Origin: Yoonia sp. F2084L
Lineage (GTDB): Bacteria > Pseudomonadota > Alphaproteobacteria > Rhodobacterales > Rhodobacteraceae
Length of the DNA stretch: 64,000 nt
NCBI RefSeq assembly: GCF_023015625.1
Contig: NZ_JALKAH010000003.1
Span: 496,001 to 560,000, forward strand
Direction of reading: 5' to 3'
Shown here: piece after piece, positions 1-64,000 of the stretch
Layout of the letters: every line of letters begins with the position of its first letter
Position numbering within the stretch: the stretch's first letter is position 1
The notes under the pieces: model-generated
Databases searched by the model: none
The model's input: the letters and a program-made list of their open reading frames with translations, nothing else
What the model was told of the DNA's origin: nothing
Translations under genes and position numbers: made by a program

Positions 1-234
1 GCAGCAGACGTGCTATTTATCCTTGCAGGCTTTGCCGAAGTCTTTGGTCAGGCGGGACAAGTGCTGCCAGAAGGTGCGCCAATCGGGCTTTTGGGCGATG
101 GTACGGGATTTAATGACGGGATTTTGACCGAAAATTTAGGCAATGCGGCTGGGCAGCAGGCCCAAGCCCTTTATCTTGAGGTCAGACAAGGGCAAGGTCC
201 CGTGAACCCCGACGCTTGGTTTGCGTTGGAGTAG
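1..234 (+). CDS. EnvC-like murein hydrolase activator, C-terminal end (5' cut by window)
   Basis: The frame is open from base 1 and ends in TAG, so only the last 77 residues are visible. The end of the protein, LYLEVRQGQGPVNPDAW, resembles the last strand of M23/LytM domains in EnvC-type proteins, which typically end in a 'LY(I/L)E(V/L)R..G.PVDP..W' pattern. EnvC proteins act in the periplasm and switch on amidases that split septal peptidoglycan. The gene lies 13 bp before ctpA on the same strand, an envC-ctpA order common in proteobacteria. The domain start and any coiled coil are outside the window, so the call rests on the tail and the neighbour. Confidence 0.7.
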   Translation, partial: AADVLFILAGFAEVFGQAGQVLPEGAPIGLLGDGTGFNDGILTENLGNAAGQQAQALYLEVRQGQGPVNPDAWFALE

Positions 235-247
235 GTAAGGAAACGCG

Positions 248-1591
248 ATGAAAAAGTTGATACTGGCGGCCGTTGGCGGCGCTGCATTTGGATTGGTTGC
301 GACGACGCAGGTGGCAGGCCCGCTTTTGGCGCAAGAGGCGCAGTCAAACACCAGCGTCTACGAACAGCTAGATCTTTTTGGTGATATCTTCGAGCGGATC
401 CGATCGAACTATGTCGAAGAGGTTGATGACCGCGAACTGATCGAGGCCGCCATCAACGGCATGCTGACATCGCTTGATCCACACTCTAGCTATCTGTCTC
501 CAGAAGCGGCACAGCGGATGCGGGTCAGCACATCCGGCGAATTTGGTGGGCTGGGTATTGAGGTCACGCAGGAAGAGGGCTGGGTCAAAGTCGTCTCACC
601 TATGGACGGCACACCAGCGGAAGCTGCGGGCGTTCTGGCTGGCGATTTCATCACAGCCGTCGATGGCGAAAGCGTCTTGGGCCTGACGTTGGACGAAGCC
701 GTACGCATGATGCGCGGCCCTGTCGGTGCTGAAATCATCGTGACAATCGTGCGCGAGGGTGAGGTGGAACCATTTGACGTCTCGATCATCCGGGACACGA
801 TCAAACTGACCGCAGTCCGCAGCCGGACAGAAGGCAATGCCGTTGTTCTGCGGGTGACGACCTTTAACGAACAGACCTTTCCCAACCTGCGTGAGGGGAT
901 TGAAGAACAGATCGAAGATGCAGGCGGTGTCGACAACATCGACGGTTTCGTCCTTGACCTGCGCAACAACCCCGGTGGTCTGCTAAGCCAGGCTGTCTAT
1001 GTGTCTGATGCGTTTCTTGACGCGGGTGAAATCGTATCGACACGTGGGCGCGTCGCGTCGGATGGGGATCGCTTCAATGCCAGCCCCGGTGATCTGGCGA
1101 TGGGTAAACCGATCGTTGTGCTGATCAACGGCGGCTCTGCCTCTGCGTCCGAGATTGTGGCGGGGGCCTTGCAAGACCATCGCCGTGCGATTGTGGTGGG
1201 CACAAACTCGTTCGGTAAAGGGTCGGTCCAGACCGTCGTGCCGCTTAGCCAAGATGGTGCGATGCGCCTTACAACGGCACGGTACTACACGCCATCGGGC
1301 CGGTCGATCCAGTCGCTAGGGATTTCGCCTGATATAATCGTGGAACAACCGCGGCCACGTCTGGATGAAGAGGAAGAAGACGAAAACGCGACACAGCGCT
1401 CCGAAGCCGGCCTGCGCGGGTCACTTGAAAACGACAGCCTGACCGAAGATGAAATCCGCCAGATCGAAGAAGACCGGGCACGGGCCGAGGCAGCGGCAGC
1501 GTTGCGCGAGGATGATTATCAACTGGCCTATGCGATTGATATCCTCAAAGGGCTGAACGCGCTGGGGCCAACGGCACTGGTTGATCCGTAG
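248..1591 (+). CDS. ctpA: S41 family C-terminal processing peptidase (CtpA/Prc)
   Basis: A 447-residue periplasmic serine protease that removes C-terminal tails from envelope proteins. The N-terminus (MKKLILAAVGGAAFGLVATT) is a signal peptide or anchor. A PDZ domain follows at about residues 85-165, with the GLGIEV motif. The S41 domain carries NGGSASASEIVAGALQDH, with the nucleophilic Ser at about 299, and the partner Lys in SFGKGSVQ about 25 residues later. The C-terminal 70 residues are acidic and charged, as in many alphaproteobacterial homologues. The start has an upstream AAGGAA about 6 nt before the ATG. Length fits the family. EnvC-CtpA adjacency suggests a role in cell-wall remodelling at division. 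Confidence 0.93.
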   Translation: MKKLILAAVGGAAFGLVATTQVAGPLLAQEAQSNTSVYEQLDLFGDIFERIRSNYVEEVDDRELIEAAINGMLTSLDPHSSYLSPEAAQRMRVSTSGEFGGLGIEVTQEEGWVKVVSPMDGTPAEAAGVLAGDFITAVDGESVLGLTLDEAVRMMRGPVGAEIIVTIVREGEVEPFDVSIIRDTIKLTAVRSRTEGNAVVLRVTTFNEQTFPNLREGIEEQIEDAGGVDNIDGFVLDLRNNPGGLLSQAVYVSDAFLDAGEIVSTRGRVASDGDRFNASPGDLAMGKPIVVLINGGSASASEIVAGALQDHRRAIVVGTNSFGKGSVQTVVPLSQDGAMRLTTARYYTPSGRSIQSLGISPDIIVEQPRPRLDEEEEDENATQRSEAGLRGSLENDSLTEDEIRQIEEDRARAEAAAALREDDYQLAYAIDILKGLNALGPTALVDP

Positions 1592-1594
1592 GGT

Positions 1595-2050
1595 CTAGTC
1601 GCGCGTGATGCGGACCTGCCAGCAGTTGTTTCTGGCAGACCGCAGATCGACAAACGCCACGTCGTCGCGGGCCAACAATGTAGCAGCATAGCTTTCGACC
1701 GCGTCGCGCGGGGTGATCTGGCCTGTCCCGTAGATGACGCGTTCGTCAGCAGAGTGCGCCTTCAGCAGGTAGTCGGGCGAGACGATGACTTTGGGCAGGG
1801 CGGTCCCGTCCGGCGCGCAGTGGTCAGCGCATATAAAGACTGGTCCGGTTTCGGCATAGGCATGGATCGCGTCAAACGGCCGGTAGGCCAAGATCAACAT
1901 CGGTGCGCCTTCAGGGATCATTTTCAAACAGCAGCGGCAAGGCGCCGACCCATCGCTGATTTGACGCTCTGGCGGATTGCCATAGGCATCCAAACCACCT
2001 TCACGAAATGCATCGGCATGGTGGGTGGGCATTCCTGAAAATTTGGGCAT
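1595..2050 (-). CDS. DUF1203 family protein
   Basis: A 151-residue protein beginning MPKFSGMPTHHADAFREGG. I chose this ATG because GGAGAG precedes it closely; an in-frame start 13 codons further upstream lacks similarity. It contains a CRCCL cysteine cluster and a FICADHCAP stretch, and the overall pattern (SDGSAPCRCCL, AYRPF, GPVFIC) is what I recall for DUF1203, a small family of unknown function. The repeated Cys/His residues suggest possible metal binding, which is inference. It is convergent with ctpA (3 bp between stops) and is separated from the betaine operon upstream by a palindromic repeat. Confidence 0.75.
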   Translation of the reverse strand: MPKFSGMPTHHADAFREGGLDAYGNPPERQISDGSAPCRCCLKMIPEGAPMLILAYRPFDAIHAYAETGPVFICADHCAPDGTALPKVIVSPDYLLKAHSADERVIYGTGQITPRDAVESYAATLLARDDVAFVDLRSARNNCWQVRITRD

Positions 2051-2130
2051 CGGGCTCTCCTTGTCTTGCGTAGAGGCATCGCATGGCAAGACAGTAAAAC
2101 CGACCCGAAACGTGCGGATATTAGGCTAGG

Positions 2131-2154
2131 TAAGGTGGATCTTGATCCACCTTA
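2131..2154. repeat. Palindromic repeat, TAAGGTGG family, copy 1
   Basis: A perfect inverted repeat with 11-bp arms (TAAGGTGGATC and GATCCACCTTA) around TT. It lies between the stop of the FAD-GcvT gene and the start of the DUF1203 gene. It resembles the GTAGGGTGGGT palindromes at 21037-21058 and 51996-52021. The hairpin could end the long minus-strand operon, but no T tract follows it on either strand, so I call it a REP-like repeat rather than an intrinsic terminator. Confidence 0.6.
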
Positions 2155-2171
2155 CTCGCGGCGCACTCAGT

Positions 2172-4616
2172 TTATACCTTCACCCGCTCACTTTTGGGGT
2201 CGTAAAGTGGCTTCAGCTGGGCCTCTGCCTTTACCCGCGTGCCCATCACGTCGATCTCAAAACTGCTGGTCAGCAATTCTGCCACGCTTTCGCCTTTGCA
2301 TGGCACATAGCCCATGCCAACCGCCGCTCCGAGGTGGTGCCCGTAGCCGCCCGAGGAAAGATACCCCACGGTCTCGCCGTCACGCACGACAGGTTCGTTG
2401 TGGTATAGCAGCGGTTCGGGATCAGTCAGTTTGAACTGCACAAGGCGCTGTTCCAACCCGTTTTCCCGCTTCCGCAGCACCGCGTCCCGGCCAATGAAAT
2501 CGGGCTTGTCCGTCTTCACAGCAAAACCCAGCCCGGCCTCCAACACGTGATCTTCAGATGTGATGTCATGGCCAAAGTGGCGGAACCCCTTTTCCATGCG
2601 CGCGGCGTCCATCATATGCATCCCGCAAAGCTTCAGCCCCATGTCCTGACCTGCCTCATGCAGGGTTTCAAACACATGTCCGGCCATGTCAGAGGACATA
2701 TAGACCTCCCAACCCAATTCACCCACGAAGGTCACGCGGTGCACCCGGGCGAGACCCATGCCGATCTCAATCTCTTGTGCGGTCCCGAAGGGGTTATGAT
2801 CGTTTGAGAAATCAGCGGGAGACACCGCCTCCAACAGTTTACGGCTGTTCGGGCCCATCACGGCCAGCACAGCTTCGCCCGCTGTGACATCGGTGATCAC
2901 CACGTTGAAGTCACCCACATGACGCTGCATCCAGACCTGATCGGCCAGACGGGTCGCCGCCGGGGTGACCACCAGATAGGCGGTCTCGGACAGGCGGGTC
3001 ACTGTGACATCTGCCTCGATCCCGCCGGAGGTGTTTAGAAACTGGGTGTAGACGATCTTGCCCACCTGCACGTCGTATTCGCCGCCGCCGACATAGTTCA
3101 TAAAGGCGGTTGCATCACGGCCTTCGACGCGGATTTTGCCGAAGGATGACATGTCATACATGCCCACATTCGTGCGGATCGCGTTCACCTCGGCGGCGAC
3201 ATTGCCAAAGAAGTTTTGCCGCTTCCAAGAGTATGCGTACTCCGGCACTTGCCCCTGATCAGCGAACCAGTTGGCGCGCTCCCATCCTGCGATTTCGCCC
3301 ATTACGCCGCCATGTTGCACGATGTGCTGATGGAACGGGGTGCGGCGGATACCACGCGCTGTGGCTTTCTGACGGAAGGGGAAGTGATCGGCGTAAAGCA
3401 GCCCGAGCGTTTCCTTGGACCGTTCAAACAGATAAGTCTTGTTGCCCTGAAACGGCTGCATGCGGCCAATGTCCACATCGCCCAGATCGAACGGCTTTTC
3501 GCCCGCGTCCATCCACTGTGACAGGGCCATGCCCGCGCCACCGGCAGATTGAATGCCGATTGAGTTGAAACCAGCCGCGACCCAGACATTATCCATCTCG
3601 GGTGCCAGCCCAAGGTGATAGGCGTCGTCGGGGGTGAAGCTTTCGGGGCCGTTGAAGAAGGTATGAATACCCGCCTCGGCCAGCATCGGCATGCGCTCCA
3701 CGGCAGCTTCGAGGATTGGTTCAAAATGATCGAAATCTTCAGGTAACTGGTCGAATTCAAAGTCCTCAGGGATCCCCTTCATCGCCCAAGGCTTTGCATT
3801 CGGTTCAAACGCGCCCAGCAGCATCTTACCGGCGTCTTCCTTGTAGTACGCACATTCATCCGGCACCCGCAGCACGGGCATTTGCGTCAGACCTTCGATG
3901 GCCTCGGTTACGATATAGAAGTGTTCACAAGCATGAAGTGGCACATTCACCCCGGCCATGCGGCCAACCTCGTGGCCCCACATGCCAGCACAGTTCACGA
4001 TCATATCGCAGGTGATGGTGCCGGTTTCCCCGCCTGCCTGCCATTCAACAGATTGCACACGGCGACCTTCGCGATTTATTTTGGTCACTTTCGTGCGCTC
4101 GGCTATGACAGCGCCATTCTTCCGCGCGCCTTTGGCAAGGGCCAGCGCGATATTGGCTGGATCGCCTTGACCGTCTTTGGGCAAGTATACGCCGCCTTTG
4201 ACGCCTTCGATATTCAGATGCTCATAGCGGCTTTTGATCTCATTGGGCGCAATCTCTTCGATTTCGACACCGAAGGCGCGCGCCATCCCGGCAGAGCGTG
4301 ATAGCTCCTCACGGCGTTCTTCGGTGAGGGCAACGGTGATTGAGCCGACCCGCTTAAAGCCGGTGGCAACGCCGGTTTCCTCTTCCAGATTGCCATAAAG
4401 CTCTTGGCTGTATTTTGCGAGCTTCGTCATATTCGCTGTCGCACGCAGCTGGGCAATCAGGCCCGCCGCATGCCAAGTGGTGCCAGACGTCAGCTGTTTG
4501 CGTTCCAGCAATACGACGTCTTTCCACCCCAGTTTCGCCAGATGATAGGCGACCGAACATCCGATAACACCACCACCGATGATTACGACGCGCGCGTGTT
4601 TTGGAAGGCTTGGCAT
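2172..4616 (-). CDS. FAD-dependent dimethylglycine/sarcosine dehydrogenase-like protein with GcvT domain
   Basis: An 814-residue DAO-type FAD oxidoreductase fused to a C-terminal aminomethyltransferase (GcvT) domain. Residues 10-19 hold the Rossmann GGGVIG motif. TSGTTWHAAGL at 43-52 carries the His (about 49) that binds FAD covalently in dimethylglycine and sarcosine dehydrogenases. From about residue 440 the chain is GcvT-like (VLAVMGPNSRKLL, ELGWEVYMSSD), which passes the released one-carbon unit to tetrahydrofolate. It is last in a minus-strand operon, 93 nt after the AraC gene. Start: the ATG giving MPSLPKHARVV is preferred over a TTG five codons upstream. Which N-methyl substrate it uses (dimethylglycine or sarcosine) cannot be read from the sequence. 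Confidence 0.85.
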   Translation of the reverse strand: MPSLPKHARVVIIGGGVIGCSVAYHLAKLGWKDVVLLERKQLTSGTTWHAAGLIAQLRATANMTKLAKYSQELYGNLEEETGVATGFKRVGSITVALTEERREELSRSAGMARAFGVEIEEIAPNEIKSRYEHLNIEGVKGGVYLPKDGQGDPANIALALAKGARKNGAVIAERTKVTKINREGRRVQSVEWQAGGETGTITCDMIVNCAGMWGHEVGRMAGVNVPLHACEHFYIVTEAIEGLTQMPVLRVPDECAYYKEDAGKMLLGAFEPNAKPWAMKGIPEDFEFDQLPEDFDHFEPILEAAVERMPMLAEAGIHTFFNGPESFTPDDAYHLGLAPEMDNVWVAAGFNSIGIQSAGGAGMALSQWMDAGEKPFDLGDVDIGRMQPFQGNKTYLFERSKETLGLLYADHFPFRQKATARGIRRTPFHQHIVQHGGVMGEIAGWERANWFADQGQVPEYAYSWKRQNFFGNVAAEVNAIRTNVGMYDMSSFGKIRVEGRDATAFMNYVGGGEYDVQVGKIVYTQFLNTSGGIEADVTVTRLSETAYLVVTPAATRLADQVWMQRHVGDFNVVITDVTAGEAVLAVMGPNSRKLLEAVSPADFSNDHNPFGTAQEIEIGMGLARVHRVTFVGELGWEVYMSSDMAGHVFETLHEAGQDMGLKLCGMHMMDAARMEKGFRHFGHDITSEDHVLEAGLGFAVKTDKPDFIGRDAVLRKRENGLEQRLVQFKLTDPEPLLYHNEPVVRDGETVGYLSSGGYGHHLGAAVGMGYVPCKGESVAELLTSSFEIDVMGTRVKAEAQLKPLYDPKSERVKV

Positions 4617-4709
4617 AGGCGGGGTTCCCAACGACTGAAGAGCACGACTTTTGTGTCAGCTTGCGATATATCGCTCTGCGGAGAAAACGCCAATCTTGGC
4701 GCAAATCCA

Positions 4710-5654
4710 CTATTTGTGGCGACCTTTCTTGCGGGCGGCATTCGGGGTCATGCCAAAGGCCTCGCGATAGATCGTTGTGAACCCACTGGGAAAGCCGCAG
4801 GCCAGCCCGATTTCATTGATCCGCAGGTCTGTATTCAGCAGCAGGTTGTTGGCCTTGTTCAGCCGCAGACCACGATAATATCCATTCGGCGTCGTCTTCA
4901 TCAAGCGGTTGAACTTACGCTCTAATGACCGCTTGGACAGGCCTGCGCGTGCCGCAATTTCGCTGATCGCCAGCGGAAATTCCATATTGTCCTGCATCAG
5001 CGCAAGACAGGCATCGAGCGACGTGTCGCCTGTTGTTGTGACCTCTTTGCCGGAAAAAGGTTGCAGCGTGTTGAAATGCCTGACCCGCTCATGCAGCAGA
5101 ATATCAGCGACCGTGGTCATCGTGGCAGAGGTGGCGTGCTGGCTGGCAATCGACAGGGTGATGTCAAAGGTCGCCCCCATCCCCGCGCAAGTGATGATCG
5201 CCCCGCCATCCACGGCGAGAGTGGCCTTGGTGTCGAACAACCCCAGACGCTCCATCAGCACGGCCCGGTTTTCCCAATGGGTCGTGTGGCCGCCTGTGTC
5301 ATCCTTGGTTTCGGCGATGTAATGGCTGGCCGCTTCGGACAGCAGAACAACACGCGCTTGACGACTGGTATAGGCGGACAGCGTGCTTCCCAACGACAAG
5401 GCGGGGCAGGCAGGGTCTGAATTGCCCAGCACGAACAGGTAATCAGCTTCAGGGCGTTTTGGCAGCGGTGTCGTGGCGACGATCACTTCGCTGCTGGCCG
5501 TGACCGATCCACCATGCGGCGACCGCAGATGCCACTCAAACAACGGTCTGCCGTTGATCCTGTTCGCGAGCCTCAACACTTCAACGACACCGGCAAATTC
5601 TGTCAGAACAAAGCCGTCGGCGATGAAGATGTCAAAGACGCATGGGGCTGTCAT
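4710..5654 (-). CDS. GbdR-like AraC family regulator with class I glutamine-amidotransferase-like N-domain
   Basis: A 314-residue transcription regulator. The first 180 residues form a DJ-1/PfpI (GATase1-like) sensor domain without a recognisable catalytic triad (FDIFIADGFVLTEFAGVVEVLR). The last 100 residues are an AraC double HTH (AISEIAARAGLSKRSLERKF and INEIGLACGFPSGFTTIYREAFGMTP). This architecture is that of GbdR/CdhR/GlxA regulators, which switch on glycine betaine, carnitine or related catabolism. It overlaps the betaine-homocysteine methyltransferase-like gene by 4 nt (ATGA), so it is probably co-translated with the pathway it may control. The effector (dimethylglycine for Pseudomonas GbdR) is inferred from family and context only. 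Confidence 0.88.
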   Translation of the reverse strand: MTAPCVFDIFIADGFVLTEFAGVVEVLRLANRINGRPLFEWHLRSPHGGSVTASSEVIVATTPLPKRPEADYLFVLGNSDPACPALSLGSTLSAYTSRQARVVLLSEAASHYIAETKDDTGGHTTHWENRAVLMERLGLFDTKATLAVDGGAIITCAGMGATFDITLSIASQHATSATMTTVADILLHERVRHFNTLQPFSGKEVTTTGDTSLDACLALMQDNMEFPLAISEIAARAGLSKRSLERKFNRLMKTTPNGYYRGLRLNKANNLLLNTDLRINEIGLACGFPSGFTTIYREAFGMTPNAARKKGRHK

Positions 5655-6529
5655 GGCATGGTGATACGATGCCCGGCGGCTCTGATCTCATCCGCGAGCT
5701 TGGCGATATGCGCAGGCCCCACTTCGCAGCACCCGCCGACAATCGTGGCCCCTTGCGCGATCCAGCCAAGGGCAAAGCGGGCGTAGGCCTCTGGCCCCAA
5801 GTCGCGGCGCGGGCTAAGTGCGTCAACGGTTGGCTTGTCTTTCAGGAAATCCTTGGTGATCTGGGTAAACCCGTTGGCATATGCGCCAAAGGGCTTGCCA
5901 CCCTGCGCCAGCACATCCATCGCAGCACCTATCGCCTCTGGTGCGGCGCAATTGGCCAGCAATGCGGCGGCCTCGCTCGCGATGGGCAGCACATCGGCTA
6001 AGGGCTCGCCCGAGCGTAGCTTGCTGCCATCCTCATCATCGACGGTCAGCGCCATCCAAACAGGTTTGCCGCCAACAGTCGCAGCCTCAAGCACTGCACG
6101 CGCATGGGCCACAGAGGCCACGGTTTCGCAAATGATCAGGTCAACACGTGGGGCCAGCAAAGCAACCACTTCAGCATAAGCGGCAACAGCATCCGCATGG
6201 GGCGGCATCAAATCAGGCCGGTACGAGGCACCCAACGGCCCGATCGACCCGGCCAAAACACCGGCATCCTTTGCCTCATCCAACGCGGCATCATAAAGCG
6301 CCTCAAACTGGTCCTCCATCCCGGTGCCATCCAGACGGTCACGCAGGATCGCATAGGTATTGGTGGTATGAACCACAGCGCCGGCCGCGCGAAAATCGGC
6401 ATGGACCTTTGCCACCAGACCGGGGTGATCAATCATCACCTGGGTGGACCACAGCGGCGTCGGGCGGTCGCCTGCGCGGCGCACAAGCTCTTGGCCCATG
6501 CCGCCGTCAAGAAGGATGATGTCTGTCAA
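5651..6529 (-). CDS. Betaine-homocysteine S-methyltransferase-like protein
   Basis: A 292-residue Zn-dependent methyltransferase of the homocysteine S-methyltransferase/BHMT superfamily. It begins LLDGGMGQELVRR, as expected for the first barrel strand. Zn ligands are visible as a Cys in LLANCAAPEA (about residue 192) and the C-terminal pair in VGGCCEVGP (Cys267, Cys268). It should move a methyl group from glycine betaine or another onium donor to homocysteine, giving methionine and dimethylglycine. The flanking FAD-GcvT dehydrogenases would take the next demethylation steps. It overlaps genes on both sides by 4 nt. Selenomethionine or S-methylmethionine donors cannot be excluded. Confidence 0.87.
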   Translation of the reverse strand: MTDIILLDGGMGQELVRRAGDRPTPLWSTQVMIDHPGLVAKVHADFRAAGAVVHTTNTYAILRDRLDGTGMEDQFEALYDAALDEAKDAGVLAGSIGPLGASYRPDLMPPHADAVAAYAEVVALLAPRVDLIICETVASVAHARAVLEAATVGGKPVWMALTVDDEDGSKLRSGEPLADVLPIASEAAALLANCAAPEAIGAAMDVLAQGGKPFGAYANGFTQITKDFLKDKPTVDALSPRRDLGPEAYARFALGWIAQGATIVGGCCEVGPAHIAKLADEIRAAGHRITMP

Positions 6530-6981
6530 GGATAGATGGCTCCAAATTTGTCTTTGTAGATGGCGATCATGTCGTCTTCGGTCGCGCCATCATCATAAGG
6601 TGGAGTCCATATCTCAGAAGCGGCAGTGATGTCTATTTCTATCAGCGCTGTCATGCGCTGTGCCAGAGCACCAAACACGTCCAGCCATTGCGGGTGCAAT
6701 TGCACAAACCGGTCTGATGCTTTCATGTGCACGGTGGTGGTTCCACTGACACGCACCGCCTTGCGTTTGAACGGATCAACGAAATTCACCTCAACCGCCG
6801 GGTTTGCCATCAGGTTGCGCCGGGTGCCGGGCGAGCGGATGTCGCCATAGGCCACCGTGCGGTCATCCAAAACGATAAAGGTGCCCTTTGGCGACACCGC
6901 AGGTGCACCCGCTGAAGTCACCGACGCCACGAACCCGAGGGGGAACGTGGCGATCAGGTCTTTCATAGGGGCGGTCAGCAT
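6526..6981 (-). CDS. Pyridoxamine 5'-phosphate oxidase-like FMN-binding protein
   Basis: A 151-residue single-domain split-barrel protein. The segment GFVASVTSAGAPAVSPKGTFIVLDDRTVAYGDIRSPGTRRNL followed by NPAVEVNFVD is the PNPOx-like FMN fold with its phosphate-contacting strands. The start is the ATG sharing one base with the stop of the upstream FAD-GcvT gene (TGATG); the longer frame would run into that gene. It also overlaps the methyltransferase gene by 4 nt. Members of this family can be flavin oxidoreductases or general stress proteins, so the reaction is unknown. Its fixed place inside the operon suggests a redox job in methylamine or betaine breakdown, which is inference. Confidence 0.8.
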   Translation of the reverse strand: MLTAPMKDLIATFPLGFVASVTSAGAPAVSPKGTFIVLDDRTVAYGDIRSPGTRRNLMANPAVEVNFVDPFKRKAVRVSGTTTVHMKASDRFVQLHPQWLDVFGALAQRMTALIEIDITAASEIWTPPYDDGATEDDMIAIYKDKFGAIYP

Positions 6982-9434
6982 CAGGCGCGGATCCGTTCGT
7001 TCTGGGGGTCCCACAATGGCTGATCTTCCTCAATGGTGGCGGCATAACGCGCACCATAGATATCAACATCGACCTTCGTGCCGGGCACAGCGGCATCCGC
7101 GCGCAGCATGCCTAGCGCAATGGATTTATCCACGCGGTAGCCCCAACCGCCGGATGTAGTTTCACCGGCCACTTCGTCACCGACCCAGATGGTCGACATA
7201 TAAGGCGCATCTGCCGGGCCGGGGTTATCCAGCGTCAGGGTCACAAAGCGCTTTTTTAGGCCCGCCTGCTTTTCAGCCAGCAACGCCGCCTTGCCGGGGA
7301 AATCCTGTGGTTTGTCGAACTTGATAAAGCGGTCCAGACCACCCTCAAGCAGCGAATAATCCGTGCTCAGATCGCCCTTCCACGCGCGATAGCCTTTTTC
7401 AAGACGCAGGGCGTTCAGGGCGAACATGCCAAAGGGCACAGCACCGGCACCCAGCACCGCATCGTAAAGGGCAGGCATATTTGCATTCGCTGCGTGAATT
7501 TCCCACCCCAACTCTCCGGCAAAGCTAACGCGGGCCAGCGCACAATCGATGCCTGCAACCTTCGCAGGTTGATGGCTCAACCAACCGGTAGACAAATCCG
7601 CCTCGGTCCCAAGACCCTCAAACAGATCACGTGCCTTGGGCCCCGTGACGATCAGCGTTGAATACTCGGTCGTGTTGTCAGTCAGCGTCAGCCCCTTGGG
7701 CAGCCCATTATTGAGCACCTCAAAGTCATGCCATTGGGCAGAGGCGGCGGTGATCAGGGTAAAGAAATCTTCATCGTGCCGCATTACCGACATTTCGGTC
7801 AGGATACGGCCGCGATCATCTGCAAAATAGGCCAGGTTCATGCGCCCTATTTTGGGCAAACCACCGGCGATGCGTCCGCGCAGCCACTCCGCGGCCCCGT
7901 CGCCAGACAGGTTGAACCGCGAAAAGCCGGGCAGGTCCAGAACACCGACACCATCGCGCACCGCCTCGCATTCCTCTTTCACGCGCGGTTGCCATGGACC
8001 TTTGCGGTCCCATGTTTCAGTGGCTTCCAGCGACGTATCATCGCCGTTTTTGGCAAACCAGTTGGCGCGCTCCCATCCGTTATAGGAGCCCATCTGACCG
8101 CCCAATGCGATCACCTTGTCATGCATCGGTGACAGTTTCTTGTCGCGCCCGGCAGGCCACATCTTGTGCGGGAAATGCATGCCGTATTCGTGGCCGTAGA
8201 TTTCGACGGCCTTCTGATGGCAGTAATCCTGATCGGTGTAATCGGTGTAACGGCGCGGATCGACAGCCCACATATCCCACTCGGTCTGACCGTCGACGAT
8301 CCATTCGGCGGCCACTTTGCCCGCGCCACCGCCTTGGGTGATGCCAAAGGTAAAGACACAAGCCTCATACGCGTTCTTCACACCGGGCATTGGTCCGATC
8401 AGCGGCAGACCATCGGGGGCATAAGGGATCGGGCCGTTGATGACGCGACCCACACCAGCGGTGCCAAGGATCGGGACACGCGCCATCGCATCCTCGATAT
8501 ACCATTCCAGCCGTTCCAGATCATCGGGGTAGAGTTGGAAGCTGAAATCATCAGGCTGCGGATCGTCGGGGGTTACCCAATGGGCCTTGCAGTTGCGTTC
8601 ATAGGGGCCAAGGTTCAGGCCGTTCTTGTCCTGCCGCAGATAGTAAGAGCTATCGACATCGCGCAGCAAAGGCACCTTGTGGCCCTGCGCTTCGGTCCAT
8701 GCCTTCAGTTCGGGGATTTCATCAGTCAGGAAATACTGGTGGGACATGGTCACCATCGGCACCGTGCGCCCACCAAAGGGCTTGAACCACTCACCAACCT
8801 TTTGGGCATAGTACCCGGCGGAATTCACGACCTTTTCGCAGTCGATATCACCCTTTTCGGTATGCACCGTCCATGTGCCATTGGGATGCTGGGTGACACC
8901 CGTTGCACTACAGAACCGCTCGATCTTCGCCCCCATCTGGCGCGCGCCCTTGGCCAGCGCCTGGGTCAACTGTGCCGGGTCGATGTCACCGTCATCGGGA
9001 TCATAAAGCGTGCCTTCCAGATCATGCGTCTCAAGAAACGGATACATCTCTTGCGCTTCATCCGGCGTCATCAGTTTCAGGTTCAACCCCTGATAATTCG
9101 CCATCCCCATCGCGCGGGCGAATTCCTGCATGCGTTCCTTGGAATGTGCCAGCCGGATCGATCCGGTGACGTGATAGTTCATCGGATAATCGACCTCTTG
9201 GGCCAGCCCCTTATAAAGACCCAGGGAATAGCGCTGCATGTTCATCACAGCCCAGGATGTGCTGAACGACGGGCAGTTGCCTGCGGCATGCCATGTCGAC
9301 CCGGCGGTCAACTCGTTTTTCTCCAACAGAACGCAATCGGTCCAGCCCTTCTTGGCGAGATGATACAGGGTTGAAACGCCGACCACGCCCCCACCAATAA
9401 TCACAACGCGTGCGGTAGTCGGGAAATCAGCCAT
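6981..9434 (-). CDS. FAD-dependent dimethylglycine/sarcosine dehydrogenase-like protein with GcvT domain (second copy)
   Basis: An 817-residue paralogue of the protein at 2172-4616, with the same architecture. The Rossmann motif GGGVVG is at 14-19, and GSTWHAAG holds the covalent-FAD His at 49. The FAD/DAO domain runs to about 380, then a linker and a C-terminal GcvT domain (LIVTGPKARDLF, SFAGELGWEIH, LRLEKGYRAWKGDLSTDYSLLEGGL). One copy probably demethylates dimethylglycine and the other sarcosine, transferring formaldehyde-level carbon to tetrahydrofolate. It lies 14 bp after the GFA-family gene and 1 base before the PNPOx-like gene, as first large gene of the operon. Substrate assignment between the two copies is not possible by eye. 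Confidence 0.87.
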   Translation of the reverse strand: MADFPTTARVVIIGGGVVGVSTLYHLAKKGWTDCVLLEKNELTAGSTWHAAGNCPSFSTSWAVMNMQRYSLGLYKGLAQEVDYPMNYHVTGSIRLAHSKERMQEFARAMGMANYQGLNLKLMTPDEAQEMYPFLETHDLEGTLYDPDDGDIDPAQLTQALAKGARQMGAKIERFCSATGVTQHPNGTWTVHTEKGDIDCEKVVNSAGYYAQKVGEWFKPFGGRTVPMVTMSHQYFLTDEIPELKAWTEAQGHKVPLLRDVDSSYYLRQDKNGLNLGPYERNCKAHWVTPDDPQPDDFSFQLYPDDLERLEWYIEDAMARVPILGTAGVGRVINGPIPYAPDGLPLIGPMPGVKNAYEACVFTFGITQGGGAGKVAAEWIVDGQTEWDMWAVDPRRYTDYTDQDYCHQKAVEIYGHEYGMHFPHKMWPAGRDKKLSPMHDKVIALGGQMGSYNGWERANWFAKNGDDTSLEATETWDRKGPWQPRVKEECEAVRDGVGVLDLPGFSRFNLSGDGAAEWLRGRIAGGLPKIGRMNLAYFADDRGRILTEMSVMRHDEDFFTLITAASAQWHDFEVLNNGLPKGLTLTDNTTEYSTLIVTGPKARDLFEGLGTEADLSTGWLSHQPAKVAGIDCALARVSFAGELGWEIHAANANMPALYDAVLGAGAVPFGMFALNALRLEKGYRAWKGDLSTDYSLLEGGLDRFIKFDKPQDFPGKAALLAEKQAGLKKRFVTLTLDNPGPADAPYMSTIWVGDEVAGETTSGGWGYRVDKSIALGMLRADAAVPGTKVDVDIYGARYAATIEEDQPLWDPQNERIRA

Positions 9435-9448
9435 ATCTTTCGCTTTCT

Positions 9449-9826
9449 CTAGTCGGGGATGTGCGGGGCATCATCCGGGATGGTGTAGTAATCGCCAGCG
9501 TCGGCGGTAAAGATATGCTTAGCAGGGCGCATGCCCGTGGGCAGGTCAAGGCAACCTGCGGCAATGCCTAGGTGATTTGCGCCAATCGGTTGATAAAACA
9601 GGCTTGATCCGCAGTTTTTGCAGAAGCCACGGCGCGCAGTGTCGGACGACTGAAACCAAGCCAGACCGTCATCGCGGGTGAAAGTCACGTCGGCAGTATC
9701 GGCACGGGTCGAGGCCCAGTAGTGTCCGCTGGTACGGCGGCATTGGCTGCAATGGCAAAAGGTGATGGTGTTGCGGGCGTTTGCTATTTCAAACGCGACA
9801 GCGCCACATTCGCAACGTCCCTGCAT
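9449..9826 (-). CDS. GFA family (glutathione-dependent formaldehyde-activating-like) protein
   Basis: A 125-residue zinc protein of the GFA/Mss4-like fold. Visible Cys clusters are GRCECGAV (Cys5, Cys7), FCHCSQCRR and FCKNCGSSLF, the usual ligand set of this family. I took the ATG giving MQGRCECG; the longer frame would overlap the regulator gene. GFA proteins were named for S-hydroxymethylglutathione formation, although many members have other or unknown roles. Here the gene sits between the regulator and the demethylating dehydrogenases, which release formaldehyde-level carbon, so a formaldehyde-handling role is attractive but unproven. Confidence 0.85.
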   Translation of the reverse strand: MQGRCECGAVAFEIANARNTITFCHCSQCRRTSGHYWASTRADTADVTFTRDDGLAWFQSSDTARRGFCKNCGSSLFYQPIGANHLGIAAGCLDLPTGMRPAKHIFTADAGDYYTIPDDAPHIPD

Positions 9827-9840
9827 CGACACGCGCGCCA

Positions 9841-10407
9841 CTAGTAGATCGGCGGAGAGATGACCCAGACAATCTCGCAAGGTTCATCATAGGGGTTCCA
9901 CCATTGGAACTGCTCACCGCGCACGCGAAAGCTGTCACCGGCCTGAAGCTCAAACCGGTTTCCATCCAGTTCAATTTCAAAGCGTCCGCTGACAATGTAG
10001 CAGACCTCTTGTGTTGGCCGCGAAAGCGGCTCAGGCAGGCTTGAATGCGGGGCAAACGACGAATGAACCACCTCAAAATCATCCGTCAAATCAGGCGACA
10101 ACAGCGCTTCGGTCAGGCCGTCGGTGCGACTTCCGATGGGCCTGCGGGCATGCGCGCGCACGATCAGCCCTTCTTCTTCTGGCGAAACACCCACCTGCAG
10201 AAAGCTTGAGATTGAGACATCAAGTATGTTCGCCATGCGTCCCAGGTCAACAATGGCAGGGTGCGACTTGTCCCGTTCCACCTGACTAAGCCAGCCGACG
10301 GAACGGCCAAGCGCATCTGCCAGATCAACCAAAGTCATCTTGCGTGCCTTGCGCAGCGCGCGGATATCCGCACCCAACGTAGGGACTGTGATCCGATCAT
10401 CTGGCAT
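9841..10407 (-). CDS. XRE family regulator with C-terminal cupin domain
   Basis: A 188-residue regulator. The N-terminal HTH spans about residues 10-65 (LGADIRALRKARKMTLVDLADALGRSVGWLSQVERDKSHPAIVDLGRMANIL). The C-terminal half is a cupin (PTQEVCYIVSGRFEIELDGNRFELQAGDSFRVRGEQFQWWNPYDEPCEIVWVISPP). Such regulators sense small polar ligands and often sit at the head of catabolic operons, as here. It is the first gene of the minus-strand betaine-type operon, 14 bp before the GFA gene. The ATG start lies inside a short perfect hairpin; a GTG five codons upstream is an alternative. A candidate operator lies just upstream at 10446-10465. Confidence 0.88.
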   Translation of the reverse strand: MPDDRITVPTLGADIRALRKARKMTLVDLADALGRSVGWLSQVERDKSHPAIVDLGRMANILDVSISSFLQVGVSPEEEGLIVRAHARRPIGSRTDGLTEALLSPDLTDDFEVVHSSFAPHSSLPEPLSRPTQEVCYIVSGRFEIELDGNRFELQAGDSFRVRGEQFQWWNPYDEPCEIVWVISPPIY

Positions 10408-10420
10408 GGGGGACCCATGC
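10404..10420 (-). promoter_or_regulatory. Hairpin enclosing the start codon of the XRE-cupin gene
   Basis: GCATGGG and CCCATGC form perfect 7-bp arms around a 3-base loop. The minus-strand ATG at 10407-10405 lies within an arm. In the mRNA this hairpin could mask the start codon and hold translation low. The structure is visible; the regulatory role is inference. Confidence 0.35.
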
Positions 10421-10445
10421 ACAGGGATAGCGAAATGTCATTCAG

Positions 10446-10465
10446 TTGATCCAGTCAATTATCAA
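10446..10465. promoter_or_regulatory. Candidate operator, TTGAT-N10-ATCAA
   Basis: An inverted repeat, TTGAT ten bases from ATCAA, 39 bp upstream of the XRE-cupin start, in an AT-rich stretch that should also hold the operon promoter (a TTGACT -35-like box overlaps it on the minus strand). Autoregulation by the XRE-cupin protein is plausible but not shown. Confidence 0.3.
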
Positions 10466-10510
10466 AACATATTTGTTGTTGCTCGGCACCACGAGTTTGC
10501 CACTAAATAC

Positions 10511-10963
10511 TCAGTTTTCAAATACCAAACTGAGGACACGCTGCAGCCCGGCAACATCGTCCGTCGTAAAGATATCAGGCTGGTCGCTATCGATGTCAAA
10601 GACACCAATCAGCGTGCCCTGACGGTTGCGCACAGGCAGGACCAATTCCGACCGCGTACTGCTTGCGCAGGCGATATGTCCGGGGAAGGCATCCACATCC
10701 GGTACCAGTTGTACCTTGCCAGTACGCGCCGCCGCTCCGCAAACCCCGCGATGAAACGGGATCACCAAACAGCCATGCCCGCCTTGATACGGCCCGATCT
10801 TCAGCACTTCGGGTGCAGTCACGCGGTAAAACCCGGTCCAATCAAACCGATCATCGCTGTGATGTACCTCACAGGCGACGGTGGCCATCAGCGCGACTTC
10901 ATCGTCTTCGCCCGCCGTCAGGGCCGCGACTGTTTGGTAGAGGTCGTCATAGTTCACACGCAT
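10511..10963 (-). CDS. msrC: Free methionine-(R)-sulfoxide reductase (GAF domain)
   Basis: A 150-residue single GAF-domain protein. The catalytic cysteines line up with the YebR/fRMsr family: Cys65 (GGHGCLVIPF), Cys75 (HRGVCGAAAR) and Cys99 (HIACASSTRSELVLP), with the same 10 and 24 residue spacing that I recall for E. coli Cys84, Cys94 and Cys118. The enzyme reduces free L-methionine-R-sulfoxide in the cytosol using thioredoxin. It is the last gene of a three-gene minus-strand unit with the dehydrogenase and thiolase, 4 bp after the dehydrogenase stop. The metabolic link to those genes is not obvious. Confidence 0.9.
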   Translation of the reverse strand: MRVNYDDLYQTVAALTAGEDDEVALMATVACEVHHSDDRFDWTGFYRVTAPEVLKIGPYQGGHGCLVIPFHRGVCGAAARTGKVQLVPDVDAFPGHIACASSTRSELVLPVRNRQGTLIGVFDIDSDQPDIFTTDDVAGLQRVLSLVFEN

Positions 10964-10967
10964 TGTG

Positions 10968-12023
10968 CTAATTCTCGCTATTTTCCGTGATCGTCAAAAC
11001 AATCTTGCCGGTATAGGCTTTGTCGGCAAAGGCCGCTTGCGCAGCGTTGATTTCTTTCAGTGGGAAAGTCGCCGCTACCAATGGTTTGATCGCGCCTGTC
11101 TCAATCAGCCGGACCAGATTGCCGAATACCGCAGGCTCCAGCACCGTGCATCCAAAAAAGCTGAGGTCTTTGAGGTAAAGCGTCCGCACATCCAGATCGA
11201 CAATAGGGCCGCCAACTGCACCGGCAACCGCATAGCGACCCTTGGGGCGCAGCACATCCAGAAGACCGGACCACTTTTCGCCAGCGACCAGATCAACCAC
11301 GACATCGACGCAGTTGGCACCCAAGGCCGCCACATAATCCGCATCGCGATCGACGATCACCTCAGCGCCCAGATCACGCAAGGACTGCGCTTTGGCCTCA
11401 CTCGTCACCACCGCAACGCGCGCGCCCCGCGCCTTGGCCAGCTGGACCGCAGCAGAACCAACGCCCCCAGAGGCACCCGTGATCAGAACCGTCTCGCCTG
11501 CTTGCAAATTTGTACGGGTCAACATGTTCTCGGCAGTCGAATAAGAACAGGGAAATGAGGCCAGTTCCGCATCGGTCAACGTGCTTTCAATCGCATAGGC
11601 ATGGCGCGCCGCAACCGTGCAGTATTCCGCAAAAGCCCCATCACATTCCGAGCCAAAGAACCAAGGCTGGTCCAGCATCCGACCGCGCGCTTCGATCAAA
11701 CAAGGCTCTACCAATACACGTTGTCCAATGCGGGAGGGGTCCACGCCTTCACCAACAGCCACGATAGACCCGCAGGCATCAATGCCCTGAATACGCGGAA
11801 AGCGCAGGGGCATACCGGTCCAACTGGCATCACCCGCGTCATTGTCACCTTTGGAGTACCAGCCAACGCGGGTGTTGATATCGGTGTTGTTCACGCCGGC
11901 AGCCGCAACGCGGATCAATACTTCCCCGGCCATGGGAACCGGTCGGGGTAAATCCTCGCGCCACGCTAAAACCTCGGGCCCGCCATGCCCTGTCAGCGCG
12001 ACACCGCACATTGTCTCAGTCAT
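10968..12023 (-). CDS. Zinc-type alcohol dehydrogenase / quinone oxidoreductase-like protein (MDR superfamily)
   Basis: A 351-residue medium-chain dehydrogenase/reductase. It has an N-terminal GroES-like domain (PVPMAGEVLIRVAAAGVNNTDINTR, FPRIQGIDACGSIVAVGEGVD), then the Rossmann domain with GETVLITGASGGVGSAAVQLAKARG, which fits NADP(H) binding. The four-Cys structural-zinc loop of classic alcohol dehydrogenases is not evident, so a quinone-reductase-like or enoyl-reductase-like reaction is likely. The start codon lies 12 bp after the thiolase stop, so the two genes are probably co-transcribed. Substrate is unknown. Confidence 0.82.
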   Translation of the reverse strand: MTETMCGVALTGHGGPEVLAWREDLPRPVPMAGEVLIRVAAAGVNNTDINTRVGWYSKGDNDAGDASWTGMPLRFPRIQGIDACGSIVAVGEGVDPSRIGQRVLVEPCLIEARGRMLDQPWFFGSECDGAFAEYCTVAARHAYAIESTLTDAELASFPCSYSTAENMLTRTNLQAGETVLITGASGGVGSAAVQLAKARGARVAVVTSEAKAQSLRDLGAEVIVDRDADYVAALGANCVDVVVDLVAGEKWSGLLDVLRPKGRYAVAGAVGGPIVDLDVRTLYLKDLSFFGCTVLEPAVFGNLVRLIETGAIKPLVAATFPLKEINAAQAAFADKAYTGKIVLTITENSEN

Positions 12024-12035
12024 CTTTTGACTACC

Positions 12036-13190
12036 TTAAACCCGCTCAATCGCGATGGCCGTGCCTTCGCCACCGCCGATGCAGATGGCAGCGACACCAC
12101 GTTTCAGGCCACGGGTCTCTAACGCATTGAGCAAAGTCACCATGATGCGCGTCCCCGATGCGCCGATAGGATGACCCAACGCACAAGCGCCGCCATTCAC
12201 ATTCACGATGTCACGCGGAATATGCATCTCTTGCATAAAGGCCATGGGCACAACGGCAAAAGCCTCGTTAACCTCCCACAGGTCTACATCATCGGCGTCC
12301 CAGCCGATCTTGGCTAACAGCTTTTGCGCCGCTGGGACAGGGGCGGTCGTAAACCACCCAGGTGCCTGTGCGTGGCTGGCGTGCCCCAAAACCCGCGCAC
12401 GGGCGTTCGTGCCATCCGCCGACAACACCAAAGCTGCCGCACCATCCGAAATGCTGGATGCATTGGCCGCGGTAACGGTCCCATCGGGGCGAAAAGCAGG
12501 TTTGAGCAACGGGATTTTTTCAGGCCGCGCCTTCCCCGGTTGTTCATCGCGGGTGAACGTATCTTCGCCGGTGCGGGCATGGACGGTGACAGGTGCGATT
12601 TCGTTGTCAAAGGCACCTGATCGTTCCGCATCCAGCGCATTGGACAGCGACGCCATCGCATATTGATCCTGCGCCTCGCGGGTGAACTGATATTTCTCGG
12701 CGCAATCCTCTGCAAAAGTGCCCATCAGACGGCCCTTGTCGTAAGCATCTTCCAACCCATCCAGGAACATACTGTCCTGCACGGATTGGTGACCGATCCG
12801 AGCGCCAGCACGCATCTTGGACATCAGGTAAGGAGCGTTGGTCATACTCTCCATCCCGCCCGCAATCATCGTTTCAGCGCCACCCATAGCAATCTGATCG
12901 AACGCCATCATCGCGGTTTTCATCCCAGAACCACACATCTTATTGAGGGTCGTCGCAGGCACACTCTCATCTAGACCCGCCAAAAACCCAGCTTGTCGGG
13001 CGGGGGCCTGCCCCTGACCGGCGGGCAGCACACATCCCATCAGCACCTCATCCACAGTCCGGGCACCTGCCCCTTCGATGGCGGCCTTGATTGCGGCACC
13101 GCCCAAATGGGGTGCATCAACATCTGAGAAAATCCCTTGAAATCCGCCCATCGGCGTGCGGGCCGCACCGGTGATGAAAACATCTCGCAT
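12036..13190 (-). CDS. Acetyl-CoA C-acyltransferase (thiolase)
   Basis: A 384-residue thiolase. The acyl-carrying Cys is Cys86 in TLNKMCGSGMKT. The second half shows NEAFAVVPMAF, GGACALGHPIGASGTRIMVTLL and the C-terminal CIGGGEGTAIAIE, which hold the catalytic His and the second Cys. It condenses two acetyl-CoA or cleaves 3-oxoacyl-CoA. The start is the ATG giving MRDVFITGAARTP, preceded by GGGAG; a further 149 codons open upstream have no thiolase similarity and include a dispersed repeat. First gene of the thiolase-dehydrogenase-msrC unit. Degradative or biosynthetic direction cannot be decided from sequence. Confidence 0.93.
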   Translation of the reverse strand: MRDVFITGAARTPMGGFQGIFSDVDAPHLGGAAIKAAIEGAGARTVDEVLMGCVLPAGQGQAPARQAGFLAGLDESVPATTLNKMCGSGMKTAMMAFDQIAMGGAETMIAGGMESMTNAPYLMSKMRAGARIGHQSVQDSMFLDGLEDAYDKGRLMGTFAEDCAEKYQFTREAQDQYAMASLSNALDAERSGAFDNEIAPVTVHARTGEDTFTRDEQPGKARPEKIPLLKPAFRPDGTVTAANASSISDGAAALVLSADGTNARARVLGHASHAQAPGWFTTAPVPAAQKLLAKIGWDADDVDLWEVNEAFAVVPMAFMQEMHIPRDIVNVNGGACALGHPIGASGTRIMVTLLNALETRGLKRGVAAICIGGGEGTAIAIERV

Positions 13191-13253
13191 CGCAAATCTC
13201 CCATGGTTTCGCCGACAGGCTACGCCCCAAACCAGCAAAGCAAAAGCCCAACC

Positions 13254-13289
13254 GCTTATCATCTTGCCCAAAAAACTCCCGCGGGAGGC
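13254..13289 (-). repeat. CCTCCGGCGG-type dispersed repeat, minus orientation
   Basis: On the minus strand the element reads GCCTCCCGCGGGAG followed by six T and then GGCAAGATGAT. CTCCCGCGGGAG is a perfect palindrome with a downstream T run, which is terminator-like for leftward transcription. No minus-strand gene lies directly upstream, only the divergent gamma-glutamyltransferase gene. It is a sister of the copy at 30331-30369. Confidence 0.6.
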
Positions 13290-13378
13290 TCGGGGCCTTA
13301 TCATCAAAACCGCACCTGCCATTGCACAGCCCGGCCCAAGCGTTAGTTTAAAGCGCAACACCAAAAAGGACCTCTCCA

Positions 13379-14953
13379 ATGCGCAACTTCCATAAACCGG
13401 GCCGCTCCGCCGTTTACGCAACCAACGGCATGTGCGCCACATCGCACCCGCTGGCCGCCAAAGTCGCCGTGCAGATGATGGAAGCAGGCGGCAACGCCAT
13501 GGACGGGGCCATCGCGGGTGCGGTGCTGCTGGGTTTGTGCGAGCCGCAGATGACGGGCATCGGCGGCGATTGCTTTGTGCTGATGACACCTCCCGGCGAA
13601 GATCGGGTGGTCGCATTGAACGGATCGGGACGGGCACCTGCGGGAATTGATGCGGAAAAACTGCGGGCCAAAGGCGACGTTATCGCACCCTATAGCGCAG
13701 ATGCCGTCAGCGTCCCCGGCGCTGTCGATGCGTTCTGCCGCTTGTCCAAGGACTGGGGCAAGCTGGGTTTGAAAGCTGCCCTCGCGCCTTCCATCCACTA
13801 TGCAGAGGCTGGCATTCCGGTGGCCGAACGCGTGGCCTTCGATTGGGCGCAATCGGTTGACAACCTTTCAGGGCATGCCCGCGACCTCTATCTGATGAAC
13901 AACGCGGCGCCCCAAGCAGGGCAACTGTTCCGCGCCCCTGAACAGGCGCAAGTGCTGCGCCGCATCGCCATGGATGGGCGCGAGGGGTTCTATGAAGGCG
14001 AAGTTGCCGAAGATATGGTCGCCAGCCTGAACGCTTTGGGCGGCACCCACACGCTGGACGATTTCGCCAACACCGCCTGCGAGTACGTTGATCCGATCAT
14101 GGGCGACTACAGCGGGCTGGACCTGTACGAGCATCCACCCAACGGGCAGGGGGCAACGGCCATCCTTCTGCTGAACATGCTCAAACACTTCGACATTGCA
14201 GGCATGGACCCTTGGGGGGCCGAACGGGCACATATCGAAGCGGAAGCAACCAAATTGGCCTACGACACCCGCAATCGGTTCCTGTCAGACCCCGATCACA
14301 TGACGCGGCTCGACTACATGACATCGCCCGAAACGGCGGCTAAACTCGCCGCCCTCATCGACCCAGGCAAAGCTATGCCCGCAGGCCTACCGGGTGCCGA
14401 GGCCGTGCATAAGGACACGATCTATATCACCGTGGTCGACAAGGACCGCATGTGCGTGTCGCTGATCTATTCGGTGTTCCACTCCTTCGGCTCTGGAATC
14501 GCATCCGACAAATTCGGCGTGCTGTTCCAGAACCGCGGCGCGGGGTTTACGCTGGAAGAGGGGCACCCCAACGAGGTCGGCCCCGGCAAACGCCCCATGC
14601 ACACGATCATCCCTGCGATGCTGAAGAAAGAGGGCAAGGTGATGATGCCCTTCGGCGTGATGGGCGGGCAGTATCAGTCCACCGGGCACGCGCGCTTCGT
14701 GACCAACGTCACCGATTTCGGGCTGTCACCACAGGCCGCCATGGACGCGCCGCGCTGCTTTGCCGAAGGAGAAGTGCTGAACGTCGAAGACGGCTATGGG
14801 GATGCAGTGAAAGCCGAACTGAGCGATCTGGGCCACAACGTGCAAAGACCCGAAACAGCGATAGGCGGATCACAAGCGATCCTGCTGCATGAGAATGGGG
14901 TGCTTGAGGGGGGAAGTGACCCGCGGAAAGATGGGTGCGCGATTGGGTATTGA
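13379..14953 (+). CDS. Gamma-glutamyltransferase family protein
   Basis: A 524-residue Ntn-hydrolase of the GGT family. The N-terminal part has ATSHPLAAKVAVQMMEAGGNAMDGAIAGAVLLGLCEPQMTGIGGD, a family hallmark. The self-cleavage and nucleophile Thr is probably Thr347 in HKDTIYITVVDKD, and GVMGGQYQSTGHARF is near the C-terminus. No clear signal peptide is seen (MRNFHKPGRSAVYAT), so it may be cytoplasmic, unlike classical periplasmic GGT. It may act on gamma-glutamyl amides or be an acylase-like relative. It is divergent from the thiolase unit; the AT-rich gene begins 3 bases after its stop. Confidence 0.88.
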   Translation: MRNFHKPGRSAVYATNGMCATSHPLAAKVAVQMMEAGGNAMDGAIAGAVLLGLCEPQMTGIGGDCFVLMTPPGEDRVVALNGSGRAPAGIDAEKLRAKGDVIAPYSADAVSVPGAVDAFCRLSKDWGKLGLKAALAPSIHYAEAGIPVAERVAFDWAQSVDNLSGHARDLYLMNNAAPQAGQLFRAPEQAQVLRRIAMDGREGFYEGEVAEDMVASLNALGGTHTLDDFANTACEYVDPIMGDYSGLDLYEHPPNGQGATAILLLNMLKHFDIAGMDPWGAERAHIEAEATKLAYDTRNRFLSDPDHMTRLDYMTSPETAAKLAALIDPGKAMPAGLPGAEAVHKDTIYITVVDKDRMCVSLIYSVFHSFGSGIASDKFGVLFQNRGAGFTLEEGHPNEVGPGKRPMHTIIPAMLKKEGKVMMPFGVMGGQYQSTGHARFVTNVTDFGLSPQAAMDAPRCFAEGEVLNVEDGYGDAVKAELSDLGHNVQRPETAIGGSQAILLHENGVLEGGSDPRKDGCAIGY

Positions 14954-14956
14954 TCA

Positions 14957-15565
14957 ATGAAACCAAATCTCAGTTCGCACTACAAACGAATTGTTTTCGT
15001 AGGATTCGTTTCGCATATCCTAGCAACTTCTGCTTTCGCTGATGGACCATCGCTAGCTGACGCATTTGAACAAGCTAGCCTCCCTTCAATGAGTGCGACA
15101 ACAAGCATTTCATACAGTTTGAATGGCTGCGTTTTCCAAGAGGTATTGATTAACCAAAACTATTGTCGATATTTCGGACAAGTTGAGGGTGACCGTATAA
15201 TAACCACAACTGTTGATCTTAGAGAGGTTAAAGCAATCTCAACGAGTGAAGCACTTGGGAATTTTTACATGAAATTTGACTTAGACTATGGCGGTCCAGG
15301 CAGTCTTTTTGTTTTAACTGATCGTCTCCTGAATGGTTCAGAAGGAGCCTTCGAAAGATTTTCAGAACAAGACGCAGCAGCTCTTAACGCGGCAGAACTG
15401 AGTAGTATGAGAATATTTTCAAGATGTGACGGTTCACCCGATGGGTTTCGAAAGCAATCGAGCCTTGCGATCATAACGGCTGTTGAACCTAGAGGCTGGC
15501 TACGTCTTGTAGAGTTGGCCACTGAGTGTCGAGCACCTGACGCGATGGAATACACCAGTAGATGA
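14957..15565 (+). CDS. Exported hypothetical protein, AT-rich orphan
   Basis: A 202-residue protein I do not recognise. It starts with a signal peptide (basic start, then VFVGFVSHILATSAFADG, with likely cleavage after AFA). The mature part has Cys pairs (NGCVFQEVLINQNYCRYFGQ, FSRCDGSPDG, LATECRAP) compatible with disulfides. One counted 60-base line is about 40% G+C, against about 67% in the gene before it, and codon choice differs, so it looks like recent transfer. The ATG lies 3 bases after the GGT-family stop without a clear ribosome site, so it may depend on read-through from upstream. Function unknown. Confidence 0.7.
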   Translation: MKPNLSSHYKRIVFVGFVSHILATSAFADGPSLADAFEQASLPSMSATTSISYSLNGCVFQEVLINQNYCRYFGQVEGDRIITTTVDLREVKAISTSEALGNFYMKFDLDYGGPGSLFVLTDRLLNGSEGAFERFSEQDAAALNAAELSSMRIFSRCDGSPDGFRKQSSLAIITAVEPRGWLRLVELATECRAPDAMEYTSR

Positions 15566-15595
15566 TGTTGGAGGCCTAGTTGATAGATGCCGTCG

Positions 15596-15988
15596 TCACC
15601 CCGCCCGCAACGACCGCAAGAACAACCCAATCCCACCAACCAGCAGCACCAAGATCACGATCAGATCAAACGCGCTCATCCGCGCCAGTTGCAGCGTCAT
15701 ATTCGCGATCACGCCGAAGATCAGCGCGACCAGTGATGCCCCGGCAATTCCCCAGCCGAGCCAGTTCTTGGAATTGTAGAAAATCATCCCCACGCCAAAC
15801 ATAAACGGGATCAGGATCATGCCGGAGGTGATCGGCACGCCGCCGATCCCGAAGACCCGCGACCCCATCCCAAAGTTTGGCCGCACCACGATCCCGTTCA
15901 GCAGCAGATACCCGCCGCCGACCATCATGATCAGCCCGATCAGAAAGCTGCCGGTTCCGCCGTCGCTGCCGCCTGCGCCTCGTGCCAT
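15596..15988 (-). CDS. Small integral membrane protein, unknown function
   Basis: A 130-residue protein with a Gly-rich N-terminus (MARGAGGSDGGTG) and four hydrophobic segments: FLIGLIMMVGGGYLLLNG, ITSGMILIPFMFGVGMIFY, WGIAGASLVALIFGVIANM and FDLIVILVLLVGGIGLFL. No enzyme motif is seen. GGAGAA precedes the ATG. It is a single gene between the AT-rich orphan (convergent) and the FMN reductase gene. I do not recognise a named family. Confidence 0.75.
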   Translation of the reverse strand: MARGAGGSDGGTGSFLIGLIMMVGGGYLLLNGIVVRPNFGMGSRVFGIGGVPITSGMILIPFMFGVGMIFYNSKNWLGWGIAGASLVALIFGVIANMTLQLARMSAFDLIVILVLLVGGIGLFLRSLRAG

Positions 15989-16077
15989 GAAATTCTCCTG
16001 TTTGCCGTCTTGCGGCAGAGTTTAGAGCCGCACCCTATCATTTGCTAGCCGCATCATGTGCGCGCACGGTCTGTAAG

Positions 16078-16608
16078 CTAAATGCGGGCCTTCAAAGCCT
16101 CCATCAGCTCGGTCAGCAGTTTGATGTACATCTCACCCGTCAGCTTGCCGTTTTCATCGAATTCATTGCTTGAATTGGCCAGCAACACCTCTGGCCCCTG
16201 CAAGATATCTGGTCGAAACGCCATCATGGCCAGCCGCAGTGAAAACTGCGCCCGCTCACCCCCGGCACGCCCCGCCGCAGCCGACATGATCGCCAGCGGC
16301 TTGCCGTTCCAGGGGCCGCCCTTTGTGCGGCTGACCCAATCGAGCGCGTTCTTGAGAGACCCGGAAATTGCCTTGTTATATTCAGGTGTTGAGATGATCA
16401 CAGCATCTGCCGCGGCGATCTGATCGGACAGGGTTTGTACCTTCGCAGGCACCCCTTCGGCCTCTTCCAGATCACCGTTGTAGAGGGGAAAATCAATGTC
16501 GGCGAGGGTGAATTCATCTGCCCCGATAATCCGCGCTGCGTTGTGGACAAGTAGGGTGTTGGTCGATGCTTTGCGCAATGATCCAGAGATGCCAAGAAGT
16601 TTGGTCAT
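16078..16608 (-). CDS. NADPH-dependent FMN reductase family protein
   Basis: A 176-residue flavodoxin-like protein. GISGSLRKASTNTLLVHNA is the phosphate-binding loop for FMN, and STPEYNKAISGSLKNALDWVSR is the signature of the NADPH_dep_FMN_red (ChrR/YieF/azoreductase-like) family. It should reduce quinones, azo dyes or metal ions in the cytosol. The start is the ATG with AAAGGAA upstream; a longer frame adds 38 unlikely residues that overlap the divergent gene's promoter. It is transcribed away from the TPP-enzyme gene at 16725. Confidence 0.88.
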   Translation of the reverse strand: MTKLLGISGSLRKASTNTLLVHNAARIIGADEFTLADIDFPLYNGDLEEAEGVPAKVQTLSDQIAAADAVIISTPEYNKAISGSLKNALDWVSRTKGGPWNGKPLAIMSAAAGRAGGERAQFSLRLAMMAFRPDILQGPEVLLANSSNEFDENGKLTGEMYIKLLTELMEALKARI

Positions 16609-16724
16609 GGTCGTTCCTTTTGCTGGTTTGAGCAGAGATAGCGCATGGGGCGCCGCTGGCCAGCACAAGGCTTGCAAGGCCGTGCGGACTGGCACATTGT
16701 GATGCCAAAGAAGGGGAGCCAAAG

Positions 16725-18377
16725 ATGATCCGGCACGGCGGGAAAATACTGAGTGATCAATTGGTTAAGCTTGGCGTCGAGCGCGTTTTTTCGGTTCCCG
16801 GCGAAAGCTTTCTTGCCGCCCTTGATGGTCTTTACGACAGTGGCATTCCCAATATCGTCTGTCGCCAAGAAGGCGGTGCAGCGATGATGGCCGAGGCTTA
16901 CGGCAAAATGACCGGCAAGCCCGGCGTCTGCTTTGTCACGCGCGGACCGGGAGCCACCAATGCGTCTGCCGGTATCCACATCGCGATGCAGGACAGCACA
17001 CCAATGGTTTTGTTCGTAGGCCAGATCGACAACCGGCATACAGATCGTGAGACATTCCAAGAGGTTGATTACAAAGCCGTCTTTGGCGGGCTGGCGAAGT
17101 GGGTTGCCCAAGTCAACGACACTGATCGCCTGCCCGAATACATCGGGCGCGCCTTTCGCGTGGCCATGTCCGGGCGCCCTGGCCCGGTGGTACTGGCCTT
17201 GCCGGAAAACATGCTCAGCGCCAGTGCGGATGTGCCGGATATCAAGATGCCCCAGACGACTTCTCAACCCTTGCCCGAGACAACGGCGCAAACCATCCTG
17301 CATGAGCTTGCTCAATCACAGCGCCCGCTGATCGTGGTTGGTGGGCCCCATTGGTCGGCACAGGCGCAGGCGGATTTGCAAGCCTTCGCCGAGTGCCAGC
17401 AGGTGCCCGTCGCCGTCGGTTTTCGTCGTCAAGATTACATGGACAATCATCATGCAAATTATGTCGGCGATCTTAATGTCGGCATCAATCCCAAGCTCGC
17501 TGCGCGTGTGCGCGAGGCGGATACGTTGATCCTTTTAGGCACGCGTTTCGGTGACATCGAAACGCAGGGTTACACGCTGGTTGATCCGGCCAAACCGGGC
17601 AAACGGGTCGTGCATGTACATGCGGACGCAGATGAACTGGGCCGCGTCTATACGCCTAATATCGCGATTAACGCAACGGCGCCTGCCGTTTTGCGCCAAC
17701 TGGCAAATGCAGAGCACGCGGGTGAATGGGCCAGTTGGACGGCCGAGGCCCGCGCGGATTATGAAAGCTGGCTGAAACCGCAGGAAAGCCCCGGTGCCCT
17801 TAAGCAGGAGGATGTGGTCAAGTGGCTCTCGGACAACCTGCCGGACGATGCAATCCTGACCAATGGCGCAGGTAACTACGCGGCATGGCTGCATCGCTAT
17901 TTCGTTTACAAAGAATACGGCACGCAGCTTGCCCCGACCTCTGGGTCAATGGGGTATGGGTTTCCTGCGGCGATCTCGGCCTCGTTGGCCAACCCTGATC
18001 GGACGGTTGTTTGCCTTGCAGGGGACGGCTGTTTCCAGATGACTTGCAATGAAATGTCGACTGCTGTGCAACACGGCGCAAAACCCGTTGTCATCGTCAT
18101 GAACAACGGCCGCTATGGCACCATCCGTATGCATCAGGAAAAGACCTATCCGGGGCGCGTTTCCGGGACGGCAATTCATAATCCCGACTTCGCTGCTTTG
18201 GCGCGCAGTTACGGTGGACATGGTGAGTTGGTCACAAAATCCGATGATTTTCCTGATGCTTTTGCACGTGCGCAGGCGTCCGGCACAGTGGCGGTGATTG
18301 AATGCAAGGTTGACGAAGAAGCGCTGGCAACAGGCACCACATTAAGTGCCGTACGAGAGGCCGCATTGAAGCGGTAA
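16725..18377 (+). CDS. Thiamine pyrophosphate-dependent enzyme (acetolactate synthase-like)
   Basis: A 550-residue three-domain TPP enzyme. The N-terminal Pyr domain has the activating Glu49 (VCRQEGGAAMMAEAYGKMTG). A central DHS-like domain follows at about 190-320. The C-terminal PP domain has the Mg-TPP motif from about 433 (GDGCFQMTCNEMSTAVQHGAKPVVIVMNNGRYG). It is not obviously IlvB, because no regulatory-subunit gene is adjacent and the sequence lacks the IlvB-specific stretches I would look for. Oxalyl-CoA decarboxylase-like, glyoxylate carboligase-like or benzoylformate decarboxylase-like reactions are possible. Monocistronic by context, divergent from the FMN reductase gene. Confidence 0.85.
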   Translation: MIRHGGKILSDQLVKLGVERVFSVPGESFLAALDGLYDSGIPNIVCRQEGGAAMMAEAYGKMTGKPGVCFVTRGPGATNASAGIHIAMQDSTPMVLFVGQIDNRHTDRETFQEVDYKAVFGGLAKWVAQVNDTDRLPEYIGRAFRVAMSGRPGPVVLALPENMLSASADVPDIKMPQTTSQPLPETTAQTILHELAQSQRPLIVVGGPHWSAQAQADLQAFAECQQVPVAVGFRRQDYMDNHHANYVGDLNVGINPKLAARVREADTLILLGTRFGDIETQGYTLVDPAKPGKRVVHVHADADELGRVYTPNIAINATAPAVLRQLANAEHAGEWASWTAEARADYESWLKPQESPGALKQEDVVKWLSDNLPDDAILTNGAGNYAAWLHRYFVYKEYGTQLAPTSGSMGYGFPAAISASLANPDRTVVCLAGDGCFQMTCNEMSTAVQHGAKPVVIVMNNGRYGTIRMHQEKTYPGRVSGTAIHNPDFAALARSYGGHGELVTKSDDFPDAFARAQASGTVAVIECKVDEEALATGTTLSAVREAALKR

Positions 18378-18378
18378 G

Positions 18379-19002
18379 CTAGACATCCTGCCAGATCGTC
18401 TCTGCGTTGGTTTGCCATGCATTGCGATGCAGCAGTGGCGTGTCATCATCTGATGCGGCTTTGCCCAAACACAGATACCCGGTCAGGTGCCAGTTTTCAG
18501 GCACATCCAGTGTGTGCGCTACGGCCTGTGGATCGAGGATCGACACCCAGCCAACGCCAAGATTTTCGGCCCGAGCAGCCAACCAAAGCGTGTGGATTGC
18601 CGCTACCGTTGAATAGTTCAACATCTCCGGCATGGTCTGTCGCCCCAATCCGTGCCCTGCTTCCGGTTCAGTTTCCGTGAATATGGCAAGGTGAACAGGG
18701 GCCTCGCGCAGCCCGGCGAGTTTGAGGGCGTTGTAGGCGGCGCGTTGGTCGTCTTGGTAAAGTTCCGCCGCTTGCGCATTTGCCGTTTCGAAGTTCCGGA
18801 TGACTGCGTCGCGCCGGTCCGCCGATTTCACATGCAGCACGCGCCAAGGGCGGGCATTGCCGACGGATGGTGCAAAATCCATCGCCTTGCGCAAACGGTC
18901 CAGAACCGCGACCGGCACTGGGTCTGGCAGAAAGTGCCGCACATCACGCCGCCATAGCAGAATGTCCTGCAACGCGTCGCGGTGGGCTTGGCTGAGTTCC
19001 AT
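18379..19002 (-). CDS. bluB: 5,6-dimethylbenzimidazole synthase BluB
   Basis: A 207-residue flavin-destructase of the nitroreductase fold. It uses O2 to fragment reduced FMN and make the lower ligand of cobalamin. LLWRRDVRHFLPDPVP at the N-terminus and MDFAPSVGNARPWR are BluB hallmarks, and the FMN-contacting ending is LGVGWVSILDP. Its start codon abuts the stop of the Lin0512 gene (TGA then ATG), and the block continues up to cobO and cobN, so it belongs to cobalamin synthesis. It implies aerobic lower-ligand formation. Confidence 0.93.
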   Translation of the reverse strand: MELSQAHRDALQDILLWRRDVRHFLPDPVPVAVLDRLRKAMDFAPSVGNARPWRVLHVKSADRRDAVIRNFETANAQAAELYQDDQRAAYNALKLAGLREAPVHLAIFTETEPEAGHGLGRQTMPEMLNYSTVAAIHTLWLAARAENLGVGWVSILDPQAVAHTLDVPENWHLTGYLCLGKAASDDDTPLLHRNAWQTNAETIWQDV

Positions 19003-19362
19003 TCAGGTCTGCACCCATTTACCTGCTTGTGAGGGTAAGAAAGCTTCAACAGAAGCTGTGGCAACGACGGCGGTATCGCCGGTTTCGGGATTGGGGATGT
19101 TCAGCCCACCTTTCACCACACTCACCTGCGCACGCCCGCGGGGCAGACCGGATTTCAGCGCATCGGCGTCAATCTTGTCAGGCTCCTGTACGGCGACGGT
19201 GACCTGCACGCGCATTTCGGTATGAGGCAGATCAATGCTTTCAAAGATCGGCAGCGTGGAATGGCGGATTGCGTCTTCGATCGCGCGGCGCGCTGCCTTT
19301 TGGTAGTCCATCCCGTGCAGGTCATTGCCCATGCCCATTTCGATAATGACACGTTGTTCCAT
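19003..19362 (-). CDS. Lin0512 family protein (copy 2)
   Basis: A 119-residue protein, RVIIEMGMGNDLHGMDYQKAARRAIEDAIRHSTLP, then predicted beta strands. The motif '(I/T)E(M/F)GMG..L...DY..AA(R)R....A' matches the Lin0512 family, a small family of unknown function with a ring-fold prediction. It shares its first base with the stop of a second family member (TGATG), so the pair look like a tandem duplication. Their place between cobO and bluB suggests a link with cobalamin or metal handling, which is inference. Confidence 0.8.
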   Translation of the reverse strand: MEQRVIIEMGMGNDLHGMDYQKAARRAIEDAIRHSTLPIFESIDLPHTEMRVQVTVAVQEPDKIDADALKSGLPRGRAQVSVVKGGLNIPNPETGDTAVVATASVEAFLPSQAGKWVQT

Positions 19363-19706
19363 CAGGCGGGCTCCATCTCAAACGACACGTTGATCGCGAC
19401 ATTGGCAATGACGGTCGGTTTGCCATCTGGGCGCGGGACATCAAGGCCACCGTGGTGGACGGTGATCGTCGGTTGGCCATAGGGGAAAATGTCGAGCAGG
19501 CTTTGTGTATCGACCTGATCGGGCTGCTGCACGCCAACCTCAACATCAATCAGCATCGCCTCTTTGGGAAAACCGAAAAGTTCGGCCATATTGATGGAGT
19601 TGTGCCACAGGGCGTCTTGCAAACCACGTCGCGCCGCTTGGGTATAGTCTTGGCGGCGCAGGCTGGTGCCCATGCCAAATTCAGTGAGGACGCGGTGTTT
19701 GGGCAT
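19362..19706 (-). CDS. Lin0512 family protein (copy 1)
   Basis: A 114-residue paralogue of the next gene, starting MPKHRVLTEFGMGTSLRRQDYTQAARRGLQDALWHN. GMG followed by DYTQAARR is shared with its partner (GMG and DYQKAARR), and the second half aligns (VEVGVQQPDQVD with VTVAVQEPDKID; GGLDVPRPDGKPTVIANVAINV with GGLNIPNPETGDTAVVATASVE). The two may form a hetero-oligomer. The start is the ATG about 5 nt after an AAGGGC-like stretch context; a longer frame of 17 extra codons would overlap the YrbL-like gene. Function unknown. Confidence 0.8.
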   Translation of the reverse strand: MPKHRVLTEFGMGTSLRRQDYTQAARRGLQDALWHNSINMAELFGFPKEAMLIDVEVGVQQPDQVDTQSLLDIFPYGQPTITVHHGGLDVPRPDGKPTVIANVAINVSFEMEPA

Positions 19707-19723
19707 AAGGGCCTCCGTTCGAT

Positions 19724-20389
19724 TTACAGGCTGAATTGGCGACTGGTCGGGTCCCATGTCAGCCCCGTTCTATGGGCCAGACGTTTGCATCCGTCGTCAA
19801 GCCCGAAGCGGTTGAAGAAACGTCCCCATGACCGGACCGGGATCGCGTGGATATCGCCAAACCCATCGACAAGCACACATTCGCGCGGGCCTTGGACGCC
19901 ACCGATCTGGCGATGCCCGAAGACAAAGTTGCGGGCAGTCATATCGCCGGCACGCACATCGTAGCGATAGAGGCGGGCAATGGTATCATTCAAAAGCGCA
20001 AGATCTTCCGAGGTAAGCGGGCCTGCTGCCGACTTCGATTTCAAGGTGGTGCCCAAGGCATCATTGTCCAGCACCGCATCGCTGAGGCACGCCAGCCCGA
20101 GGTTGGTTTGCACAAAGCCATACATATGCGAAATCGGCGGGTGGATAGGTGCGGGCCAGGGGCCCAGCATCAGGCGCAGATATTCCTGATACTCCTTGCG
20201 GGCCCACCGTTTGCGGATGTGGGGAAAGTATTTTTCCGTCAGCGTTGCAAGGCGCGCGCGTCCTGTCGTTAGCGGGATGTCACGAAGCACTTTCACCAGC
20301 TTTTCAGGATCGGTCGGGTGCCGATAGATCGCGCGCTGTGTGCCGCTGGCCAGCACGTTTTCGGGATCAAGGTAGAGCATGGGGACCAT
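19724..20389 (-). CDS. YrbL-like protein (PhoP-network kinase-like fold)
   Basis: A 221-residue protein resembling YrbL/PF10707. Motifs are ASGTQRAIYRHPTDPEKLVKVL at the start (a kinase-like glycine/lysine strand), a central Arg/Tyr-rich helix (KRWARKEYQEYLRL), and RAGDMTARNFVFG, reminiscent of a kinase catalytic loop (D-x4-N). VLVDGFGD resembles the metal-binding DFG segment. It is placed between cobO (22 bp away) and a Lin0512 gene in the cobalamin block. YrbL function is unknown even in E. coli, so its role here is open. Confidence 0.65.
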   Translation of the reverse strand: MVPMLYLDPENVLASGTQRAIYRHPTDPEKLVKVLRDIPLTTGRARLATLTEKYFPHIRKRWARKEYQEYLRLMLGPWPAPIHPPISHMYGFVQTNLGLACLSDAVLDNDALGTTLKSKSAAGPLTSEDLALLNDTIARLYRYDVRAGDMTARNFVFGHRQIGGVQGPRECVLVDGFGDIHAIPVRSWGRFFNRFGLDDGCKRLAHRTGLTWDPTSRQFSL

Positions 20390-20411
20390 ATCGGTGTTCC
20401 GGCTGTGCGCC

Positions 20412-21020
20412 TTAGAATTCCACCCCGATTTGCGCTTTGATCCCGGAGCGGAACGGGTGTTTGACCAGCTCCATTTCCGTCACGAGGTCAGCCAGTTCGA
20501 TCAGGTCTTCATGGGCGTTGCGCCCGGTCAGGACCACGTGGGTCATTTCTGGCTTGTGGTCGCGCAAGAAGGCTACGACTTCGGCGGCGCTGACGTAATC
20601 ATAGCGGATGGCGATGTTGATCTCATCCAGCAGCACCATGTGGTTGGTCTCATCCAGGATCAGTTCCTTGGCCTTGGCCCAGGCCGCCTGTGCCATTTCG
20701 GTGTCGCGGGATTTGTCCTGCGTTTCCCAGGTGAACCCTTCACCCATGGTGTGGAACGCGCAGGTGTCGGTGAATTTGGACAGGATCAGGTCGCGCTCGC
20801 CGGTGGACATGCCGCCTTTGATGAACTGTACGACGGCGCATTTCATATCATGTGCGATGCAGCGGAAGATCATCCCGAAAGCGGCAGATGATTTGCCTTT
20901 GCCTTTGCCCGTATGGACGATGATCAGGCCCTTTTTGTCGGTCTTCGTCGCCATGATCTTGTCGCGGGCGGCCTTTTTCTTGGCCATTTTCATTGCATGG
21001 CGGTCGGTATCTTCGGTCAT
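20412..21020 (-). CDS. cobO: Cob(I)yrinic acid a,c-diamide adenosyltransferase
   Basis: A 202-residue CobA/CobO/BtuR-type ATP:corrinoid adenosyltransferase. The P-loop is HTGKGKGKSSAAFG (about 36-49), with VVQFIKGG and the conserved LLDEINIAIRYDYVS and VVLTGRNAHEDLIELADLVTEM. It transfers the adenosyl group from ATP to Co(I). The start is the ATG after GGTAG; the longer frame would run into cobN and the repeat. It is downstream of cobN in the minus-strand block, 34 bp away. Confidence 0.94.
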   Translation of the reverse strand: MTEDTDRHAMKMAKKKAARDKIMATKTDKKGLIIVHTGKGKGKSSAAFGMIFRCIAHDMKCAVVQFIKGGMSTGERDLILSKFTDTCAFHTMGEGFTWETQDKSRDTEMAQAAWAKAKELILDETNHMVLLDEINIAIRYDYVSAAEVVAFLRDHKPEMTHVVLTGRNAHEDLIELADLVTEMELVKHPFRSGIKAQIGVEF

Positions 21021-21036
21021 GTTTGCTACCTTCAGT

Positions 21037-21058
21037 CCGTGGGTTTCACCCACCCTAC
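21037..21058 (-). repeat. GTAGGGTGGGT palindromic repeat, copy 2, containing the cobN stop codon
   Basis: On the minus strand GTAGGGTGGGT is followed by GAA and ACCCACGG. GTGGGT and ACCCAC form perfect 6-bp arms. The TAG at 21057-21055 is the stop of cobN, so the repeat supplies the end of that gene. It fills most of the cobN-cobO gap. Same family as copies at 51996 and 2131. Confidence 0.6.
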
Positions 21059-24000
21059 AATAAACCCGCGATGCGCGCACGGGCGGAGTTGGATTTGGGT
21101 TGCCAGAGGTTGCGGTCAATCGCCTCTTGCAAGCGCTGGGCGATTTCCCTCAGCGCGGGGGCATTGGCGTCCGCGATAAAGTCGCGGGTGGCCTCGTCTT
21201 TGATAAAGGCCTCTTCGACCAGATCGAAGTGGTGGTTGCGCACCGCCCCTGTGGTCGCCGCAAAGGCGAAGAGGTAATCGACCGTCGCCGCGATCTCGAA
21301 CGCGCCTTTGTAGCCGTGCCGCTTCACCCCATCGATCCATTTGGGGTTCACGACGCGGGACCGCACCACCCGTCCGATTTCATCGTCTAGTGTCCGAATG
21401 ACAGGCCGTTCGGGGCGCGAGTGATCGTTGTGGTAGATGGGTCGGTCTTGGCCTTGCAGCGTGCTGATAGCGGCAGCGGCCCCACCTTCGAACTGGTAGT
21501 AGTCGTCACTGTCCAGAATATCATGTTCGCGGTTGTCCTGATTTTGCACGACTGCTTCGGCTTGCGAAAGCCGCGCCTCAAAGGCTTTTCGGTCCTTACG
21601 GCCCTCAGCGCCTTTGCCGTAAGCATAGCTGCCCCATTCCAGATAGGCTTCGGCGAAGTCCGCTTTGTCTGCCCATATCCGTTCGTCGATCAGTGCTTGC
21701 AGACCTGCTCCATAAGCGCCGGGTTTGGAGCCGAAGACGCGGGTGGCGTCTTCGCCTGCTTTCGCGCGTGCCGCTGCGGGGTTCAGATCGGCGGGTTCGT
21801 CCATGTCCTGCACTGCGCGCGCAGCACTATCGACCAAGGCGATAAGTTGTGGAAAGGCATCGCGGAAAAAGCCGGAGATGCGGAGTGTGACATCGACGCG
21901 GGGTCGTCCCAAGACGGATTGGGGTAGGACTTCGAAACCGGTCACGCGCCGGTTGGCGCTGTCCCACGTGGGTTTGACGCCCATCAAGGCCAGCGCTTGG
22001 GCGATGTCATCGCCACCGGTGCGCATATTGGCCGTGCCCCAAGCCGTGACGAGCATGCTGCGTGGCCAATCGCCGTGGTCTTGCAGGTGCTTTTCGATCA
22101 GCAGGTTTGCTGATTTCCATCCCAGCGCCCAGGCGGTTGGGGTGGGCACAGCGCGGCTATCGACCGAGTAGAAGTTGCGGCCTGTGGGCAGCACGTCAAG
22201 GCGGCCGCGTGTGGGTGCGCCGGATGGGCCGGGTGGGACGAATTTTCCGTTAAGCGCCTTGAATAGGCCCACACCCTCGCGCAGGCCGCACTCCCAGATC
22301 GCGGTGGAGATGGTGTCTTCAATCTCTTGCAAAACCTCTCGTGAGGCAGGACCAGGTGCCTCGACCATTTCATCAACAAGACGTTGGGAAAATAGCTCAA
22401 GACGTTCGACTGTGTCGCCATTCGTACGCCAAACACCCTGGCCTTCGAGGGTTTCCGGCTTCTTGTCGGCCGGTGCGGACAAGTCACAATCAAGCGGGTC
22501 AATGCCACAGCCAAAATCGTCTGCCAGAGCACGCAGCAGCGACGCATTCCGGCCCTTGCCATCTCCGCGTGGTACCCTTGCGATCGCAATTGCAAGGTCA
22601 CGCGACAGTGACCCTTCGGGTGACTGCCCGAAGATATGCAAGCCATCACGGATTTGGGCTTCTTTGAGTTCGCAGAGGTAGGCGTCGAGTTTGCCCAGAT
22701 CACTGTCTTGATCACCGGTGAAGCCTGCGTCTTTTGCCAGCCCTGTGACGTCAGACAGCGACAGGATTTCCCCCCGCAGGTGCTCGATCCGGCGCGGATC
22801 GACCCCTGCGGCTTCGTAGTATTCGTCGACCAGCGCTTCGAGATCGCGCAGGGGGCCGTAGGTCTCGGCGCGGGTCAGCGGTGGCGTCAGGTGGTCGATG
22901 ATGACCGCCGATGTGCGCCGCTTGGCTTGGGTGCCTTCGCCGGGGTCGTTGACGATGAAAGGGTAGATGTGTGGGGTGGGGCCGAAGACAGCCTCGGGCC
23001 AGCAGGTTTCCGAAAGTGCCACCGCCTTGCCGGGCAGCCATTCGAGGTTGCCGTGTTTGCCCATGTGTACGATCGCGTCTGCGTCCCAGTGATGCCGCAG
23101 CCAGAAGTAGAAGGCCAGGTAGTTGTGTGGCGGCACCAAATCGGGCGAGTGGTAGGTGTCGGTCGGGTCGATGTTATAGCCGCGGGCGGGTTGCAGGCCA
23201 ACGACGGCGTTGCCGAAACGGTGGATGCTGAGGGCGAAACCTGCTTTTGCTGTCTCTGTCGGAGCCTCCGGCGGAGGTATTTTTGAACATGAGAAGAAGG
23301 GGTCGTCTTCCGGTGGCCCCCAGCGTGTTTCGATGTCTTTCTTGATGTCCCAAGGCAGGGCATCGAAGTGCTGCTTATAGATACGCAGGGGTAAGAATTC
23401 ACCGCCGTCCTTGTCTGCCCGGTCTGTCAGCCAATTGGTTGGTCCTGCCATGATTTGTGCCATCAGTGCGGCGCTGTCAGCGGGCGGGGTGACGTTGTGA
23501 CCTTCCGCTTTCAGAAGGTTCAGGACGTGCACCGTCGCCGCGGGCGTGTCCAATCCTACGCCATTGGCGAGCCGCCCGTCTTTGTTGGGGTAGTTGGCGA
23601 GGATGAGTGCTGTCTTCTTCGTGGCGGCTTTGGTTTTTCGTAGGGTGGCCCAGTTTTTGGTTAGTTGCGTGACGAAGTCGATCCGGTCGCCCCGTGCTTG
23701 GTAGGTCGCGACGGGGCATTCCGTTGCTTCATCGAAGAATGCTTCGCCTTTGAAGCTGACGGCGCGGGAGAGGATGCGTCCGTCGACCTCGGGCAAAGCG
23801 ACGTTCATGGCGATGTCGCGGGCAGTGAGGCCGTGGAGGCCATCGGCCCATGTGGATTCCGCGGCACCTGAGAGGATGACTTGGAAAATGGGTGCATTAT
23901 TGCTCAAAAGTGGGTTTTGAGGGCTGTTGTCTCCGTCATGCGGGCTGCCGACAGCGAAGGCGGTGCAGTTGAGGATGACATCGGGGGGCGCCTCCGCAAA

Positions 24001-24756
24001 GAGATGGTGCAGTGTGGCGGTGCTGACCGGGTCCTTCAGGCTGGCCACGAAGATGGGCAACGGGTTCAGGCCAGCGCGTGACAGGCTGCGCGTGAGCCGG
24101 TTGATGGGGTTCAGCCCGCCGCCTTGGACCAGAGCGCGGTAGAAGATGATAGGGACGATGGGTTGGTCTGCCGTCCAGCTAGATTGGGCCGCTTTGAGGT
24201 CTGCGATGCCTGCGCCGGGCCAGTAGACGCCTGCGCGGAGCAGCGGTGCAGGTCCGGTTGGTTTTTCGCCGCCGTCGAGCATCGCCTTGGCGTAGGCCAG
24301 CAGGTTTGTACTGTTCTCGGGCCCGCCTTCAACGAGGTAGGACCAAAGTGTGTCGTAGTCTTCACCACTGACGGTTGAGAGTTCGCGCAATTCCGGGTCT
24401 GGCTTGTCATCGCCGGGCAGGGCCGCGAAGGGGATGCCTGCCTCGCGCAAGCGCGCGGCATATTGGGTCAGCCCGTATTTCCAATACCCTGCGCCGCCCA
24501 AGATGCGCGCGATCACCAGACGGGATTTGGTCGCGCAATCGTCCAAATGCAGATCGACCGACATGGGGTGGGTGAGGTGCATCATGTTCGCTAAACGCAG
24601 CGTTGGAGGGTCCGTCATTTCGGATCGCGCGTCTGACAGAGCGGCCAGTTCTGTGTCGGCCGCCGAGATGATGATAAGGTCCGCAGGCGTTTGACCCAAA
24701 TCAACAGGTTCTGTCCCATCAGAGATCGCGCCGGGGGTGGCCGCTAGCAGGTGCAT
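21055..24756 (-). CDS. cobN: Cobaltochelatase subunit CobN
   Basis: A 1233-residue large subunit of the ATP-dependent cobalt chelatase (CobN/ChlH family), which inserts Co2+ into hydrogenobyrinic acid a,c-diamide. Recognisable stretches include ARGYNIDPTDTYHSPDLVPPHNYLAFYFWLRHHWDADAIVHMGKHGNLEWLPGKAVALS, GRNFYSVDSRAVPTPTAWALG and YGKGAEGRKDRKAF. Residues about 486-498 (FFSCSKIPPPE) are encoded by an in-frame dispersed repeat at 23264-23300. It opens the cobN-cobO-yrbL-Lin0512-bluB run and diverges from a 54-residue small gene. CobS and CobT partners are not in the window. Confidence 0.96.
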   Translation of the reverse strand: MHLLAATPGAISDGTEPVDLGQTPADLIIISAADTELAALSDARSEMTDPPTLRLANMMHLTHPMSVDLHLDDCATKSRLVIARILGGAGYWKYGLTQYAARLREAGIPFAALPGDDKPDPELRELSTVSGEDYDTLWSYLVEGGPENSTNLLAYAKAMLDGGEKPTGPAPLLRAGVYWPGAGIADLKAAQSSWTADQPIVPIIFYRALVQGGGLNPINRLTRSLSRAGLNPLPIFVASLKDPVSTATLHHLFAEAPPDVILNCTAFAVGSPHDGDNSPQNPLLSNNAPIFQVILSGAAESTWADGLHGLTARDIAMNVALPEVDGRILSRAVSFKGEAFFDEATECPVATYQARGDRIDFVTQLTKNWATLRKTKAATKKTALILANYPNKDGRLANGVGLDTPAATVHVLNLLKAEGHNVTPPADSAALMAQIMAGPTNWLTDRADKDGGEFLPLRIYKQHFDALPWDIKKDIETRWGPPEDDPFFSCSKIPPPEAPTETAKAGFALSIHRFGNAVVGLQPARGYNIDPTDTYHSPDLVPPHNYLAFYFWLRHHWDADAIVHMGKHGNLEWLPGKAVALSETCWPEAVFGPTPHIYPFIVNDPGEGTQAKRRTSAVIIDHLTPPLTRAETYGPLRDLEALVDEYYEAAGVDPRRIEHLRGEILSLSDVTGLAKDAGFTGDQDSDLGKLDAYLCELKEAQIRDGLHIFGQSPEGSLSRDLAIAIARVPRGDGKGRNASLLRALADDFGCGIDPLDCDLSAPADKKPETLEGQGVWRTNGDTVERLELFSQRLVDEMVEAPGPASREVLQEIEDTISTAIWECGLREGVGLFKALNGKFVPPGPSGAPTRGRLDVLPTGRNFYSVDSRAVPTPTAWALGWKSANLLIEKHLQDHGDWPRSMLVTAWGTANMRTGGDDIAQALALMGVKPTWDSANRRVTGFEVLPQSVLGRPRVDVTLRISGFFRDAFPQLIALVDSAARAVQDMDEPADLNPAAARAKAGEDATRVFGSKPGAYGAGLQALIDERIWADKADFAEAYLEWGSYAYGKGAEGRKDRKAFEARLSQAEAVVQNQDNREHDILDSDDYYQFEGGAAAAISTLQGQDRPIYHNDHSRPERPVIRTLDDEIGRVVRSRVVNPKWIDGVKRHGYKGAFEIAATVDYLFAFAATTGAVRNHHFDLVEEAFIKDEATRDFIADANAPALREIAQRLQEAIDRNLWQPKSNSARARIAGLL
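23264..23300 (+). repeat. CCTCCGGCGG-type dispersed repeat inside cobN
   Basis: The plus strand reads GCCTCCGGCGGAGG, then TATTTTTGAACATGAGAAG and AAGG. It is nearly identical to the intergenic copy at 52077-52113. It is antisense to cobN and is translated in frame as FFSCSKIPPPE, without a stop or frameshift. See findings. Confidence 0.85.
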
Positions 24757-24803
24757 CCAGCAAACCCTCGTGCTAGGAGACGTATGAACAAAAGGTCACG
24801 ACC

Positions 24804-24968
24804 ATGGATTACAAAGCTGCAGGAGCACCGAAATTGGGTAAGAAAGCACCGAAACATCAAGAGCATAACGCCCATGGCAGCAGCAAGAAGCCCTTTGGCC
24901 AGCGCCCGAGCAAAGAAGAATTGCTCGCGCGGATGAAGGCGGCGGCTGAGGCGAAGAAAGCCCAGTAA
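24804..24968 (+). CDS. Small basic protein, unknown function
   Basis: A 54-residue ORF: MDYKAAGAPKLGKKAPKHQE, then HNAHGSSKKPFGQRPSKEEL and LARMKAAAEAKKAQ. It is rich in Lys and Ala with a predicted C-terminal helix. I believe it is real because its codon use is like the neighbours and it fills the cobN-GNAT gap exactly, ending 2 bp before the convergent GNAT stop. The best ribosome site is an AAAGG about 7 nt upstream of the ATG. It is divergent from cobN. No function is known to me; nucleic-acid binding is only a guess from its charge. Confidence 0.6.
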   Translation: MDYKAAGAPKLGKKAPKHQEHNAHGSSKKPFGQRPSKEELLARMKAAAEAKKAQ

Positions 24969-24970
24969 GC

Positions 24971-25420
24971 TCACAGCTGCTTTTCCATGAAAAGCGAGCT
25001 CTTGCCGGTTTCATAGTCGCCAAAGACACCGCATTTGATGAACCCGTGCCGGGCATAGAGCCGGTGTGCAGCGTGGAGCAGATTGCCGGTTTCGAGCTTG
25101 AGGATGGTGATGCCTTCTTCGCGAGCGGTGTCCTCGATTTGGCGGAGCAGGGCAGCGGCGACGCCCTTGCCCCGCGCGGTCTCGGAGACGAACATCGACT
25201 TCACTTCGCCATAATCGGGCTTCACCATCAGGGCGCCAGTGCCCAAGATATCGTCGCCTTCGCGGGCGGTGTAGAAATGAATGTCAGGTGCGACTAGGTC
25301 ATCCACGTCGAGGTAGAAGTTGTCTTCAGGCGGAAAGAGGCTCTGCATCAGGGCGTGGCTTTGCTTGAGCAAAGCAGTTGCCTTTGGGTGATGCGGGTCT
25401 GTCCTTTCGACGATGATCAT
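24971..25420 (-). CDS. GNAT family N-acetyltransferase
   Basis: A 149-residue acetyltransferase. The acetyl-CoA loop is VSETARGKGVAAALLRQIEDTAREEG (R-G-K-G-V-A pattern), preceded by the strand GEVKSMFV and followed by LKLETGNLLHAAHRLYARHGFIKCG, typical of GNAT proteins of the YsnE/amino-acid-acetylating type. It overlaps cobW by 4 nt (ATGA) and so is translationally coupled to a cobalamin gene. Substrate unknown; a cobalamin role is not implied by the family. Confidence 0.88.
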   Translation of the reverse strand: MIIVERTDPHHPKATALLKQSHALMQSLFPPEDNFYLDVDDLVAPDIHFYTAREGDDILGTGALMVKPDYGEVKSMFVSETARGKGVAAALLRQIEDTAREEGITILKLETGNLLHAAHRLYARHGFIKCGVFGDYETGKSSLFMEKQL

Positions 25421-26478
25421 GCTTGCAGGGCGGCCATGATCGCGGCGTGATCAAGGCCCGCTTCGCCAATGACCACCAGACGGGTTTCGCGGGGCGTGTC
25501 ACCAAAGGGTTGGTCGAAGTATGTGTCCACGCGTGGTCCGACGGCCTGCAATGTCAGGCGCATGGGCTTGCCTGCAACCGCAACAAAACCCTTGAGGCGC
25601 AGGATACCGTGGGCGCGGATAACGTCAGCGACCTGTTCGGCGAATGCGTTGGCATCGGCGATTTCGCCACGGGTGACGATGAAACTTTCGAATTCGTCAT
25701 GGCCATGCTCGTGTTCGTGATCATGGTGGTGATCGTCTTCATCATCATGGTGGTGATGGTGGATTTCGTGGCGCGCGGCGAGGTCACCTTCGGCGCCGAT
25801 CCCTTGGCCCAAGAGGACATCCACTGGCAAAGCACCCATGGACGCTTTGATGACCTGGACGCCAGCGCGGGATTCGGACTTCAACCTGCTGGTCAGGGTT
25901 TCCGCCTCGGATGCTTCCAACAGATCAATCTTGTTCACCACAATCATATCGGCACAGGCAACCTGATCCTCGAACAGCTCGGAAAGCGGTGTTTCGTGAT
26001 CAAGGTTCTCATCCTGCGCGCGCTGGGCATCAACAGCGGCCACGTTGTGTGCAAACTGGCCGTCGTGGACGGCGCGGCCATCCACAACGGTCACGACACC
26101 ATCAACGGTGACTTTGGTCGAAATGCCGGGCCAGTTGAAGGCGCGCACCAGGGGTTGCGGCAAGGCAAGGCCGGAAGTTTCGATCACGATGTGATCGGGT
26201 TTTTCGTCGCGCGCCAGTAGCGCCTCCATCGTGGGGATGAAGTCGTCGGCGACGGTGCAACAGATGCAGCCGTTTGACAGCTCCACGATATCGTCTTCGG
26301 TGCAGACCTCGTCGCCGCAGCCTTTGAGGATATCGCCGTCCACACCCAGATCGCCGAATTCGTTTATGATCAACGCGATCCGCTTGCCTTTTGCATTTTG
26401 CAGCATGTGGCGGATCAGCGTAGTTTTTCCAGCGCCGAGAAAGCCGGTGACGACGGTGGCAGGGATCTTGGCGGGCAT
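25417..26478 (-). CDS. cobW: Cobalamin biosynthesis GTPase CobW
   Basis: A 353-residue COG0523 metallochaperone GTPase. The Walker A loop is GFLGAGKT (12-19), the metal-site motif CICC is at 71-74 (NGCICCTV), and NKID is present for guanine recognition. A His/Asp-rich run (HEIHHHHHDDEDDHHHDHEHEHGHD) lies at about 245-268, likely a metal-storage loop, followed by the CobW C-terminal domain. It is thought to deliver Co2+ to the CobNST chelatase. The ATG is chosen over a codon 19 residues upstream because homologues begin near MxxKIPATVVTGFLGAGKTT. First gene of the minus-strand cobalamin block. Confidence 0.95.
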   Translation of the reverse strand: MPAKIPATVVTGFLGAGKTTLIRHMLQNAKGKRIALIINEFGDLGVDGDILKGCGDEVCTEDDIVELSNGCICCTVADDFIPTMEALLARDEKPDHIVIETSGLALPQPLVRAFNWPGISTKVTVDGVVTVVDGRAVHDGQFAHNVAAVDAQRAQDENLDHETPLSELFEDQVACADMIVVNKIDLLEASEAETLTSRLKSESRAGVQVIKASMGALPVDVLLGQGIGAEGDLAARHEIHHHHHDDEDDHHHDHEHEHGHDEFESFIVTRGEIADANAFAEQVADVIRAHGILRLKGFVAVAGKPMRLTLQAVGPRVDTYFDQPFGDTPRETRLVVIGEAGLDHAAIMAALQA

Positions 26479-26784
26479 GGGGTGCGTCCTATCAGAAAAG
26501 CATGTGCGGGATGGTTGTCGCGTCACCTGCGGCAAGTTTCAAGAGCCGAGTGTCGGGTTGCGGCGTTTGTACCTTTGTTGATCCGGATGGGTCTGGTTGG
26601 GAATCGACGTTTGTCGCGCGCTCTGCGGCGCGTGATAGGTGATTTCACGGCAATCCTACCGCAAAACCGCAATATCTTGTGGATAACACGGCGGAACATA
26701 GCACATGCGGGGTTCAGGGCGTTGACTCGTGGTGCGACAGAGGGTGATGCTTTGCTACCTTGAGGAATCATACGGGCAAAACCC
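26479..26784. other. Intergenic region between cobW and smc
   Basis: A 306-bp divergent spacer with no supported gene. I looked for a cobalamin riboswitch on the minus strand ahead of cobW and did not find the usual core or B12 box. A TTGACT at 26722-26727 could be a -35 box for smc, but no convincing -10 follows. GAGGAA at 26762-26767 lies 17 nt before the TTG start of smc. Confidence 0.5.
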
Positions 26785-29700
26785 TTGCGCTTTAGCAAAC
26801 TGCGATTGAACGGCTTTAAAAGCTTCGTGGACCCCACCGATCTGATCATCGCCGATGGTCTGACGGGTGTTGTGGGGCCGAACGGCTGCGGCAAGTCGAA
26901 CCTGTTGGAAGCCTTGCGCTGGGTGATGGGTGAGAACCGCCCAACCGCGATGCGCGGCGGCGGCATGGAAGATGTGATCTTTGCCGGGGCCGCCACGCGG
27001 CCTGCGCGCAATTTCGCGGAAGTGTCCTTGGTCATTGATAACGGTGAACGGCTGGCGCCAGCGGCGTTTAACGACGACGACAACCTAGAGATTATTCGCC
27101 GGATTACGCGGGATGCGGGCTCTGCCTATAAGGTGGGTGCAAAGGACGTGCGCGCCCGCGATGTGCAGATGCTGTTCGCGGATGCGTCAACCGGGGCGCA
27201 TTCGCCTGCGCTGGTTCGGCAAGGTCAGATTTCGGAGTTGATTAACGCCAAACCGAAGTCACGCCGCCGTATCCTGGAAGAAGCAGCGGGTATTTCGGGT
27301 CTTTATCAGCGCCGACACGAGGCAGAGTTGAAACTGCGCGGGGCCGAGACGAACCTGACCCGTGTCGACGACGTGATTGAGCAATTGGCCGTCCAGCTGG
27401 GGCAGCTGGCCCGCCAAGCCAAGCAGGCGGCACGCTACCGCGAAATCGGTGACAAGTTGCGGCGTGCGGAAGGCATGCTTTTATTCCGTCGCTGGAAAGA
27501 GGCGGATGAAGCACTGCTGGCCGCCGCTGATCAATTGCGCGAACGCACAACGACCGCTGCACAAGCCGAGAAAGCAGCACGCGAGGCCGCAAAGGCCCGC
27601 ACGGTGGCCGAAGAAGCCTTGCCGCCGTTGCGCGAGGAAGAGGCGATTGCGGCGGCAGTCTTGCAGCGGTTGCAGGTCCAGCGCGATACGCTGAAAGACC
27701 AGGAACAACGCGCGCTGGATATGATCGAAACGCTGCGTGCGCGTATCGAACAACTGACCCGCGACATTGACCGTGAAAGCGGGTTGAACAAAGACGCGGG
27801 CGAAACGATTGAACGGCTTGAATGGGAAGCCCGCGAGATTGAAAAGGCGGGTGGTGGTCATGACGCGCGGCTGGAAGAGGCGCAGGTGGCAGCGCGGGAA
27901 GCCGCGGGCGTGCTGCAACAGCGCGAGGCTGATCTGTCACAACTGACCGAAGACGTAGCGCGGCTTGCGGCCCGTCACCAATCTGCGCAACGGCTGTTGG
28001 ATGACAACCGCACAACGCTTGCCAAAAGCGAAGAAGAGGCCGTGCGCGCCAAAGCGGCCATGGCCGAGGCACAAGCGGCGCTGACCAAAGCCCAGGCGGA
28101 CTTTTCCGCAGCGGGTGAAGCCGAGAAAGCCGCGGTCGCGGCTGCCGAGGCGGCGGATAAGGCGCTGGTCGATGCCGAAACCGTGCGTGCTGAAACGCAA
28201 TCGCGCGAAAGCGATGCGCGCGCACTGCGGTCAGAGGCAGAGGGCGAGGCCAACGCATTGCGGGCCGAGGTCGCAGCTTTGGCCAAACTGGTTGAACGGG
28301 ATACCGCCGAGGGCGGGCAGGTGCTTGATTTGCTGCGCGTTCAGGGTGGCTATGAAAAGGCGCTTGGTGCGGCTTTGGCCGACGACCTGCGCGCGCCCGA
28401 AGTGGATGCATCCGCGAAATCTGGTTGGGCTTTGCTGCCCAGCTATGGTTCAGCTCAGACCCTGCCCGAAGGTGTGCTGGCACTGACGAACTACGTGACC
28501 GTACCCGAGGTTTTGGCGCGGCGGATGAGCCAGGTTGGTTTGGTCGATGCTGCCGATGGGGCACGATTGCAGGCAGACCTGAAACCCGGCCAGCGCCTTG
28601 TGTCGGTCGAAGGTGATCTGTGGCGTTGGGACGGGTTCCGCGCCGGGGCCGAAGATGCGCCATCAGCCGCGGCATTGCGTTTGCAGCAGCTCAACCGTTT
28701 GACCGAATTGAAGCGGGATTTGGAAGAAGCCTCTGCCACGGCAATGGGTGCCGCACAGGCGCATGAAACGTTGACCGAGATGCTCAAAAAGCAGACTGAG
28801 GCGGATCACGCCGCCCGTCAGGCACGCCGTGATGCGGATCGCGCTGTGGCCGATGCCAATCGTGCTGCCAGCCGGGCCGAAGCCGACCGCAATCTGTCGC
28901 AAGGCAAGCTGGAGAGCCTTGGGTTGGCGGTGAAACGTCATGAGGAAGAGGCGCACAATGCGCGCCGGTCACTGACGGAGGCTGAGAAAGCAGCCAAGGA
29001 TTTGGGCGACCTGGATACCGCACGCGCATCTGTTGAAGATGTTAAAATGACGGTGGAAGCGGCACGAATCACGATGATGTCGCGCCGCTCTGGCCATGAC
29101 GAAGTGCGCCGCGAAGGTGAGGCACGCCTGAAGCGCAGTCAGGAAATCACCAAGGAAATCAGCGGCTGGAAACACCGGCTTGAGACGGCCAACAAGCGCA
29201 CGGCGGAACTGGCGGAGCGGAAAGCGGAATCTGAGGCAGCTTTAGCCGAAGCCACGGCAGCGCCCGAAGAAATCGCGGCTAAACGTGCCGAACTGGCCGA
29301 TGCGATTGATGAAGCAGAGGTGCGCCGCAAGGCGTCTGCTGATAAGCTGGCGGAGGCGGACAGTGTTTTGCGCGAGGCGGGGCATCAGGAGCGCGAAGCG
29401 GAGCGCCAAGCCTCTGAAGCACGCGAGGCCCGCGCGCGGTCCGAGGCGCGGTCGGATGCGGCCAAGGAAACGGTCGCCTATGCGGCCGAGCGGATCATGG
29501 AAGCGCAGGAGGTGACGCCGGACAAGCTGCTTGAGACGCTGGAAACCGATGTTGACCAGATGCCAGCAGCAGAGGTGATCGAGGGTCAAGTCAACGCGCT
29601 GAAACGCCAGCGCGACAGTTTGGGTGCGGTCAACCTGCGCGCCGAAGAAGACGCGAAGGAGGTACAGGTCGAACATGACGGGCTGGTTTCTGAAAAGGCC

Positions 29701-30240
29701 GATCTTGAAGCCGCGATTGCAGCACTGCGGTCCGGCATTGCCAGCCTGAACAAAGAAGGCCGCGAACGCCTGTTGACCGCTTTCGAGCAGGTGAATGAGA
29801 ACTTTGGCCTGCTCTTTTCGCATCTCTTTGGTGGAGGTGAGGCCAAGCTGGTTTTGGTCGAATCTGACGATCCGCTGGAAGCCGGGCTTGAGATCATGTG
29901 TCAACCGCCGGGCAAGAAACTCAGCACGCTATCGTTGTTGTCAGGGGGTGAGCAGACGCTGACGGCGCTGGCGCTGATCTTTGCGGTATTCCTCGCCAAT
30001 CCCGCCCCGATCTGTGTGCTCGATGAGGTTGACGCGCCGTTGGATGACGCCAATGTCACCCGTTTTTGCGATCTGCTGGACGAAATGACCCGCCGCACCG
30101 AAACGCGGTTCCTGATCATCACCCACCATGCCGTCACGATGAGCCGGATGGATCGGTTGTTTGGTGTGACGATGGGTGAACAGGGCGTGTCGCAACTTGT
30201 GTCTGTTGATCTAAAACGTGCGGCGGCGATGGTGGCCTGA
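26785..30240 (+). CDS. smc: Chromosome segregation SMC protein
   Basis: A 1151-residue condensin ATPase. The N-terminal head has MRFSKLRLNGFKSFVDPTDL and Walker A GPNGCGKSN (31-39). Long Ala/Glu/Arg-rich coiled coils run at about 170-500 and 660-950, with a globular hinge between them at about 505-650 (GGYEKALGAALADDL). The C-terminal head has the signature LSLLSGGEQTLTALALIFAVF (about 1049 onward) and Walker B ICVLDEVDAPLDDAN. It begins with TTG, which fits the conserved MRF start. It loops DNA with ScpA/ScpB, which are not in this window. Convergent with the dipeptidase gene. Confidence 0.95.
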   Translation: MRFSKLRLNGFKSFVDPTDLIIADGLTGVVGPNGCGKSNLLEALRWVMGENRPTAMRGGGMEDVIFAGAATRPARNFAEVSLVIDNGERLAPAAFNDDDNLEIIRRITRDAGSAYKVGAKDVRARDVQMLFADASTGAHSPALVRQGQISELINAKPKSRRRILEEAAGISGLYQRRHEAELKLRGAETNLTRVDDVIEQLAVQLGQLARQAKQAARYREIGDKLRRAEGMLLFRRWKEADEALLAAADQLRERTTTAAQAEKAAREAAKARTVAEEALPPLREEEAIAAAVLQRLQVQRDTLKDQEQRALDMIETLRARIEQLTRDIDRESGLNKDAGETIERLEWEAREIEKAGGGHDARLEEAQVAAREAAGVLQQREADLSQLTEDVARLAARHQSAQRLLDDNRTTLAKSEEEAVRAKAAMAEAQAALTKAQADFSAAGEAEKAAVAAAEAADKALVDAETVRAETQSRESDARALRSEAEGEANALRAEVAALAKLVERDTAEGGQVLDLLRVQGGYEKALGAALADDLRAPEVDASAKSGWALLPSYGSAQTLPEGVLALTNYVTVPEVLARRMSQVGLVDAADGARLQADLKPGQRLVSVEGDLWRWDGFRAGAEDAPSAAALRLQQLNRLTELKRDLEEASATAMGAAQAHETLTEMLKKQTEADHAARQARRDADRAVADANRAASRAEADRNLSQGKLESLGLAVKRHEEEAHNARRSLTEAEKAAKDLGDLDTARASVEDVKMTVEAARITMMSRRSGHDEVRREGEARLKRSQEITKEISGWKHRLETANKRTAELAERKAESEAALAEATAAPEEIAAKRAELADAIDEAEVRRKASADKLAEADSVLREAGHQEREAERQASEAREARARSEARSDAAKETVAYAAERIMEAQEVTPDKLLETLETDVDQMPAAEVIEGQVNALKRQRDSLGAVNLRAEEDAKEVQVEHDGLVSEKADLEAAIAALRSGIASLNKEGRERLLTAFEQVNENFGLLFSHLFGGGEAKLVLVESDDPLEAGLEIMCQPPGKKLSTLSLLSGGEQTLTALALIFAVFLANPAPICVLDEVDAPLDDANVTRFCDLLDEMTRRTETRFLIITHHAVTMSRMDRLFGVTMGEQGVSQLVSVDLKRAAAMVA

Positions 30241-30330
30241 CAGGTGCCGCGCGTCTGACGACGACGCCCCACCCGCCGGCCCGATTACCCTGCAATGGCA
30301 GGTGTCAGAGTCGTTCACAGAGTTTGGGAT

Positions 30331-30369
30331 GCCTTCGGCGGGAGTTTTTAAGGCAAGATGATGATGAGG
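30331..30369 (+). terminator. Dispersed repeat acting as candidate terminator between smc and the dipeptidase gene
   Basis: GCCTTCGGCGGGAG followed by TTTTT and AAGGCAAGATGATGATGAGG. A short GC hairpin with a wobble pair precedes the T run. It lies in the 138-bp gap between two convergent genes, the right place for an smc terminator. It is the sister of the minus-strand copy at 13254-13289. Confidence 0.5.
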
Positions 30370-30378
30370 GGCGCCGTG

Positions 30379-31539
30379 TTATGGCAGCCGTTCGCGTAAC
30401 ACCCGCACCATGTTTTCACCCATGACTTTGCGGATTTGCGCCTCAGAGATATCAGCATCCAAAAGCGCTTGGGTCAGCGCGCTAAGTTCAGAGACGTCGA
30501 AGCCAGTTGTGACTGACCCATCGAAATCCGAACCCAACGAGACATGGTCTTCGCCCAGAAGTGCAATTGCCGCCTTGATCGTTGCGGCGACGCTTGCCGG
30601 GGTGTTATCGCAGATAGCCGTTGTCCAATAGCCGATTGCAATAACTCCTCCGCGTGCGGCGATCTCTTGCATCAGGTCATCGGTGAAATTGCGTTTGACC
30701 GGGCAGACCCCGTGAATGCCAGTATGGCTGACCACGATGGGCATGTTTGTGATTGCCAGCACATCACGCGCGACCTGAGGTGATGAATGTGCCAAATCAA
30801 GGATCAGACCGCGCTTTTCCACCTCCGTCACAACGCTGCGTCCAAAATCAGTTAGCCCGTGATTGCCTTCGCCATGCAGCGATCCGCCAAGCGCGTTGTC
30901 AAAGAAATGCTGTAGGGCAATCATACGGTGTCCCGCAGCCTCAATCCTGTCGAGGTTTGCAATATCGCCCTCCAGCGGGTGTGCCCCTTCGATCCCCAAG
31001 AGTCCGCCGACAACAGTTTGCCCCGCAGCAGGGTCGGCCAGCAGCGCGTCAAGATCAGCGCGGGTCTTGATGACGCGCAACTGGCCGTCTGAGGCATCGG
31101 CGTATCGGTGCAAGCGCTCTGCCTGATAAAGGGCGCGTTCCAGCAGGCTGTTCCAGGTGCGTGGCGGCCAAAGCTGGCCAATAACGAGTGGCGTGATGTT
31201 ATCGAAGGCGTCAGCAGAGTTGCTGTGGATGTTTTGTCCTGCAGGGCTTTTCGTCACAGCCGTGAACATCTGGATCGCCACGTTGCCTTCGATCAGACGC
31301 GGCAGATCAACATGGCCCCGGTCGGCACGATCAAGCAGGCTGCGCTTCCACAATAGTGTGTCGGCGTGCCAGTCGCCGATGATCAATTGATTATGCAGTG
31401 CCTGCGCCTGCGCTGAAATGGGGTAGGGATCATGAGGCGTCACCGCGTTGCGTTCGTTTTCAACATAGCCGGGGGCGAAGATTAGAAATGCGATCACCGC
31501 AACCACGATGAGCAACAATAACGCTTTCAACACACGCAT
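30379..31539 (-). CDS. Membrane dipeptidase (M19 renal dipeptidase family)
   Basis: A 386-residue metallopeptidase. An N-terminal anchor (VLKALLLLIVVAVIAFLIFAPGY) puts it in the inner membrane facing the periplasm. Zinc-site motifs of the M19 family are visible: IGDWHADTLLW, GIEGAHPLEGD, MIALQHFFDNALGGS, LILDLAHSSPQ, VVSHTGIHGVC and VSLGSDFDG. It should split dipeptides, including some D-residue dipeptides. It is transcribed after the lytic transglycosylase gene (48 bp gap), so the pair may act together in murein turnover. Confidence 0.92.
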   Translation of the reverse strand: MRVLKALLLLIVVAVIAFLIFAPGYVENERNAVTPHDPYPISAQAQALHNQLIIGDWHADTLLWKRSLLDRADRGHVDLPRLIEGNVAIQMFTAVTKSPAGQNIHSNSADAFDNITPLVIGQLWPPRTWNSLLERALYQAERLHRYADASDGQLRVIKTRADLDALLADPAAGQTVVGGLLGIEGAHPLEGDIANLDRIEAAGHRMIALQHFFDNALGGSLHGEGNHGLTDFGRSVVTEVEKRGLILDLAHSSPQVARDVLAITNMPIVVSHTGIHGVCPVKRNFTDDLMQEIAARGGVIAIGYWTTAICDNTPASVAATIKAAIALLGEDHVSLGSDFDGSVTTGFDVSELSALTQALLDADISEAQIRKVMGENMVRVLRERLP

Positions 31540-31587
31540 GAGGGTCCTCCATTGTTTTGAAGATATAGGCCTTGATATGACCCGTTT

Positions 31588-32754
31588 TTACAGCTGGTTC
31601 AGTAGATCCAGCGTTGGCCACGCATCGGCTGGCAAGCCCAGTCTAACCTGTTCGGCCTGCACTGCCGCCCGTGTCATTGCCCCCAAAATCCCGTCAATCC
31701 CGCCCACATCATGCCCGCGTCGGGTCAGCTTTTGCTGCAATTGCTGCATCTGCGCGCCGCTGAGCGCGGGCGTCGGGTTGCCCGCGCTATACACAGGTGC
31801 CCCGCCCAGCCGTGTTGCGAAGTAGGCGGCTGTGGTGACGTAGACGAAGCTTTTGTTCCAATCAAAATAGACCTCGAAATTGGGATAGGTCAGGAAGGCC
31901 GGACCGTTCCGCCCCATTGGCAAAAGCACCGAGGCTTGCAGGTTTGCAGGCCCCAGCGACCCTTGCCGTGCCCGCACGCCGCGCGCGACCCAATCGCGCA
32001 CGCTGGCCTTGTGATTCAGCCCGGTTTGTGACCAATCAAGGTTGGCAGGGACCACAATCTCCTGCAACCAAGGTTCATTCGCGCGCCAGCCGAGTGAGGA
32101 TAGCACATTCGCACCTGTCATCAGTGCATCAGCCGAGGACCCTCTCAGATCAACAACCCCGTCACCGTCGCCGTCCATCCCTTGCCGCACGATCTCGCGT
32201 GGGAGTTTTTGGAGTTGCCCAATTTCGCCCGCCCATGCGCCGGTGGTTGTGGCAGGGTTCATGCCGCCGCGCCGATAAAGCTCAATCGCGGCAATCAGTT
32301 GTGGGCGGAAGAGTTCCGGTCTGCGGCAATCATGCGCAAGGGTCAGAAGCGCGTTACGTGTGTTGAAGCTGCCTTGCACCTGACCATAGTCGGTTTCAAA
32401 CGCCCAGAACGCTAAAAGCACGCCGCGCGGGATGCCAAAGCGTGCCTCGATTGCGTTGAAGGTATTGTTGTTGCGTTGGCTGTAAACGCGCCCATTATCA
32501 ATGCGGTTCTGGCTGATCAGCGCGCGTGAAAAGCTGATAAAGTCGCGTTGGAATACCCCTTGGGCGCGGTCTGCGTTGATGACCGATTGATCAATGCGTG
32601 CCCCTTGAAAAAACGCGTCAACTGTCTGTGCCGGGATGCCGGCGGCCCGTGCTTCGGCCTTGACCCCTTCGATGAAAGGGCCGACTGGCCCGCCGCAGGT
32701 TTGCGCGCTGGCCGCGCTGGCAAAGAATGAAAGGGCGAGGGCTGCTGCGCGCAT
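31588..32754 (-). CDS. Lytic murein transglycosylase, MltB-type, with peptidoglycan-binding domain
   Basis: A 388-residue periplasmic enzyme. A clean signal peptide (MRAAALALSFFASAASAQ) is followed by the SLT_2 domain, with the catalytic Glu in AFETDYGQVQGSFNTRNALLTLAHD and the MDGDGDGVVDLRGSSADALMTGANVL stretch. A C-terminal PG_binding_1 repeat is present (LSGAQMQQLQQKLTRRGHDVGGIDGILGAMTRAAVQAEQ). It cleaves glycan strands to 1,6-anhydromuropeptides. No lipobox is seen, so it is probably soluble in the periplasm. Confidence 0.92.
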   Translation of the reverse strand: MRAAALALSFFASAASAQTCGGPVGPFIEGVKAEARAAGIPAQTVDAFFQGARIDQSVINADRAQGVFQRDFISFSRALISQNRIDNGRVYSQRNNNTFNAIEARFGIPRGVLLAFWAFETDYGQVQGSFNTRNALLTLAHDCRRPELFRPQLIAAIELYRRGGMNPATTTGAWAGEIGQLQKLPREIVRQGMDGDGDGVVDLRGSSADALMTGANVLSSLGWRANEPWLQEIVVPANLDWSQTGLNHKASVRDWVARGVRARQGSLGPANLQASVLLPMGRNGPAFLTYPNFEVYFDWNKSFVYVTTAAYFATRLGGAPVYSAGNPTPALSGAQMQQLQQKLTRRGHDVGGIDGILGAMTRAAVQAEQVRLGLPADAWPTLDLLNQL

Positions 32755-32817
32755 GTGGCGTCTCCTGCAATAACGTGGCAGGACCGTAACAGGGCCGGGG
32801 GGCAGTGCAAGTCTGGT

Positions 32818-33717
32818 TCAGCGGATCACTGCTATGGCAAGCACAAGCAAAAGCGTCAGGCCCCATGTTTTCCAAAGCACGGTGACCGATCTGTCGATGT
32901 CATCTGCATCCAACGCGCGTTTGCCGTCACTGTTCACGAATGGGTATTCTCGGATTTCTCCGTCATAGCTGCGCGGCCCGCTGAGTGCGATGCCAAGCCC
33001 ATGCGCCATTGCGGCCTCTGGCCAGCCTGCATTGGGCGAGCGGTGCAGTGGTGCCTCGCGCATTATTTTTGCAAAACCTGCGCGGGATGTGACCGCCCAG
33101 ATCAGCGCAGCGGTCAGCCGCGCGGGGATGAGGTTAAGAAGGTCGTCCAATTTGGCGGCAGCCCAGCCAAACTCTTCATGCTTCTGGGTCCGGTAGCCGA
33201 TCATACTGTCAGCGGTGTTCGTGATCTTGTAGACCAGCAGTCCCGGCAATCCGGCCATCGCGAACCAGAAAATCGGAGCGATCACCCCGTCGGATAGGTT
33301 CTCAGCCGCGCTTTCAATCGCGGACCGGGCGACGGCTGGGGCGTCCATATCTTTGGTATCGCGTCCCACGATCATGGCGACACTGCGCCGCGCGTCCCCC
33401 AATGACAGGCGCAGCGCATCGCCGACGGCCTGCACATGATCGACCAGTGATTTTTGTGCCAGAAGAATGGCAAGGAAGATGACGTCAAGCGCATAGCCTG
33501 GCACAAGCTGGATCAACCAGCCAAGCGCGGCAGCGGCAACGCAAAGTTCGGCAATGGTCATGAACCCCATCAGCCGCTTGTGGTTGCCTTTGTTGAACTT
33601 GGTATCGCACCACCCGATCAATCGCCCCATCAGCACGGCAGGGTGCGGCACGCGCGACCACAGCCAGCGCGGTTCGCCCAGTGCGGCATCCAGCAACATG
33701 CCAAGGATCAGGATCAA
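32818..33717 (-). CDS. cobD: Adenosylcobinamide-phosphate synthase (CbiB/CobD)
   Basis: A 299-residue inner-membrane enzyme that attaches the aminopropanol arm to adenosylcobyric acid. The N-terminus MLLDAALGEPRWLWSRVPHPAVLMGRLIGWCD is strongly typical. Further family stretches are SAAENLSDGVIAPIFW, NTADSMIGYRT and AAKLDDLLNLIPARLTA. I chose the TTG that overlaps the cobC stop by four bases (TTGA); an ATG six codons later is the alternative. The open frame extends further upstream into cobC, but that extension is not conserved-looking. Order DUF1636-cobC-cobD. Confidence 0.94.
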   Translation of the reverse strand: MILILGMLLDAALGEPRWLWSRVPHPAVLMGRLIGWCDTKFNKGNHKRLMGFMTIAELCVAAAALGWLIQLVPGYALDVIFLAILLAQKSLVDHVQAVGDALRLSLGDARRSVAMIVGRDTKDMDAPAVARSAIESAAENLSDGVIAPIFWFAMAGLPGLLVYKITNTADSMIGYRTQKHEEFGWAAAKLDDLLNLIPARLTAALIWAVTSRAGFAKIMREAPLHRSPNAGWPEAAMAHGLGIALSGPRSYDGEIREYPFVNSDGKRALDADDIDRSVTVLWKTWGLTLLLVLAIAVIR

Positions 33718-34649
33718 AACGCCGCTTCCAACTGCGCCCAGCGGTCCGGCGCGGGCAGGCCGAGGCGTAGCCAATCCGGCGCGTAGGGAAAGACCCGCGA
33801 CCAGACATGCCCTTTGGCCAATTGGTCTTGGGCGGCTTTGGCGTCTTGGACTTTGTAAAGGCGAAACAGATTGGTGCCACCGACAAGTGTGGCCCCGTTT
33901 TGCGTGACCAATGCATCCAGTCGCGCCGCGTCCTGTGTCAGCCGTTGCCGCGTGTCATCGGCCCACATCGGATCGGACAAAGCCTCGGCTCCGATGGCAA
34001 GTGCCGGGCCAGAGATTTGCCACGGCCCCAAAAAATCTGTCAGCTTGGCGATGATCGCGGGATCGCCGATGGCAAAGCCAAGACGCAGGCCGGCAAGCCC
34101 CCAGAATTTGCCAAAGCTTTTGAGCACAACTGTGCCGGGCCGGGCAGCGAGATGGATCAGTGACTGTGCCGGGGCCACATCGCAAAAGCTTTCGTCGATT
34201 ATGGTGAAGGGGGCATCGACGTCGCCAGCCTGCCAGATATGCCCATCGGGATTGTTGGGATGCACCGCGACCATCGCATGACGCGCGTCATCGCCCAAGC
34301 GCCAGCCAGCCGCCGCAAAAGCTGCCCCATGTTCGTTATAGGTTGGGCCGGGGATGCAAACATCGCGGCCGGGCATCACATGCGGCAAGGCTGCAATGAT
34401 GGCTGATGCGCCCGTAGCGCCGATAATCCCGGCTTCGGCCGGAACATTCCAAAAGCTGCGGGCCAGCGCATAAAGTCGGTCGAATGCGGCTTCATCGGGT
34501 AGCGCGGTCCAGGCATCATCGGGCAATGCTGGCATCGGATAAGGAACAGGATTGATCCCCGTTGACAGGTCAAGCCAGCTGTCCCGCGTGCCGCCATAGG
34601 CCTTGATCGCGGCATCAAGCCCGCCACCATGATCGCGTTTTCCGCTCAT
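33714..34649 (-). CDS. cobC: Threonine-phosphate decarboxylase / CobC-type aminotransferase
   Basis: A 311-residue PLP enzyme of fold type I. It begins HGGGLDAAIKAYGG.RDSWLDLSTGINP, the CobC/CobD signature. The PLP lysine is in VVLKSFGKFWGLAGLRLGFAIG, and PTYNEHGAAFAAAGW is the cofactor-side strand. It supplies (R)-1-amino-2-propanol phosphate or its equivalent for the nucleotide loop. It is shorter than the usual 330-360 residues but complete. The start overlaps the DUF1636 stop by 4 nt (ATGA). Confidence 0.93.
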   Translation of the reverse strand: MSGKRDHGGGLDAAIKAYGGTRDSWLDLSTGINPVPYPMPALPDDAWTALPDEAAFDRLYALARSFWNVPAEAGIIGATGASAIIAALPHVMPGRDVCIPGPTYNEHGAAFAAAGWRLGDDARHAMVAVHPNNPDGHIWQAGDVDAPFTIIDESFCDVAPAQSLIHLAARPGTVVLKSFGKFWGLAGLRLGFAIGDPAIIAKLTDFLGPWQISGPALAIGAEALSDPMWADDTRQRLTQDAARLDALVTQNGATLVGGTNLFRLYKVQDAKAAQDQLAKGHVWSRVFPYAPDWLRLGLPAPDRWAQLEAAF

Positions 34650-35020
34650 TCGTCTTGTGGCAACGGTGGGTGGCGGGTGACAAAATGGCCCTTCACGGCC
34701 TGCGGCCATTCACGGTAGGGCACTTGGCCGGTCTCGGACACGGCGTGCGCCATCGCATAGGCCACAATACCCGAGGCGGCCTCGGTTGTGGGTTCAAATT
34801 CGCCCAGCGTGTAATTCAGCTTGCCGTCCCCTTGGATCGCCACATTGCAGGCTTTCTTGCAGCCCATCAGGCACGACACGCGGCGGGTCTTGACCTCTTT
34901 CAGGCCGGTTGCTGCAGCTTCGATCAAGGTTGCCAGCGACTCACCATCGGTTTGGGTCATATTGGTGGTCTCCCACCCTTCCTGCTTGCAGGTATCGCAA
35001 ATCGTTATCCACGTTGTCAT
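34646..35020 (-). CDS. DUF1636 family ferredoxin-like protein
   Basis: A 124-residue protein with a Cys pattern of C8-x2-C11 and C50-x3-C54-x3-C58 (ICDTC and SCLMGCKKAC). This fits DUF1636, a thioredoxin-like ferredoxin-type metal or Fe-S protein often found beside cobalamin genes. It is the first gene of the DUF1636-cobC-cobD unit and overlaps cobC by 4 nt. It may carry electrons for cobalt reduction or bind cobalt, both inferred from context. A near-perfect CtrA-type box lies about 100 bp upstream. Confidence 0.87.
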   Translation of the reverse strand: MTTWITICDTCKQEGWETTNMTQTDGESLATLIEAAATGLKEVKTRRVSCLMGCKKACNVAIQGDGKLNYTLGEFEPTTEAASGIVAYAMAHAVSETGQVPYREWPQAVKGHFVTRHPPLPQDE

Positions 35021-35121
35021 CGTTTTCCGCCTGTTATTTCGACACGCTTTCAAGCGGATTCTTGCCGGTTGTACAAGCTTTAGTGAATCACACTGTCTTT
35101 TGGGTCAGGTCGCCTTCTGCG

Positions 35122-35136
35122 TTAACACTTCGTTAA
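35122..35136. promoter_or_regulatory. Candidate CtrA binding site TTAA-N7-TTAA
   Basis: TTAACACTTCGTTAA is an exact match to the alphaproteobacterial CtrA full-site consensus TTAA-N7-TTAA, with a further TTAA at 35140-35143. It lies between the divergent DUF1636 (start 35020) and receiver-domain (start 35218) genes. CtrA controls cell cycle, motility and gene transfer agents in this group. The match is visible; binding is inference. Confidence 0.5.
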
Positions 35137-35217
35137 TACTTAAGGCGCGACTGTGACAGTACGCGGTTTTCGAGGGTGCGATTTTGCGCCGATCCGTGTC
35201 TGATAATTGGAGCAAAC

Positions 35218-35616
35218 ATGCGGGCCTTGATAGTCCACAGAAACGAACAACTCGGTCGGGTTTGGCAACGCCATCTTGAACGGTTGAATGTTAACGTATC
35301 GCTTGTTCATACAGCCGAAAGCGCGCTCGATACGATTGAAACGACGCGTTACGATGTGATCGTGCTTGATCTTGTCCTGACGAAGGGCAGTGCGCTGGCG
35401 GTGGCTGACCTTGTGCAGTTTCGTCAGCCACGCGCGAATGTTGTGTTCGTCACTGATACGACCTTTTTCTCAGATGGGTCGATCTTCAACCATGCAGCCA
35501 ACGCGCGCGCCTTTGTAAAAACCGCGACACCGCCACGCGATCTTGCCGCGATTGTGCATCACTACGGCGCTAGTCGCCACGACCGTGAGGCGTATCGTAG
35601 TTTAGTACCGGGTTAA
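35218..35616 (+). CDS. Single-domain response-regulator receiver-like protein
   Basis: A 132-residue stand-alone receiver (CheY-like) domain. The probable phospho-acceptor is Asp51 (YDVIVLDLVLTKGSAL), with a downstream Lys in AFVKTATPP. The acidic pair that normally follows the first strand is missing: the strand LIVHRNEQL carries His-Arg-Asn-Glu instead, so Mg2+ binding and phosphorylation may be impaired. I chose the ATG after GGAG; a longer frame adds 14 unlikely residues. The last 47 bp overlap the convergent GHQR gene. A CtrA-type box lies 82 bp upstream. Confidence 0.82.
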   Translation: MRALIVHRNEQLGRVWQRHLERLNVNVSLVHTAESALDTIETTRYDVIVLDLVLTKGSALAVADLVQFRQPRANVVFVTDTTFFSDGSIFNHAANARAFVKTATPPRDLAAIVHHYGASRHDREAYRSLVPG

Positions 35617-36547
35617 TCGGTAGGATGCGATGCGGGTTAATCGTCTCGTGGCTATAGTGATAGTGGCGCACGATGTGATCCATGTTGACGGTCTCGGCGA
35701 TGCCGGGAACCTGATAAAGTTCGCGCAGATAGCCTGACAGGTTCGGATAATCCGCGATCCGCCTGCGGTTACACTTGAAGTGCAGGTGATAGACGGGATC
35801 AAAGCGTACCAGCGTCGTCCACAACCGCCAATCGGCCTCGGTCAGGCGATCACCCATCAGATAGCGGTTGTCCGTCAAGCGATCTTCCAGCCAGTCCAAT
35901 GTATCAAAAAGTGGGTGGATGGCTTTGTCATAGGCCGCTTGCGTGGTCGCAAAGCCGGATTTGTAAACGCCGTTGTTCAGTGTGTCGTAAATCCGGTCAT
36001 TTACGGGGGCGATGGCGTCACGCAGTTCTTCGGGCCAGTAGTCATCCGTATTGCCGGTGATGCCGTCGAACGCAGTATTGAACATGCGAATGATCTCGGA
36101 ACTTTCGTTGGAAACGATTGTGCCCCGCGTCTTGTCCCATAAAATCGGTACAGTCACGCGGCCCGTCATATCTGGCAGCGCCTTGAGATAAATATCACGC
36201 GCGAAAGGCAACCCAAAAAGGGTGTCCCCGGTGGCGCCGTTTTCATCTGTCTCAAAGGTCCAGCCGTCCGACAGCATATCGGGGTGAACCGCAGAAATGC
36301 CGATACGATCGGTCAGCCCTTTGAGCTTGCGAAAAATCAAGGTGCGATGCGCCCAAGGGCAGGCGTATGAGACATAGAGATGATAGCGCCCGCTTTCCGC
36401 CGGAAATCCATCCGTCCCAGAAGGGCCCGCCGACCCATCTGCAGTAATCCAGTTACGAAACTGTGCATCTTTGCGCACGAAAGCGCCGCCGCTCTTTTTG
36501 GTGTCATACCAAACGTCATGCCAAACGCCGTCTACAAGCTGGCCCAT
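35570..36547 (-). CDS. Glutathionyl-hydroquinone reductase (YqjG/Ecm4 family)
   Basis: A 325-residue xi-class glutathione transferase. The nucleophilic Cys63 is in YACPWAHR, the CPWAHR motif of this family, with WDVWYDTK-like and KDAQFRNWI leader segments, ISAVHPDML and VPILWDK...IVSNESSEIIRMFNTAFD. It reduces glutathionyl-hydroquinones formed from quinones in the cytosol. Length matches E. coli YqjG. Its C-terminal codons overlap the tail of the convergent receiver gene by 47 bp. Confidence 0.92.
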   Translation of the reverse strand: MGQLVDGVWHDVWYDTKKSGGAFVRKDAQFRNWITADGSAGPSGTDGFPAESGRYHLYVSYACPWAHRTLIFRKLKGLTDRIGISAVHPDMLSDGWTFETDENGATGDTLFGLPFARDIYLKALPDMTGRVTVPILWDKTRGTIVSNESSEIIRMFNTAFDGITGNTDDYWPEELRDAIAPVNDRIYDTLNNGVYKSGFATTQAAYDKAIHPLFDTLDWLEDRLTDNRYLMGDRLTEADWRLWTTLVRFDPVYHLHFKCNRRRIADYPNLSGYLRELYQVPGIAETVNMDHIVRHYHYSHETINPHRILPINPVLNYDTPHGRGD

Positions 36548-36851
36548 CTTTGATCATCCTTTTGTCGTGTTGCCTGATCATCTAGAGCCTTTGCGCCGCC
36601 GAACAAAGCGGTGTTAGGGCGCATCATCCGTGCATCTGCGCACAGTGATGCTGCTGCCGCCCTCGCGCGCATTTGGGTCGCTTAAGCGTTTGCCCTGCGA
36701 CCCGCCTGCGACTATACGAGATTCTGACGAAGCCCGATGAGGGCCAGAGAGGTTGGAGATGGTACGGTTGACCCAAAACGGGAACCAGACATCGCATCGT
36801 CAAGACCCGGTGACCGGGGCCTCTTGTTATGTGCTGAAACGGAGGAAGCCA
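36548..36851. other. Leader region of the plus-strand cobalamin block
   Basis: A 304-bp spacer without a supported gene. Visible structures: a 10-bp interrupted stem-loop at 36621-36651 (GCATCA..GTGC..GCAC..TGATGC), a perfect CCCGGT-G-ACCGGG palindrome at 36806-36818, and a strong GGAGGA before the first gene at 36852. No recognisable cobalamin riboswitch core is seen. The same frame as the first gene is open back to 36753. Confidence 0.45.
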
Positions 36852-37064
36852 ATGCGGGGACTGCTTACTTTTCTTTTTATGTGTGCCGGGTCATCAGCGA
36901 TGGCTCATCCGGGCCATTGGGCCGATGTCGCAGGTCATGATCATTGGGTTGCGGGGGCTGCAATTGGACTGGCCGGGATTGCTGCAATTTGGGGCGTGCT
37001 GAAGGGCAAGAAGGAAAAAGAGGCGGCTGAGGCCGAAGAGGCTTTGGAAGAGGAAAACGCATGA
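36852..37064 (+). CDS. DUF6732 family small membrane protein
   Basis: A 70-residue protein. MRGLLTFLFMCAGSSAMAHPGHWADVAGHDHWVAGAAIGLAGIAAIWGVLKGKKEKEAAEAEEALEEENA: a signal peptide or first membrane helix, a short His-rich loop (HPGHWADVAGHDH) facing the periplasm, a second helix and an acidic/basic tail inside. I recall this as DUF6732. GGAGGA stands 6 nt before the ATG. It overlaps cbiX by 4 nt. The exposed His residues and the neighbours suggest cobalt or nickel binding or uptake help, which is inference. Confidence 0.78.
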   Translation: MRGLLTFLFMCAGSSAMAHPGHWADVAGHDHWVAGAAIGLAGIAAIWGVLKGKKEKEAAEAEEALEEENA

Positions 37065-38266
37065 AAACCGGTGTGATGATTTGCGGTCACGGATCGCGCA
37101 GCCAATCCGCCGTGGACGAATTTGCGACACTGGCAGACAAGCTGCCCGCTTATCTGCCCGCAGACTGGATGACCGACTATGGCTATCTGGAGTTTGCCAA
37201 CCCCGTCATCCGCGACGGGTTGGACAAACTGCGCGAAGCGGGCTGCGAACGGATTCTGGCCGTGCCCGGCATGCTTTTTGCTGCGATGCACGCGAAGAAT
37301 GATATCCCCACCGTGCTTAACACCTATGCGGCTAAGCATGACATCAAGGTGCAATATGGCCGCGAGCTGGGCGTTGACCCCAAGATGATCGCTGCCGCGG
37401 CTGGTCGTATTCAAGCCGCTGTGGATCAGGCCAATGCCGACCACGGCGAGATGCCACTGCATGAGACTTGCCTTGTGGTGATCGGGCGGGGTGCTTCTGA
37501 CCCCGATGCCAACGGCAATGTGGCCAAGATCGCGCGTATGCTGCAAGAGGGCATGGGCTTTGGTTGGTGCGAGGTCGGGTATTCCGGCGTGACCTTCCCA
37601 TTGGTAGAGCCTTGTCTACAACACGTCGCACGTCTGCCCTATAAGCGGGTCATTGTGTTCCCCTACTTCCTGTTCTCAGGCATCCTGATCGACCGAATTT
37701 ACGGGTTCACTGATCAGGTTGCCGCCGAACATTCCGACATTCAGTTCATCAAAGCAGCCTACTTGGGCGACCACCCCAAGGTGCTGGAAACCTTTGCCGA
37801 ACGGATCATGGAGCAAATCAGCGACACACCACCACCCAACTGCGGTATCTGCGGTTATCGCAGTCAGGTTCTGGCGCTGGAAGAGGGCGGCCATCACCAC
37901 ATCAGCGCCGAAGACCGCAGCCACCCCGCCGTTGGGGCTGTGCCGCCGCCAACGTGCGTTCTGTGCAAATACCGGACTGCTGTGCTCGGGTTCGAGGGCG
38001 AAGTCGGTGCTGTACAGGAAAGCCATCACCATCATGTCGAAGGGCAGGGCGCCAATGCGCCGGGCTCAAACGTGGCCGATTGCGCGCTGTGCGATGCTTT
38101 CTGCACCGGTATGTGCCGACTTGAGGCCGCAGATCACCACCACCATCATCACCACGAACACGATCATCACCATGATCACGACCATGACCACCACCATCAC
38201 GCGCCTTATCCACATGCCAAACACCCGCATGGCCCGGAAAGTGCGCGTAAGACGAAAGTCAGCTAA
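37061..38266 (+). CDS. cbiX: Sirohydrochlorin cobaltochelatase CbiX, long form with Cys/His-rich tail
   Basis: A 401-residue class II chelatase. Residues 1-255 are the CbiX core: two ferrochelatase-like halves with ICGHGSRS at the start and KRVIVFPYFLFSGILIDRIYG in the second half. The tail is unusual. Three Cys motifs are visible, CGIC (261-264), CVLC (299-302) and C341-x2-C344-x3-C348-x3-C352, each followed by His clusters. The end has a dense poly-His/Asp run (about 357-385). The tail could store cobalt or carry an Fe-S centre, as in B. megaterium CbiX. It inserts Co2+ early, into sirohydrochlorin. ATGA overlap with the DUF6732 gene. Confidence 0.92.
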   Translation: MKTGVMICGHGSRSQSAVDEFATLADKLPAYLPADWMTDYGYLEFANPVIRDGLDKLREAGCERILAVPGMLFAAMHAKNDIPTVLNTYAAKHDIKVQYGRELGVDPKMIAAAAGRIQAAVDQANADHGEMPLHETCLVVIGRGASDPDANGNVAKIARMLQEGMGFGWCEVGYSGVTFPLVEPCLQHVARLPYKRVIVFPYFLFSGILIDRIYGFTDQVAAEHSDIQFIKAAYLGDHPKVLETFAERIMEQISDTPPPNCGICGYRSQVLALEEGGHHHISAEDRSHPAVGAVPPPTCVLCKYRTAVLGFEGEVGAVQESHHHHVEGQGANAPGSNVADCALCDAFCTGMCRLEAADHHHHHHHEHDHHHDHDHDHHHHAPYPHAKHPHGPESARKTKVS

Positions 38267-38283
38267 TCGTCTTATCCAAAAAG

Positions 38284-38306
38284 CCCCGCCAGAGGCTCTG
38301 GCGGGG
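38284..38306. promoter_or_regulatory. Long hairpin between cbiX and cobH
   Basis: CCCCGCCAGAG and CTCTGGCGGGG form perfect 11-bp arms around a single G. It lies between the cbiX stop and the cobH TTG start. No T tract follows, so it is not a classical terminator. It could adjust mRNA stability or cause partial attenuation. Confidence 0.45.
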
Positions 38307-38330
38307 GCCACCCCAAACAAAGGCCAGCCC

Positions 38331-38966
38331 TTGCGCCCCTACGAAACAGACCCTCAGGCGATCTACGCACAAAGCTTTGCAACTGTCCGCAATGAGGCAC
38401 GCCTAGAGCGTTTCGCGCCTGCCATGCATCCGCTGATCACGCGTCTTATCCACGCCTGCGGAATGGTGGAAGTGGCCGACAGGTTGGTGTTTTCGGAAGG
38501 AGCTGCCTTGGCCGGGCACGCAGCGCTCAAGGCTGGTGCGCCGATCCTGTGTGATTGCGAAATGGTGGGTGCAGGGATCATCCGACGCTATTTGCCTGCG
38601 GAAAATGAAGTGATCGTTACGCTGAATGACGCCGCGGTCCCACAGCTGGCGCAAGACATTGGCAACACACGCTCTGCCGCAGCGGTAGAGTTGTGGCGCG
38701 ATAGGATTGAGGGCGCGGTCGTTGCCATCGGCAATGCGCCAACTGCGCTATTTCACCTGCTGGAACTGCTGGATGCAGGCTGGCCGAAACCTGCTGTGAT
38801 CCTGGGCTTTCCGGTCGGCTTTGTCGGTGCGGCTGAAAGCAAGGCAGAATTGGCATCCGACCCACGCGGTTGTGACTACGTCGCCTTGCGCGGACGGCGC
38901 GGTGGCTCTGCAATGGCCTCGGCGGCGGTGAACGCGTTGGCCGCGGGATTGCCCGAAGATGCGTAG
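38331..38966 (+). CDS. cobH: Precorrin-8X methylmutase
   Basis: A 211-residue CobH/CbiC that moves a methyl group from C-11 to C-12 to give hydrogenobyrinic acid. It begins with TTG (MRPYETDPQAIYAQSFATVRNEA), a typical family start, with AAAGG upstream. The active-site stretch RLIHACGMVEVADRLVFS, with the catalytic His, is present, followed by ILCDCEMVGAGIIRR and GFPVGFVGAAESK. The frame is open far upstream through the cbiX His tail, but those residues are not CobH-like. The stop TAG lies at the start of a GTAGGGTGG half-repeat. Confidence 0.94.
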   Translation: MRPYETDPQAIYAQSFATVRNEARLERFAPAMHPLITRLIHACGMVEVADRLVFSEGAALAGHAALKAGAPILCDCEMVGAGIIRRYLPAENEVIVTLNDAAVPQLAQDIGNTRSAAAVELWRDRIEGAVVAIGNAPTALFHLLELLDAGWPKPAVILGFPVGFVGAAESKAELASDPRGCDYVALRGRRGGSAMASAAVNALAAGLPEDA

Positions 38967-39028
38967 GGTGGCGCTTGTCATGCCCTATGGGCATTCCGCG
39001 CGAAGCATCCCGCAGGGGGCGACAAGCG

Positions 39029-40231
39029 ATGGCTGATCCTTGGCTCCACATCGTCGGTATCGGTGAAGACGGCATGGACGGTCTGGTCCCTGCCACACGC
39101 GCTGTCGTTGAAGCCGCCGAGATCATCATCGGCGGAGAGCGCCATCATACGCTGACCGAAAACCTAACAGCAGAACGGCTGGCATGGCCGTCTCCTTTCG
39201 ACGCACTGATTTCGACGATTGAAGGACTGCGCGGCAAGCGTGTGGTTATCCTTGCTACCGGCGATCCTCTTTGGTTTTCCATCGGTGCGCGCATCGGCCG
39301 GGCGATTGATCCGTCCGAGATTATTTACCACCCGCAACTCTCCGCGTTTCAGCTGGCGTCTGCCCGCATGGGCTGGTCCTTGCCGGATGTGGAGACGCTG
39401 ACGGTGCATGGCCGCCCGGTTGAGCAGATGATTGCGTTCATCCAACCTGATGCGCAACTCCTTGTCCTGACAACAGGGGCGGAAACGCCGGCACAGATCG
39501 CGCAGTTCCTGACGGCGCGGGGCTTCGGGCAGTCGAACATGACCGTTCTGGCCGCGATGGGCGGCAAAGATGAAGCGCGCTTTGATGGGGTGGCCGAAAG
39601 CTGGGACCATACCGTGCCTGCCTTCAACACCCTCGCCGTCCATTGCATTGCGGCCCCCGATGCGGCCCTTTTGCCGCGCGTGCCGGGTTTGGCCGATGAT
39701 CTGTTCCAATCTGATGGCACGATGACCAAGCAAGAGGTGCGTGCCGCCACCGTGGCCAAGCTGATGCCCATGCGCGGGGCGCTTTTGTGGGATATCGGCT
39801 GCGGCTGCGGATCGGTCGCGATCGAGTGGATGCGGGCGGCCCGCTATGCCCGTGCCGTAGGGATCGAACCGCGCGCAGACCGGCGTGCGATGGCTGCGGC
39901 CAATGCGCTGGCGCTGGGCGTGCCAAAGTTGGCCTTGGTTGAAGGGTCGGTGCCAGCGGCGCTGGAGGGGCTGGAAGCACCTGATGCGATCTTCATTGGC
40001 GGAGGGTTGAGCCGGGAAACTTTTGACGCCGCATGGCACGCCCTGCGCCCATTGGGCCGGTTGGTCGCGAATGCCGTGACGCTTGAAAGCGAGGCTGAGT
40101 TGATCGCGCTGCACAAGATGCATGGCGGGGACATGGTCAAACTCTCGGTGCATCGGGCCGAACCGGTAGGGCGGCTAACCGGGTGGCGACCGTTGATGCC
40201 TGTGACCCAGTGGAGCCTTGTGAAGCGATGA
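39029..40231 (+). CDS. cobL: Precorrin-6Y C5,15-methyltransferase (decarboxylating), CbiE-CbiT fusion
   Basis: A 400-residue bifunctional enzyme. The N-terminal CbiE half (LHIVGIGEDGMDGL, RVVILATGDPLWFSIG) methylates C-5. The C-terminal CbiT half (TMTKQEVRAATVAKLMPMRGALLWDIGCGCGSVAIEWMR) has a SAM-binding DIGCGCGS loop and decarboxylates and methylates C-15. The ATG giving MADPWLHIVG follows AGGGGG; the earlier in-frame ATG lacks family residues. Downstream of cobH and overlapping cobI by 4 nt. Confidence 0.94.
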   Translation: MADPWLHIVGIGEDGMDGLVPATRAVVEAAEIIIGGERHHTLTENLTAERLAWPSPFDALISTIEGLRGKRVVILATGDPLWFSIGARIGRAIDPSEIIYHPQLSAFQLASARMGWSLPDVETLTVHGRPVEQMIAFIQPDAQLLVLTTGAETPAQIAQFLTARGFGQSNMTVLAAMGGKDEARFDGVAESWDHTVPAFNTLAVHCIAAPDAALLPRVPGLADDLFQSDGTMTKQEVRAATVAKLMPMRGALLWDIGCGCGSVAIEWMRAARYARAVGIEPRADRRAMAAANALALGVPKLALVEGSVPAALEGLEAPDAIFIGGGLSRETFDAAWHALRPLGRLVANAVTLESEAELIALHKMHGGDMVKLSVHRAEPVGRLTGWRPLMPVTQWSLVKR

Positions 40232-40929
40232 CAGGGGTTCTTTATGGTGTTGGCTTGGGGCCCGGTGCGCCCGACCTGATAACGCTGCGCGCCGCAAGGT
40301 TGATTGAGCGGGCATCGGTTGTCGCCTACCCGACACTGGCCGGTGTTGCGAGTTTCGCGCGGTCCATTGCGGCAGACCTGATTGCGCCGGATGCGCGCGA
40401 AATCGTGATGGATGTCCCGATGTCGGTTGAACGCGCACCTGCGCAGGAAGCCTATGACAAAGGTGCGGCAGAGATTGCAGCCACTTTGGATGCTGGACAT
40501 GATGTTATCTGTCTTTGCGAAGGCGACCCCTTTTTCTATGGATCCTTTATGTACCTCTTTGCGCGGCTGTCAGAGCGGTACCGGGTCGAGGTCGTGCCCG
40601 GTGTCACCTCCGTCACCGCATGTGCTGCGCGCGCTGGTATGCCTTTGGCCGCCCGAAATGAACGTCTGACGGTACTGCCGGGGCCTTTACCAGAGGCTGA
40701 GTTGCGTGCGCGCATTGAAGGCGCGGAAAGCGTTGTGATCATGAAGGTCGGGCGGCATCTGGCGAAGATTCGCGCTGTGATTGAGGACCTTGGGCTGACG
40801 GCAGATGCCGTCTATGTCGAACGGGCCACCTTGGCCGAAGAAGTTGTTCTGCCGCTTGCGGATGCGCCCGAAAAGGCGCCGTATTTTTCGATGATCCTGT
40901 TGACGAAAGGGGCCGATCCTTGGCTTTGA
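40228..40929 (+). CDS. cobI: Precorrin-2 C20-methyltransferase
   Basis: A 233-residue SAM-dependent tetrapyrrole methylase. GVGLGPGAPDLITLRAARLI is the N-terminal signature. CLCEGDPFFYGSFMYLFARL and VVPGVTSVTACAARAGMPLAARNE are characteristic of CobI/CbiL. The ATG overlaps the cobL stop (ATGA). Its last bases overlap the start of the cbiG-cobJ fusion. CobI and CbiL cannot be told apart by eye; the choice depends on whether cobalt is already inserted. Confidence 0.94.
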   Translation: MTGVLYGVGLGPGAPDLITLRAARLIERASVVAYPTLAGVASFARSIAADLIAPDAREIVMDVPMSVERAPAQEAYDKGAAEIAATLDAGHDVICLCEGDPFFYGSFMYLFARLSERYRVEVVPGVTSVTACAARAGMPLAARNERLTVLPGPLPEAELRARIEGAESVVIMKVGRHLAKIRAVIEDLGLTADAVYVERATLAEEVVLPLADAPEKAPYFSMILLTKGADPWL

Positions 40930-42728
40930 AACCGGTTGTTCTGGCGCTATCGCGCTCTGGTGAACCTGTGGCGCACCGCGTCGCGGCCACCCTTGGTGCG
41001 CAGGTCCATGGTCGCGAAGGCCGGGTTGATCAAGCGGATGCGTTTTTTGCCAATGCGCTGGATCACGCGCGGGATTTGTTTGCCGCAGGGGTGCCGATTG
41101 TTGGGGTATGTGCGTCAGGTATTTTGATCCGGGCGGTGGCCCCCCTGCTTGCCGACAAAACAAAAGAGCCGCCGGTGATTTCGGTGTCCGATGACGGTGC
41201 TGTTGTTGTGCCGCTATTGGGCGGGCATCGGGGTGCCAATAAGCTATCGGCGCAGATTGCAGCGGCGATGGATGCGGTATCGGCGGTGACCACTGCGGGT
41301 GATGTGGCGCTGGGGATTGCATTGGATGAACCGCCTGCCGGATGGCGGCTGGTCAATCGCGGGGATGCCAAAGCGGCGATGGCCGGTTTGCTTGCCGGTG
41401 GTGGTGCCGAGGTGATTGGCGATGCGGCTTGGCTGGCGGACTTGCCCAAAGGTGATGGACTACGCTTGTCCTGCACGATGGACTGGCAGGATGATTTGGG
41501 CGCGGCGCATTTGCAGTTTGCGCCGCAGCGGCTGACCTTGGGGGTCGGATGTGCGCGCAATTGCCCGGCCGAGGAACTGGCAGCGTTGGTTGCCACTGTC
41601 TTGAAAGAGGCGGGTGTTACGCCAGAGGCCGTGCATTCGGTCAACACCATTTCGTTGAAGGCCGATGAGCCTGCGATCATCGCATTGGCGGCAGATTTAG
41701 GCGTTCCGCTGCGCTTGTTTGAGGCGGATGCATTGGAAACGCAGACACCGTGGTTGCAGAACCCTTCTGACGTGGTCTTTGCCGAAGTGGGGACGCATGG
41801 CGTGGCCGAGGCGGCGGCGCTTGTGCAGGCAGGTGAGGCTGGAGCGTTCTTGGTACCAAAGCGCAAGACGGCCAATGCAACCTGCGCTTTGGTTGTTTCG
41901 CCAGAGCCTCTGGTTGAATTTCGGGGGCGCGCGCGGGGTCGTTTGTCGGTTGTTGGTATCGGTCCGGGTCAAGCGGCGTGGCGCACGCCGGAAGTGTCGC
42001 GCTTGGTAGCCGAGGCTGAGGAACTGGTGGGCTATGGTCTTTATATTGATTTGCTGGGGCCGCTGGCCGTGGGCAAAGAACGGTCTGATTTTCCGCTGGG
42101 CGGCGAAGAGGATCGTTGCCGTTATGCCTTGGAACAAGCCGGGAAGGGCAAAAACGTAGCCCTTATCTGTTCTGGTGACGCGGGCATTTACGCGATGGCC
42201 GCTTTGGTGTTTGAACTGCTGGACCGCGGGCCTGACCAGATGGGTGTGACGGATGCAGCCCGCCGGGTTGAGGTTGTCTGCTCGCCCGGCGTCAGTGCCT
42301 TACAAGGGGCGGCGGCCCGTGCGGGCGCGCCTTTGGGGCATGATTTCTGTGCGATTTCCCTGTCGGATTTGCTGACCCCGCGCGAAGATATCATCAAGCG
42401 GTTGAAGGCGGCGGCAGAGGGGGATTTCGTTATTGCGTTTTACAACCCGGTTTCGATGCGCAGACGGACGCTTTTGGCGGAAGCGCGGGATATTTTGCTG
42501 CAGCATCGCCCGGCGGATACGCCGGTGATGTTGGCGTCATCCTTGGGTCGTCCGGAAGAGCATGTGCGCTATCGCAGGCTGGATGAATTGGAAGTGGATG
42601 AGGTGGATATGTTGACCGTTGTTTTGATTGGGTCGTCCCATTCACGCTTGGCCGCTCTTGGTGAAGGGCCGCGGATGTATACCCCGCGCGGCTATGCCCG
42701 TAAGATTGACGGGGATCTGGCGGGATGA
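40920..42728 (+). CDS. cobJ: Fused cobalt-precorrin-5A hydrolase (CbiG) and precorrin-3B C17-methyltransferase (CobJ)
   Basis: A 602-residue fusion. Residues 1-335 form a CbiG with N-terminal, middle and CobE-like C-terminal parts (GVCASGILIRAVAPLLADKTKEPPVISVSDDGAVVVPLLGGHRGAN, then LGVGCARNCPAEELAALV). Residues 340-590 are a SAM methylase (LSVVGIGPGQAAWRTPEVSRLV, ALICSGDAGIYAMAALVFE, VVCSPGVSALQGAAARAGAPLGHDFCAISLSDLLTP, VIAFYNPVSMRR), the CobJ/CbiH pattern. It begins with TTG at 40920, six bases after AGGGG; a TTG at 40926 (TTGA overlap with cobI) is equally possible. It would contract the ring and open the lactone in one chain. Confidence 0.92.
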   Translation: MALKPVVLALSRSGEPVAHRVAATLGAQVHGREGRVDQADAFFANALDHARDLFAAGVPIVGVCASGILIRAVAPLLADKTKEPPVISVSDDGAVVVPLLGGHRGANKLSAQIAAAMDAVSAVTTAGDVALGIALDEPPAGWRLVNRGDAKAAMAGLLAGGGAEVIGDAAWLADLPKGDGLRLSCTMDWQDDLGAAHLQFAPQRLTLGVGCARNCPAEELAALVATVLKEAGVTPEAVHSVNTISLKADEPAIIALAADLGVPLRLFEADALETQTPWLQNPSDVVFAEVGTHGVAEAAALVQAGEAGAFLVPKRKTANATCALVVSPEPLVEFRGRARGRLSVVGIGPGQAAWRTPEVSRLVAEAEELVGYGLYIDLLGPLAVGKERSDFPLGGEEDRCRYALEQAGKGKNVALICSGDAGIYAMAALVFELLDRGPDQMGVTDAARRVEVVCSPGVSALQGAAARAGAPLGHDFCAISLSDLLTPREDIIKRLKAAAEGDFVIAFYNPVSMRRRTLLAEARDILLQHRPADTPVMLASSLGRPEEHVRYRRLDELEVDEVDMLTVVLIGSSHSRLAALGEGPRMYTPRGYARKIDGDLAG

Positions 42729-42772
42729 CGCTGTTTGGCTGGCGCCAAATGCGCCCCACCCGCCATCCCAAA

Positions 42773-42805
42773 GCCTCCGGCGGAAGTTTGATTGGACGAA
42801 GAAAG
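42773..42805 (+). repeat. CCTCCGGCGG-type dispersed repeat upstream of cobM
   Basis: GCCTCCGGCGGAAG followed by TTTGATTGGACGAAGAAAG. The 33 bases are identical to 47480-47512. The copy ends 14 bases before the cobM ATG and its 3' end leads into a GAGGGGGG ribosome-site-like run. Confidence 0.75.
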
Positions 42806-42819
42806 AGGGGGGTTTGCGC

Positions 42820-43587
42820 ATGACCGTTTACTTTATTGGAGCAGGGCCTGGTGATCCGGAGTTGCTGACCTTGAAGGCGGCGCGGATTATCGGGGCGTGC
42901 CCGGTTTGTCTTTATGCAGGATCTCTTGTGCCAGCCGAGGTAGTTGCCTGTGCCCCCGAAGGTGCGCTGGTGATGGATACCGCGCCAATGACGCTGGATG
43001 ACACCCACGGTGAGATTTTGAAGGCCCATGCGCAGGGACAGGATGTGGCCCGCGTGCATTCAGGTGATCCGTCGCTTTATGGCGCGATTGCTGAGCAAAT
43101 TCGGCGGTTGAAAGCGGATGGGATCGACTATCAGATCATACCCGGTGTGCCTGCTTATGCAGCTGCTGCGGCGGCTTTAGGGACCGAATTGACCGTGCCG
43201 GAGGTTGCGCAGTCGATCATTCTGACCCGGATGTCGATGAAATCAACCGGTATGCCTGCTGGTGAGACCCTTGAGAATTTTGCCCGTACCGGTGCCACAC
43301 TTGCGATCCATCTGGGTATTCGCGCGCTGCGCGAGATCGAGCGACAGTTGGCACCTCACTATGGCGAGGATTGCCCGGTGGCTGTGATTTACCGCGTCGG
43401 CTGGCCGGATCAGATGATCATTCGTGGCACGCTGATGGATGTCCGCGAGAAGGTGCGTGCGGCAAAAATCACCCGCACTGCGCTGATCCTTGTGGGTCCC
43501 GCCTTGTCTGATTCGCACGGGTTTCCTGACAGTGCCTTGTATGATGCGGCGAAACCGCATGTGTTGCGACCGCGCGTTAAGGCCTAG
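42820..43587 (+). CDS. cobM: Precorrin-4 C11-methyltransferase
   Basis: A 255-residue SAM methylase. MTVYFIGAGPGDPELLTLKAARII is the standard start, and VHSGDPSLYGAIAEQI and IPGVPAYAAAAAALGTELTVPEVAQSIILTRMSMKS are CobM/CbiF hallmarks. The open frame runs 64 codons upstream through a dispersed repeat and into cobJ, but CobM similarity begins at this ATG. Last gene of the plus-strand cobalamin block. Confidence 0.95.
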   Translation: MTVYFIGAGPGDPELLTLKAARIIGACPVCLYAGSLVPAEVVACAPEGALVMDTAPMTLDDTHGEILKAHAQGQDVARVHSGDPSLYGAIAEQIRRLKADGIDYQIIPGVPAYAAAAAALGTELTVPEVAQSIILTRMSMKSTGMPAGETLENFARTGATLAIHLGIRALREIERQLAPHYGEDCPVAVIYRVGWPDQMIIRGTLMDVREKVRAAKITRTALILVGPALSDSHGFPDSALYDAAKPHVLRPRVKA

Positions 43588-43676
43588 TTTTAAGGGGTTG
43601 CCGCAGTGCGGCGCATTTTGTCATTTAATTGTTAACCATGTAAGGGCATGTTCTAACTAACCTGGAGGGGTTTGTT

Positions 43677-44024
43677 ATGTATACGTTTTTGCCTGATGCG
43701 GTACGTCAGGGTTTGGAAGAAGCGCGGAAGGCTGCACTGAAGCGTAAGGATCGGCTTTCGGTCCATGATGGCGATGATACTTATCCTATTCGCCGGTTCT
43801 GGGATGGCGGCTTTGCGCTTGAACTGGATGGAACGGATCGTTTGCGCGGCCATGTCGATATTTATGACGGTCCCAAGCATCTTTACACCTGCCTTGTCGT
43901 GTCCTCGGTTGACGAGGATTTTGAGCGGGTGTTCGAGTTTAAGTGGGCAACACCAGTGGCGACCAAGCCTGCTGCGGATTTTGTCCGGCCAGATTTTGTG
44001 CCAGCCGGACTGATCGAGCAATAA
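43677..44024 (+). CDS. Hypothetical protein, 115 aa
   Basis: A 115-residue cytosolic protein I do not recognise (MYTFLPDAVRQGLEEARKAA, then DRLSVHDGDDTYPIRRFWDGGFALELDG and YDGPKHLYTCLVVSSVDED). The composition and codon use match the neighbours, and GGAGGGG stands 6 nt before the ATG, so it is very likely real. A helix then an antiparallel sheet are predicted by eye. The stop lies 4 bp from the convergent MalY-like gene. An AT-rich upstream region holds two TTAA half-sites three bases apart. Function unknown. Confidence 0.7.
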   Translation: MYTFLPDAVRQGLEEARKAALKRKDRLSVHDGDDTYPIRRFWDGGFALELDGTDRLRGHVDIYDGPKHLYTCLVVSSVDEDFERVFEFKWATPVATKPAADFVRPDFVPAGLIEQ

Positions 44025-44028
44025 ACCT

Positions 44029-45198
44029 CTACTGAAGGTCCGAGAATGCTGTTTGCAAACGCGCAACGGCGTCTTCAATCTGTGCTTTTGGCGCGCCAAG
44101 GTTGAACCGCAGGAAACTGTCGCCGCCTTTGCCGAATGTCGGCCCGTGGTTGGCGGCGATCTTCGCTTTGTCCTGCACCCGCGCTGTGAACTCTTCGCGT
44201 GACATGCCTGTGTTGGCAAAATCCACCCAAGCCAGATAGGTGGCCTCAAGGTTCATTGACGCCAGGCCAGGGATCGCGTTGACACCTGCGTCGAAAATCT
44301 TGCGGTTGGTGTCGAGGTACTCGCGCAATTTATCCACCCAGGCGGCCCCTTCAGGTGAATAGGCAGCGGTTGCCATGAACAGGCCAAAGCTATTGGCCGA
44401 TAGTCCCAGTGCGGCCATCCGCTTGGCAAACCTCGCGCGCAGATCAGGGTCTTCGATAATCACATTGCCCGAGTGGCTGCCTGCAATGTTGAAAGTCTTT
44501 GTGGTGGCTGTCATCATCACCAGTCGGTCGGTGATCCCGTCAATATGGCTCATCGGGATATGCGTGTGGCCGGGCATTGTCAGATCGTGGTGGATTTCGT
44601 CGGAGACGAGGATCAATTCGTGCCGCTTGGCGAAGGCCGCGACCGCTTGCAACTCGGCCTTGGTCCAGACCCGTCCACCGGGGTTATGGGGTGAGCAAAG
44701 GATCACCATCCGCTCGTTGCCCGTCATCTGCGCATCGTAGGCGGTAAAGTCCATTTCATAGCGGCCATCTGTGTTGACCAACGCGCATTCAACGACCTGT
44801 CGGTCGGCGGCGTCAATGACCCGTGCAAATGCGTGGTAGACTGGCGTGAACAAGACCACACCGTCGCCGGGGTTGGTGAAGGCGTCGATGCACATGGCCG
44901 TGCCATTGACGAGCCCATGCGTCGTGAAAATCCATGACGGGTCGATGGACCAACCGTGGCGTGTTTCCATCCACCACTGGATCGCTGCTTTGTATTTGCT
45001 GTCGTCGCCAAAGTAGCCATAGACGCCGTGATCGACCATATCCTGCACGGACTTCTGGATGCAGGGCGCGGCGGCGAATTCCATATCGGCCACCCACATT
45101 GAAATCCCCTCATCCGGGCTGACGCCATAAAGCGCCTCCATGCTGTCCCATTTGACACAGTGGGTGTTCCGGCGGTCGGGGGCGTGGTCGAATGTCAT
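44029..45198 (-). CDS. MalY/PatB family PLP-dependent cystathionine beta-lyase-like enzyme
   Basis: A 389-residue aminotransferase-fold lyase. The N-terminus WDSMEALYGVSPDEGISMWVADMEFAAAP is characteristic of the MalY/PatB group. PLP lysine is in TATTKTFNIAGSHSGNVI, and HNPGGRVWTKAEL and LVSDEIHHDLTMPGHTHIP give further contacts. It should cleave C-S bonds of cystathionine or cysteine conjugates, releasing a thiol, pyruvate and ammonia. I prefer the ATG with GGAG six nt upstream over one four codons earlier. In roseobacters such lyases can feed sulfur metabolism; no sulfur genes are adjacent. Confidence 0.9.
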   Translation of the reverse strand: MTFDHAPDRRNTHCVKWDSMEALYGVSPDEGISMWVADMEFAAAPCIQKSVQDMVDHGVYGYFGDDSKYKAAIQWWMETRHGWSIDPSWIFTTHGLVNGTAMCIDAFTNPGDGVVLFTPVYHAFARVIDAADRQVVECALVNTDGRYEMDFTAYDAQMTGNERMVILCSPHNPGGRVWTKAELQAVAAFAKRHELILVSDEIHHDLTMPGHTHIPMSHIDGITDRLVMMTATTKTFNIAGSHSGNVIIEDPDLRARFAKRMAALGLSANSFGLFMATAAYSPEGAAWVDKLREYLDTNRKIFDAGVNAIPGLASMNLEATYLAWVDFANTGMSREEFTARVQDKAKIAANHGPTFGKGGDSFLRFNLGAPKAQIEDAVARLQTAFSDLQ

Positions 45199-45255
45199 TG
45201 CGTACTCCATGTCTTAGCGGCGTCAGGCTAAGCACCAGCGGGCGGAGTGCAAGGG

Positions 45256-45462
45256 TTATTCCGGCAGTTCAAACAGATCGTGCACGCTGCAACCCAGCTC
45301 ATCTGCCAGCGTCAAGGCGAGGGTGGTTGACGGGGTAAACACGCCATTCTCGATGGTGTTGATGGTTTTGCGAGAGACGCCAACCAAATCCGCCAGTTCC
45401 GCTTGGGTCAGCTTGGCCTGCGCGCGATACGCGCGCAGGTGCACAATCAACTTTGCCGTCAT
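45256..45462 (-). CDS. Small XRE-type HTH transcriptional regulator
   Basis: A 68-residue stand-alone HTH_3 protein, MTAKLIVHLRAYRAQAKLTQAELADLVGVSRKTINTIENGVFTPSTTLALTLADELGCSVHDLFELPE. The form is like YozG/Xre-type repressors. It overlaps the membrane protein gene upstream by 4 nt (ATGA), the pair arrangement usual for such regulators and a DUF-type membrane partner. Two GTAAC-N6-GTTAC sites upstream of the pair are likely its operators, which would mean autoregulation. Confidence 0.9.
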   Translation of the reverse strand: MTAKLIVHLRAYRAQAKLTQAELADLVGVSRKTINTIENGVFTPSTTLALTLADELGCSVHDLFELPE

Positions 45463-45866
45463 TCAGCGCGCCCACGCATCACCGAAACGACGTAGTGCGC
45501 CGGTGGCACCGCGCCTAATACAGGCCCAAGCCAATAGAAGGCGATGGCTGGGTCCATGAGGTCTGTCAGGCTAAGCGCCAGAAATGCGATGAATACCCAA
45601 AGCACCGCCCAGAAGCCGAAGATCAGGCTGTCGCGATGGGCGGCGGTGTTTTGTTCGTCCCACGCCGCATCTGCTGCATCGGGGTAACGCAGGTGGAGCA
45701 CAACTGATAGCGCCGCATAGCCAAAAGCCACGGTGCCGATAATGCCCGCCCAGACTAAGCCCGATGGACCAACGGACAAGAACGCGGCGACCAAAGCGGC
45801 GATTGTCGTGACGACAATGGCTGCGCTGCCGAACAGGCGCGCGCGGCTGATAGGATTTGCAGACAT
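45459..45866 (-). CDS. Integral membrane protein paired with HTH regulator
   Basis: A 135-residue protein with four hydrophobic segments (SAAIVVTTIAALVAAFLSV, GLVWAGIIGTVAFGYAALSVVLHL, LIFGFWAVLWVFIAFLALSL, IAFYWLGPVLGAVPPAHYVVSV). No named domain is clear to me. It is co-transcribed with the small HTH regulator. In many bacteria such gene pairs couple a membrane sensor or an unknown function to the repressor. GAAGGAG stands before the ATG. Confidence 0.8.
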   Translation of the reverse strand: MSANPISRARLFGSAAIVVTTIAALVAAFLSVGPSGLVWAGIIGTVAFGYAALSVVLHLRYPDAADAAWDEQNTAAHRDSLIFGFWAVLWVFIAFLALSLTDLMDPAIAFYWLGPVLGAVPPAHYVVSVMRGRAE

Positions 45867-45889
45867 GACTTCTCCTTCTTTTTCTACGA

Positions 45890-45938
45890 GTAACCTTTGG
45901 GTTACATAGTGAGACCTGCATGTAACGTCAAGGTTACA
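45890..45938. promoter_or_regulatory. Two operator-like inverted repeats, GTAAC-N6-GTTAC
   Basis: Site 1, GTAACCTTTGGGTTAC (45890-45905), and site 2, TGTAACGTCAAGGTTACA (45921-45938), both read GTAAC-N6-GTTAC and are 32 bp apart, about three helical turns. They lie 24 bp upstream of the membrane-HTH gene pair and 47 bp upstream of def. They are the best candidates for HTH repressor binding and could also affect the deformylase operon. Confidence 0.65.
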
Positions 45939-45984
45939 TTTCGGCGACGTTGCATTTTGCCTGATTGCGGCCTAAATCACGGGC

Positions 45985-46506
45985 ATGGCTTTGCGAAATA
46001 TACTTATTCACCCCGACCCGCGTTTGAAGAAGGTGGCGACCCCTGTGGCGTCGGTCACGGATGAACTGCGCCGTCAGGCTGATGACATGTTAGAGACGAT
46101 GTATCACGCGCCCGGAATTGGTCTCGCTGCTCCGCAGATTGCGGTGATGAACCGGATGCTGGTGATGGACTGCGCCAAGGAAGATGACGCGACCCCGGAA
46201 CCGATGGTCTTGATCAACCCTGAGGTGGTTTGGACCTCGGAGGAACGCAACATCTATGACGAGGGCTGTTTGTCCATTCCCGAGCAATATGCCGAAGTGG
46301 AACGCCCCGCAGAGGTTGAGGTGACGTGGATGAACCTTGATGGCCAGACAAAGCGCGAGCGATTTGATGGACTGTGGGCCACCTGCGTGCAACATGAGAT
46401 CGACCACTTGGATGGCAAGCTGTTCATCGACTACCTCAAGCCGCTGAAACGCCAGCTGATCACCCGCAAGATGCAAAAGCTGAAACGTGAAATGGCGCGA
46501 GGTTAG
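45985..46506 (+). CDS. def: Peptide deformylase
   Basis: A 173-residue metallo-deformylase that removes the formyl group from nascent proteins. All three active-site motifs are intact: GIGLAAPQ (44-51), EGCLS with metal-ligand Cys95, and HEIDHL with His137, Glu138 and His141. It is first of three deformylase-type genes before fmt. The housekeeping copy is most likely this one. Confidence 0.95.
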   Translation: MALRNILIHPDPRLKKVATPVASVTDELRRQADDMLETMYHAPGIGLAAPQIAVMNRMLVMDCAKEDDATPEPMVLINPEVVWTSEERNIYDEGCLSIPEQYAEVERPAEVEVTWMNLDGQTKRERFDGLWATCVQHEIDHLDGKLFIDYLKPLKRQLITRKMQKLKREMARG

Positions 46507-46511
46507 GCGGG

Positions 46512-46973
46512 TTGGCTGTGCGTCCGCTGCGCTTTGAAGGTGATCCGGTTTTGTTGCAGACGGCAGCCGCCGTCGATCAGTTTGATGATGATCTGGCCGT
46601 GCTTGTCCGCGATATGTTTGAAACGATGTATGCCGCCCCCGGGCGTGGATTGGCCGCCCCACAGATAGGCGTCAGCCGCCGTGTGTTTGTGGTGGATACC
46701 GACTGGAAAGAGGCAGAGCCTGCGCCGATGATCTTTGTGAACCCGCAGATCACTGCGCGTGCGACACATGAAGTGCAGGGGACTGAAGCGTGTTTGTCTA
46801 TTCCGGGCAAAAGCTTTGATGTGATGCGTCCGGCTTGGGTTGAAGTGGCTTGGCAGGATTTGGATGGTACAGCGCAACAGGCCCGCTTTGACGGCGTGCA
46901 GGCGATCTGTGTTTGTCACGAGTTGGACCATTTGAACGGCCTTTTGATTACGCAGACAGGAACGTTGCAATGA
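46512..46973 (+). CDS. Peptide deformylase paralogue 2
   Basis: A 153-residue paralogue. GRGLAAPQ replaces GIGLAAPQ, with an Arg near the substrate pocket; EACLS keeps Cys94 but has Ala for Gly; HELDHL keeps His136, Glu137 and His140. So the metal site is complete and the protein may be active with changed specificity. It ends shortly after the HExxH helix and lacks the C-terminal tail of the first copy. It begins with TTG (or the GTG two codons later) 5 bp after def. Confidence 0.85.
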   Translation: MAVRPLRFEGDPVLLQTAAAVDQFDDDLAVLVRDMFETMYAAPGRGLAAPQIGVSRRVFVVDTDWKEAEPAPMIFVNPQITARATHEVQGTEACLSIPGKSFDVMRPAWVEVAWQDLDGTAQQARFDGVQAICVCHELDHLNGLLITQTGTLQ

Positions 46974-47470
46974 CACATCGACCGTTCGTGATGTGGCCGC
47001 ACCCGGCTCTGCGGACCCCCGCGGTGGCTGTTGATGGGATCACGGATGAGGTGCGCGCGATCTGGGATGAGATGATCATCGCCATGGATATGATGCCCGG
47101 CGTGGGCTTGGCCGCTCCGCAACTGGGGATCGGGACGGCTTTGGCGGTTGTTGATGCCTCACAAGAGCGGGGACAGGCGATCCGCATGGCGAACCCGATC
47201 ATTTTGCATAGCAGCGTAGAACCACGTGTGCATGAAGAAGGATCGCCCAATTTACCCGGTGTCTGGGCCAAGGTGACGCGGCCTCGTGCTGTGACCGTGC
47301 GGTTTCTGAATGCGGATGGGCAATGGGACCGGCAGGATTTTGTGGGCCTTTGGGCGACGTCGGTGCAGCACCAAATCGACCATTTGGCCGGGCGGATGTT
47401 TTTTGATCACCTGACGCGGGTGAAGCGGGATATGCTGATTAAGAAATCTGCCAAAATGCGGCGCGGCTAG
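46970..47470 (+). CDS. Degenerate peptide deformylase paralogue 3
   Basis: A 166-residue paralogue with a normal GVGLAAPQ (44-51), but the metal-ligand cysteine is lost (EGSPN, Ser92 where EGCLS is expected) and the general-base Glu is replaced by Gln (HQIDH, His134-Gln135). It cannot be a normal deformylase. A role in partner binding or regulation is possible. It overlaps paralogue 2 by 4 nt (ATGA). Sequence quality is otherwise intact, so it is a maintained variant rather than a pseudogene. Confidence 0.85.
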   Translation: MTHRPFVMWPHPALRTPAVAVDGITDEVRAIWDEMIIAMDMMPGVGLAAPQLGIGTALAVVDASQERGQAIRMANPIILHSSVEPRVHEEGSPNLPGVWAKVTRPRAVTVRFLNADGQWDRQDFVGLWATSVQHQIDHLAGRMFFDHLTRVKRDMLIKKSAKMRRG

Positions 47471-47479
47471 CGTCGGAAT

Positions 47480-47512
47480 GCCTCCGGCGGAAGTTTGATT
47501 GGACGAAGAAAG
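47480..47512 (+). repeat. CCTCCGGCGG-type dispersed repeat upstream of fmt
   Basis: Identical over 33 bases to the copy at 42773-42805 (GCCTCCGGCGGAAG, then TTTGATTGGACGAAGAAAG). It lies between the third deformylase gene and fmt and ends 9 bases before the fmt ATG. Confidence 0.75.
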
Positions 47513-47521
47513 TCGAAGCTC

Positions 47522-48421
47522 ATGCGAATAATCTTTATGGGAACGCCCGACTTTTCGGTGCCGGTTTTAGAGGCGCTTGTTGAGGCAGAACATGAGGTCG
47601 TGGCAGTTTACTGTCAGCCACCTCGTCCGGCGGGGCGTGGCAAGAAGGACCGTCCGTCATCGGTGCAGCTGCGCGCAGAGGCGTTGGGTTTGGAGGTGCG
47701 GCATCCTGTTTCGCTGAAAGGGGATGCAGAACAGGCGGAATTTGCGGCACTTGATGCCGATATCGCTGTGGTGGTCGCCTACGGCCTGATCTTGCCGCAG
47801 GCCATTTTGGATGCGCCCGCATATGGGTGCCTGAACATTCATGCCTCGCTTTTGCCGCGCTGGCGTGGGGCCGCGCCGATCCACCGCGCAATCATGGCGG
47901 GCGACGCCCGGACCGGCGTTTGTATTATGCAGATGGAGGCGGGGCTGGATACGGGCCCGGTTTTGCTGCGTGAAGCGACGGATATTGATGCGGAAGAAAC
48001 GACTGGCGCGTTGCATGGCCGGCTGTCGCGGATGGGGGCGGCGCTCGTGGTGCAGGCTTTGGCGCAGTTGCCTGATTTGGAACCGCAGGTGCAGCCGGAG
48101 GATGGCGTGACCTACGCTACCAAGATCGACAAGGCCGAGGCCCGCGTTGATTGGGCGCAGCCCGCAGTACAAGTGGATCGGCATATCCGTGGGCTGTCAC
48201 CCTTTCCAGGTGCGTGGTGTATGGTGGGTGAGCATCGGATCAAACTGCTGGGATCGCGCGTTGTCGAAGGTTCAGGTCCGCCGGGCGCTGTTCTAGATGG
48301 GTTTACCATTGCTTGCGGAGATGGCGCGGTTGAGGTCACGGTTGCTCAACGACCGGGCAAGAAGGCCATGCCGGCCCGAGAGATCCTCCAAGGGCTTGAT
48401 TTGAGCGATGTCCTGTGCTGA
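47522..48421 (+). CDS. fmt: Methionyl-tRNA formyltransferase
   Basis: A 299-residue enzyme that formylates initiator Met-tRNA with 10-formyl-tetrahydrofolate. [21 protein letters not shown] is the typical start, the catalytic site is in [26 protein letters not shown] (Asn, His), and AGLDTGPVL with the C-terminal anticodon-side domain follow. The ATG is chosen because homologues start here; the longer open frame includes the dispersed repeat. Together with the deformylase genes it forms the formyl cycle operon. Confidence 0.96.
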
Positions 48422-48541
48422 TCCGCTCATCTGACAAGAGTGTCACGAATTGAACAGCATTTGCGAAAACCCGCTTGAGTGATGTTTTGCCCTTCTGGGT
48501 CAGAGTGTTATCAGGGGATTCGGAATTGCCAGGGTGAGAAT

Positions 48542-49342
48542 ATGACGTCTGTCACGAATGTAAGCCGCCGCACGTTTGCGGCGATGGCGCTGGCGAGCAC
48601 AGCGGCAGCCTGTGCGCCGCGTGTGCCGAGTGTCGAGATCGAGCCGCTGGTCTCGCGCGAGGCGTCGTTTATTGACGGCTACGGCCCCCTTGCAGATTCC
48701 GGATATGTGTTGCCCGGCATACCGTCCAAGTATCTGCAAGGCGTGAACCGGCGCAGGTCGGGGATTTACAATGGTGAAGCGGCGCCGAACACGTTGGATG
48801 TCGATCCTTACGCCAAGTTTTTGTACCATGTGCGTGAAGATGGGACGACAACCCGTTATCCTGTTGGTGTTGGGCGGGCTGGCCGGTCAATCCGGGGCAG
48901 CACAACGATGAAATTCATGCGCAAATGGCCGGGCTGGACGCCGACGCAAAACATGTTGCGCACCGAACCCGAAGTTTATGGTGATTTCCGTGCCGGTATT
49001 CCAGGTGGTTTGCGCAGCCCGCTGGGCGCGCGCGCGCTTTATCTGTTTCGTGGCGGGCGCGATACGCACTACCGTATTCACGGCACGAATGACCTTGAGT
49101 CTATTGGGAACTCTGGGTCAGCCGGGTGCATTCGCATGTTCAATCAGGATGTCATTCACCTTTATGACCAGATTGAGGCTCCGATGCAGGTTGTCATCCG
49201 GTCACCCGAGGAATCGCTGCGCGTTGACCCTGAAAACTTTGGCCGCGGGATTGAATTGCCGCCCAAGATCATCTCAGCAGAAGAACTGCTGGGCCCTGAA
49301 GCGGAGGCGTCTGACCGGCCGCCTGTGTTTGACGACGTATAA
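48542..49342 (+). CDS. L,D-transpeptidase (YkuD domain), exported
   Basis: A 266-residue cell-wall crosslinking enzyme. The N-terminus has a twin-arginine-like SRRTFAAMALASTAAAC, with a possible lipobox Cys24. The YkuD active site is HGTNDLESIGNSGSAGCIRMFNQDVIHLYDQI, with the catalytic Cys at about 196. It should form 3-3 peptidoglycan crosslinks or attach lipoproteins. The start is the ATG after GGGTGAGAAT. Single gene, downstream of fmt by 120 bp. Confidence 0.92.
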   Translation: MTSVTNVSRRTFAAMALASTAAACAPRVPSVEIEPLVSREASFIDGYGPLADSGYVLPGIPSKYLQGVNRRRSGIYNGEAAPNTLDVDPYAKFLYHVREDGTTTRYPVGVGRAGRSIRGSTTMKFMRKWPGWTPTQNMLRTEPEVYGDFRAGIPGGLRSPLGARALYLFRGGRDTHYRIHGTNDLESIGNSGSAGCIRMFNQDVIHLYDQIEAPMQVVIRSPEESLRVDPENFGRGIELPPKIISAEELLGPEAEASDRPPVFDDV

Positions 49343-49411
49343 ACCCTTTTCTTTATGGTCTGAGCGGGTCAAACTTGCGCCGGAAAGGGCCTGCCTGTGC
49401 GCGGCCTGACG

Positions 49412-49440
49412 TTGAAAATTATGACAACAGTGCTTACGTA
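49412..49440 (+). promoter_or_regulatory. Weak promoter candidate for the 49.5 kb cluster
   Basis: TTGAAA at 49412-49417 and TACGTA at 49435-49440 with a 17-bp spacer, 32 bp upstream of the coiled-coil gene ATG. The -10 box is a poor match, so this is tentative. Confidence 0.25.
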
Positions 49441-49472
49441 TCTGTTATCAAAGAAAAAATGAGGGATAGTAT

Positions 49473-50555
49473 ATGGCGAATTTTGAGACACAGATTAAGG
49501 ACAGCCAGGCACAAGTTGCCGAGGCACAAAGCAAGATTTCAGAGCTGACCAGCCGGATCGAAGTGGCGCGCACCAAAATGGCCGAAGGCACTGATATCTC
49601 AGTCGATATCGAAAACGCCAGCCTTGAGGACGTGCATGCCCATACCGAGCTGATGAACGCCAACATTGCTGAACTGATCATGGGTCTTGATGACGTCACA
49701 TCCGCCTTTTCCAAAGACTTTGACGAAATGCGATCCAAGACCGGCATGGAAAGCCTGATCGGGTTTTTCAGCAAGGGTAAGGCCGACAGCATGCGTCAGG
49801 AACGCATGCGCACCGCATCCATTGATGACAAATTACAGGATCTGATTAGCAAATCCGATGTGATCATGAAATTGCTTGAGGGTCAGTTGACTGTCCTGAA
49901 CGAGCAAAAGGTCAGCGTTGAGAAGAACCTTGGTGGTACGTTGGAAGAACGTGAAGTCACCGTGGGTGAACTGGAAGCATTGCGCGCCGATATTCTGGCG
50001 ATGGATCCCAAGATCATTGAACTTGAGAACAAGATTTCTGTTGAACAGGACGCCGCTGCACGTACCAAATTGGAAACCGAATTGGCCGCTTTGAACGGCA
50101 AGTACAATGAAATGGTCCAGAATGAACAGGTGCAGTTGGCGAAAAGCCAGACGCTTGAGCGCTACATCGAAAAGGGCAAGACCTGGATCGACAGTTTGCA
50201 GAACCAGGCGGCGACGCAGATGGTGCTGATCAACAAATTGCAGACGGATACCAAGCAGCGCGTTGTCCTTTACGATGCTTTGTCAAAGTCGTTGAAGACG
50301 GCACAGCAACAGGATGTGGCCCACCAGATCAACGAGATTGGTGTGAAGACCGATCAGGAAGCGCAATCAGCGATGGCGGCGATTGGATCGGCCACGAACG
50401 CTCGGATGACCGACATGCTGGAAGCGCATGAGGACCACATGGTCTTTGCCCGCGAAGTATTGGAGCAGAAGGCGAAAGCGGATGAACGCTTTGTGCGCCG
50501 ATTCCAGGAGATCGTGCGGAAGCATGACAGCAATCAGTATGGGGAACAAAGCTAG
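49473..50555 (+). CDS. Coiled-coil protein, TelA-like (unknown function)
   Basis: A 360-residue, largely helical protein. Residues 1-60 and 145-260 have strong heptad character (VAEAQSKISELTSRIEVARTKMAEG, AALNGKYNEMVQNEQVQLAKSQTLERYIEKGKTWIDSL). The later part (ATQMVLINKLQTDTKQRVVLYDALSKSLKTAQQQDVAHQI) recalls the toxic-anion-resistance TelA family, although the similarity is partial. It has no signal peptide. GAGGGA stands 6 nt before the ATG. First gene of the eight-gene cluster to 56837. TelA membership needs a profile search. Confidence 0.75.
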   Translation: MANFETQIKDSQAQVAEAQSKISELTSRIEVARTKMAEGTDISVDIENASLEDVHAHTELMNANIAELIMGLDDVTSAFSKDFDEMRSKTGMESLIGFFSKGKADSMRQERMRTASIDDKLQDLISKSDVIMKLLEGQLTVLNEQKVSVEKNLGGTLEEREVTVGELEALRADILAMDPKIIELENKISVEQDAAARTKLETELAALNGKYNEMVQNEQVQLAKSQTLERYIEKGKTWIDSLQNQAATQMVLINKLQTDTKQRVVLYDALSKSLKTAQQQDVAHQINEIGVKTDQEAQSAMAAIGSATNARMTDMLEAHEDHMVFAREVLEQKAKADERFVRRFQEIVRKHDSNQYGEQS

Positions 50556-50575
50556 GCTGGTCAGGAGTAGGTGGT

Positions 50576-50881
50576 TTGACTGTTAGAACGCGAACTATGC
50601 TCTGTCTGATCGTTGGTTTCCTTCTACTGTTGCATGCGATGTCTGTGCAGCCGGGCCAAAACAACGGCGTCCCACTCTCTTTCTTGATTGGTGCTCCTAT
50701 GTTTCTGTGGTTTGGAGTTTGTGTGCCAGTGTTTAGAACGATCATTGGCGGACTAGCCCACGCAGATGAAGGGTCGAACGCATACTTGATGGACCGGTTT
50801 CGAAACTCTTGTGATGGGCCGCTTGGTCGATTTTGGATGTGGTTTGTCGGATCCGACCGTAACGGAAACCTTCGTCCATGA
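50576..50881 (+). CDS. Small membrane protein in the AAA+ cluster
   Basis: A 101-residue protein with two hydrophobic segments (TMLCLIVGFLLLLHAMSV and FLIGAPMFLWFGVCVPVFRTIIGG). It begins at TTG with AGGAG upstream; the in-frame ATG at 50597 is the alternative. It overlaps the next gene by 4 nt (ATGA). The G+C is visibly lower than its neighbours. Function unknown. Confidence 0.65.
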   Translation: MTVRTRTMLCLIVGFLLLLHAMSVQPGQNNGVPLSFLIGAPMFLWFGVCVPVFRTIIGGLAHADEGSNAYLMDRFRNSCDGPLGRFWMWFVGSDRNGNLRP

Positions 50882-51999
50882 CCGCCCCTGACCTCCAAGC
50901 CGACCATATGAAGCTGGAAGATACCCGCGTCACCCGTCGGTATTTTGATAAGTTCGCCAAGATAACCGGCTATCTGACCAAGGTTGCCGCAACAATGGAG
51001 ACCGAAGGCCGCTTTGATCGCAAAGAGATCGAGGTGATGGCGCGCTATCTGATTGGCCTCAACTGGACCTTCACCGCGCTGTCACACAAGTATCATTTTG
51101 CCGGCCGCTTTGCCCATGCGGGCAAGTTGACCTTTGACCGACGCGAAAGCGGTTTTCCTGTCTACCAAGAGCTTTTGGAGATGGCGAATGATGCGTTGCA
51201 GGCGGACCGTCATTTGGACGCGCAGCCGAGTGCAGCGGACCTCAAAGACCAGATGGTGCGGGTGATCCTGAGTGAACAGGAAATCCCGACAAAACTGCAA
51301 TATGCGTTGTCGCAGCGGCTTTATTATGAAGAACTGTCGCGCGGTGATCAGTTTTGGGCGCGCAATGATCCGCAGTGTCTGTGGCTGGGCAATGAAGGCG
51401 ATCGGCGCCGGTTCTTGGTGCACTGGGCGGTCTATGACAGTCAGGTGAACCTGCCGACGATCTATCTGATGGATGTTGAAGACACCGGGCGCACCGGGTT
51501 GCCCAAGGACGAACACCGCTGGCCCGAAGCGCAGACGCATTTGATGGCGCAATCATTGGCGCATCTGAAGTTGCTGACGATTGCAAAGGGTTTTGATGAG
51601 GATTTTGCCGATCTGCACCCCACCCGTTTGCGCCGGTTTCATATCGGTCCGATGTATAGCAACGCCTTTACCCGGCAGGCGGGTCCGCTGCGTGATGTGC
51701 TGAAGGCCGCCAATGCGCCAATGGGTGAGGATTGGGCCTTGGTCTGGACCGAGGAAGAGCTGGTTTCGGAGCGTGTTGAGAGCGTGAAAACCGGCTGGTT
51801 TGGGTCCGTGGAACGCCAGATATTCGCGCTTGATCCGTTTGAGGGCGGCGGGGCCGAAACCGGCGCGACGCGCATGGAGCGGTCGTTGATTATGCCAGAG
51901 CGCCCTTATCAGGCCCTCGCTGAGCGCAACCCCGCGGGCTTTCGTGATGTGCGCAAGTTTGTGGTCAGCGATGGCGGGCGGGTGTTGAGTTACAGGTAG
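50878..51999 (+). CDS. Conserved-looking hypothetical protein, 373 aa
   Basis: A 373-residue cytosolic protein I do not recognise. No ATPase, nuclease or membrane motif is visible. Stretches such as RRYFDKFAKITGYLTKVAATME, YLMDVEDTGRTGLPKDEHRWPEAQTHLMAQSLAHLKLLTIAKGFDEDF and RLRRFHIGPMYSNAFTRQAG look like a structured enzyme or adaptor. It overlaps the small membrane gene (ATGA). Its stop TAG is part of a GTAGGGTGGGT repeat. Function unknown. Confidence 0.78.
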   Translation: MTAPDLQADHMKLEDTRVTRRYFDKFAKITGYLTKVAATMETEGRFDRKEIEVMARYLIGLNWTFTALSHKYHFAGRFAHAGKLTFDRRESGFPVYQELLEMANDALQADRHLDAQPSAADLKDQMVRVILSEQEIPTKLQYALSQRLYYEELSRGDQFWARNDPQCLWLGNEGDRRRFLVHWAVYDSQVNLPTIYLMDVEDTGRTGLPKDEHRWPEAQTHLMAQSLAHLKLLTIAKGFDEDFADLHPTRLRRFHIGPMYSNAFTRQAGPLRDVLKAANAPMGEDWALVWTEEELVSERVESVKTGWFGSVERQIFALDPFEGGGAETGATRMERSLIMPERPYQALAERNPAGFRDVRKFVVSDGGRVLSYR

Positions 52000-52021
52000 G
52001 GTGGGTCAAGACCCACCTTAC
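51996..52021 (+). repeat. GTAGGGTGGGT palindromic repeat, copy 3, containing a stop codon
   Basis: GTAGGGTGGGT and ACCCACCTTAC form 11-bp arms (one wobble) around CAAG. TAG at 51997-51999 is the stop of the 373-aa gene. Same family as 21037-21058 and 2131-2154. Confidence 0.7.
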
Positions 52022-52076
52022 GGGATGCGCTGCTGTGGCCCTTTGGCAGATGTCGGCGTGTTGTGAGAGCATAGAT

Positions 52077-52113
52077 GCCTCCGGCGGAGGTATTTGGGAA
52101 CATGAGAAGAAGG
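52077..52113 (+). repeat. CCTCCGGCGG-type dispersed repeat upstream of the AAA+ gene
   Basis: GCCTCCGGCGGAGG followed by TATTTGGGAACATGAGAAG and AAGG. The hairpin CCTCC-GGC-GGAGG is intact. The AGAAGG end lies 7 nt before the ATG at 52121 and so provides the ribosome-binding site of the AAA+ gene. Confidence 0.75.
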
Positions 52114-52120
52114 ATGCGGC

Positions 52121-54061
52121 ATGAGCCAGTCAAGTGACCAGATGGAATTGCGCGAAGATGATATCCGCAAGCACTATATCCCTGCGGCTGAGATGCTGAT
52201 GCATCTTGATCATGCCCCTCGGTTGGCCAAGGCGCGTTTGTCGTTGCAGACGCCAGAGAAATCGCCGGATGTGGCGGCGACGCGCCGCAGGTTCCGGTCG
52301 ACGACGCCGGGGTTGTTGTCGCGCACCTCTGCGCCTTCGGGCGGTGTGCGCCTATTGGACCGGATTGCGGAAACGGATGACGATGATCCGCTGACCTCGC
52401 CTGCGCAGGCCGCAGTGGCCCATGCGTTGCGTCGTGCTTTGTCGATTGCATTGACCGTGGCGGATGCGTTTTCGGATCAGACCGCTTTGACCGAGTTGAA
52501 ACGCATCAATTTGGAAGGGCGTTTGCCGCAGGATCGGTCGGTGGAGTTTACCGAGTATCTGACGGCTGAATCGCTGGTGGCCCTTTACACATTTGCCAAT
52601 GCGACGTCCTTCCTGCTGGCTACGCAAGCGGGTGAACAGAGCGTGGATGTGGGCAGTGTGGATGAGGTTCTGACGGACAATGCCCCGCTGGCCCTGCATG
52701 GTGCGATTTGGGAGTTGGATCAGAAACTGGGTCAGTTCGCCAAGGATGAACCGACACTGATTGCAACGATGCTGGCCTATGCCGAGCAGTTGATGGAGAA
52801 AGTTTCGTTGCGGGCCTCGACCGCCGGGCGGCTCGCGTCCTTCAACGCGGCGTCCTGGCGTGTTGAAGCGGATGATTTTGTGGTGCAGGGCTTTACCCCG
52901 GCGCGCAAGGCCAAGGGCTCTGCCCTGACGATGACCTTCAAGAAACCCAATGAAGTCGTAGGCAACCATATCGCCAAATATCAGGCGATGAAGCTGTCCA
53001 AGATGCTGATGGCCTATGACTTTGATCGCAAGCTGAACCCTTTTGCCGAATTGGGCGGGTTCATCTTTACCTTCATGGGCGATGGCGCCCCGGGGACGGG
53101 TAAGACGACGCTTATTCAGATGATGGCGGGGCTGGTGAATGAGTACTGCCAGACGGCGGGCTATCCGTTCCGCTACCAGAACCTTTCGACCGACAATATC
53201 GACAGCTATCAGGGTAAGTCCGGGCAGAACGCGAAGGCCTTTATCAACAATGTGCTTGATCCCGGCGTCATTGGGTTTGGCACGATTGACGATATTGACC
53301 AGTTGGCCGGTAAGCGTGGTGATCGTCAGTCATCGGCTGGGCAGTTGGAGATTACCGCTGTGCTGATGGAAAGCTTCGCGGGGGCCAATACCGTTGTGCG
53401 CGGGAATTGTACCTTTGGGATGTTCTCGAATTATCCCGAGAATGTCGATGACGCCTTGCGCCAACGTGCCGGGGCGCGGTTTTTGGTGGACGGGCCGCAG
53501 ACGCGGGACGACTATATCGACATCCTTTACCTGCTGATGGGCAAGAACCACGATATCCCGGTTGGCGCACATGAAGTGTTTAGCGCGCAGGAGATCAAGA
53601 AGGCGGTCGCTGCTTCGTTTGATAGCCACGCGCGACCTCATGAAGACGGGCTGATGCGTGTGTTTGACAGGGTGCACTCGGAAGTTGGTGAACTGGACAC
53701 GATTGCCAAGCTGGGGACCTATCTGAAAGGTATTCAGGAGGCCGATCCACGCTTCACCGGCCGTGCGATCAAGAACATCACGGATGCGGTCAAGGTCCGT
53801 GCGATGGATTTTGAGCTGCCGGATGAATGGATGGAGGAACCCGATCTGTTCCTGTTCAAGGATTACGACACCAAGAAGGGTATGATTTCCGAACTGCGTC
53901 AACCGATCACGGTGGAGATGGTGATCCAAGAGATCAACCGCTACGCCGACAGTGAATTCCGCTATGCCGATAAGTCCGATGAGGTTGCGATTGAGAACAT
54001 GGTGCGTGACTTTGGTCGTCAGGAGATTGCCAAGAGGCGGTATCTGGAGGGAAAGGGGTGA
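52121..54061 (+). CDS. AAA+ ATPase with novel N-terminal region
   Basis: A 646-residue ATPase. Residues 1-270 are helical with no recognised domain. The AAA core has Walker A GAPGTGKTT (322-330), Walker B IGFGTIDDID (384-393) with two acidic residues, a sensor-1-like Asn/Ser (GNCTFGMFSNYPENV) and an arginine finger in DDALRQRAGARF (about 445-456). The C-terminal 190 residues form the helical lid and a tail. It has no signal peptide. The neighbours are a coiled-coil protein and several membrane proteins, so it may power a membrane-associated machine. The ribosome site is supplied by a dispersed repeat. Confidence 0.85.
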   Translation: MSQSSDQMELREDDIRKHYIPAAEMLMHLDHAPRLAKARLSLQTPEKSPDVAATRRRFRSTTPGLLSRTSAPSGGVRLLDRIAETDDDDPLTSPAQAAVAHALRRALSIALTVADAFSDQTALTELKRINLEGRLPQDRSVEFTEYLTAESLVALYTFANATSFLLATQAGEQSVDVGSVDEVLTDNAPLALHGAIWELDQKLGQFAKDEPTLIATMLAYAEQLMEKVSLRASTAGRLASFNAASWRVEADDFVVQGFTPARKAKGSALTMTFKKPNEVVGNHIAKYQAMKLSKMLMAYDFDRKLNPFAELGGFIFTFMGDGAPGTGKTTLIQMMAGLVNEYCQTAGYPFRYQNLSTDNIDSYQGKSGQNAKAFINNVLDPGVIGFGTIDDIDQLAGKRGDRQSSAGQLEITAVLMESFAGANTVVRGNCTFGMFSNYPENVDDALRQRAGARFLVDGPQTRDDYIDILYLLMGKNHDIPVGAHEVFSAQEIKKAVAASFDSHARPHEDGLMRVFDRVHSEVGELDTIAKLGTYLKGIQEADPRFTGRAIKNITDAVKVRAMDFELPDEWMEEPDLFLFKDYDTKKGMISELRQPITVEMVIQEINRYADSEFRYADKSDEVAIENMVRDFGRQEIAKRRYLEGKG

Positions 54062-54145
54062 TGCTTTCGGCCCGGTTCCCTTTACTGCAGTATTTGCGTC
54101 ACTTGAAGGTTTCGGATCATGTCCGGGACTGCGGTGTAAATTGAT

Positions 54146-54490
54146 ATGGGCGGTTTGATTTCAGACAGCTTGCTTCTCCCGACGTTCGTGCTGGCTATGC
54201 TGGCTTTTGTCGTCCCGCGTCTGTTGGCGCAGGCGCTGCCAGAGGGCGTCAAGTTTTTGCTGGCAAATGCGTTTCTGTCTACGCTATTGTTGTTTGCCAT
54301 CTCGGCTATGTTCTTTTTCTGCCTCTACCTCTGGCAAGGTCTGAGCGTCGCTGACGTCGCCGCACCGGGACTGGCGGCCAATGTGTTTTTCTTTGGCAGG
54401 CTGGGTTTAGCCGCGGGGATCATCTGGGCGCCGATTATGATACTCTCAGTTGCGGGTCTGCCGCGCAAATGGGTCAAGGAGACGTGGTAA
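54146..54490 (+). CDS. Small membrane protein, three helices
   Basis: A 114-residue protein with three hydrophobic segments (LLLPTFVLAMLAFVVPRLLAQ, LSTLLLFAISAMFFFCLYLW, GLAANVFFFGRLGLAAGIIWAPIMILSV). No family is recognised. The stop lies 2 bp before the TTG of the DUF6638 gene, which indicates coupling. 84 bp separate it from the AAA+ gene. Confidence 0.7.
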   Translation: MGGLISDSLLLPTFVLAMLAFVVPRLLAQALPEGVKFLLANAFLSTLLLFAISAMFFFCLYLWQGLSVADVAAPGLAANVFFFGRLGLAAGIIWAPIMILSVAGLPRKWVKETW

Positions 54491-54491
54491 G

Positions 54492-55844
54492 TTGCATCGC
54501 TTGATCGAAAAGGGACTGATGTTCGGAAACCTGATCCGGGTGGATTCCCCTGTGCTGGTGGAGCGCTACAATCGTGCGCTGAAGCATCTTTCAGGGCGTG
54601 AAACGAAATTAGATGTGTTTCATATTGATATCTCAGGATATTCGCCTGAGGTGGGTGATGAGCTGGATGACCCGCTTTACCTTAACCACAGGGGCGTCAA
54701 TCGTCAGTTTATTCTGCTCAGCACTGATCAGGCGACGGCCCCCTTGCTGAACGCAAAGTTCTCGACCTCGCGCGGTATTCTGCGTCAGTTCATCGAAGAC
54801 AACAGAGCCGAGCTTTTTGCTCTGACGGCTCGCGATGCGGTGGCCGGGGAACTGGTCAATTCGGTTTACGTTGCTGACACGCCTGCCAAGCTGTTTGATA
54901 TCCGCAAGGTCGCGGTCGAGGCGGATACCACAACCGGCACGGTGGCCGCTGCCGCCAAGCTGGGCACGCTGATTGATCGGTTCAAAGACGACCCTGACGG
55001 CTGGTATGACGATGTGCTGATTGCCGAAATGATCGGGATGGCCAAGCAGACCGGCGATGTAGTGCGCAACCCCGTTGCCTTGCAGCAAATGTCCTTTGCG
55101 CAAGACAACTTTTGGACTGACCATTTTGGCGGGATGTATGTGTTTCGCGGTGTCGCGCATCCGGCGGTTATTACGGCGGCCCCGAAAGAGGATGTGGGCG
55201 ATCTGCCCATTCCGTTTACCTTTGATTTTCAGGATCGCTCGGCTATTGCGAAATTTCTGACGCTGAATGATCTGGTTGAACCGATCATGGATGCGCGCGG
55301 CGTTGATGCCGCGGCGATCCTGCACCAGAAGATGGATTTCATCGTAGCCTCTGTTGCGGCTGAGATGCAGGAAGATTTGGCCGGTGCCACCCGCCGTGAT
55401 TTGCGCCGCTTGGGTCGTCGGTATGCCGACAAGCTGCCTGAGGCATGGCAGGGTCTTGCGGCCCTTGTGCGATGGGCAGAGGAGGATGGGCCGTGGCCCA
55501 CAATCACCTCAGAGCACCCGGCGTATTTCTATACGTTGCGCGCCAAGGCCCACCCAGACGCTGATCTGGTGAATATGCTCTTGTCCGAGTTGACGCCGCT
55601 GGATATTCGTCAGCTCTTTATCTGCCATAAGGAAGTGTTCTATCGTACTTACGCTGATTGGCCGGATGAAAAACGCGCCTATGTCGTTGATTTTCTTGAC
55701 CGCGAGTACCAAGTCGATAAAGCAGGGACGCGCAAGGCTTTGTTTGGCCACGAAGCCCCGATGACGGAATTGCCACGGGTCACGCAGCCTGATTTGATTG
55801 CACGTGTGGGCCCATGGGGTGCGTTGGCCCGAGGGAGGCGCTGA
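54492..55844 (+). CDS. DUF6638 family protein
   Basis: A 450-residue cytosolic protein. The start MHRLIEKGLMFGNLIRVDSPVLVERYNRALKHLSG is what I recall for DUF6638. It begins with TTG nine nt after AAGGAG. Further blocks are DVFHIDISGYSPEVGDELDDPLYLN, FWTDHFGGMYVFRGVAHPAVI and YFYTLRAKAHPDADLVNMLLSELTPLDIRQLFICHKEVFYRTY. No catalytic motif is obvious. It follows a membrane protein and precedes another (TGATG overlap), so it probably acts at the membrane with the AAA+ ATPase. Function unknown. Confidence 0.8.
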   Translation: MHRLIEKGLMFGNLIRVDSPVLVERYNRALKHLSGRETKLDVFHIDISGYSPEVGDELDDPLYLNHRGVNRQFILLSTDQATAPLLNAKFSTSRGILRQFIEDNRAELFALTARDAVAGELVNSVYVADTPAKLFDIRKVAVEADTTTGTVAAAAKLGTLIDRFKDDPDGWYDDVLIAEMIGMAKQTGDVVRNPVALQQMSFAQDNFWTDHFGGMYVFRGVAHPAVITAAPKEDVGDLPIPFTFDFQDRSAIAKFLTLNDLVEPIMDARGVDAAAILHQKMDFIVASVAAEMQEDLAGATRRDLRRLGRRYADKLPEAWQGLAALVRWAEEDGPWPTITSEHPAYFYTLRAKAHPDADLVNMLLSELTPLDIRQLFICHKEVFYRTYADWPDEKRAYVVDFLDREYQVDKAGTRKALFGHEAPMTELPRVTQPDLIARVGPWGALARGRR

Positions 55845-56119
55845 TGGGATTTATCAAACTGGTCATCTTTGGTTTCATTGGCCTGACGGTCATTTACTTT
55901 TCGGTATCGCTCTATTCGCGGTCGGTGCGTAAGGAGCGGCTCGAAGATCAATTCGCCGAAGAAAACCCAGATGGTGGTGCGCCCGGCGCCCGTGATGCAT
56001 TTGTGGCTGAGGGAATGCGAGCCTATCATAGTTCGATCCGACCTAAGCTGATTGGGTTAGTCTACGTGGTACCCACCGTTGTGATTGCCGCGATCATCTA
56101 TACCATCAACGCGAACTGA
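55844..56119 (+). CDS. Small membrane protein, two helices
   Basis: A 91-residue protein with terminal helices (GFIKLVIFGFIGLTVIYFSVSLYS and IRPKLIGLVYVVPTVVIAAIIYTIN) and a charged middle (RKERLEDQFAEENPDGGAPGARDAF). It shares a base with the DUF6638 stop (TGATG). Function unknown; likely a partner of the DUF6638 and DUF1523 proteins. Confidence 0.75.
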   Translation: MGFIKLVIFGFIGLTVIYFSVSLYSRSVRKERLEDQFAEENPDGGAPGARDAFVAEGMRAYHSSIRPKLIGLVYVVPTVVIAAIIYTINAN

Positions 56120-56129
56120 GGATTTCGAT

Positions 56130-56837
56130 ATGAAACGTTTCAAAACCATCGTTCGTGTGCTGGCATTGGTACTGGCCGGGTCTTTTCTGCACTATGTTCT
56201 GCCCCAGCATGATATTGTTCAGGTCAGTCAGGCCGAACCGCGTCGTACCGATTTTGGGTCCTTTAACCGGTGGTTCTACGCGCAGGCTGACAGCGGCAGC
56301 GCTGAGATGGAAAACCGCGATATCTTTTATATTTTCACCGAAAAGAAAGAGACTTTCTTGTTTGGCTTTGTGCCGCGCGACAGCATGGAGGTGATGGTCT
56401 ATCGCAACGAGGATACCGGCTGGATCTGGCCGCCGTACTTCAAGTTCGACAGCTCAAACCTGCATGGGCAGGCCACCACGCAGGCCCGCAAGGAACCCGA
56501 TAGCGAAGGTGGGAATTGGGCCGTCATTACCCACTATGGCTGGCGTATTCCGTTTTTGTCGATCTTCCCGAATGCGGTGGATATCAAGCCCGTGGAGGGA
56601 CCGGATGTGCGGATTATTCCTTGGTTTAACATCTTCTTTTTCATCTTCCTGATGGTGGCGATCCTCTTTGTGCGGGCCGCTTGGCGGCAATTCCGCGAAC
56701 GCTCGGTCGATCCGCTATTGGACGCGGCCGGCCACCAGATTGACGAAGTTCAGGCTGACGTGGCCGAGCGCAAAGGCCGTTTTTCGCGCTGGTTGGGCAC
56801 GTGGCGTGACAAAAACAAGAACCGCCCTATCGAGTGA
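56130..56837 (+). CDS. DUF1523 family membrane protein
   Basis: A 235-residue protein with an N-terminal helix (VRVLALVLAGSFLHYVLP), a periplasmic middle domain and a second helix (IIPWFNIFFFIFLMVAILFVRAAW), then a cytosolic helical tail. RTDFGSFNRWFYAQADSGSAE and VYRNEDTGWIWPPYFKFDSSNL are the DUF1523 signatures. It closes the eight-gene cluster 10 bp after the previous gene. Function unknown. Confidence 0.85.
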   Translation: MKRFKTIVRVLALVLAGSFLHYVLPQHDIVQVSQAEPRRTDFGSFNRWFYAQADSGSAEMENRDIFYIFTEKKETFLFGFVPRDSMEVMVYRNEDTGWIWPPYFKFDSSNLHGQATTQARKEPDSEGGNWAVITHYGWRIPFLSIFPNAVDIKPVEGPDVRIIPWFNIFFFIFLMVAILFVRAAWRQFRERSVDPLLDAAGHQIDEVQADVAERKGRFSRWLGTWRDKNKNRPIE

Positions 56838-56843
56838 TCTGAA

Positions 56844-56896
56844 GGGGGCGCTGCCCCCGCCTGCGGCTCCCCCGAGGTATTTTTGAACATGAGAAG
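56844..56896 (+). terminator. Hairpin terminator joined to a dispersed repeat
   Basis: GGGGGC-GCT-GCCCCC forms a perfect 6-bp stem (56844-56858). It is followed by CCTGCGGCTCCCCCGAGG, then TATTTTTGAACATGAGAAG, which is the tail of the CCTCCGGCGG-type repeat. It lies between the convergent DUF1523 and ALDH16 genes, so it is a likely intrinsic terminator for the eight-gene cluster. Confidence 0.6.
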
Positions 56897-56905
56897 CTCA
56901 AGAGG

Positions 56906-59224
56906 CTATTCGCCGTAGGGGATCCAGATGTTTTTGATCTCTGTACTTGCGGCGAGGTAATCGGCCGTCGATGGTGTCATTGCCGTGCCATTGTTGACCC
57001 AAGTACGCTTGAGGTTGCCCGCACTTGCTTTCTCGATTTCGGCGCTGAGGTCGGAGCTGGAGAAAGACCAGACCGCATCAATGTCGAGGTGTTTGGCCAA
57101 GGTCGGGGCCAGCTCGGCGTGGCTGCCGGTGATGATGTTGACGACACCTGCTGGCACGTCGGACGTTTCCAAGACCTGATAGAAGTCGGTCGCCGCCAAC
57201 GGGAACGGCTCGCTGGCGACAAGGATCACCCGGTTGCCCATTGCGATCGCGGGGGCCATGGTGTTGATAAGGCCTGCGAGCGGTGCTGCGTCGTCACAAA
57301 GAATGCCGATGTTCCCTATCGGTTCTTTCATGGCGAGGGCAACGCCTCGGATCGGGACACCGTGCGCCTGTCCGTCGTATTTGTCGGCCCAAGCTGCGTA
57401 AGTGAACAGTGTGCGAATGCCGGTTTCAACCTCGTCCGCACCGCTACGCCCGCCGGTCATCTGATTGATGCGCGTTGCAAATTCGTCTGCACGGGCGGAC
57501 AGGTTTTCAGCGATGTAATAGAGGATCTGTGCGCGCAGGTGGCCCGTAGTTTTCGACCAGCCTTTGGCTGCGTTACAAGCCTCAACCGCGTTGCGGATGT
57601 CTTTGCGATTGGCGACCGATGCGTGCCCCAGCAGCTTACCACGCGGGCTGTAGACCGGATTGGAATAGCCGCCGTCGGGCCGCGCCTGTTTGCCGCCGAT
57701 GTAGAGCTTTGCTGTCCGATCTAGCGGGTCGGCAGGGTGGCCGTCTTCGGTTGTGAAGGCTTCCACTTTCTTGAGCGGTTTGGCCGTCCCTTTCGGCTTG
57801 GTGTAGCCTGCCAGCCCTTCCCAACCACCTTCGCGTCCAAAGCCGCTTTCGCGTACGCCGCCAAATCCTGCGGCGGCGTCCATCATGTTGGTTCCGTTGA
57901 CCCAGACGATCCCGGCAGCCAGTTTAGGTGCGATATCGAGCGCGAGGTTGATGTTTTCTGACCAGACTGATGCGGCGAGACCGTAGCGCGTGTTGTTGGC
58001 GATTTCGACTGCCTCGGACGGGGTACGGAATGTAGTCGCGGCCAAGACTGGTCCGAAGATTTCTTCCTGCATGAGTGTCGACGCAGGTGAAAGCCCGGTG
58101 ATCAGCGTGGGTGGATAGAAGCAGCCGTCGGGTGCAGTGGTTTGGTAGGTTTCGCCTTCGGTATTGGCGCTGACCATCTTGGTGATCTGGTCCAACTGTA
58201 CCGGGTCGACGATTGCGCCGATGTCGATGCATTTGTCCAGCGGGTCGCCGATCCGCAGCCCGTCCATGCGGGCTTTGAGTTTCGTGTAGAAACGATCCGC
58301 GATCCCTTCCTGCACCAACAGGCGCGAGCCTGCGCAGCAAACTTGGCCTTGGTTGAACCAGATCGCATCGACAAGGCCCTCGACGGCTGAGTCCATGTCG
58401 GCGTCTTCAAAGACGATGTAGGGGGACTTGCCGCCCAATTCGAGGGACAGCGCTTTGCCCGACCCTGAGGTCGCTTCACGGATTTTGCGGCCCACTTCGG
58501 TGGAGCCAGTGAAAGCGATCTTGTCGACGTCTGCATCGACCAACGCCGCACCGGTTTCACCATCACCTGTGACGATGTTGACGACACCGGGGGGGACACC
58601 TGCTTCTGTGCAAATCTCGGCGAAGATCATTGCTGACAGCGATGTGTATTCCGCAGGCTTCAGCACGACGGTGTTGCCCATCGCCAGCGCGGGTGCGATT
58701 TTCCATGCCAGCATTAACAGAGGGAAGTTCCACGGGATGATCTGCCCGCAAACGCCCAAGGCTTCGCGCTCGGGTAGTTCCGCCTTCATCAGTTGGGCAA
58801 AGCCCGCGTGGTGATAGAAATGCCGGATCGCGAGTGGCACGTCAATGTCGCGGCTTTCACGGATCGGTTTGCCGTTGTCGAGCGTTTCCATGACAGCCAA
58901 CAGGCGGCTGTGTTTCTGCATCAGCCGTGCAATCGCGTAGAGGACGCGCGCACGTTTGTGGCCGGACTTCGCCCAGGTTGGCTGGGCTTTTCGTGCTGCG
59001 GCCACTGCGGTTTCGATTTCCTCGGCGGTGCCTTTGGTGACGCCTGCTAGTTTTTCGCCCGTGGCGGGGTTGTTGGACGCAAAATCATCGCGCAGCGGCC
59101 CCCATTTGCCGTTGATATAGTGGCCTGCGATGCCGCCACGGTCGGCGAGCCATTGCAGAGCCTCAGCGCTGCTTTCGGGGGCAGGGCCGTAATCCATGGT
59201 GTCGAAGATTTCTTTGATGGTCAT
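56906..59224 (-). CDS. ALDH16-type two-domain aldehyde dehydrogenase
   Basis: A 772-residue protein. Residues 1-500 form a complete aldehyde dehydrogenase: PWNFPLL with Asn166, FTGSTEVGRKI for NAD(P), the base Glu262 in LELGGK and the nucleophile Cys296/297 in NQGQVCCAGSR. Residues 510-772 form a second, shortened ALDH-like domain without a catalytic Cys motif. This is the architecture of bacterial ALDH16, whose structure was solved from a Loktanella relative. Unlike mammalian ALDH16A1 the catalytic Cys is present. Downstream of deoC by 3 bp, it may oxidise the acetaldehyde made there. Confidence 0.93.
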   Translation of the reverse strand: MTIKEIFDTMDYGPAPESSAEALQWLADRGGIAGHYINGKWGPLRDDFASNNPATGEKLAGVTKGTAEEIETAVAAARKAQPTWAKSGHKRARVLYAIARLMQKHSRLLAVMETLDNGKPIRESRDIDVPLAIRHFYHHAGFAQLMKAELPEREALGVCGQIIPWNFPLLMLAWKIAPALAMGNTVVLKPAEYTSLSAMIFAEICTEAGVPPGVVNIVTGDGETGAALVDADVDKIAFTGSTEVGRKIREATSGSGKALSLELGGKSPYIVFEDADMDSAVEGLVDAIWFNQGQVCCAGSRLLVQEGIADRFYTKLKARMDGLRIGDPLDKCIDIGAIVDPVQLDQITKMVSANTEGETYQTTAPDGCFYPPTLITGLSPASTLMQEEIFGPVLAATTFRTPSEAVEIANNTRYGLAASVWSENINLALDIAPKLAAGIVWVNGTNMMDAAAGFGGVRESGFGREGGWEGLAGYTKPKGTAKPLKKVEAFTTEDGHPADPLDRTAKLYIGGKQARPDGGYSNPVYSPRGKLLGHASVANRKDIRNAVEACNAAKGWSKTTGHLRAQILYYIAENLSARADEFATRINQMTGGRSGADEVETGIRTLFTYAAWADKYDGQAHGVPIRGVALAMKEPIGNIGILCDDAAPLAGLINTMAPAIAMGNRVILVASEPFPLAATDFYQVLETSDVPAGVVNIITGSHAELAPTLAKHLDIDAVWSFSSSDLSAEIEKASAGNLKRTWVNNGTAMTPSTADYLAASTEIKNIWIPYGE

Positions 59225-59227
59225 GGC

Positions 59228-60223
59228 TTATCCAATCGCGTGCCGCCACTGGGCGGAATAGGCACCGGTGACGTGATGTTCGAGTTGCCGTTCGATGTCG
59301 CCCAACAGGCTTGATGCGCCAAAGCGGAAGAGGTCGGGTTGCAGCCAGCGGTCGCCTAATTCGTCTTTGATCATGCTGAGGTAAACCAGCGCATCTTTGG
59401 CCTTGCTGATCCCGCCCGCAGGTTTGTAGCCGACTTTCACGCCCGTCCGGTCTTCATAGTCGCGAATGGCGCGGATCATCGTCAGTGTGACAGGCAAGGT
59501 CGCGTTGATGGGTTCTTTGCCTGTCGAAGTCTTGATGAAATCTGCCCCGGCCATCATGCAAACCAGCGACGCGCGGGCGACGTTGCGCAGCGTGCCGAGT
59601 TCGCCTGTGGCAAGGATCGCTTTGACGTGGGCATCGCCGCAGGCAGCCCGCATTTCCTTCATCTCATCATAGAGCGCTTGCCAGTTGCCGGTCAGCACAT
59701 GGCGGCGGCTGATCACGATGTCGATTTCCGCAGCACCGGCTGCAACGCTTTCGCCAATCTCGGCGATGCGCAGGTGGAAAGGAGAGAGGCCAGCCGGAAA
59801 ACCGGTAGAGACCGCAGCGACAGGGATGCCCGTGCCTTGCAGCGCATCAACGGCCGTCGGCACCATGTCGTGATAGACACAGATGGCACCCGTGGTCAGG
59901 CCCTCCATGCCGAGCGCTTCGAGGATTGGTTGTGCGACGGGTTGGCGTGCTTTGGCGCAGAGGCGGCGCACGCGGCCTTTGCTGTCGTCGCCGGAAAGTG
60001 TTGTCAGATCCATCAGGCTGATTGCTTTGCACAGCCATGCGGCTTGGTAGTCTTTCTTGACGCTGCGCCTGCCGGGCAGCGTCTTGGCCCGCCGTTCAAT
60101 CGCGGATGTATTCGCCTGCACGGCCATGACCCAATCAAGGTCAAGCGGCATGCCATCGTTGCGCGGCATCTGGACTTGGGGCAGTTGCGATGTGGTCATC
60201 GTTGGGGTTTGCGTCGTTTGCAA
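59228..60223 (-). CDS. deoC: Deoxyribose-phosphate aldolase
   Basis: A 331-residue class I aldolase that splits 2-deoxyribose 5-phosphate into acetaldehyde and glyceraldehyde 3-phosphate. The Schiff-base lysine is in ADFIKTSTGKEPINATLP, with VGYKPAGGISKAKDALVYL and IDIVISRRHVLTGNWQALYDEM. The N-terminus LDLDWVMAVQANTSAIERRAKTLPGRRSVKKDYQAAWLCKAI is of the long eukaryote-like type. I chose the TTG at 60223 because AGGAGG stands 5 nt upstream; an ATG at 60199 is the alternative. It is between the AraC regulator and ALDH16. Confidence 0.94.
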   Translation of the reverse strand: MQTTQTPTMTTSQLPQVQMPRNDGMPLDLDWVMAVQANTSAIERRAKTLPGRRSVKKDYQAAWLCKAISLMDLTTLSGDDSKGRVRRLCAKARQPVAQPILEALGMEGLTTGAICVYHDMVPTAVDALQGTGIPVAAVSTGFPAGLSPFHLRIAEIGESVAAGAAEIDIVISRRHVLTGNWQALYDEMKEMRAACGDAHVKAILATGELGTLRNVARASLVCMMAGADFIKTSTGKEPINATLPVTLTMIRAIRDYEDRTGVKVGYKPAGGISKAKDALVYLSMIKDELGDRWLQPDLFRFGASSLLGDIERQLEHHVTGAYSAQWRHAIG

Positions 60224-60298
60224 ATTGGCCTCCTGCGGTGCCGGATCAGGGTCGCACTTCGCCGCAGTCTTGGCAAGTTTTGACCATTTGATCAAATC

Positions 60299-61132
60299 TT
60301 ATGTTGGCTGGACAACCTGTCTTTGGAATTTTTGTCGATATTGTAGCGGGGTCAACCCATAGGCTGCGCGGAACAGTTTGTGAAAATGCGACATGTTGGG
60401 GATGCCGCAATCAGCCGCAATTTCACTGATCGCTTCGTTATCGGTGGTGAGTGCGCGGGCTGCATGCTGCATGCGGATCTGATTGACGTAGTCGGAGGGG
60501 GTCAGCCCAAAGTGTTTACGCATCATCCGGCTGACATGTGGATGCGCTTTGCCGGCCACACTGACTAGTCCGGCAGAACCCGCACGGAAGACCTCGATTG
60601 ATTTAGCGGCGGTGCAGGCCTGCGCAAGCCAAGGCGGGATGTCACTGCCAAAGCTCTGCGCTGTCAGATCGGCGCAAAGTGGCAGTAAAAACGCCTCTGC
60701 CGCGAGCGTATCGCATGCGCTGTTTTCGAGTTGCACGGCGGCATGGTTCAACGCGGCCAATTGCCGGATATCGCGGTGCGTTGTTACTGGTCCGCCTTTG
60801 GACCAGAACAGATGGCCTTGCACGCTGGGGTGTCGCTTTGCCAGCGATTTGATCGTCGCAGGATGAATGCAAAGTGACACGACAAGCGCCTGATCGCCAC
60901 GGCCTTGCAAAGCATGGGTCTGACCGGGACGCAGGAAGACGATGTCGCCTTCTTGCAGCGTTTCCGTCTGTTCGGCTAGATGGTGCCGGACGCGACCATT
61001 CAGTATCCAGAAAAGCTCGAAAAAGTCATGATCATGCAGGCTACGTGGCCGCGTTGGGGCCAGCGTAGCCCGTGTGAGGCGGATCTGTGTTCCCTCTGCA
61101 AGAATGTCGGCATGGCGCAGTATTTGAATCAT
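60299..61132 (-). CDS. AraC family regulator with N-terminal cupin sensor
   Basis: A 277-residue regulator. The N-terminal cupin (SLHDHDFFELFWILNGRVRHHLAEQTETLQEGDIVFLRPGQTHAL) senses a sugar or similar ligand. The C-terminal AraC double HTH (VSVAGKAHPHVSRMMRKHFGLTPSDYVNQIRM, ISEIAADCGIPNMSHFHKLFRAAYGLTPLQYRQKF) binds DNA. It precedes deoC and ALDH16 on the same strand with a 75-bp gap, so it probably regulates them. A pair of direct repeats lies upstream in the divergent gap with rpe. Confidence 0.9.
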   Translation of the reverse strand: MIQILRHADILAEGTQIRLTRATLAPTRPRSLHDHDFFELFWILNGRVRHHLAEQTETLQEGDIVFLRPGQTHALQGRGDQALVVSLCIHPATIKSLAKRHPSVQGHLFWSKGGPVTTHRDIRQLAALNHAAVQLENSACDTLAAEAFLLPLCADLTAQSFGSDIPPWLAQACTAAKSIEVFRAGSAGLVSVAGKAHPHVSRMMRKHFGLTPSDYVNQIRMQHAARALTTDNEAISEIAADCGIPNMSHFHKLFRAAYGLTPLQYRQKFQRQVVQPT

Positions 61133-61154
61133 GATATCAAAATAGCACAGTCAT

Positions 61155-61194
61155 TGCTGCGATGCAGCATAAATCGCAACGTGATGCTGCGATG
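61155..61194. promoter_or_regulatory. Candidate AraC operator: direct repeat TGCTGCGATG
   Basis: TGCTGCGATG occurs at 61155-61164 and 61185-61194, exactly 30 bp apart. The first copy is also half of a TGCTGC-GAT-GCAGCA palindrome (61155-61169). The pair lies between the divergent AraC gene (start 61132) and rpe (61255). AraC proteins bind such direct repeats. Confidence 0.45.
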
Positions 61195-61254
61195 GCGTGA
61201 CAATCGTCGACGGACAGGCTAAATCCTGCGCACGCAACCGACATAAGGTGTCCC

Positions 61255-61932
61255 ATGTCATTTGATCGTTCCATCAAGATTGCCCCGTCCATCCTGTCTG
61301 CGGATTTTGCCAACTTCGGTGCGGAGTGCGAGGCGATTGAGGCCCAAGGTGCTGATTGGGTGCATGTGGATGTCATGGATGGGCATTTTGTGCCGAATAT
61401 CACTTTTGGCCCCGCGACCTGTGCCGCGATCCGTCCGCATATCAAGGGTATAATGGATGTGCATCTGATGATCGCACCTGTTGATCCTTACATCGAAGGC
61501 TTCGCCAAGGCAGGCGCGGACATCATCACCGCTCATGTAGAGGCTGGCCCCCATATTCACCGCACCTTGCAGGCGATCCGTGGCGCAGGGGCCAAGGCAG
61601 GTGTCGCCCTGAACCCCGGCACACCCGCGTCATCGGTTGAGATGCTGTTGGACATGGTCGATCTGGTTTGCGTGATGACTGTGAACCCCGGTTTTGGCGG
61701 GCAGAAGTTCATTCATAGTCAGGTTGAAAAGGTCCGCACGCTGCGTGCCATGATCGGCGATCGGCCCATCCATATTGAGATTGATGGCGGCGTTGATCCG
61801 ACGACCGCCCCTTTGGTGGCTGAAGCTGGTGCGGATGTCTTGGTCGCGGGTTCTGCTGTGTTCCGAGGCGGGTCGGTTAGTAACCCAGCGCCTTATGGTG
61901 AAAACATCCGCGCGATCCGCAACGCGATTTAA
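61255..61932 (+). CDS. rpe: Ribulose-phosphate 3-epimerase
   Basis: A 225-residue TIM-barrel epimerase. [16 protein letters not shown] and [18 protein letters not shown] hold the metal-binding His and Asp; [13 protein letters not shown] and [31 protein letters not shown] complete the site. It interconverts ribulose 5-phosphate and xylulose 5-phosphate. It is divergent from the AraC-deoC-ALDH16 unit, a pentose link that may be meaningful. Confidence 0.95.
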
Positions 61933-61990
61933 CACCTCTGCACAAAAGCTGCACATTTGCGCAGGCGTCTTTGCACGGCGCACCCGTAGG

Positions 61991-62016
61991 TCCTTTCTGA
62001 ACAAGAACAGAAAGGG
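61991..62016 (+). promoter_or_regulatory. Hairpin sequestering the ribosome site of the DUF4173 gene
   Basis: TCCTTTCTG pairs with CAGAAAGGG (9 bp with one wobble) around an 8-base loop. The AAAGGG of the ribosome site, 6 nt before the ATG at 62023, lies in the 3' arm. Such a hairpin can throttle translation or melt with heat. The structure is visible; the function is inference. Confidence 0.4.
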
Positions 62017-62022
62017 ACAGAT

Positions 62023-63459
62023 ATGGTTGTGCGAGGTGTGCCGCATCGGATTGCGAAGGATGCGTGGTGGCTGGATGATGCCGATCCACCGGCGGGGTTG
62101 CGGGCGGGGCCCGTGCTTATTTTGGCTCTGGTATTGGTCGATGTGCTGGTTTGGGGCGTCCGGCCGGGGCTTGGGCTGGCACTTTGGATGTTGGCCATTG
62201 GTGGTGCCATTGCGCTGACCGTGTTTTACCGGCTTGAGGTACGCCGGTTGGCAAAAGCGAGCGCGATTCTGGTTCTGGCCATCTTGCCCCTGTTTGAGGT
62301 TGTGCAGTTTGGTTCCGTCATGGTCGCCTTGCTGGGCCTTGTAACCTTTGGCGTGATGATCGCAGGCACCCAAGTTGACACGGCAATGCTGTGGCGCGCC
62401 GTGGCGCGCGTGCCGGGGTACGGCATCGTGCAGACGGCGCGTGATGCGTTGGCACTGCGCGTTACCACGCCCTCCAAGGGTAGTCTTCGAGGGTTGCTTT
62501 TCGATTGGGGCCTGCCCGTGGCGGTTGGTGGCGTCTTCCTCATCCTGATGGTTGCTGCGAATCCAATTCTGGATCGGTGGCTGATCAGCTTTGCGGATTT
62601 TGACGTCGATTTTCTGCCGCAGACCGGGCGGGTGGTCTTTTGGGGCCTCGCGGCGCTTGCCGTTTGGCCGTTGCTGCGGCTGGCGGCGATGATGCCCGCC
62701 TTGACCCGTGATAAACCAGCCAAGATCAGAGCCTTACGCTCAGGTTTCCTCAATGAGCGGTCGGTTCTTCGTGCCATGGTGACGTTCAATCTGATTTTTC
62801 TGATCCAAACGACGCTGGATATGGGCATCCTATGGGGCGGTGTGGCGCTGCCGGAGGGCATGACCTATGCCAATTACGCCCATCGCGGCGCCTATCCGCT
62901 GCTGGCGACTGCCTTGATGGCGGGGGTGTTTGCCTTGATGGCGCAACCCTATCTGGGCACCGGGCGCGCTGTGCGGATGTTGTTGTATCTGTGGATTGCG
63001 CAGACCGTTATTTTGGTGATCTCCTCCATCCTGCGGCTTGACCTTTACGTTGATGTCTATGGTCTGACGCGCCTACGGTTCGCGGCATTCGTCTGGATGG
63101 TCGTCGTGGCTTTGGGTCTGGTCCTGATCATCATGCAGATGGTCGGGCGGCACTCGGTTGGTTGGTTTTTCCAGCGCGCTTTTGGGTTGGGGTTGCTTGC
63201 GATTTACCTGTGCAATCTGGTGAACATTGACGGCTACATCGCGCGCCACAACCTGGCCGATGACCGTGACAATGATTACTATCTTTGCAGGCTAAGCGAA
63301 GGTGCGGCCCCGGCCATTCGTGCCCATCAGGTGGCGATAGGTAAGGAGATTTGCGATCCCCATCGCGTTCAGGTGTCCCGACGCGATGATTGGCGTGAAT
63401 GGGGCTACCGCAATGCGCGCCTGCATCGTAGTTTGGCCGAAATGGAGACGAACCTATGA
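62023..63459 (+). CDS. DUF4173 family polytopic membrane protein
   Basis: A 478-residue membrane protein with about eleven hydrophobic segments and a DUF4173-like centre (FLNERSVLRAMVTFNLIFLIQTTLDMGILWGGVALPEGMTYANYAHRGAYPLLATALMAGVFALMA). The C-terminal 90 residues are soluble and charged (DDRDNDYYLCRLSEGA). Its stop overlaps the response-regulator start (ATGA). Function unknown; coupling to a two-component system suggests a membrane or envelope response role. Confidence 0.85.
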   Translation: MVVRGVPHRIAKDAWWLDDADPPAGLRAGPVLILALVLVDVLVWGVRPGLGLALWMLAIGGAIALTVFYRLEVRRLAKASAILVLAILPLFEVVQFGSVMVALLGLVTFGVMIAGTQVDTAMLWRAVARVPGYGIVQTARDALALRVTTPSKGSLRGLLFDWGLPVAVGGVFLILMVAANPILDRWLISFADFDVDFLPQTGRVVFWGLAALAVWPLLRLAAMMPALTRDKPAKIRALRSGFLNERSVLRAMVTFNLIFLIQTTLDMGILWGGVALPEGMTYANYAHRGAYPLLATALMAGVFALMAQPYLGTGRAVRMLLYLWIAQTVILVISSILRLDLYVDVYGLTRLRFAAFVWMVVVALGLVLIIMQMVGRHSVGWFFQRAFGLGLLAIYLCNLVNIDGYIARHNLADDRDNDYYLCRLSEGAAPAIRAHQVAIGKEICDPHRVQVSRRDDWREWGYRNARLHRSLAEMETNL

Positions 63460-64000
63460 TCCTTGTGGCCGATGATGATGCCCAGATCCGCGATGTTGTG
63501 CGGATTGCCCTGACCCAAGCGGGGCTAGGCGTGGCCGAGGCGGGTGATGGCCGCGCCGCCCTTGAAACGGCCCAGAGCCTGCGCCCCGATCTGATCATCC
63601 TTGATATCGGCATGCCAGAGATGGACGGGCTGGAGGTGTGCCGCGCTTTGCGCAAAACCTCGGCTGTGCCGATCCTGTTTTTGACAGCGCAAGCGGATGA
63701 GATTGATCGCGTCGTGGGGCTGGAACTGGGGGCGGACGACTATGTATCCAAACCGTTTTCCCCGCGCGAACTGGTGGCGCGTGTGCGTGCCATTCTGAAG
63801 CGTAGCAATGGCGAAGTTGCAGATCAGGCGGTCTTGCGGCGTGGGATCATCAGCGTCGATCCGGCGCGGCATCTTTGCCATGTGAATGATGCTGCGGTGA
63901 CGCTGACATCGCGCGAAATGGATCTTCTTGAGCGTCTGATTGCGCGCCCAGATCACGTGATGTCGCGCCCGCAGCTTGTCGATGCGATCTATGGCACCAA
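63456..64000 (+). CDS. OmpR family response regulator (3' end cut by window)
   Basis: The visible 181 residues start MILVADDDAQIRDVVRIALTQAG, with the acidic pocket at 6-8. The phospho-acceptor is Asp50 (DLIILDIGMPEMDG), and LTAQADEIDRVVGLELGADDYVSKPFSPRELVARVRAIL contains the conserved Thr and Lys. The OmpR/PhoB winged-helix domain begins after about residue 125 (VTLTSREMDLLERLIARPDHVMSRPQLVDAIYG) and is cut by the window edge. The ATG overlaps the DUF4173 stop by 4 nt. A sensor kinase gene probably follows. Confidence 0.93.
   Translation, partial: MILVADDDAQIRDVVRIALTQAGLGVAEAGDGRAALETAQSLRPDLIILDIGMPEMDGLEVCRALRKTSAVPILFLTAQADEIDRVVGLELGADDYVSKPFSPRELVARVRAILKRSNGEVADQAVLRRGIISVDPARHLCHVNDAAVTLTSREMDLLERLIARPDHVMSRPQLVDAIYGT

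What the first reader, a model, noticed from the sequence alone, without database searches (positions are those of the whole stretch)
49473..56837. Eight-gene AAA+ / coiled-coil / membrane-protein cluster of unknown function
Eight plus-strand genes run from 49473 to 56837: a coiled-coil TelA-like protein, a 2-helix membrane protein, a 373-aa orphan, an AAA+ ATPase with intact Walker A, Walker B and arginine finger, a 3-helix membrane protein, DUF6638, another 2-helix membrane protein and DUF1523. Several overlaps (ATGA, TGATG) show coupling. Nothing here matches a known secretion, defence or division system that I can name. The mix of one ATPase, one long coiled coil, and four membrane proteins suggests a membrane-remodelling or stress machine.
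Basis: partly seen in the sequence, partly recalled or inferred. Interest (0 to 1): 0.8.

Follow-up and report, generated by a model that had tools for sequence, protein, structure and literature searches.

The report
AAA machine with swappable membrane proteins
A set of four always-together bacterial genes, built around an ATP-driven motor protein, keeps two fixed slots in which close relatives carry quite different small membrane or defence-like genes; its function is unknown, but the pattern looks like a modular stress or anti-virus machine.

Summary
The eight ORFs are real, but they are not one eight-part machine. Four genes form an all-or-none core: coiled-coil g1, orphan g3, a classical AAA ATPase and DUF6638. 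Of 148 Rhodobacterales genomes, the same 88 hold AAA, g1 and DUF6638, and 60 hold none. Their order is kept in 115 of 115 distinct complete loci, Rhizobiaceae and Vibrio included. The membrane genes are separable: DUF1523 remains in 54 of 60 core-free genomes, and core-free Yoonia G103 keeps g5-g7-DUF1523 with just the four core genes missing.

Two slots are hypervariable. Slot 1 (g1|g3; window g2) holds a small ORF in 69 of 120 loci, 66 with a predicted membrane helix; among pairs with g1 at least 95% identical, 6 of 119 are recognisably homologous. Slot 2 (AAA|DUF6638) holds membrane proteins and a few defence-like genes (Mrr, AbiJ, DrmA-like).

g1 is not TelA. g3 and DUF6638 give confident models without a match in PDB. 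Best guess: a cytosolic ATP-driven remodelling machine with exchangeable small effectors. Function is inferred, not shown.

The parts
49473..50555 (+). g1: 360-aa soluble coiled-coil protein, first gene of the four-gene core
   Evidence: mean column identity 83% in 39 rows; same 88 of 148 genomes as AAA; not TelA
50576..50881 (+). g2: slot-1 gene, 101 aa (TTG start; an ATG lies at 50597), 2 predicted membrane segments; not conserved
   Evidence: 2 of 147 other genomes match at E<=0.01, one of them in slot 1 of G010; hydropathy
50878..51999 (+). g3: 373-aa soluble orphan of the core, alpha/beta, no fold match
   Evidence: no Pfam hit; model pLDDT 91.0; Foldseek PDB and viral: no hit at E<=0.001
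51996..52021 (+). hairpin just after the g3 stop
   Evidence: -18.8 kcal/mol, z -3.5
52072..52096 (+). second hairpin between g3 and AAA; its 3' side overlaps a short repeat with further copies in the genome
   Evidence: -13.5 kcal/mol, z -3.0; repeat copies
52121..54061 (+). AAA: 646-aa classical AAA ATPase with an about 300-aa N-terminal region; Walker A GDGAPGTGKTT (residues 320-330), pore-loop-like SYQGKS (362-367), Walker B TIDDID (388-393), LRQR (446-449)
   Evidence: Pfam AAA 3.8e-11; invariant columns; aligned to Rpt4 and an i-AAA ATPase domain; motif counts in 121 sequences
54146..54490 (+). g5: 114-aa, 3-segment membrane protein in slot 2; also kept in some core-free loci
   Evidence: found in 15 of 39 core loci and 5 of 22 core-free loci
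54492..55844 (+). g6: DUF6638, soluble, fourth core gene (listed start 54519; probable start TTG 54492)
   Evidence: Pfam 2.5e-233; same 88 of 148 genomes; model pLDDT 89.5, no PDB fold at E<=0.001
55844..56119 (+). g7: 91-aa, 2-segment membrane protein; resident neighbour of DUF1523, not core
   Evidence: 18 of 22 core-free loci
56130..56837 (+). g8: DUF1523 membrane protein; resident, not core
   Evidence: 142 of 148 genomes: 88 of 88 with core, 54 of 60 without
49411..49429 (+). place where many relatives carry the palindromic operator before g1; the window itself does not have it
   Evidence: operator at about 59-64 bp (or 30-40 bp) before g1 in relatives, not in the window

Best explanation
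A four-protein, cytosolic, ATP-driven protein-remodelling module (g1, g3, AAA, DUF6638) that is inherited or lost as a whole and works with exchangeable partners encoded in two fixed slots of its operon. Inferred mechanism: the AAA subunits form a ring with an aromatic pore loop; g1 (long coiled coil) and the soluble proteins g3 and DUF6638 act as scaffold and adaptors; the small membrane protein of slot 1 and the cargo of slot 2 are the effector or target ends that are swapped between strains, most likely in a response to phage or to envelope attack. Shown: the four-gene unit, its all-or-none distribution, the separability of the membrane genes, the slots and their turnover. Inferred: ring, threading, adaptors, effector role and trigger.
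For: The same 88 of 148 genomes hold AAA, g1 and DUF6638; 60 hold none. Seven of 337 Alphaproteobacteria hold AAA, and the same 7 hold g1. The same 10 of 72,556 plasmid records hold AAA and DUF6638. 115 of 115 distinct complete loci are colinear, and so are 8 more loci from other families. Core-free sites keep g5-g7-DUF1523. Slot 1: 69 of 120 loci occupied, 66 with a membrane segment, against 17 of 127 small ORFs of the flanks. Slot turnover: 6 of 119 pairs homologous at g1 identity of 95% or more, median g3 identity 96%. Slot-2 cargo includes Mrr, AbiJ_NTD4, DrmA-like, AbiP and PDC-S31 hits. Slot DNA is about 5 GC points below its own core. AAA aligns with Rpt4 and an i-AAA domain, with SYQGKS at the pore-loop position.
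Against: 13 of 121 loci for which both slots could be read have neither slot filled, both Vibrio loci among them, so slot genes are not obligatory. The PADLOC excess in slot 2 is weak: between 7 and 10 of 65 cargo proteins against 1 of 40 flank proteins, Fisher p 0.12 to 0.03. No viral contig encodes the AAA, and the core is vertically stable and highly conserved, unlike many defence systems. No core protein has a good defence-model match; TRIP13 at 2.1e-5 is the best for AAA. Family counts for short hydrophobic proteins are upper bounds: 48 at E<1e-3, 5 linked groups at E<1. A Walker B Asp for Glu could mean slow or altered hydrolysis.
Confidence: 0.45

Rival explanations
1. Stress machine with a passive landing site: the core is a general stress AAA chaperone, and the two junctions are merely tolerant places where foreign genes insert and are expressed from its promoter.
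For: Slot-2 cargo is mixed and some has relatives among phage protein families; slots are lower in GC; the core stands without slot genes in 13 of 121 loci; in relatives the promoter shares an operator with DUF2852, DUF4112, nitroreductase and HlyD-type genes.
Against: Slot 1 is not mixed: 66 of 69 occupants have a membrane segment, against 17 of 127 small flank ORFs, which a neutral landing site would not give.
Confidence: 0.28
2. Envelope or membrane remodelling in the manner of PspA/ESCRT-III with a Vps4-like ATPase: g1 assembles at the membrane and the AAA disassembles it.
For: A highly conserved coiled coil beside a classical AAA with an aromatic pore loop; membrane-protein genes as neighbours; shared operator with membrane-protein genes in relatives. 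PspA-AAA operons are described in PMC11237479 (passages read).
Against: Window g1 has no PspA hit in Pfam at E<=1, and its profile finds no PspA or ESCRT-III chain in PDB at E<=1; no core protein has a membrane segment; DUF1523, g7 and g5 are not tied to the core.
Confidence: 0.2
3. A TelA-type toxic-anion-resistance, MoxR-vWA or FtsH-type system.
Against: Profile comparison with TelA fails both ways and TelA is encoded elsewhere; no vWA or peptidase hit and no membrane segment in the ATPase.
Confidence: 0.03

Closest known systems
Classical AAA ATPases (26S proteasome Rpt subunits, katanin, i-AAA; Pfam PF00004)
   Same: Walker A, an aromatic pore-loop position, an asparagine at the sensor-1 place and an arginine pair in one AAA domain
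   Different: Asp-Asp instead of Asp-Glu in Walker B; an about 300-aa N-terminal region of its own; no protease or membrane anchor
PspA or Snf7 operons with a Vps4-like or other classical AAA (PMC11237479, passages read)
   Same: coiled-coil protein and classical AAA in one operon, membrane proteins nearby
   Different: g1 is not detectably PspA or ESCRT-III; two more soluble core proteins; membrane neighbours not tied to the core
CBASS-type defence operons with exchangeable membrane effectors (recalled from general knowledge)
   Same: conserved soluble core, a TRIP13-like AAA (2.1e-5), exchangeable small membrane proteins
   Different: no cyclase or HORMA hit in these proteins; the core is stable at one chromosomal site in many relatives
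TelA (PF05816)
   Same: long, soluble, coiled-coil protein
   Different: no sequence or profile relationship

Membership tests
Classical AAA ATPase (PF00004) | Pfam AAA model above its cut-off | tested here: met
   44 bits against a cut-off of 21.2, E 3.8e-11
Classical AAA ATPase (PF00004) | Walker A | tested here: met
   invariant in the 38-row alignment; pattern in 120 of 121 distinct sequences
Classical AAA ATPase (PF00004) | Walker B acidic pair, usually Asp-Glu | tested here: inconclusive
   acidic pair present, but Asp-Asp: pattern in 119 of 121 sequences
Classical AAA ATPase (PF00004) | hexamer and ATP hydrolysis | not testable with these tools
   no biochemistry
TelA (PF05816) | g1 matches the TelA family | tested here: not met
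   no hit at E<=1; hhalign 0.2% and 0.4%
PspA/IM30 or ESCRT-III with Vps4 | coiled-coil protein of the PspA or ESCRT-III family | tested here: not met
   window g1: no PspA hit in Pfam at E<=1; g1 profile: no such chain in PDB at E<=1. No comparison with a PspA profile was run; only 25 of 37 families were shown
MoxR-vWA | a partner with a vWA domain | tested here: not met
   no vWA hit in the eight proteins at E<=1
FtsH | membrane anchor and M41 peptidase | tested here: not met
   no membrane segment, no peptidase hit
CBASS type III | CD-NTase cyclase and HORMA proteins | tested here: not met
   no such hit in the eight proteins in Pfam or PADLOC at E<=1; only TRIP13 for AAA, 2.1e-5
Known anti-phage system | core protein matching a defence model well | tested here: inconclusive
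   weak hits only, best REase_II 1e-5 on the coiled coil and TRIP13 2.1e-5
Phage-borne module | found on viral contigs | tested here: not met
   103 pattern matches in IMG/VR, none a relative

The most novel reading that the evidence does not exclude
A modular immunity platform: a conserved four-protein AAA core senses phage or envelope attack and licenses whichever small membrane effector sits in slot 1, with extra defence cargo in slot 2; strains change specificity by swapping cassettes between genes that stay about 96% identical.
Probability: 0.27. Interest if true: 0.92.

Novelty: categorically new. Interest (0 to 1): 0.74.

Why it matters
At least three of the four core proteins have no assigned function or solved relative, and two give confident models without a PDB match. 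Their all-or-none distribution gives a clear experimental unit, and natural core-free relatives in the same genus give ready comparisons. The two slots, in which close relatives carry unrelated small membrane proteins between nearly identical genes, are an unusual architecture; if the slot proteins are effectors, this is a new modular system in marine Roseobacters, rhizobia and vibrios. The rating 'categorically new' rests on failing to match any known system, not on demonstrated new biochemistry.

Tried and rejected
TelA for g1: rejected. MoxR-vWA, FtsH, CBASS type III: defining partners not found. Phage origin: no viral contig. An eight-gene unit: rejected, because DUF1523, g7 and g5 occur without the core. 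Fold matches for g3 (PDB, viral) and DUF6638 (PDB): none at E<=0.001. CenR as owner of the operator: its published site is a direct repeat TGA-N8-TGA (PMC9275681, passages read), ours is a palindrome; the regulator remains unknown. Operator control of the window's own operon: not supported, because the site is absent there. Literature: searches for DUF6638 (0 papers), DUF1523, DUF2852, DUF2333 and four multi-term searches gave no description of this cluster (listings only); passages were read in PMC6377625, PMC11237479 and PMC9275681. A C-terminal motif shared by slot-1 proteins was made after seeing the data; it fits 4 of 70 against 2 of 1473 control ORFs, and is only a lead.
Full report
What is there. 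The window lies in a genome close to Yoonia/Loktanella (window = G000:C6:496001-560000; named relatives). Pfam names three: AAA, DUF6638 and DUF1523; NCBIfam names none convincingly. g1, g3, AAA and DUF6638 have no predicted membrane segment; g2, g5, g7 and DUF1523 do.

The core is four genes. I searched the same 148 Rhodobacterales genomes for AAA, g1 and DUF6638. The same 88 genomes have all three and the other 60 have none. These counts include G122, where all three are decayed, and G136, where the AAA is split between two contigs. g3 was not searched genome-wide; it is present in 127 of 127 loci looked at. In 337 Alphaproteobacteria AAA and g1 occur in the same 7; in 398 genomes of the phylum AAA occurs in 26. 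Of 72,556 plasmid records the same 10 (Sinorhizobium, Shinella, Rhizobium, Vibrio) carry AAA and DUF6638. Among 121 distinct AAA loci, 115 are complete for the four genes and all 115 have the order g1-g3-AAA-DUF6638 on one strand; the six incomplete ones were dropped. Eight further loci from other families agree. The named loci are the best 80 of 427 confirmed, so they lean to close relatives.

The membrane genes are separable. DUF1523 is in 142 of 148 genomes: all 88 with the core and 54 of 60 without. I looked at 22 core-free loci, chosen because they have DUF1523: none shows g1, g3, AAA or DUF6638, 18 have g7 and 5 have g5. The clearest is G103, of the window's own genus: pdf-fmt-ldt-g5-g7-DUF1523-aldh-deoC, where exactly the four core genes are missing from two places, before g5 and between g5 and g7. 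On a tree of 76 DUF1523 proteins the core/no-core labels need 16 changes, 12 of them forced by well-supported branches. Some genomes have a second DUF1523 elsewhere, so part of this history may be paralogy or transfer rather than loss from one site. Rhizobiaceae have DUF2333 in place of g7-DUF1523; the Vibrio loci have neither next to the core.

Two hypervariable slots. Slot 1 lies between g1 and g3 and slot 2 between AAA and DUF6638. Among distinct loci, slot 1 holds a sense ORF of 60 aa or more in 69 of 120, of which 66 have a membrane segment; slot 2 in 100 of 116, of which 79 have one. On the antisense strand 3 of 36 loci with an ORF in slot 1 and 10 of 81 in slot 2 have one with a membrane segment. 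Among small ORFs of conserved flank families 17 of 127 have one (Fisher 5e-32; loci are related, so this is a guide). For pairs whose g1 is at least 95% identical (median g3 identity 96%), slot-1 proteins are recognisably homologous in 6 of 119 pairs and slot-2 proteins in 8 of 129. Slot-1 proteins fall into 48 BLAST families at E<1e-3, but these are short and hydrophobic, and at E<1 they link into 5 groups, so 48 is an upper bound. In 72 loci, near-copies included, 49 slot-1 ORFs begin at or before the end of g1 and 53 overlap the start of g3; these depend on my choice of start codons. The window's g2 has two matches in the other 147 genomes at E<=0.01: one in slot 1 of G010 and one short match elsewhere in G091. 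Slot DNA is about 5 GC points lower than its own core at the median, lower in 54 of 67 (slot 1) and 81 of 104 (slot 2). Of 121 loci where both slots could be read, 13 have neither filled.

Slot-2 cargo. Besides membrane proteins there are an Mrr restriction endonuclease (Pfam 1.7e-32), an AbiJ_NTD4 protein (3.7e-10), a DrmA-like HATPase (PADLOC 7.6e-9), a DUF433 and a weak DUF4145 match; four of the ten proteins given to Pfam had no hit. A PADLOC scan of 65 slot-2 proteins gives hits in at least 7 and at most 10 (DrmA 3, AbiP 2, Mrr-type 1, PDC-S31 1, PDC-S37 1, CARF-HEPN 1, Hhe 1; the answer does not say which proteins coincide), against 1 of 40 flank proteins. Fisher p lies between 0.12 and 0.03, so the excess is suggestive only.

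The ATPase. Its AAA domain aligns best with an i-AAA ATPase domain (1.1e-4) and, more weakly, with proteasomal Rpt4 (0.011), katanin and others. In that alignment SYQGKS falls on the pore-loop sequence DKYIGES of Rpt4. YQGKS and LRQR are found in 121 of 121 distinct sequences, the Asp-Asp Walker B pattern in 119 and the Walker A pattern in 120. That the ring threads a protein is inferred from this family knowledge.

Folds. AlphaFold2 models of g3 (pLDDT 91.0, pTM 0.89) and DUF6638 (89.5, 0.83) are confident. Foldseek finds nothing at E<=0.001 in PDB for either, nor among viral proteins for g3. The second aligner was not available, and no library of cellular predicted structures was on hand, so 'new fold' is not claimed.

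Regulation. A palindrome near ATGTAAAT-N3-ATTTACAT stands before g1 in many relatives. The pattern ATGTRAA-N5-TTYACAT occurs in 50 of 61 genomes, with no match of the reversed control pattern in any of the 61, often as two sites 58-59 bases apart. It was read upstream of DUF2852 at seven loci (L226, L228, L233, L239, L248-L250), of DUF4112 at four, of a nitroreductase at two and of a HlyD-type gene at one (Pfam names for some of them); other sites had no clear gene. A matrix built from 46 sites typed, none of them from this cluster, finds sites of 8 bits or more before g1 in 54 of 120 distinct loci, against 0.05 expected from shuffles, and none before g3, AAA, DUF6638, g7 or DUF1523. The window, its close Yoonia relatives that were looked at, the Rhizobiaceae and the Vibrio loci lack it. 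The regulator is unknown; it is not CenR by its published site (passages).

Mechanism and rivals. The core is best read as a cytosolic ATP-driven remodelling module. The nearly exclusive membrane character of slot 1 argues that the slot gene works with the core rather than being a passenger; the empty slots in 13 of 121 loci argue that it is not obligatory. Defence-like cargo and rapid turnover point to phage or envelope attack; the shared operator points to a stress response. I give 0.45 to the modular machine with exchangeable partners, 0.28 to a stress machine with a passive landing site, 0.2 to PspA/ESCRT-like membrane remodelling and 0.03 to known systems named at the start.

Noticed in passing
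window 45985-48421: Three peptide-deformylase-like ORFs in a row (45985-46506, 46512-46973, 46913-47470) before fmt; named from the sequence and from memory, no family search was run on them.
   Followed up: no
window 52077-52124: A repeat of about 35 bases between g3 and AAA has at least seven further near-copies elsewhere in the genome; its 5' part is the second hairpin. A similar stretch follows DUF1523 near 56875.
   Followed up: partly
L226 1443-1519 (G000:C4:359457) and 50 of 61 genomes: Two palindromic operators 58-59 bases apart upstream of DUF2852-RDD genes, also before DUF4112, nitroreductase and HlyD-type genes: an unnamed regulon.
   Followed up: partly
L188 11688-12851: In Sinorhizobium meliloti Ak57 an annotated IS4-type element (ISRm16) and an endonuclease-domain gene lie between AAA and DUF6638.
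   Followed up: no
L078 (G122:C52): A decaying copy of the cluster: fragments of g1, g3, AAA and DUF6638 with stops.
   Followed up: partly
L263-L269: Seven genomes that have the core (G007, G029, G073, G118, G129, G141, G145) carry a second DUF1523 elsewhere, in three of them beside aldh-deoC.
   Followed up: partly
L186, L187: In Vibrio parahaemolyticus and V. vulnificus the four core genes lie on 0.88-0.94 Mb replicons recorded as plasmids, followed by a gene annotated mfd.
   Followed up: no
L210 (G520): A genome placed only in the same phylum carries the whole cluster with a DUF1523 that branches among Rhodobacterales, suggesting transfer of the complete cluster.
   Followed up: no
window 50821-50878 and L099, L142, L153: Four slot-1 proteins share a C-terminal motif around WW/FW...D..G (4 of 70, against 2 of 1473 control ORFs; motif made after seeing the data).
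   Followed up: partly
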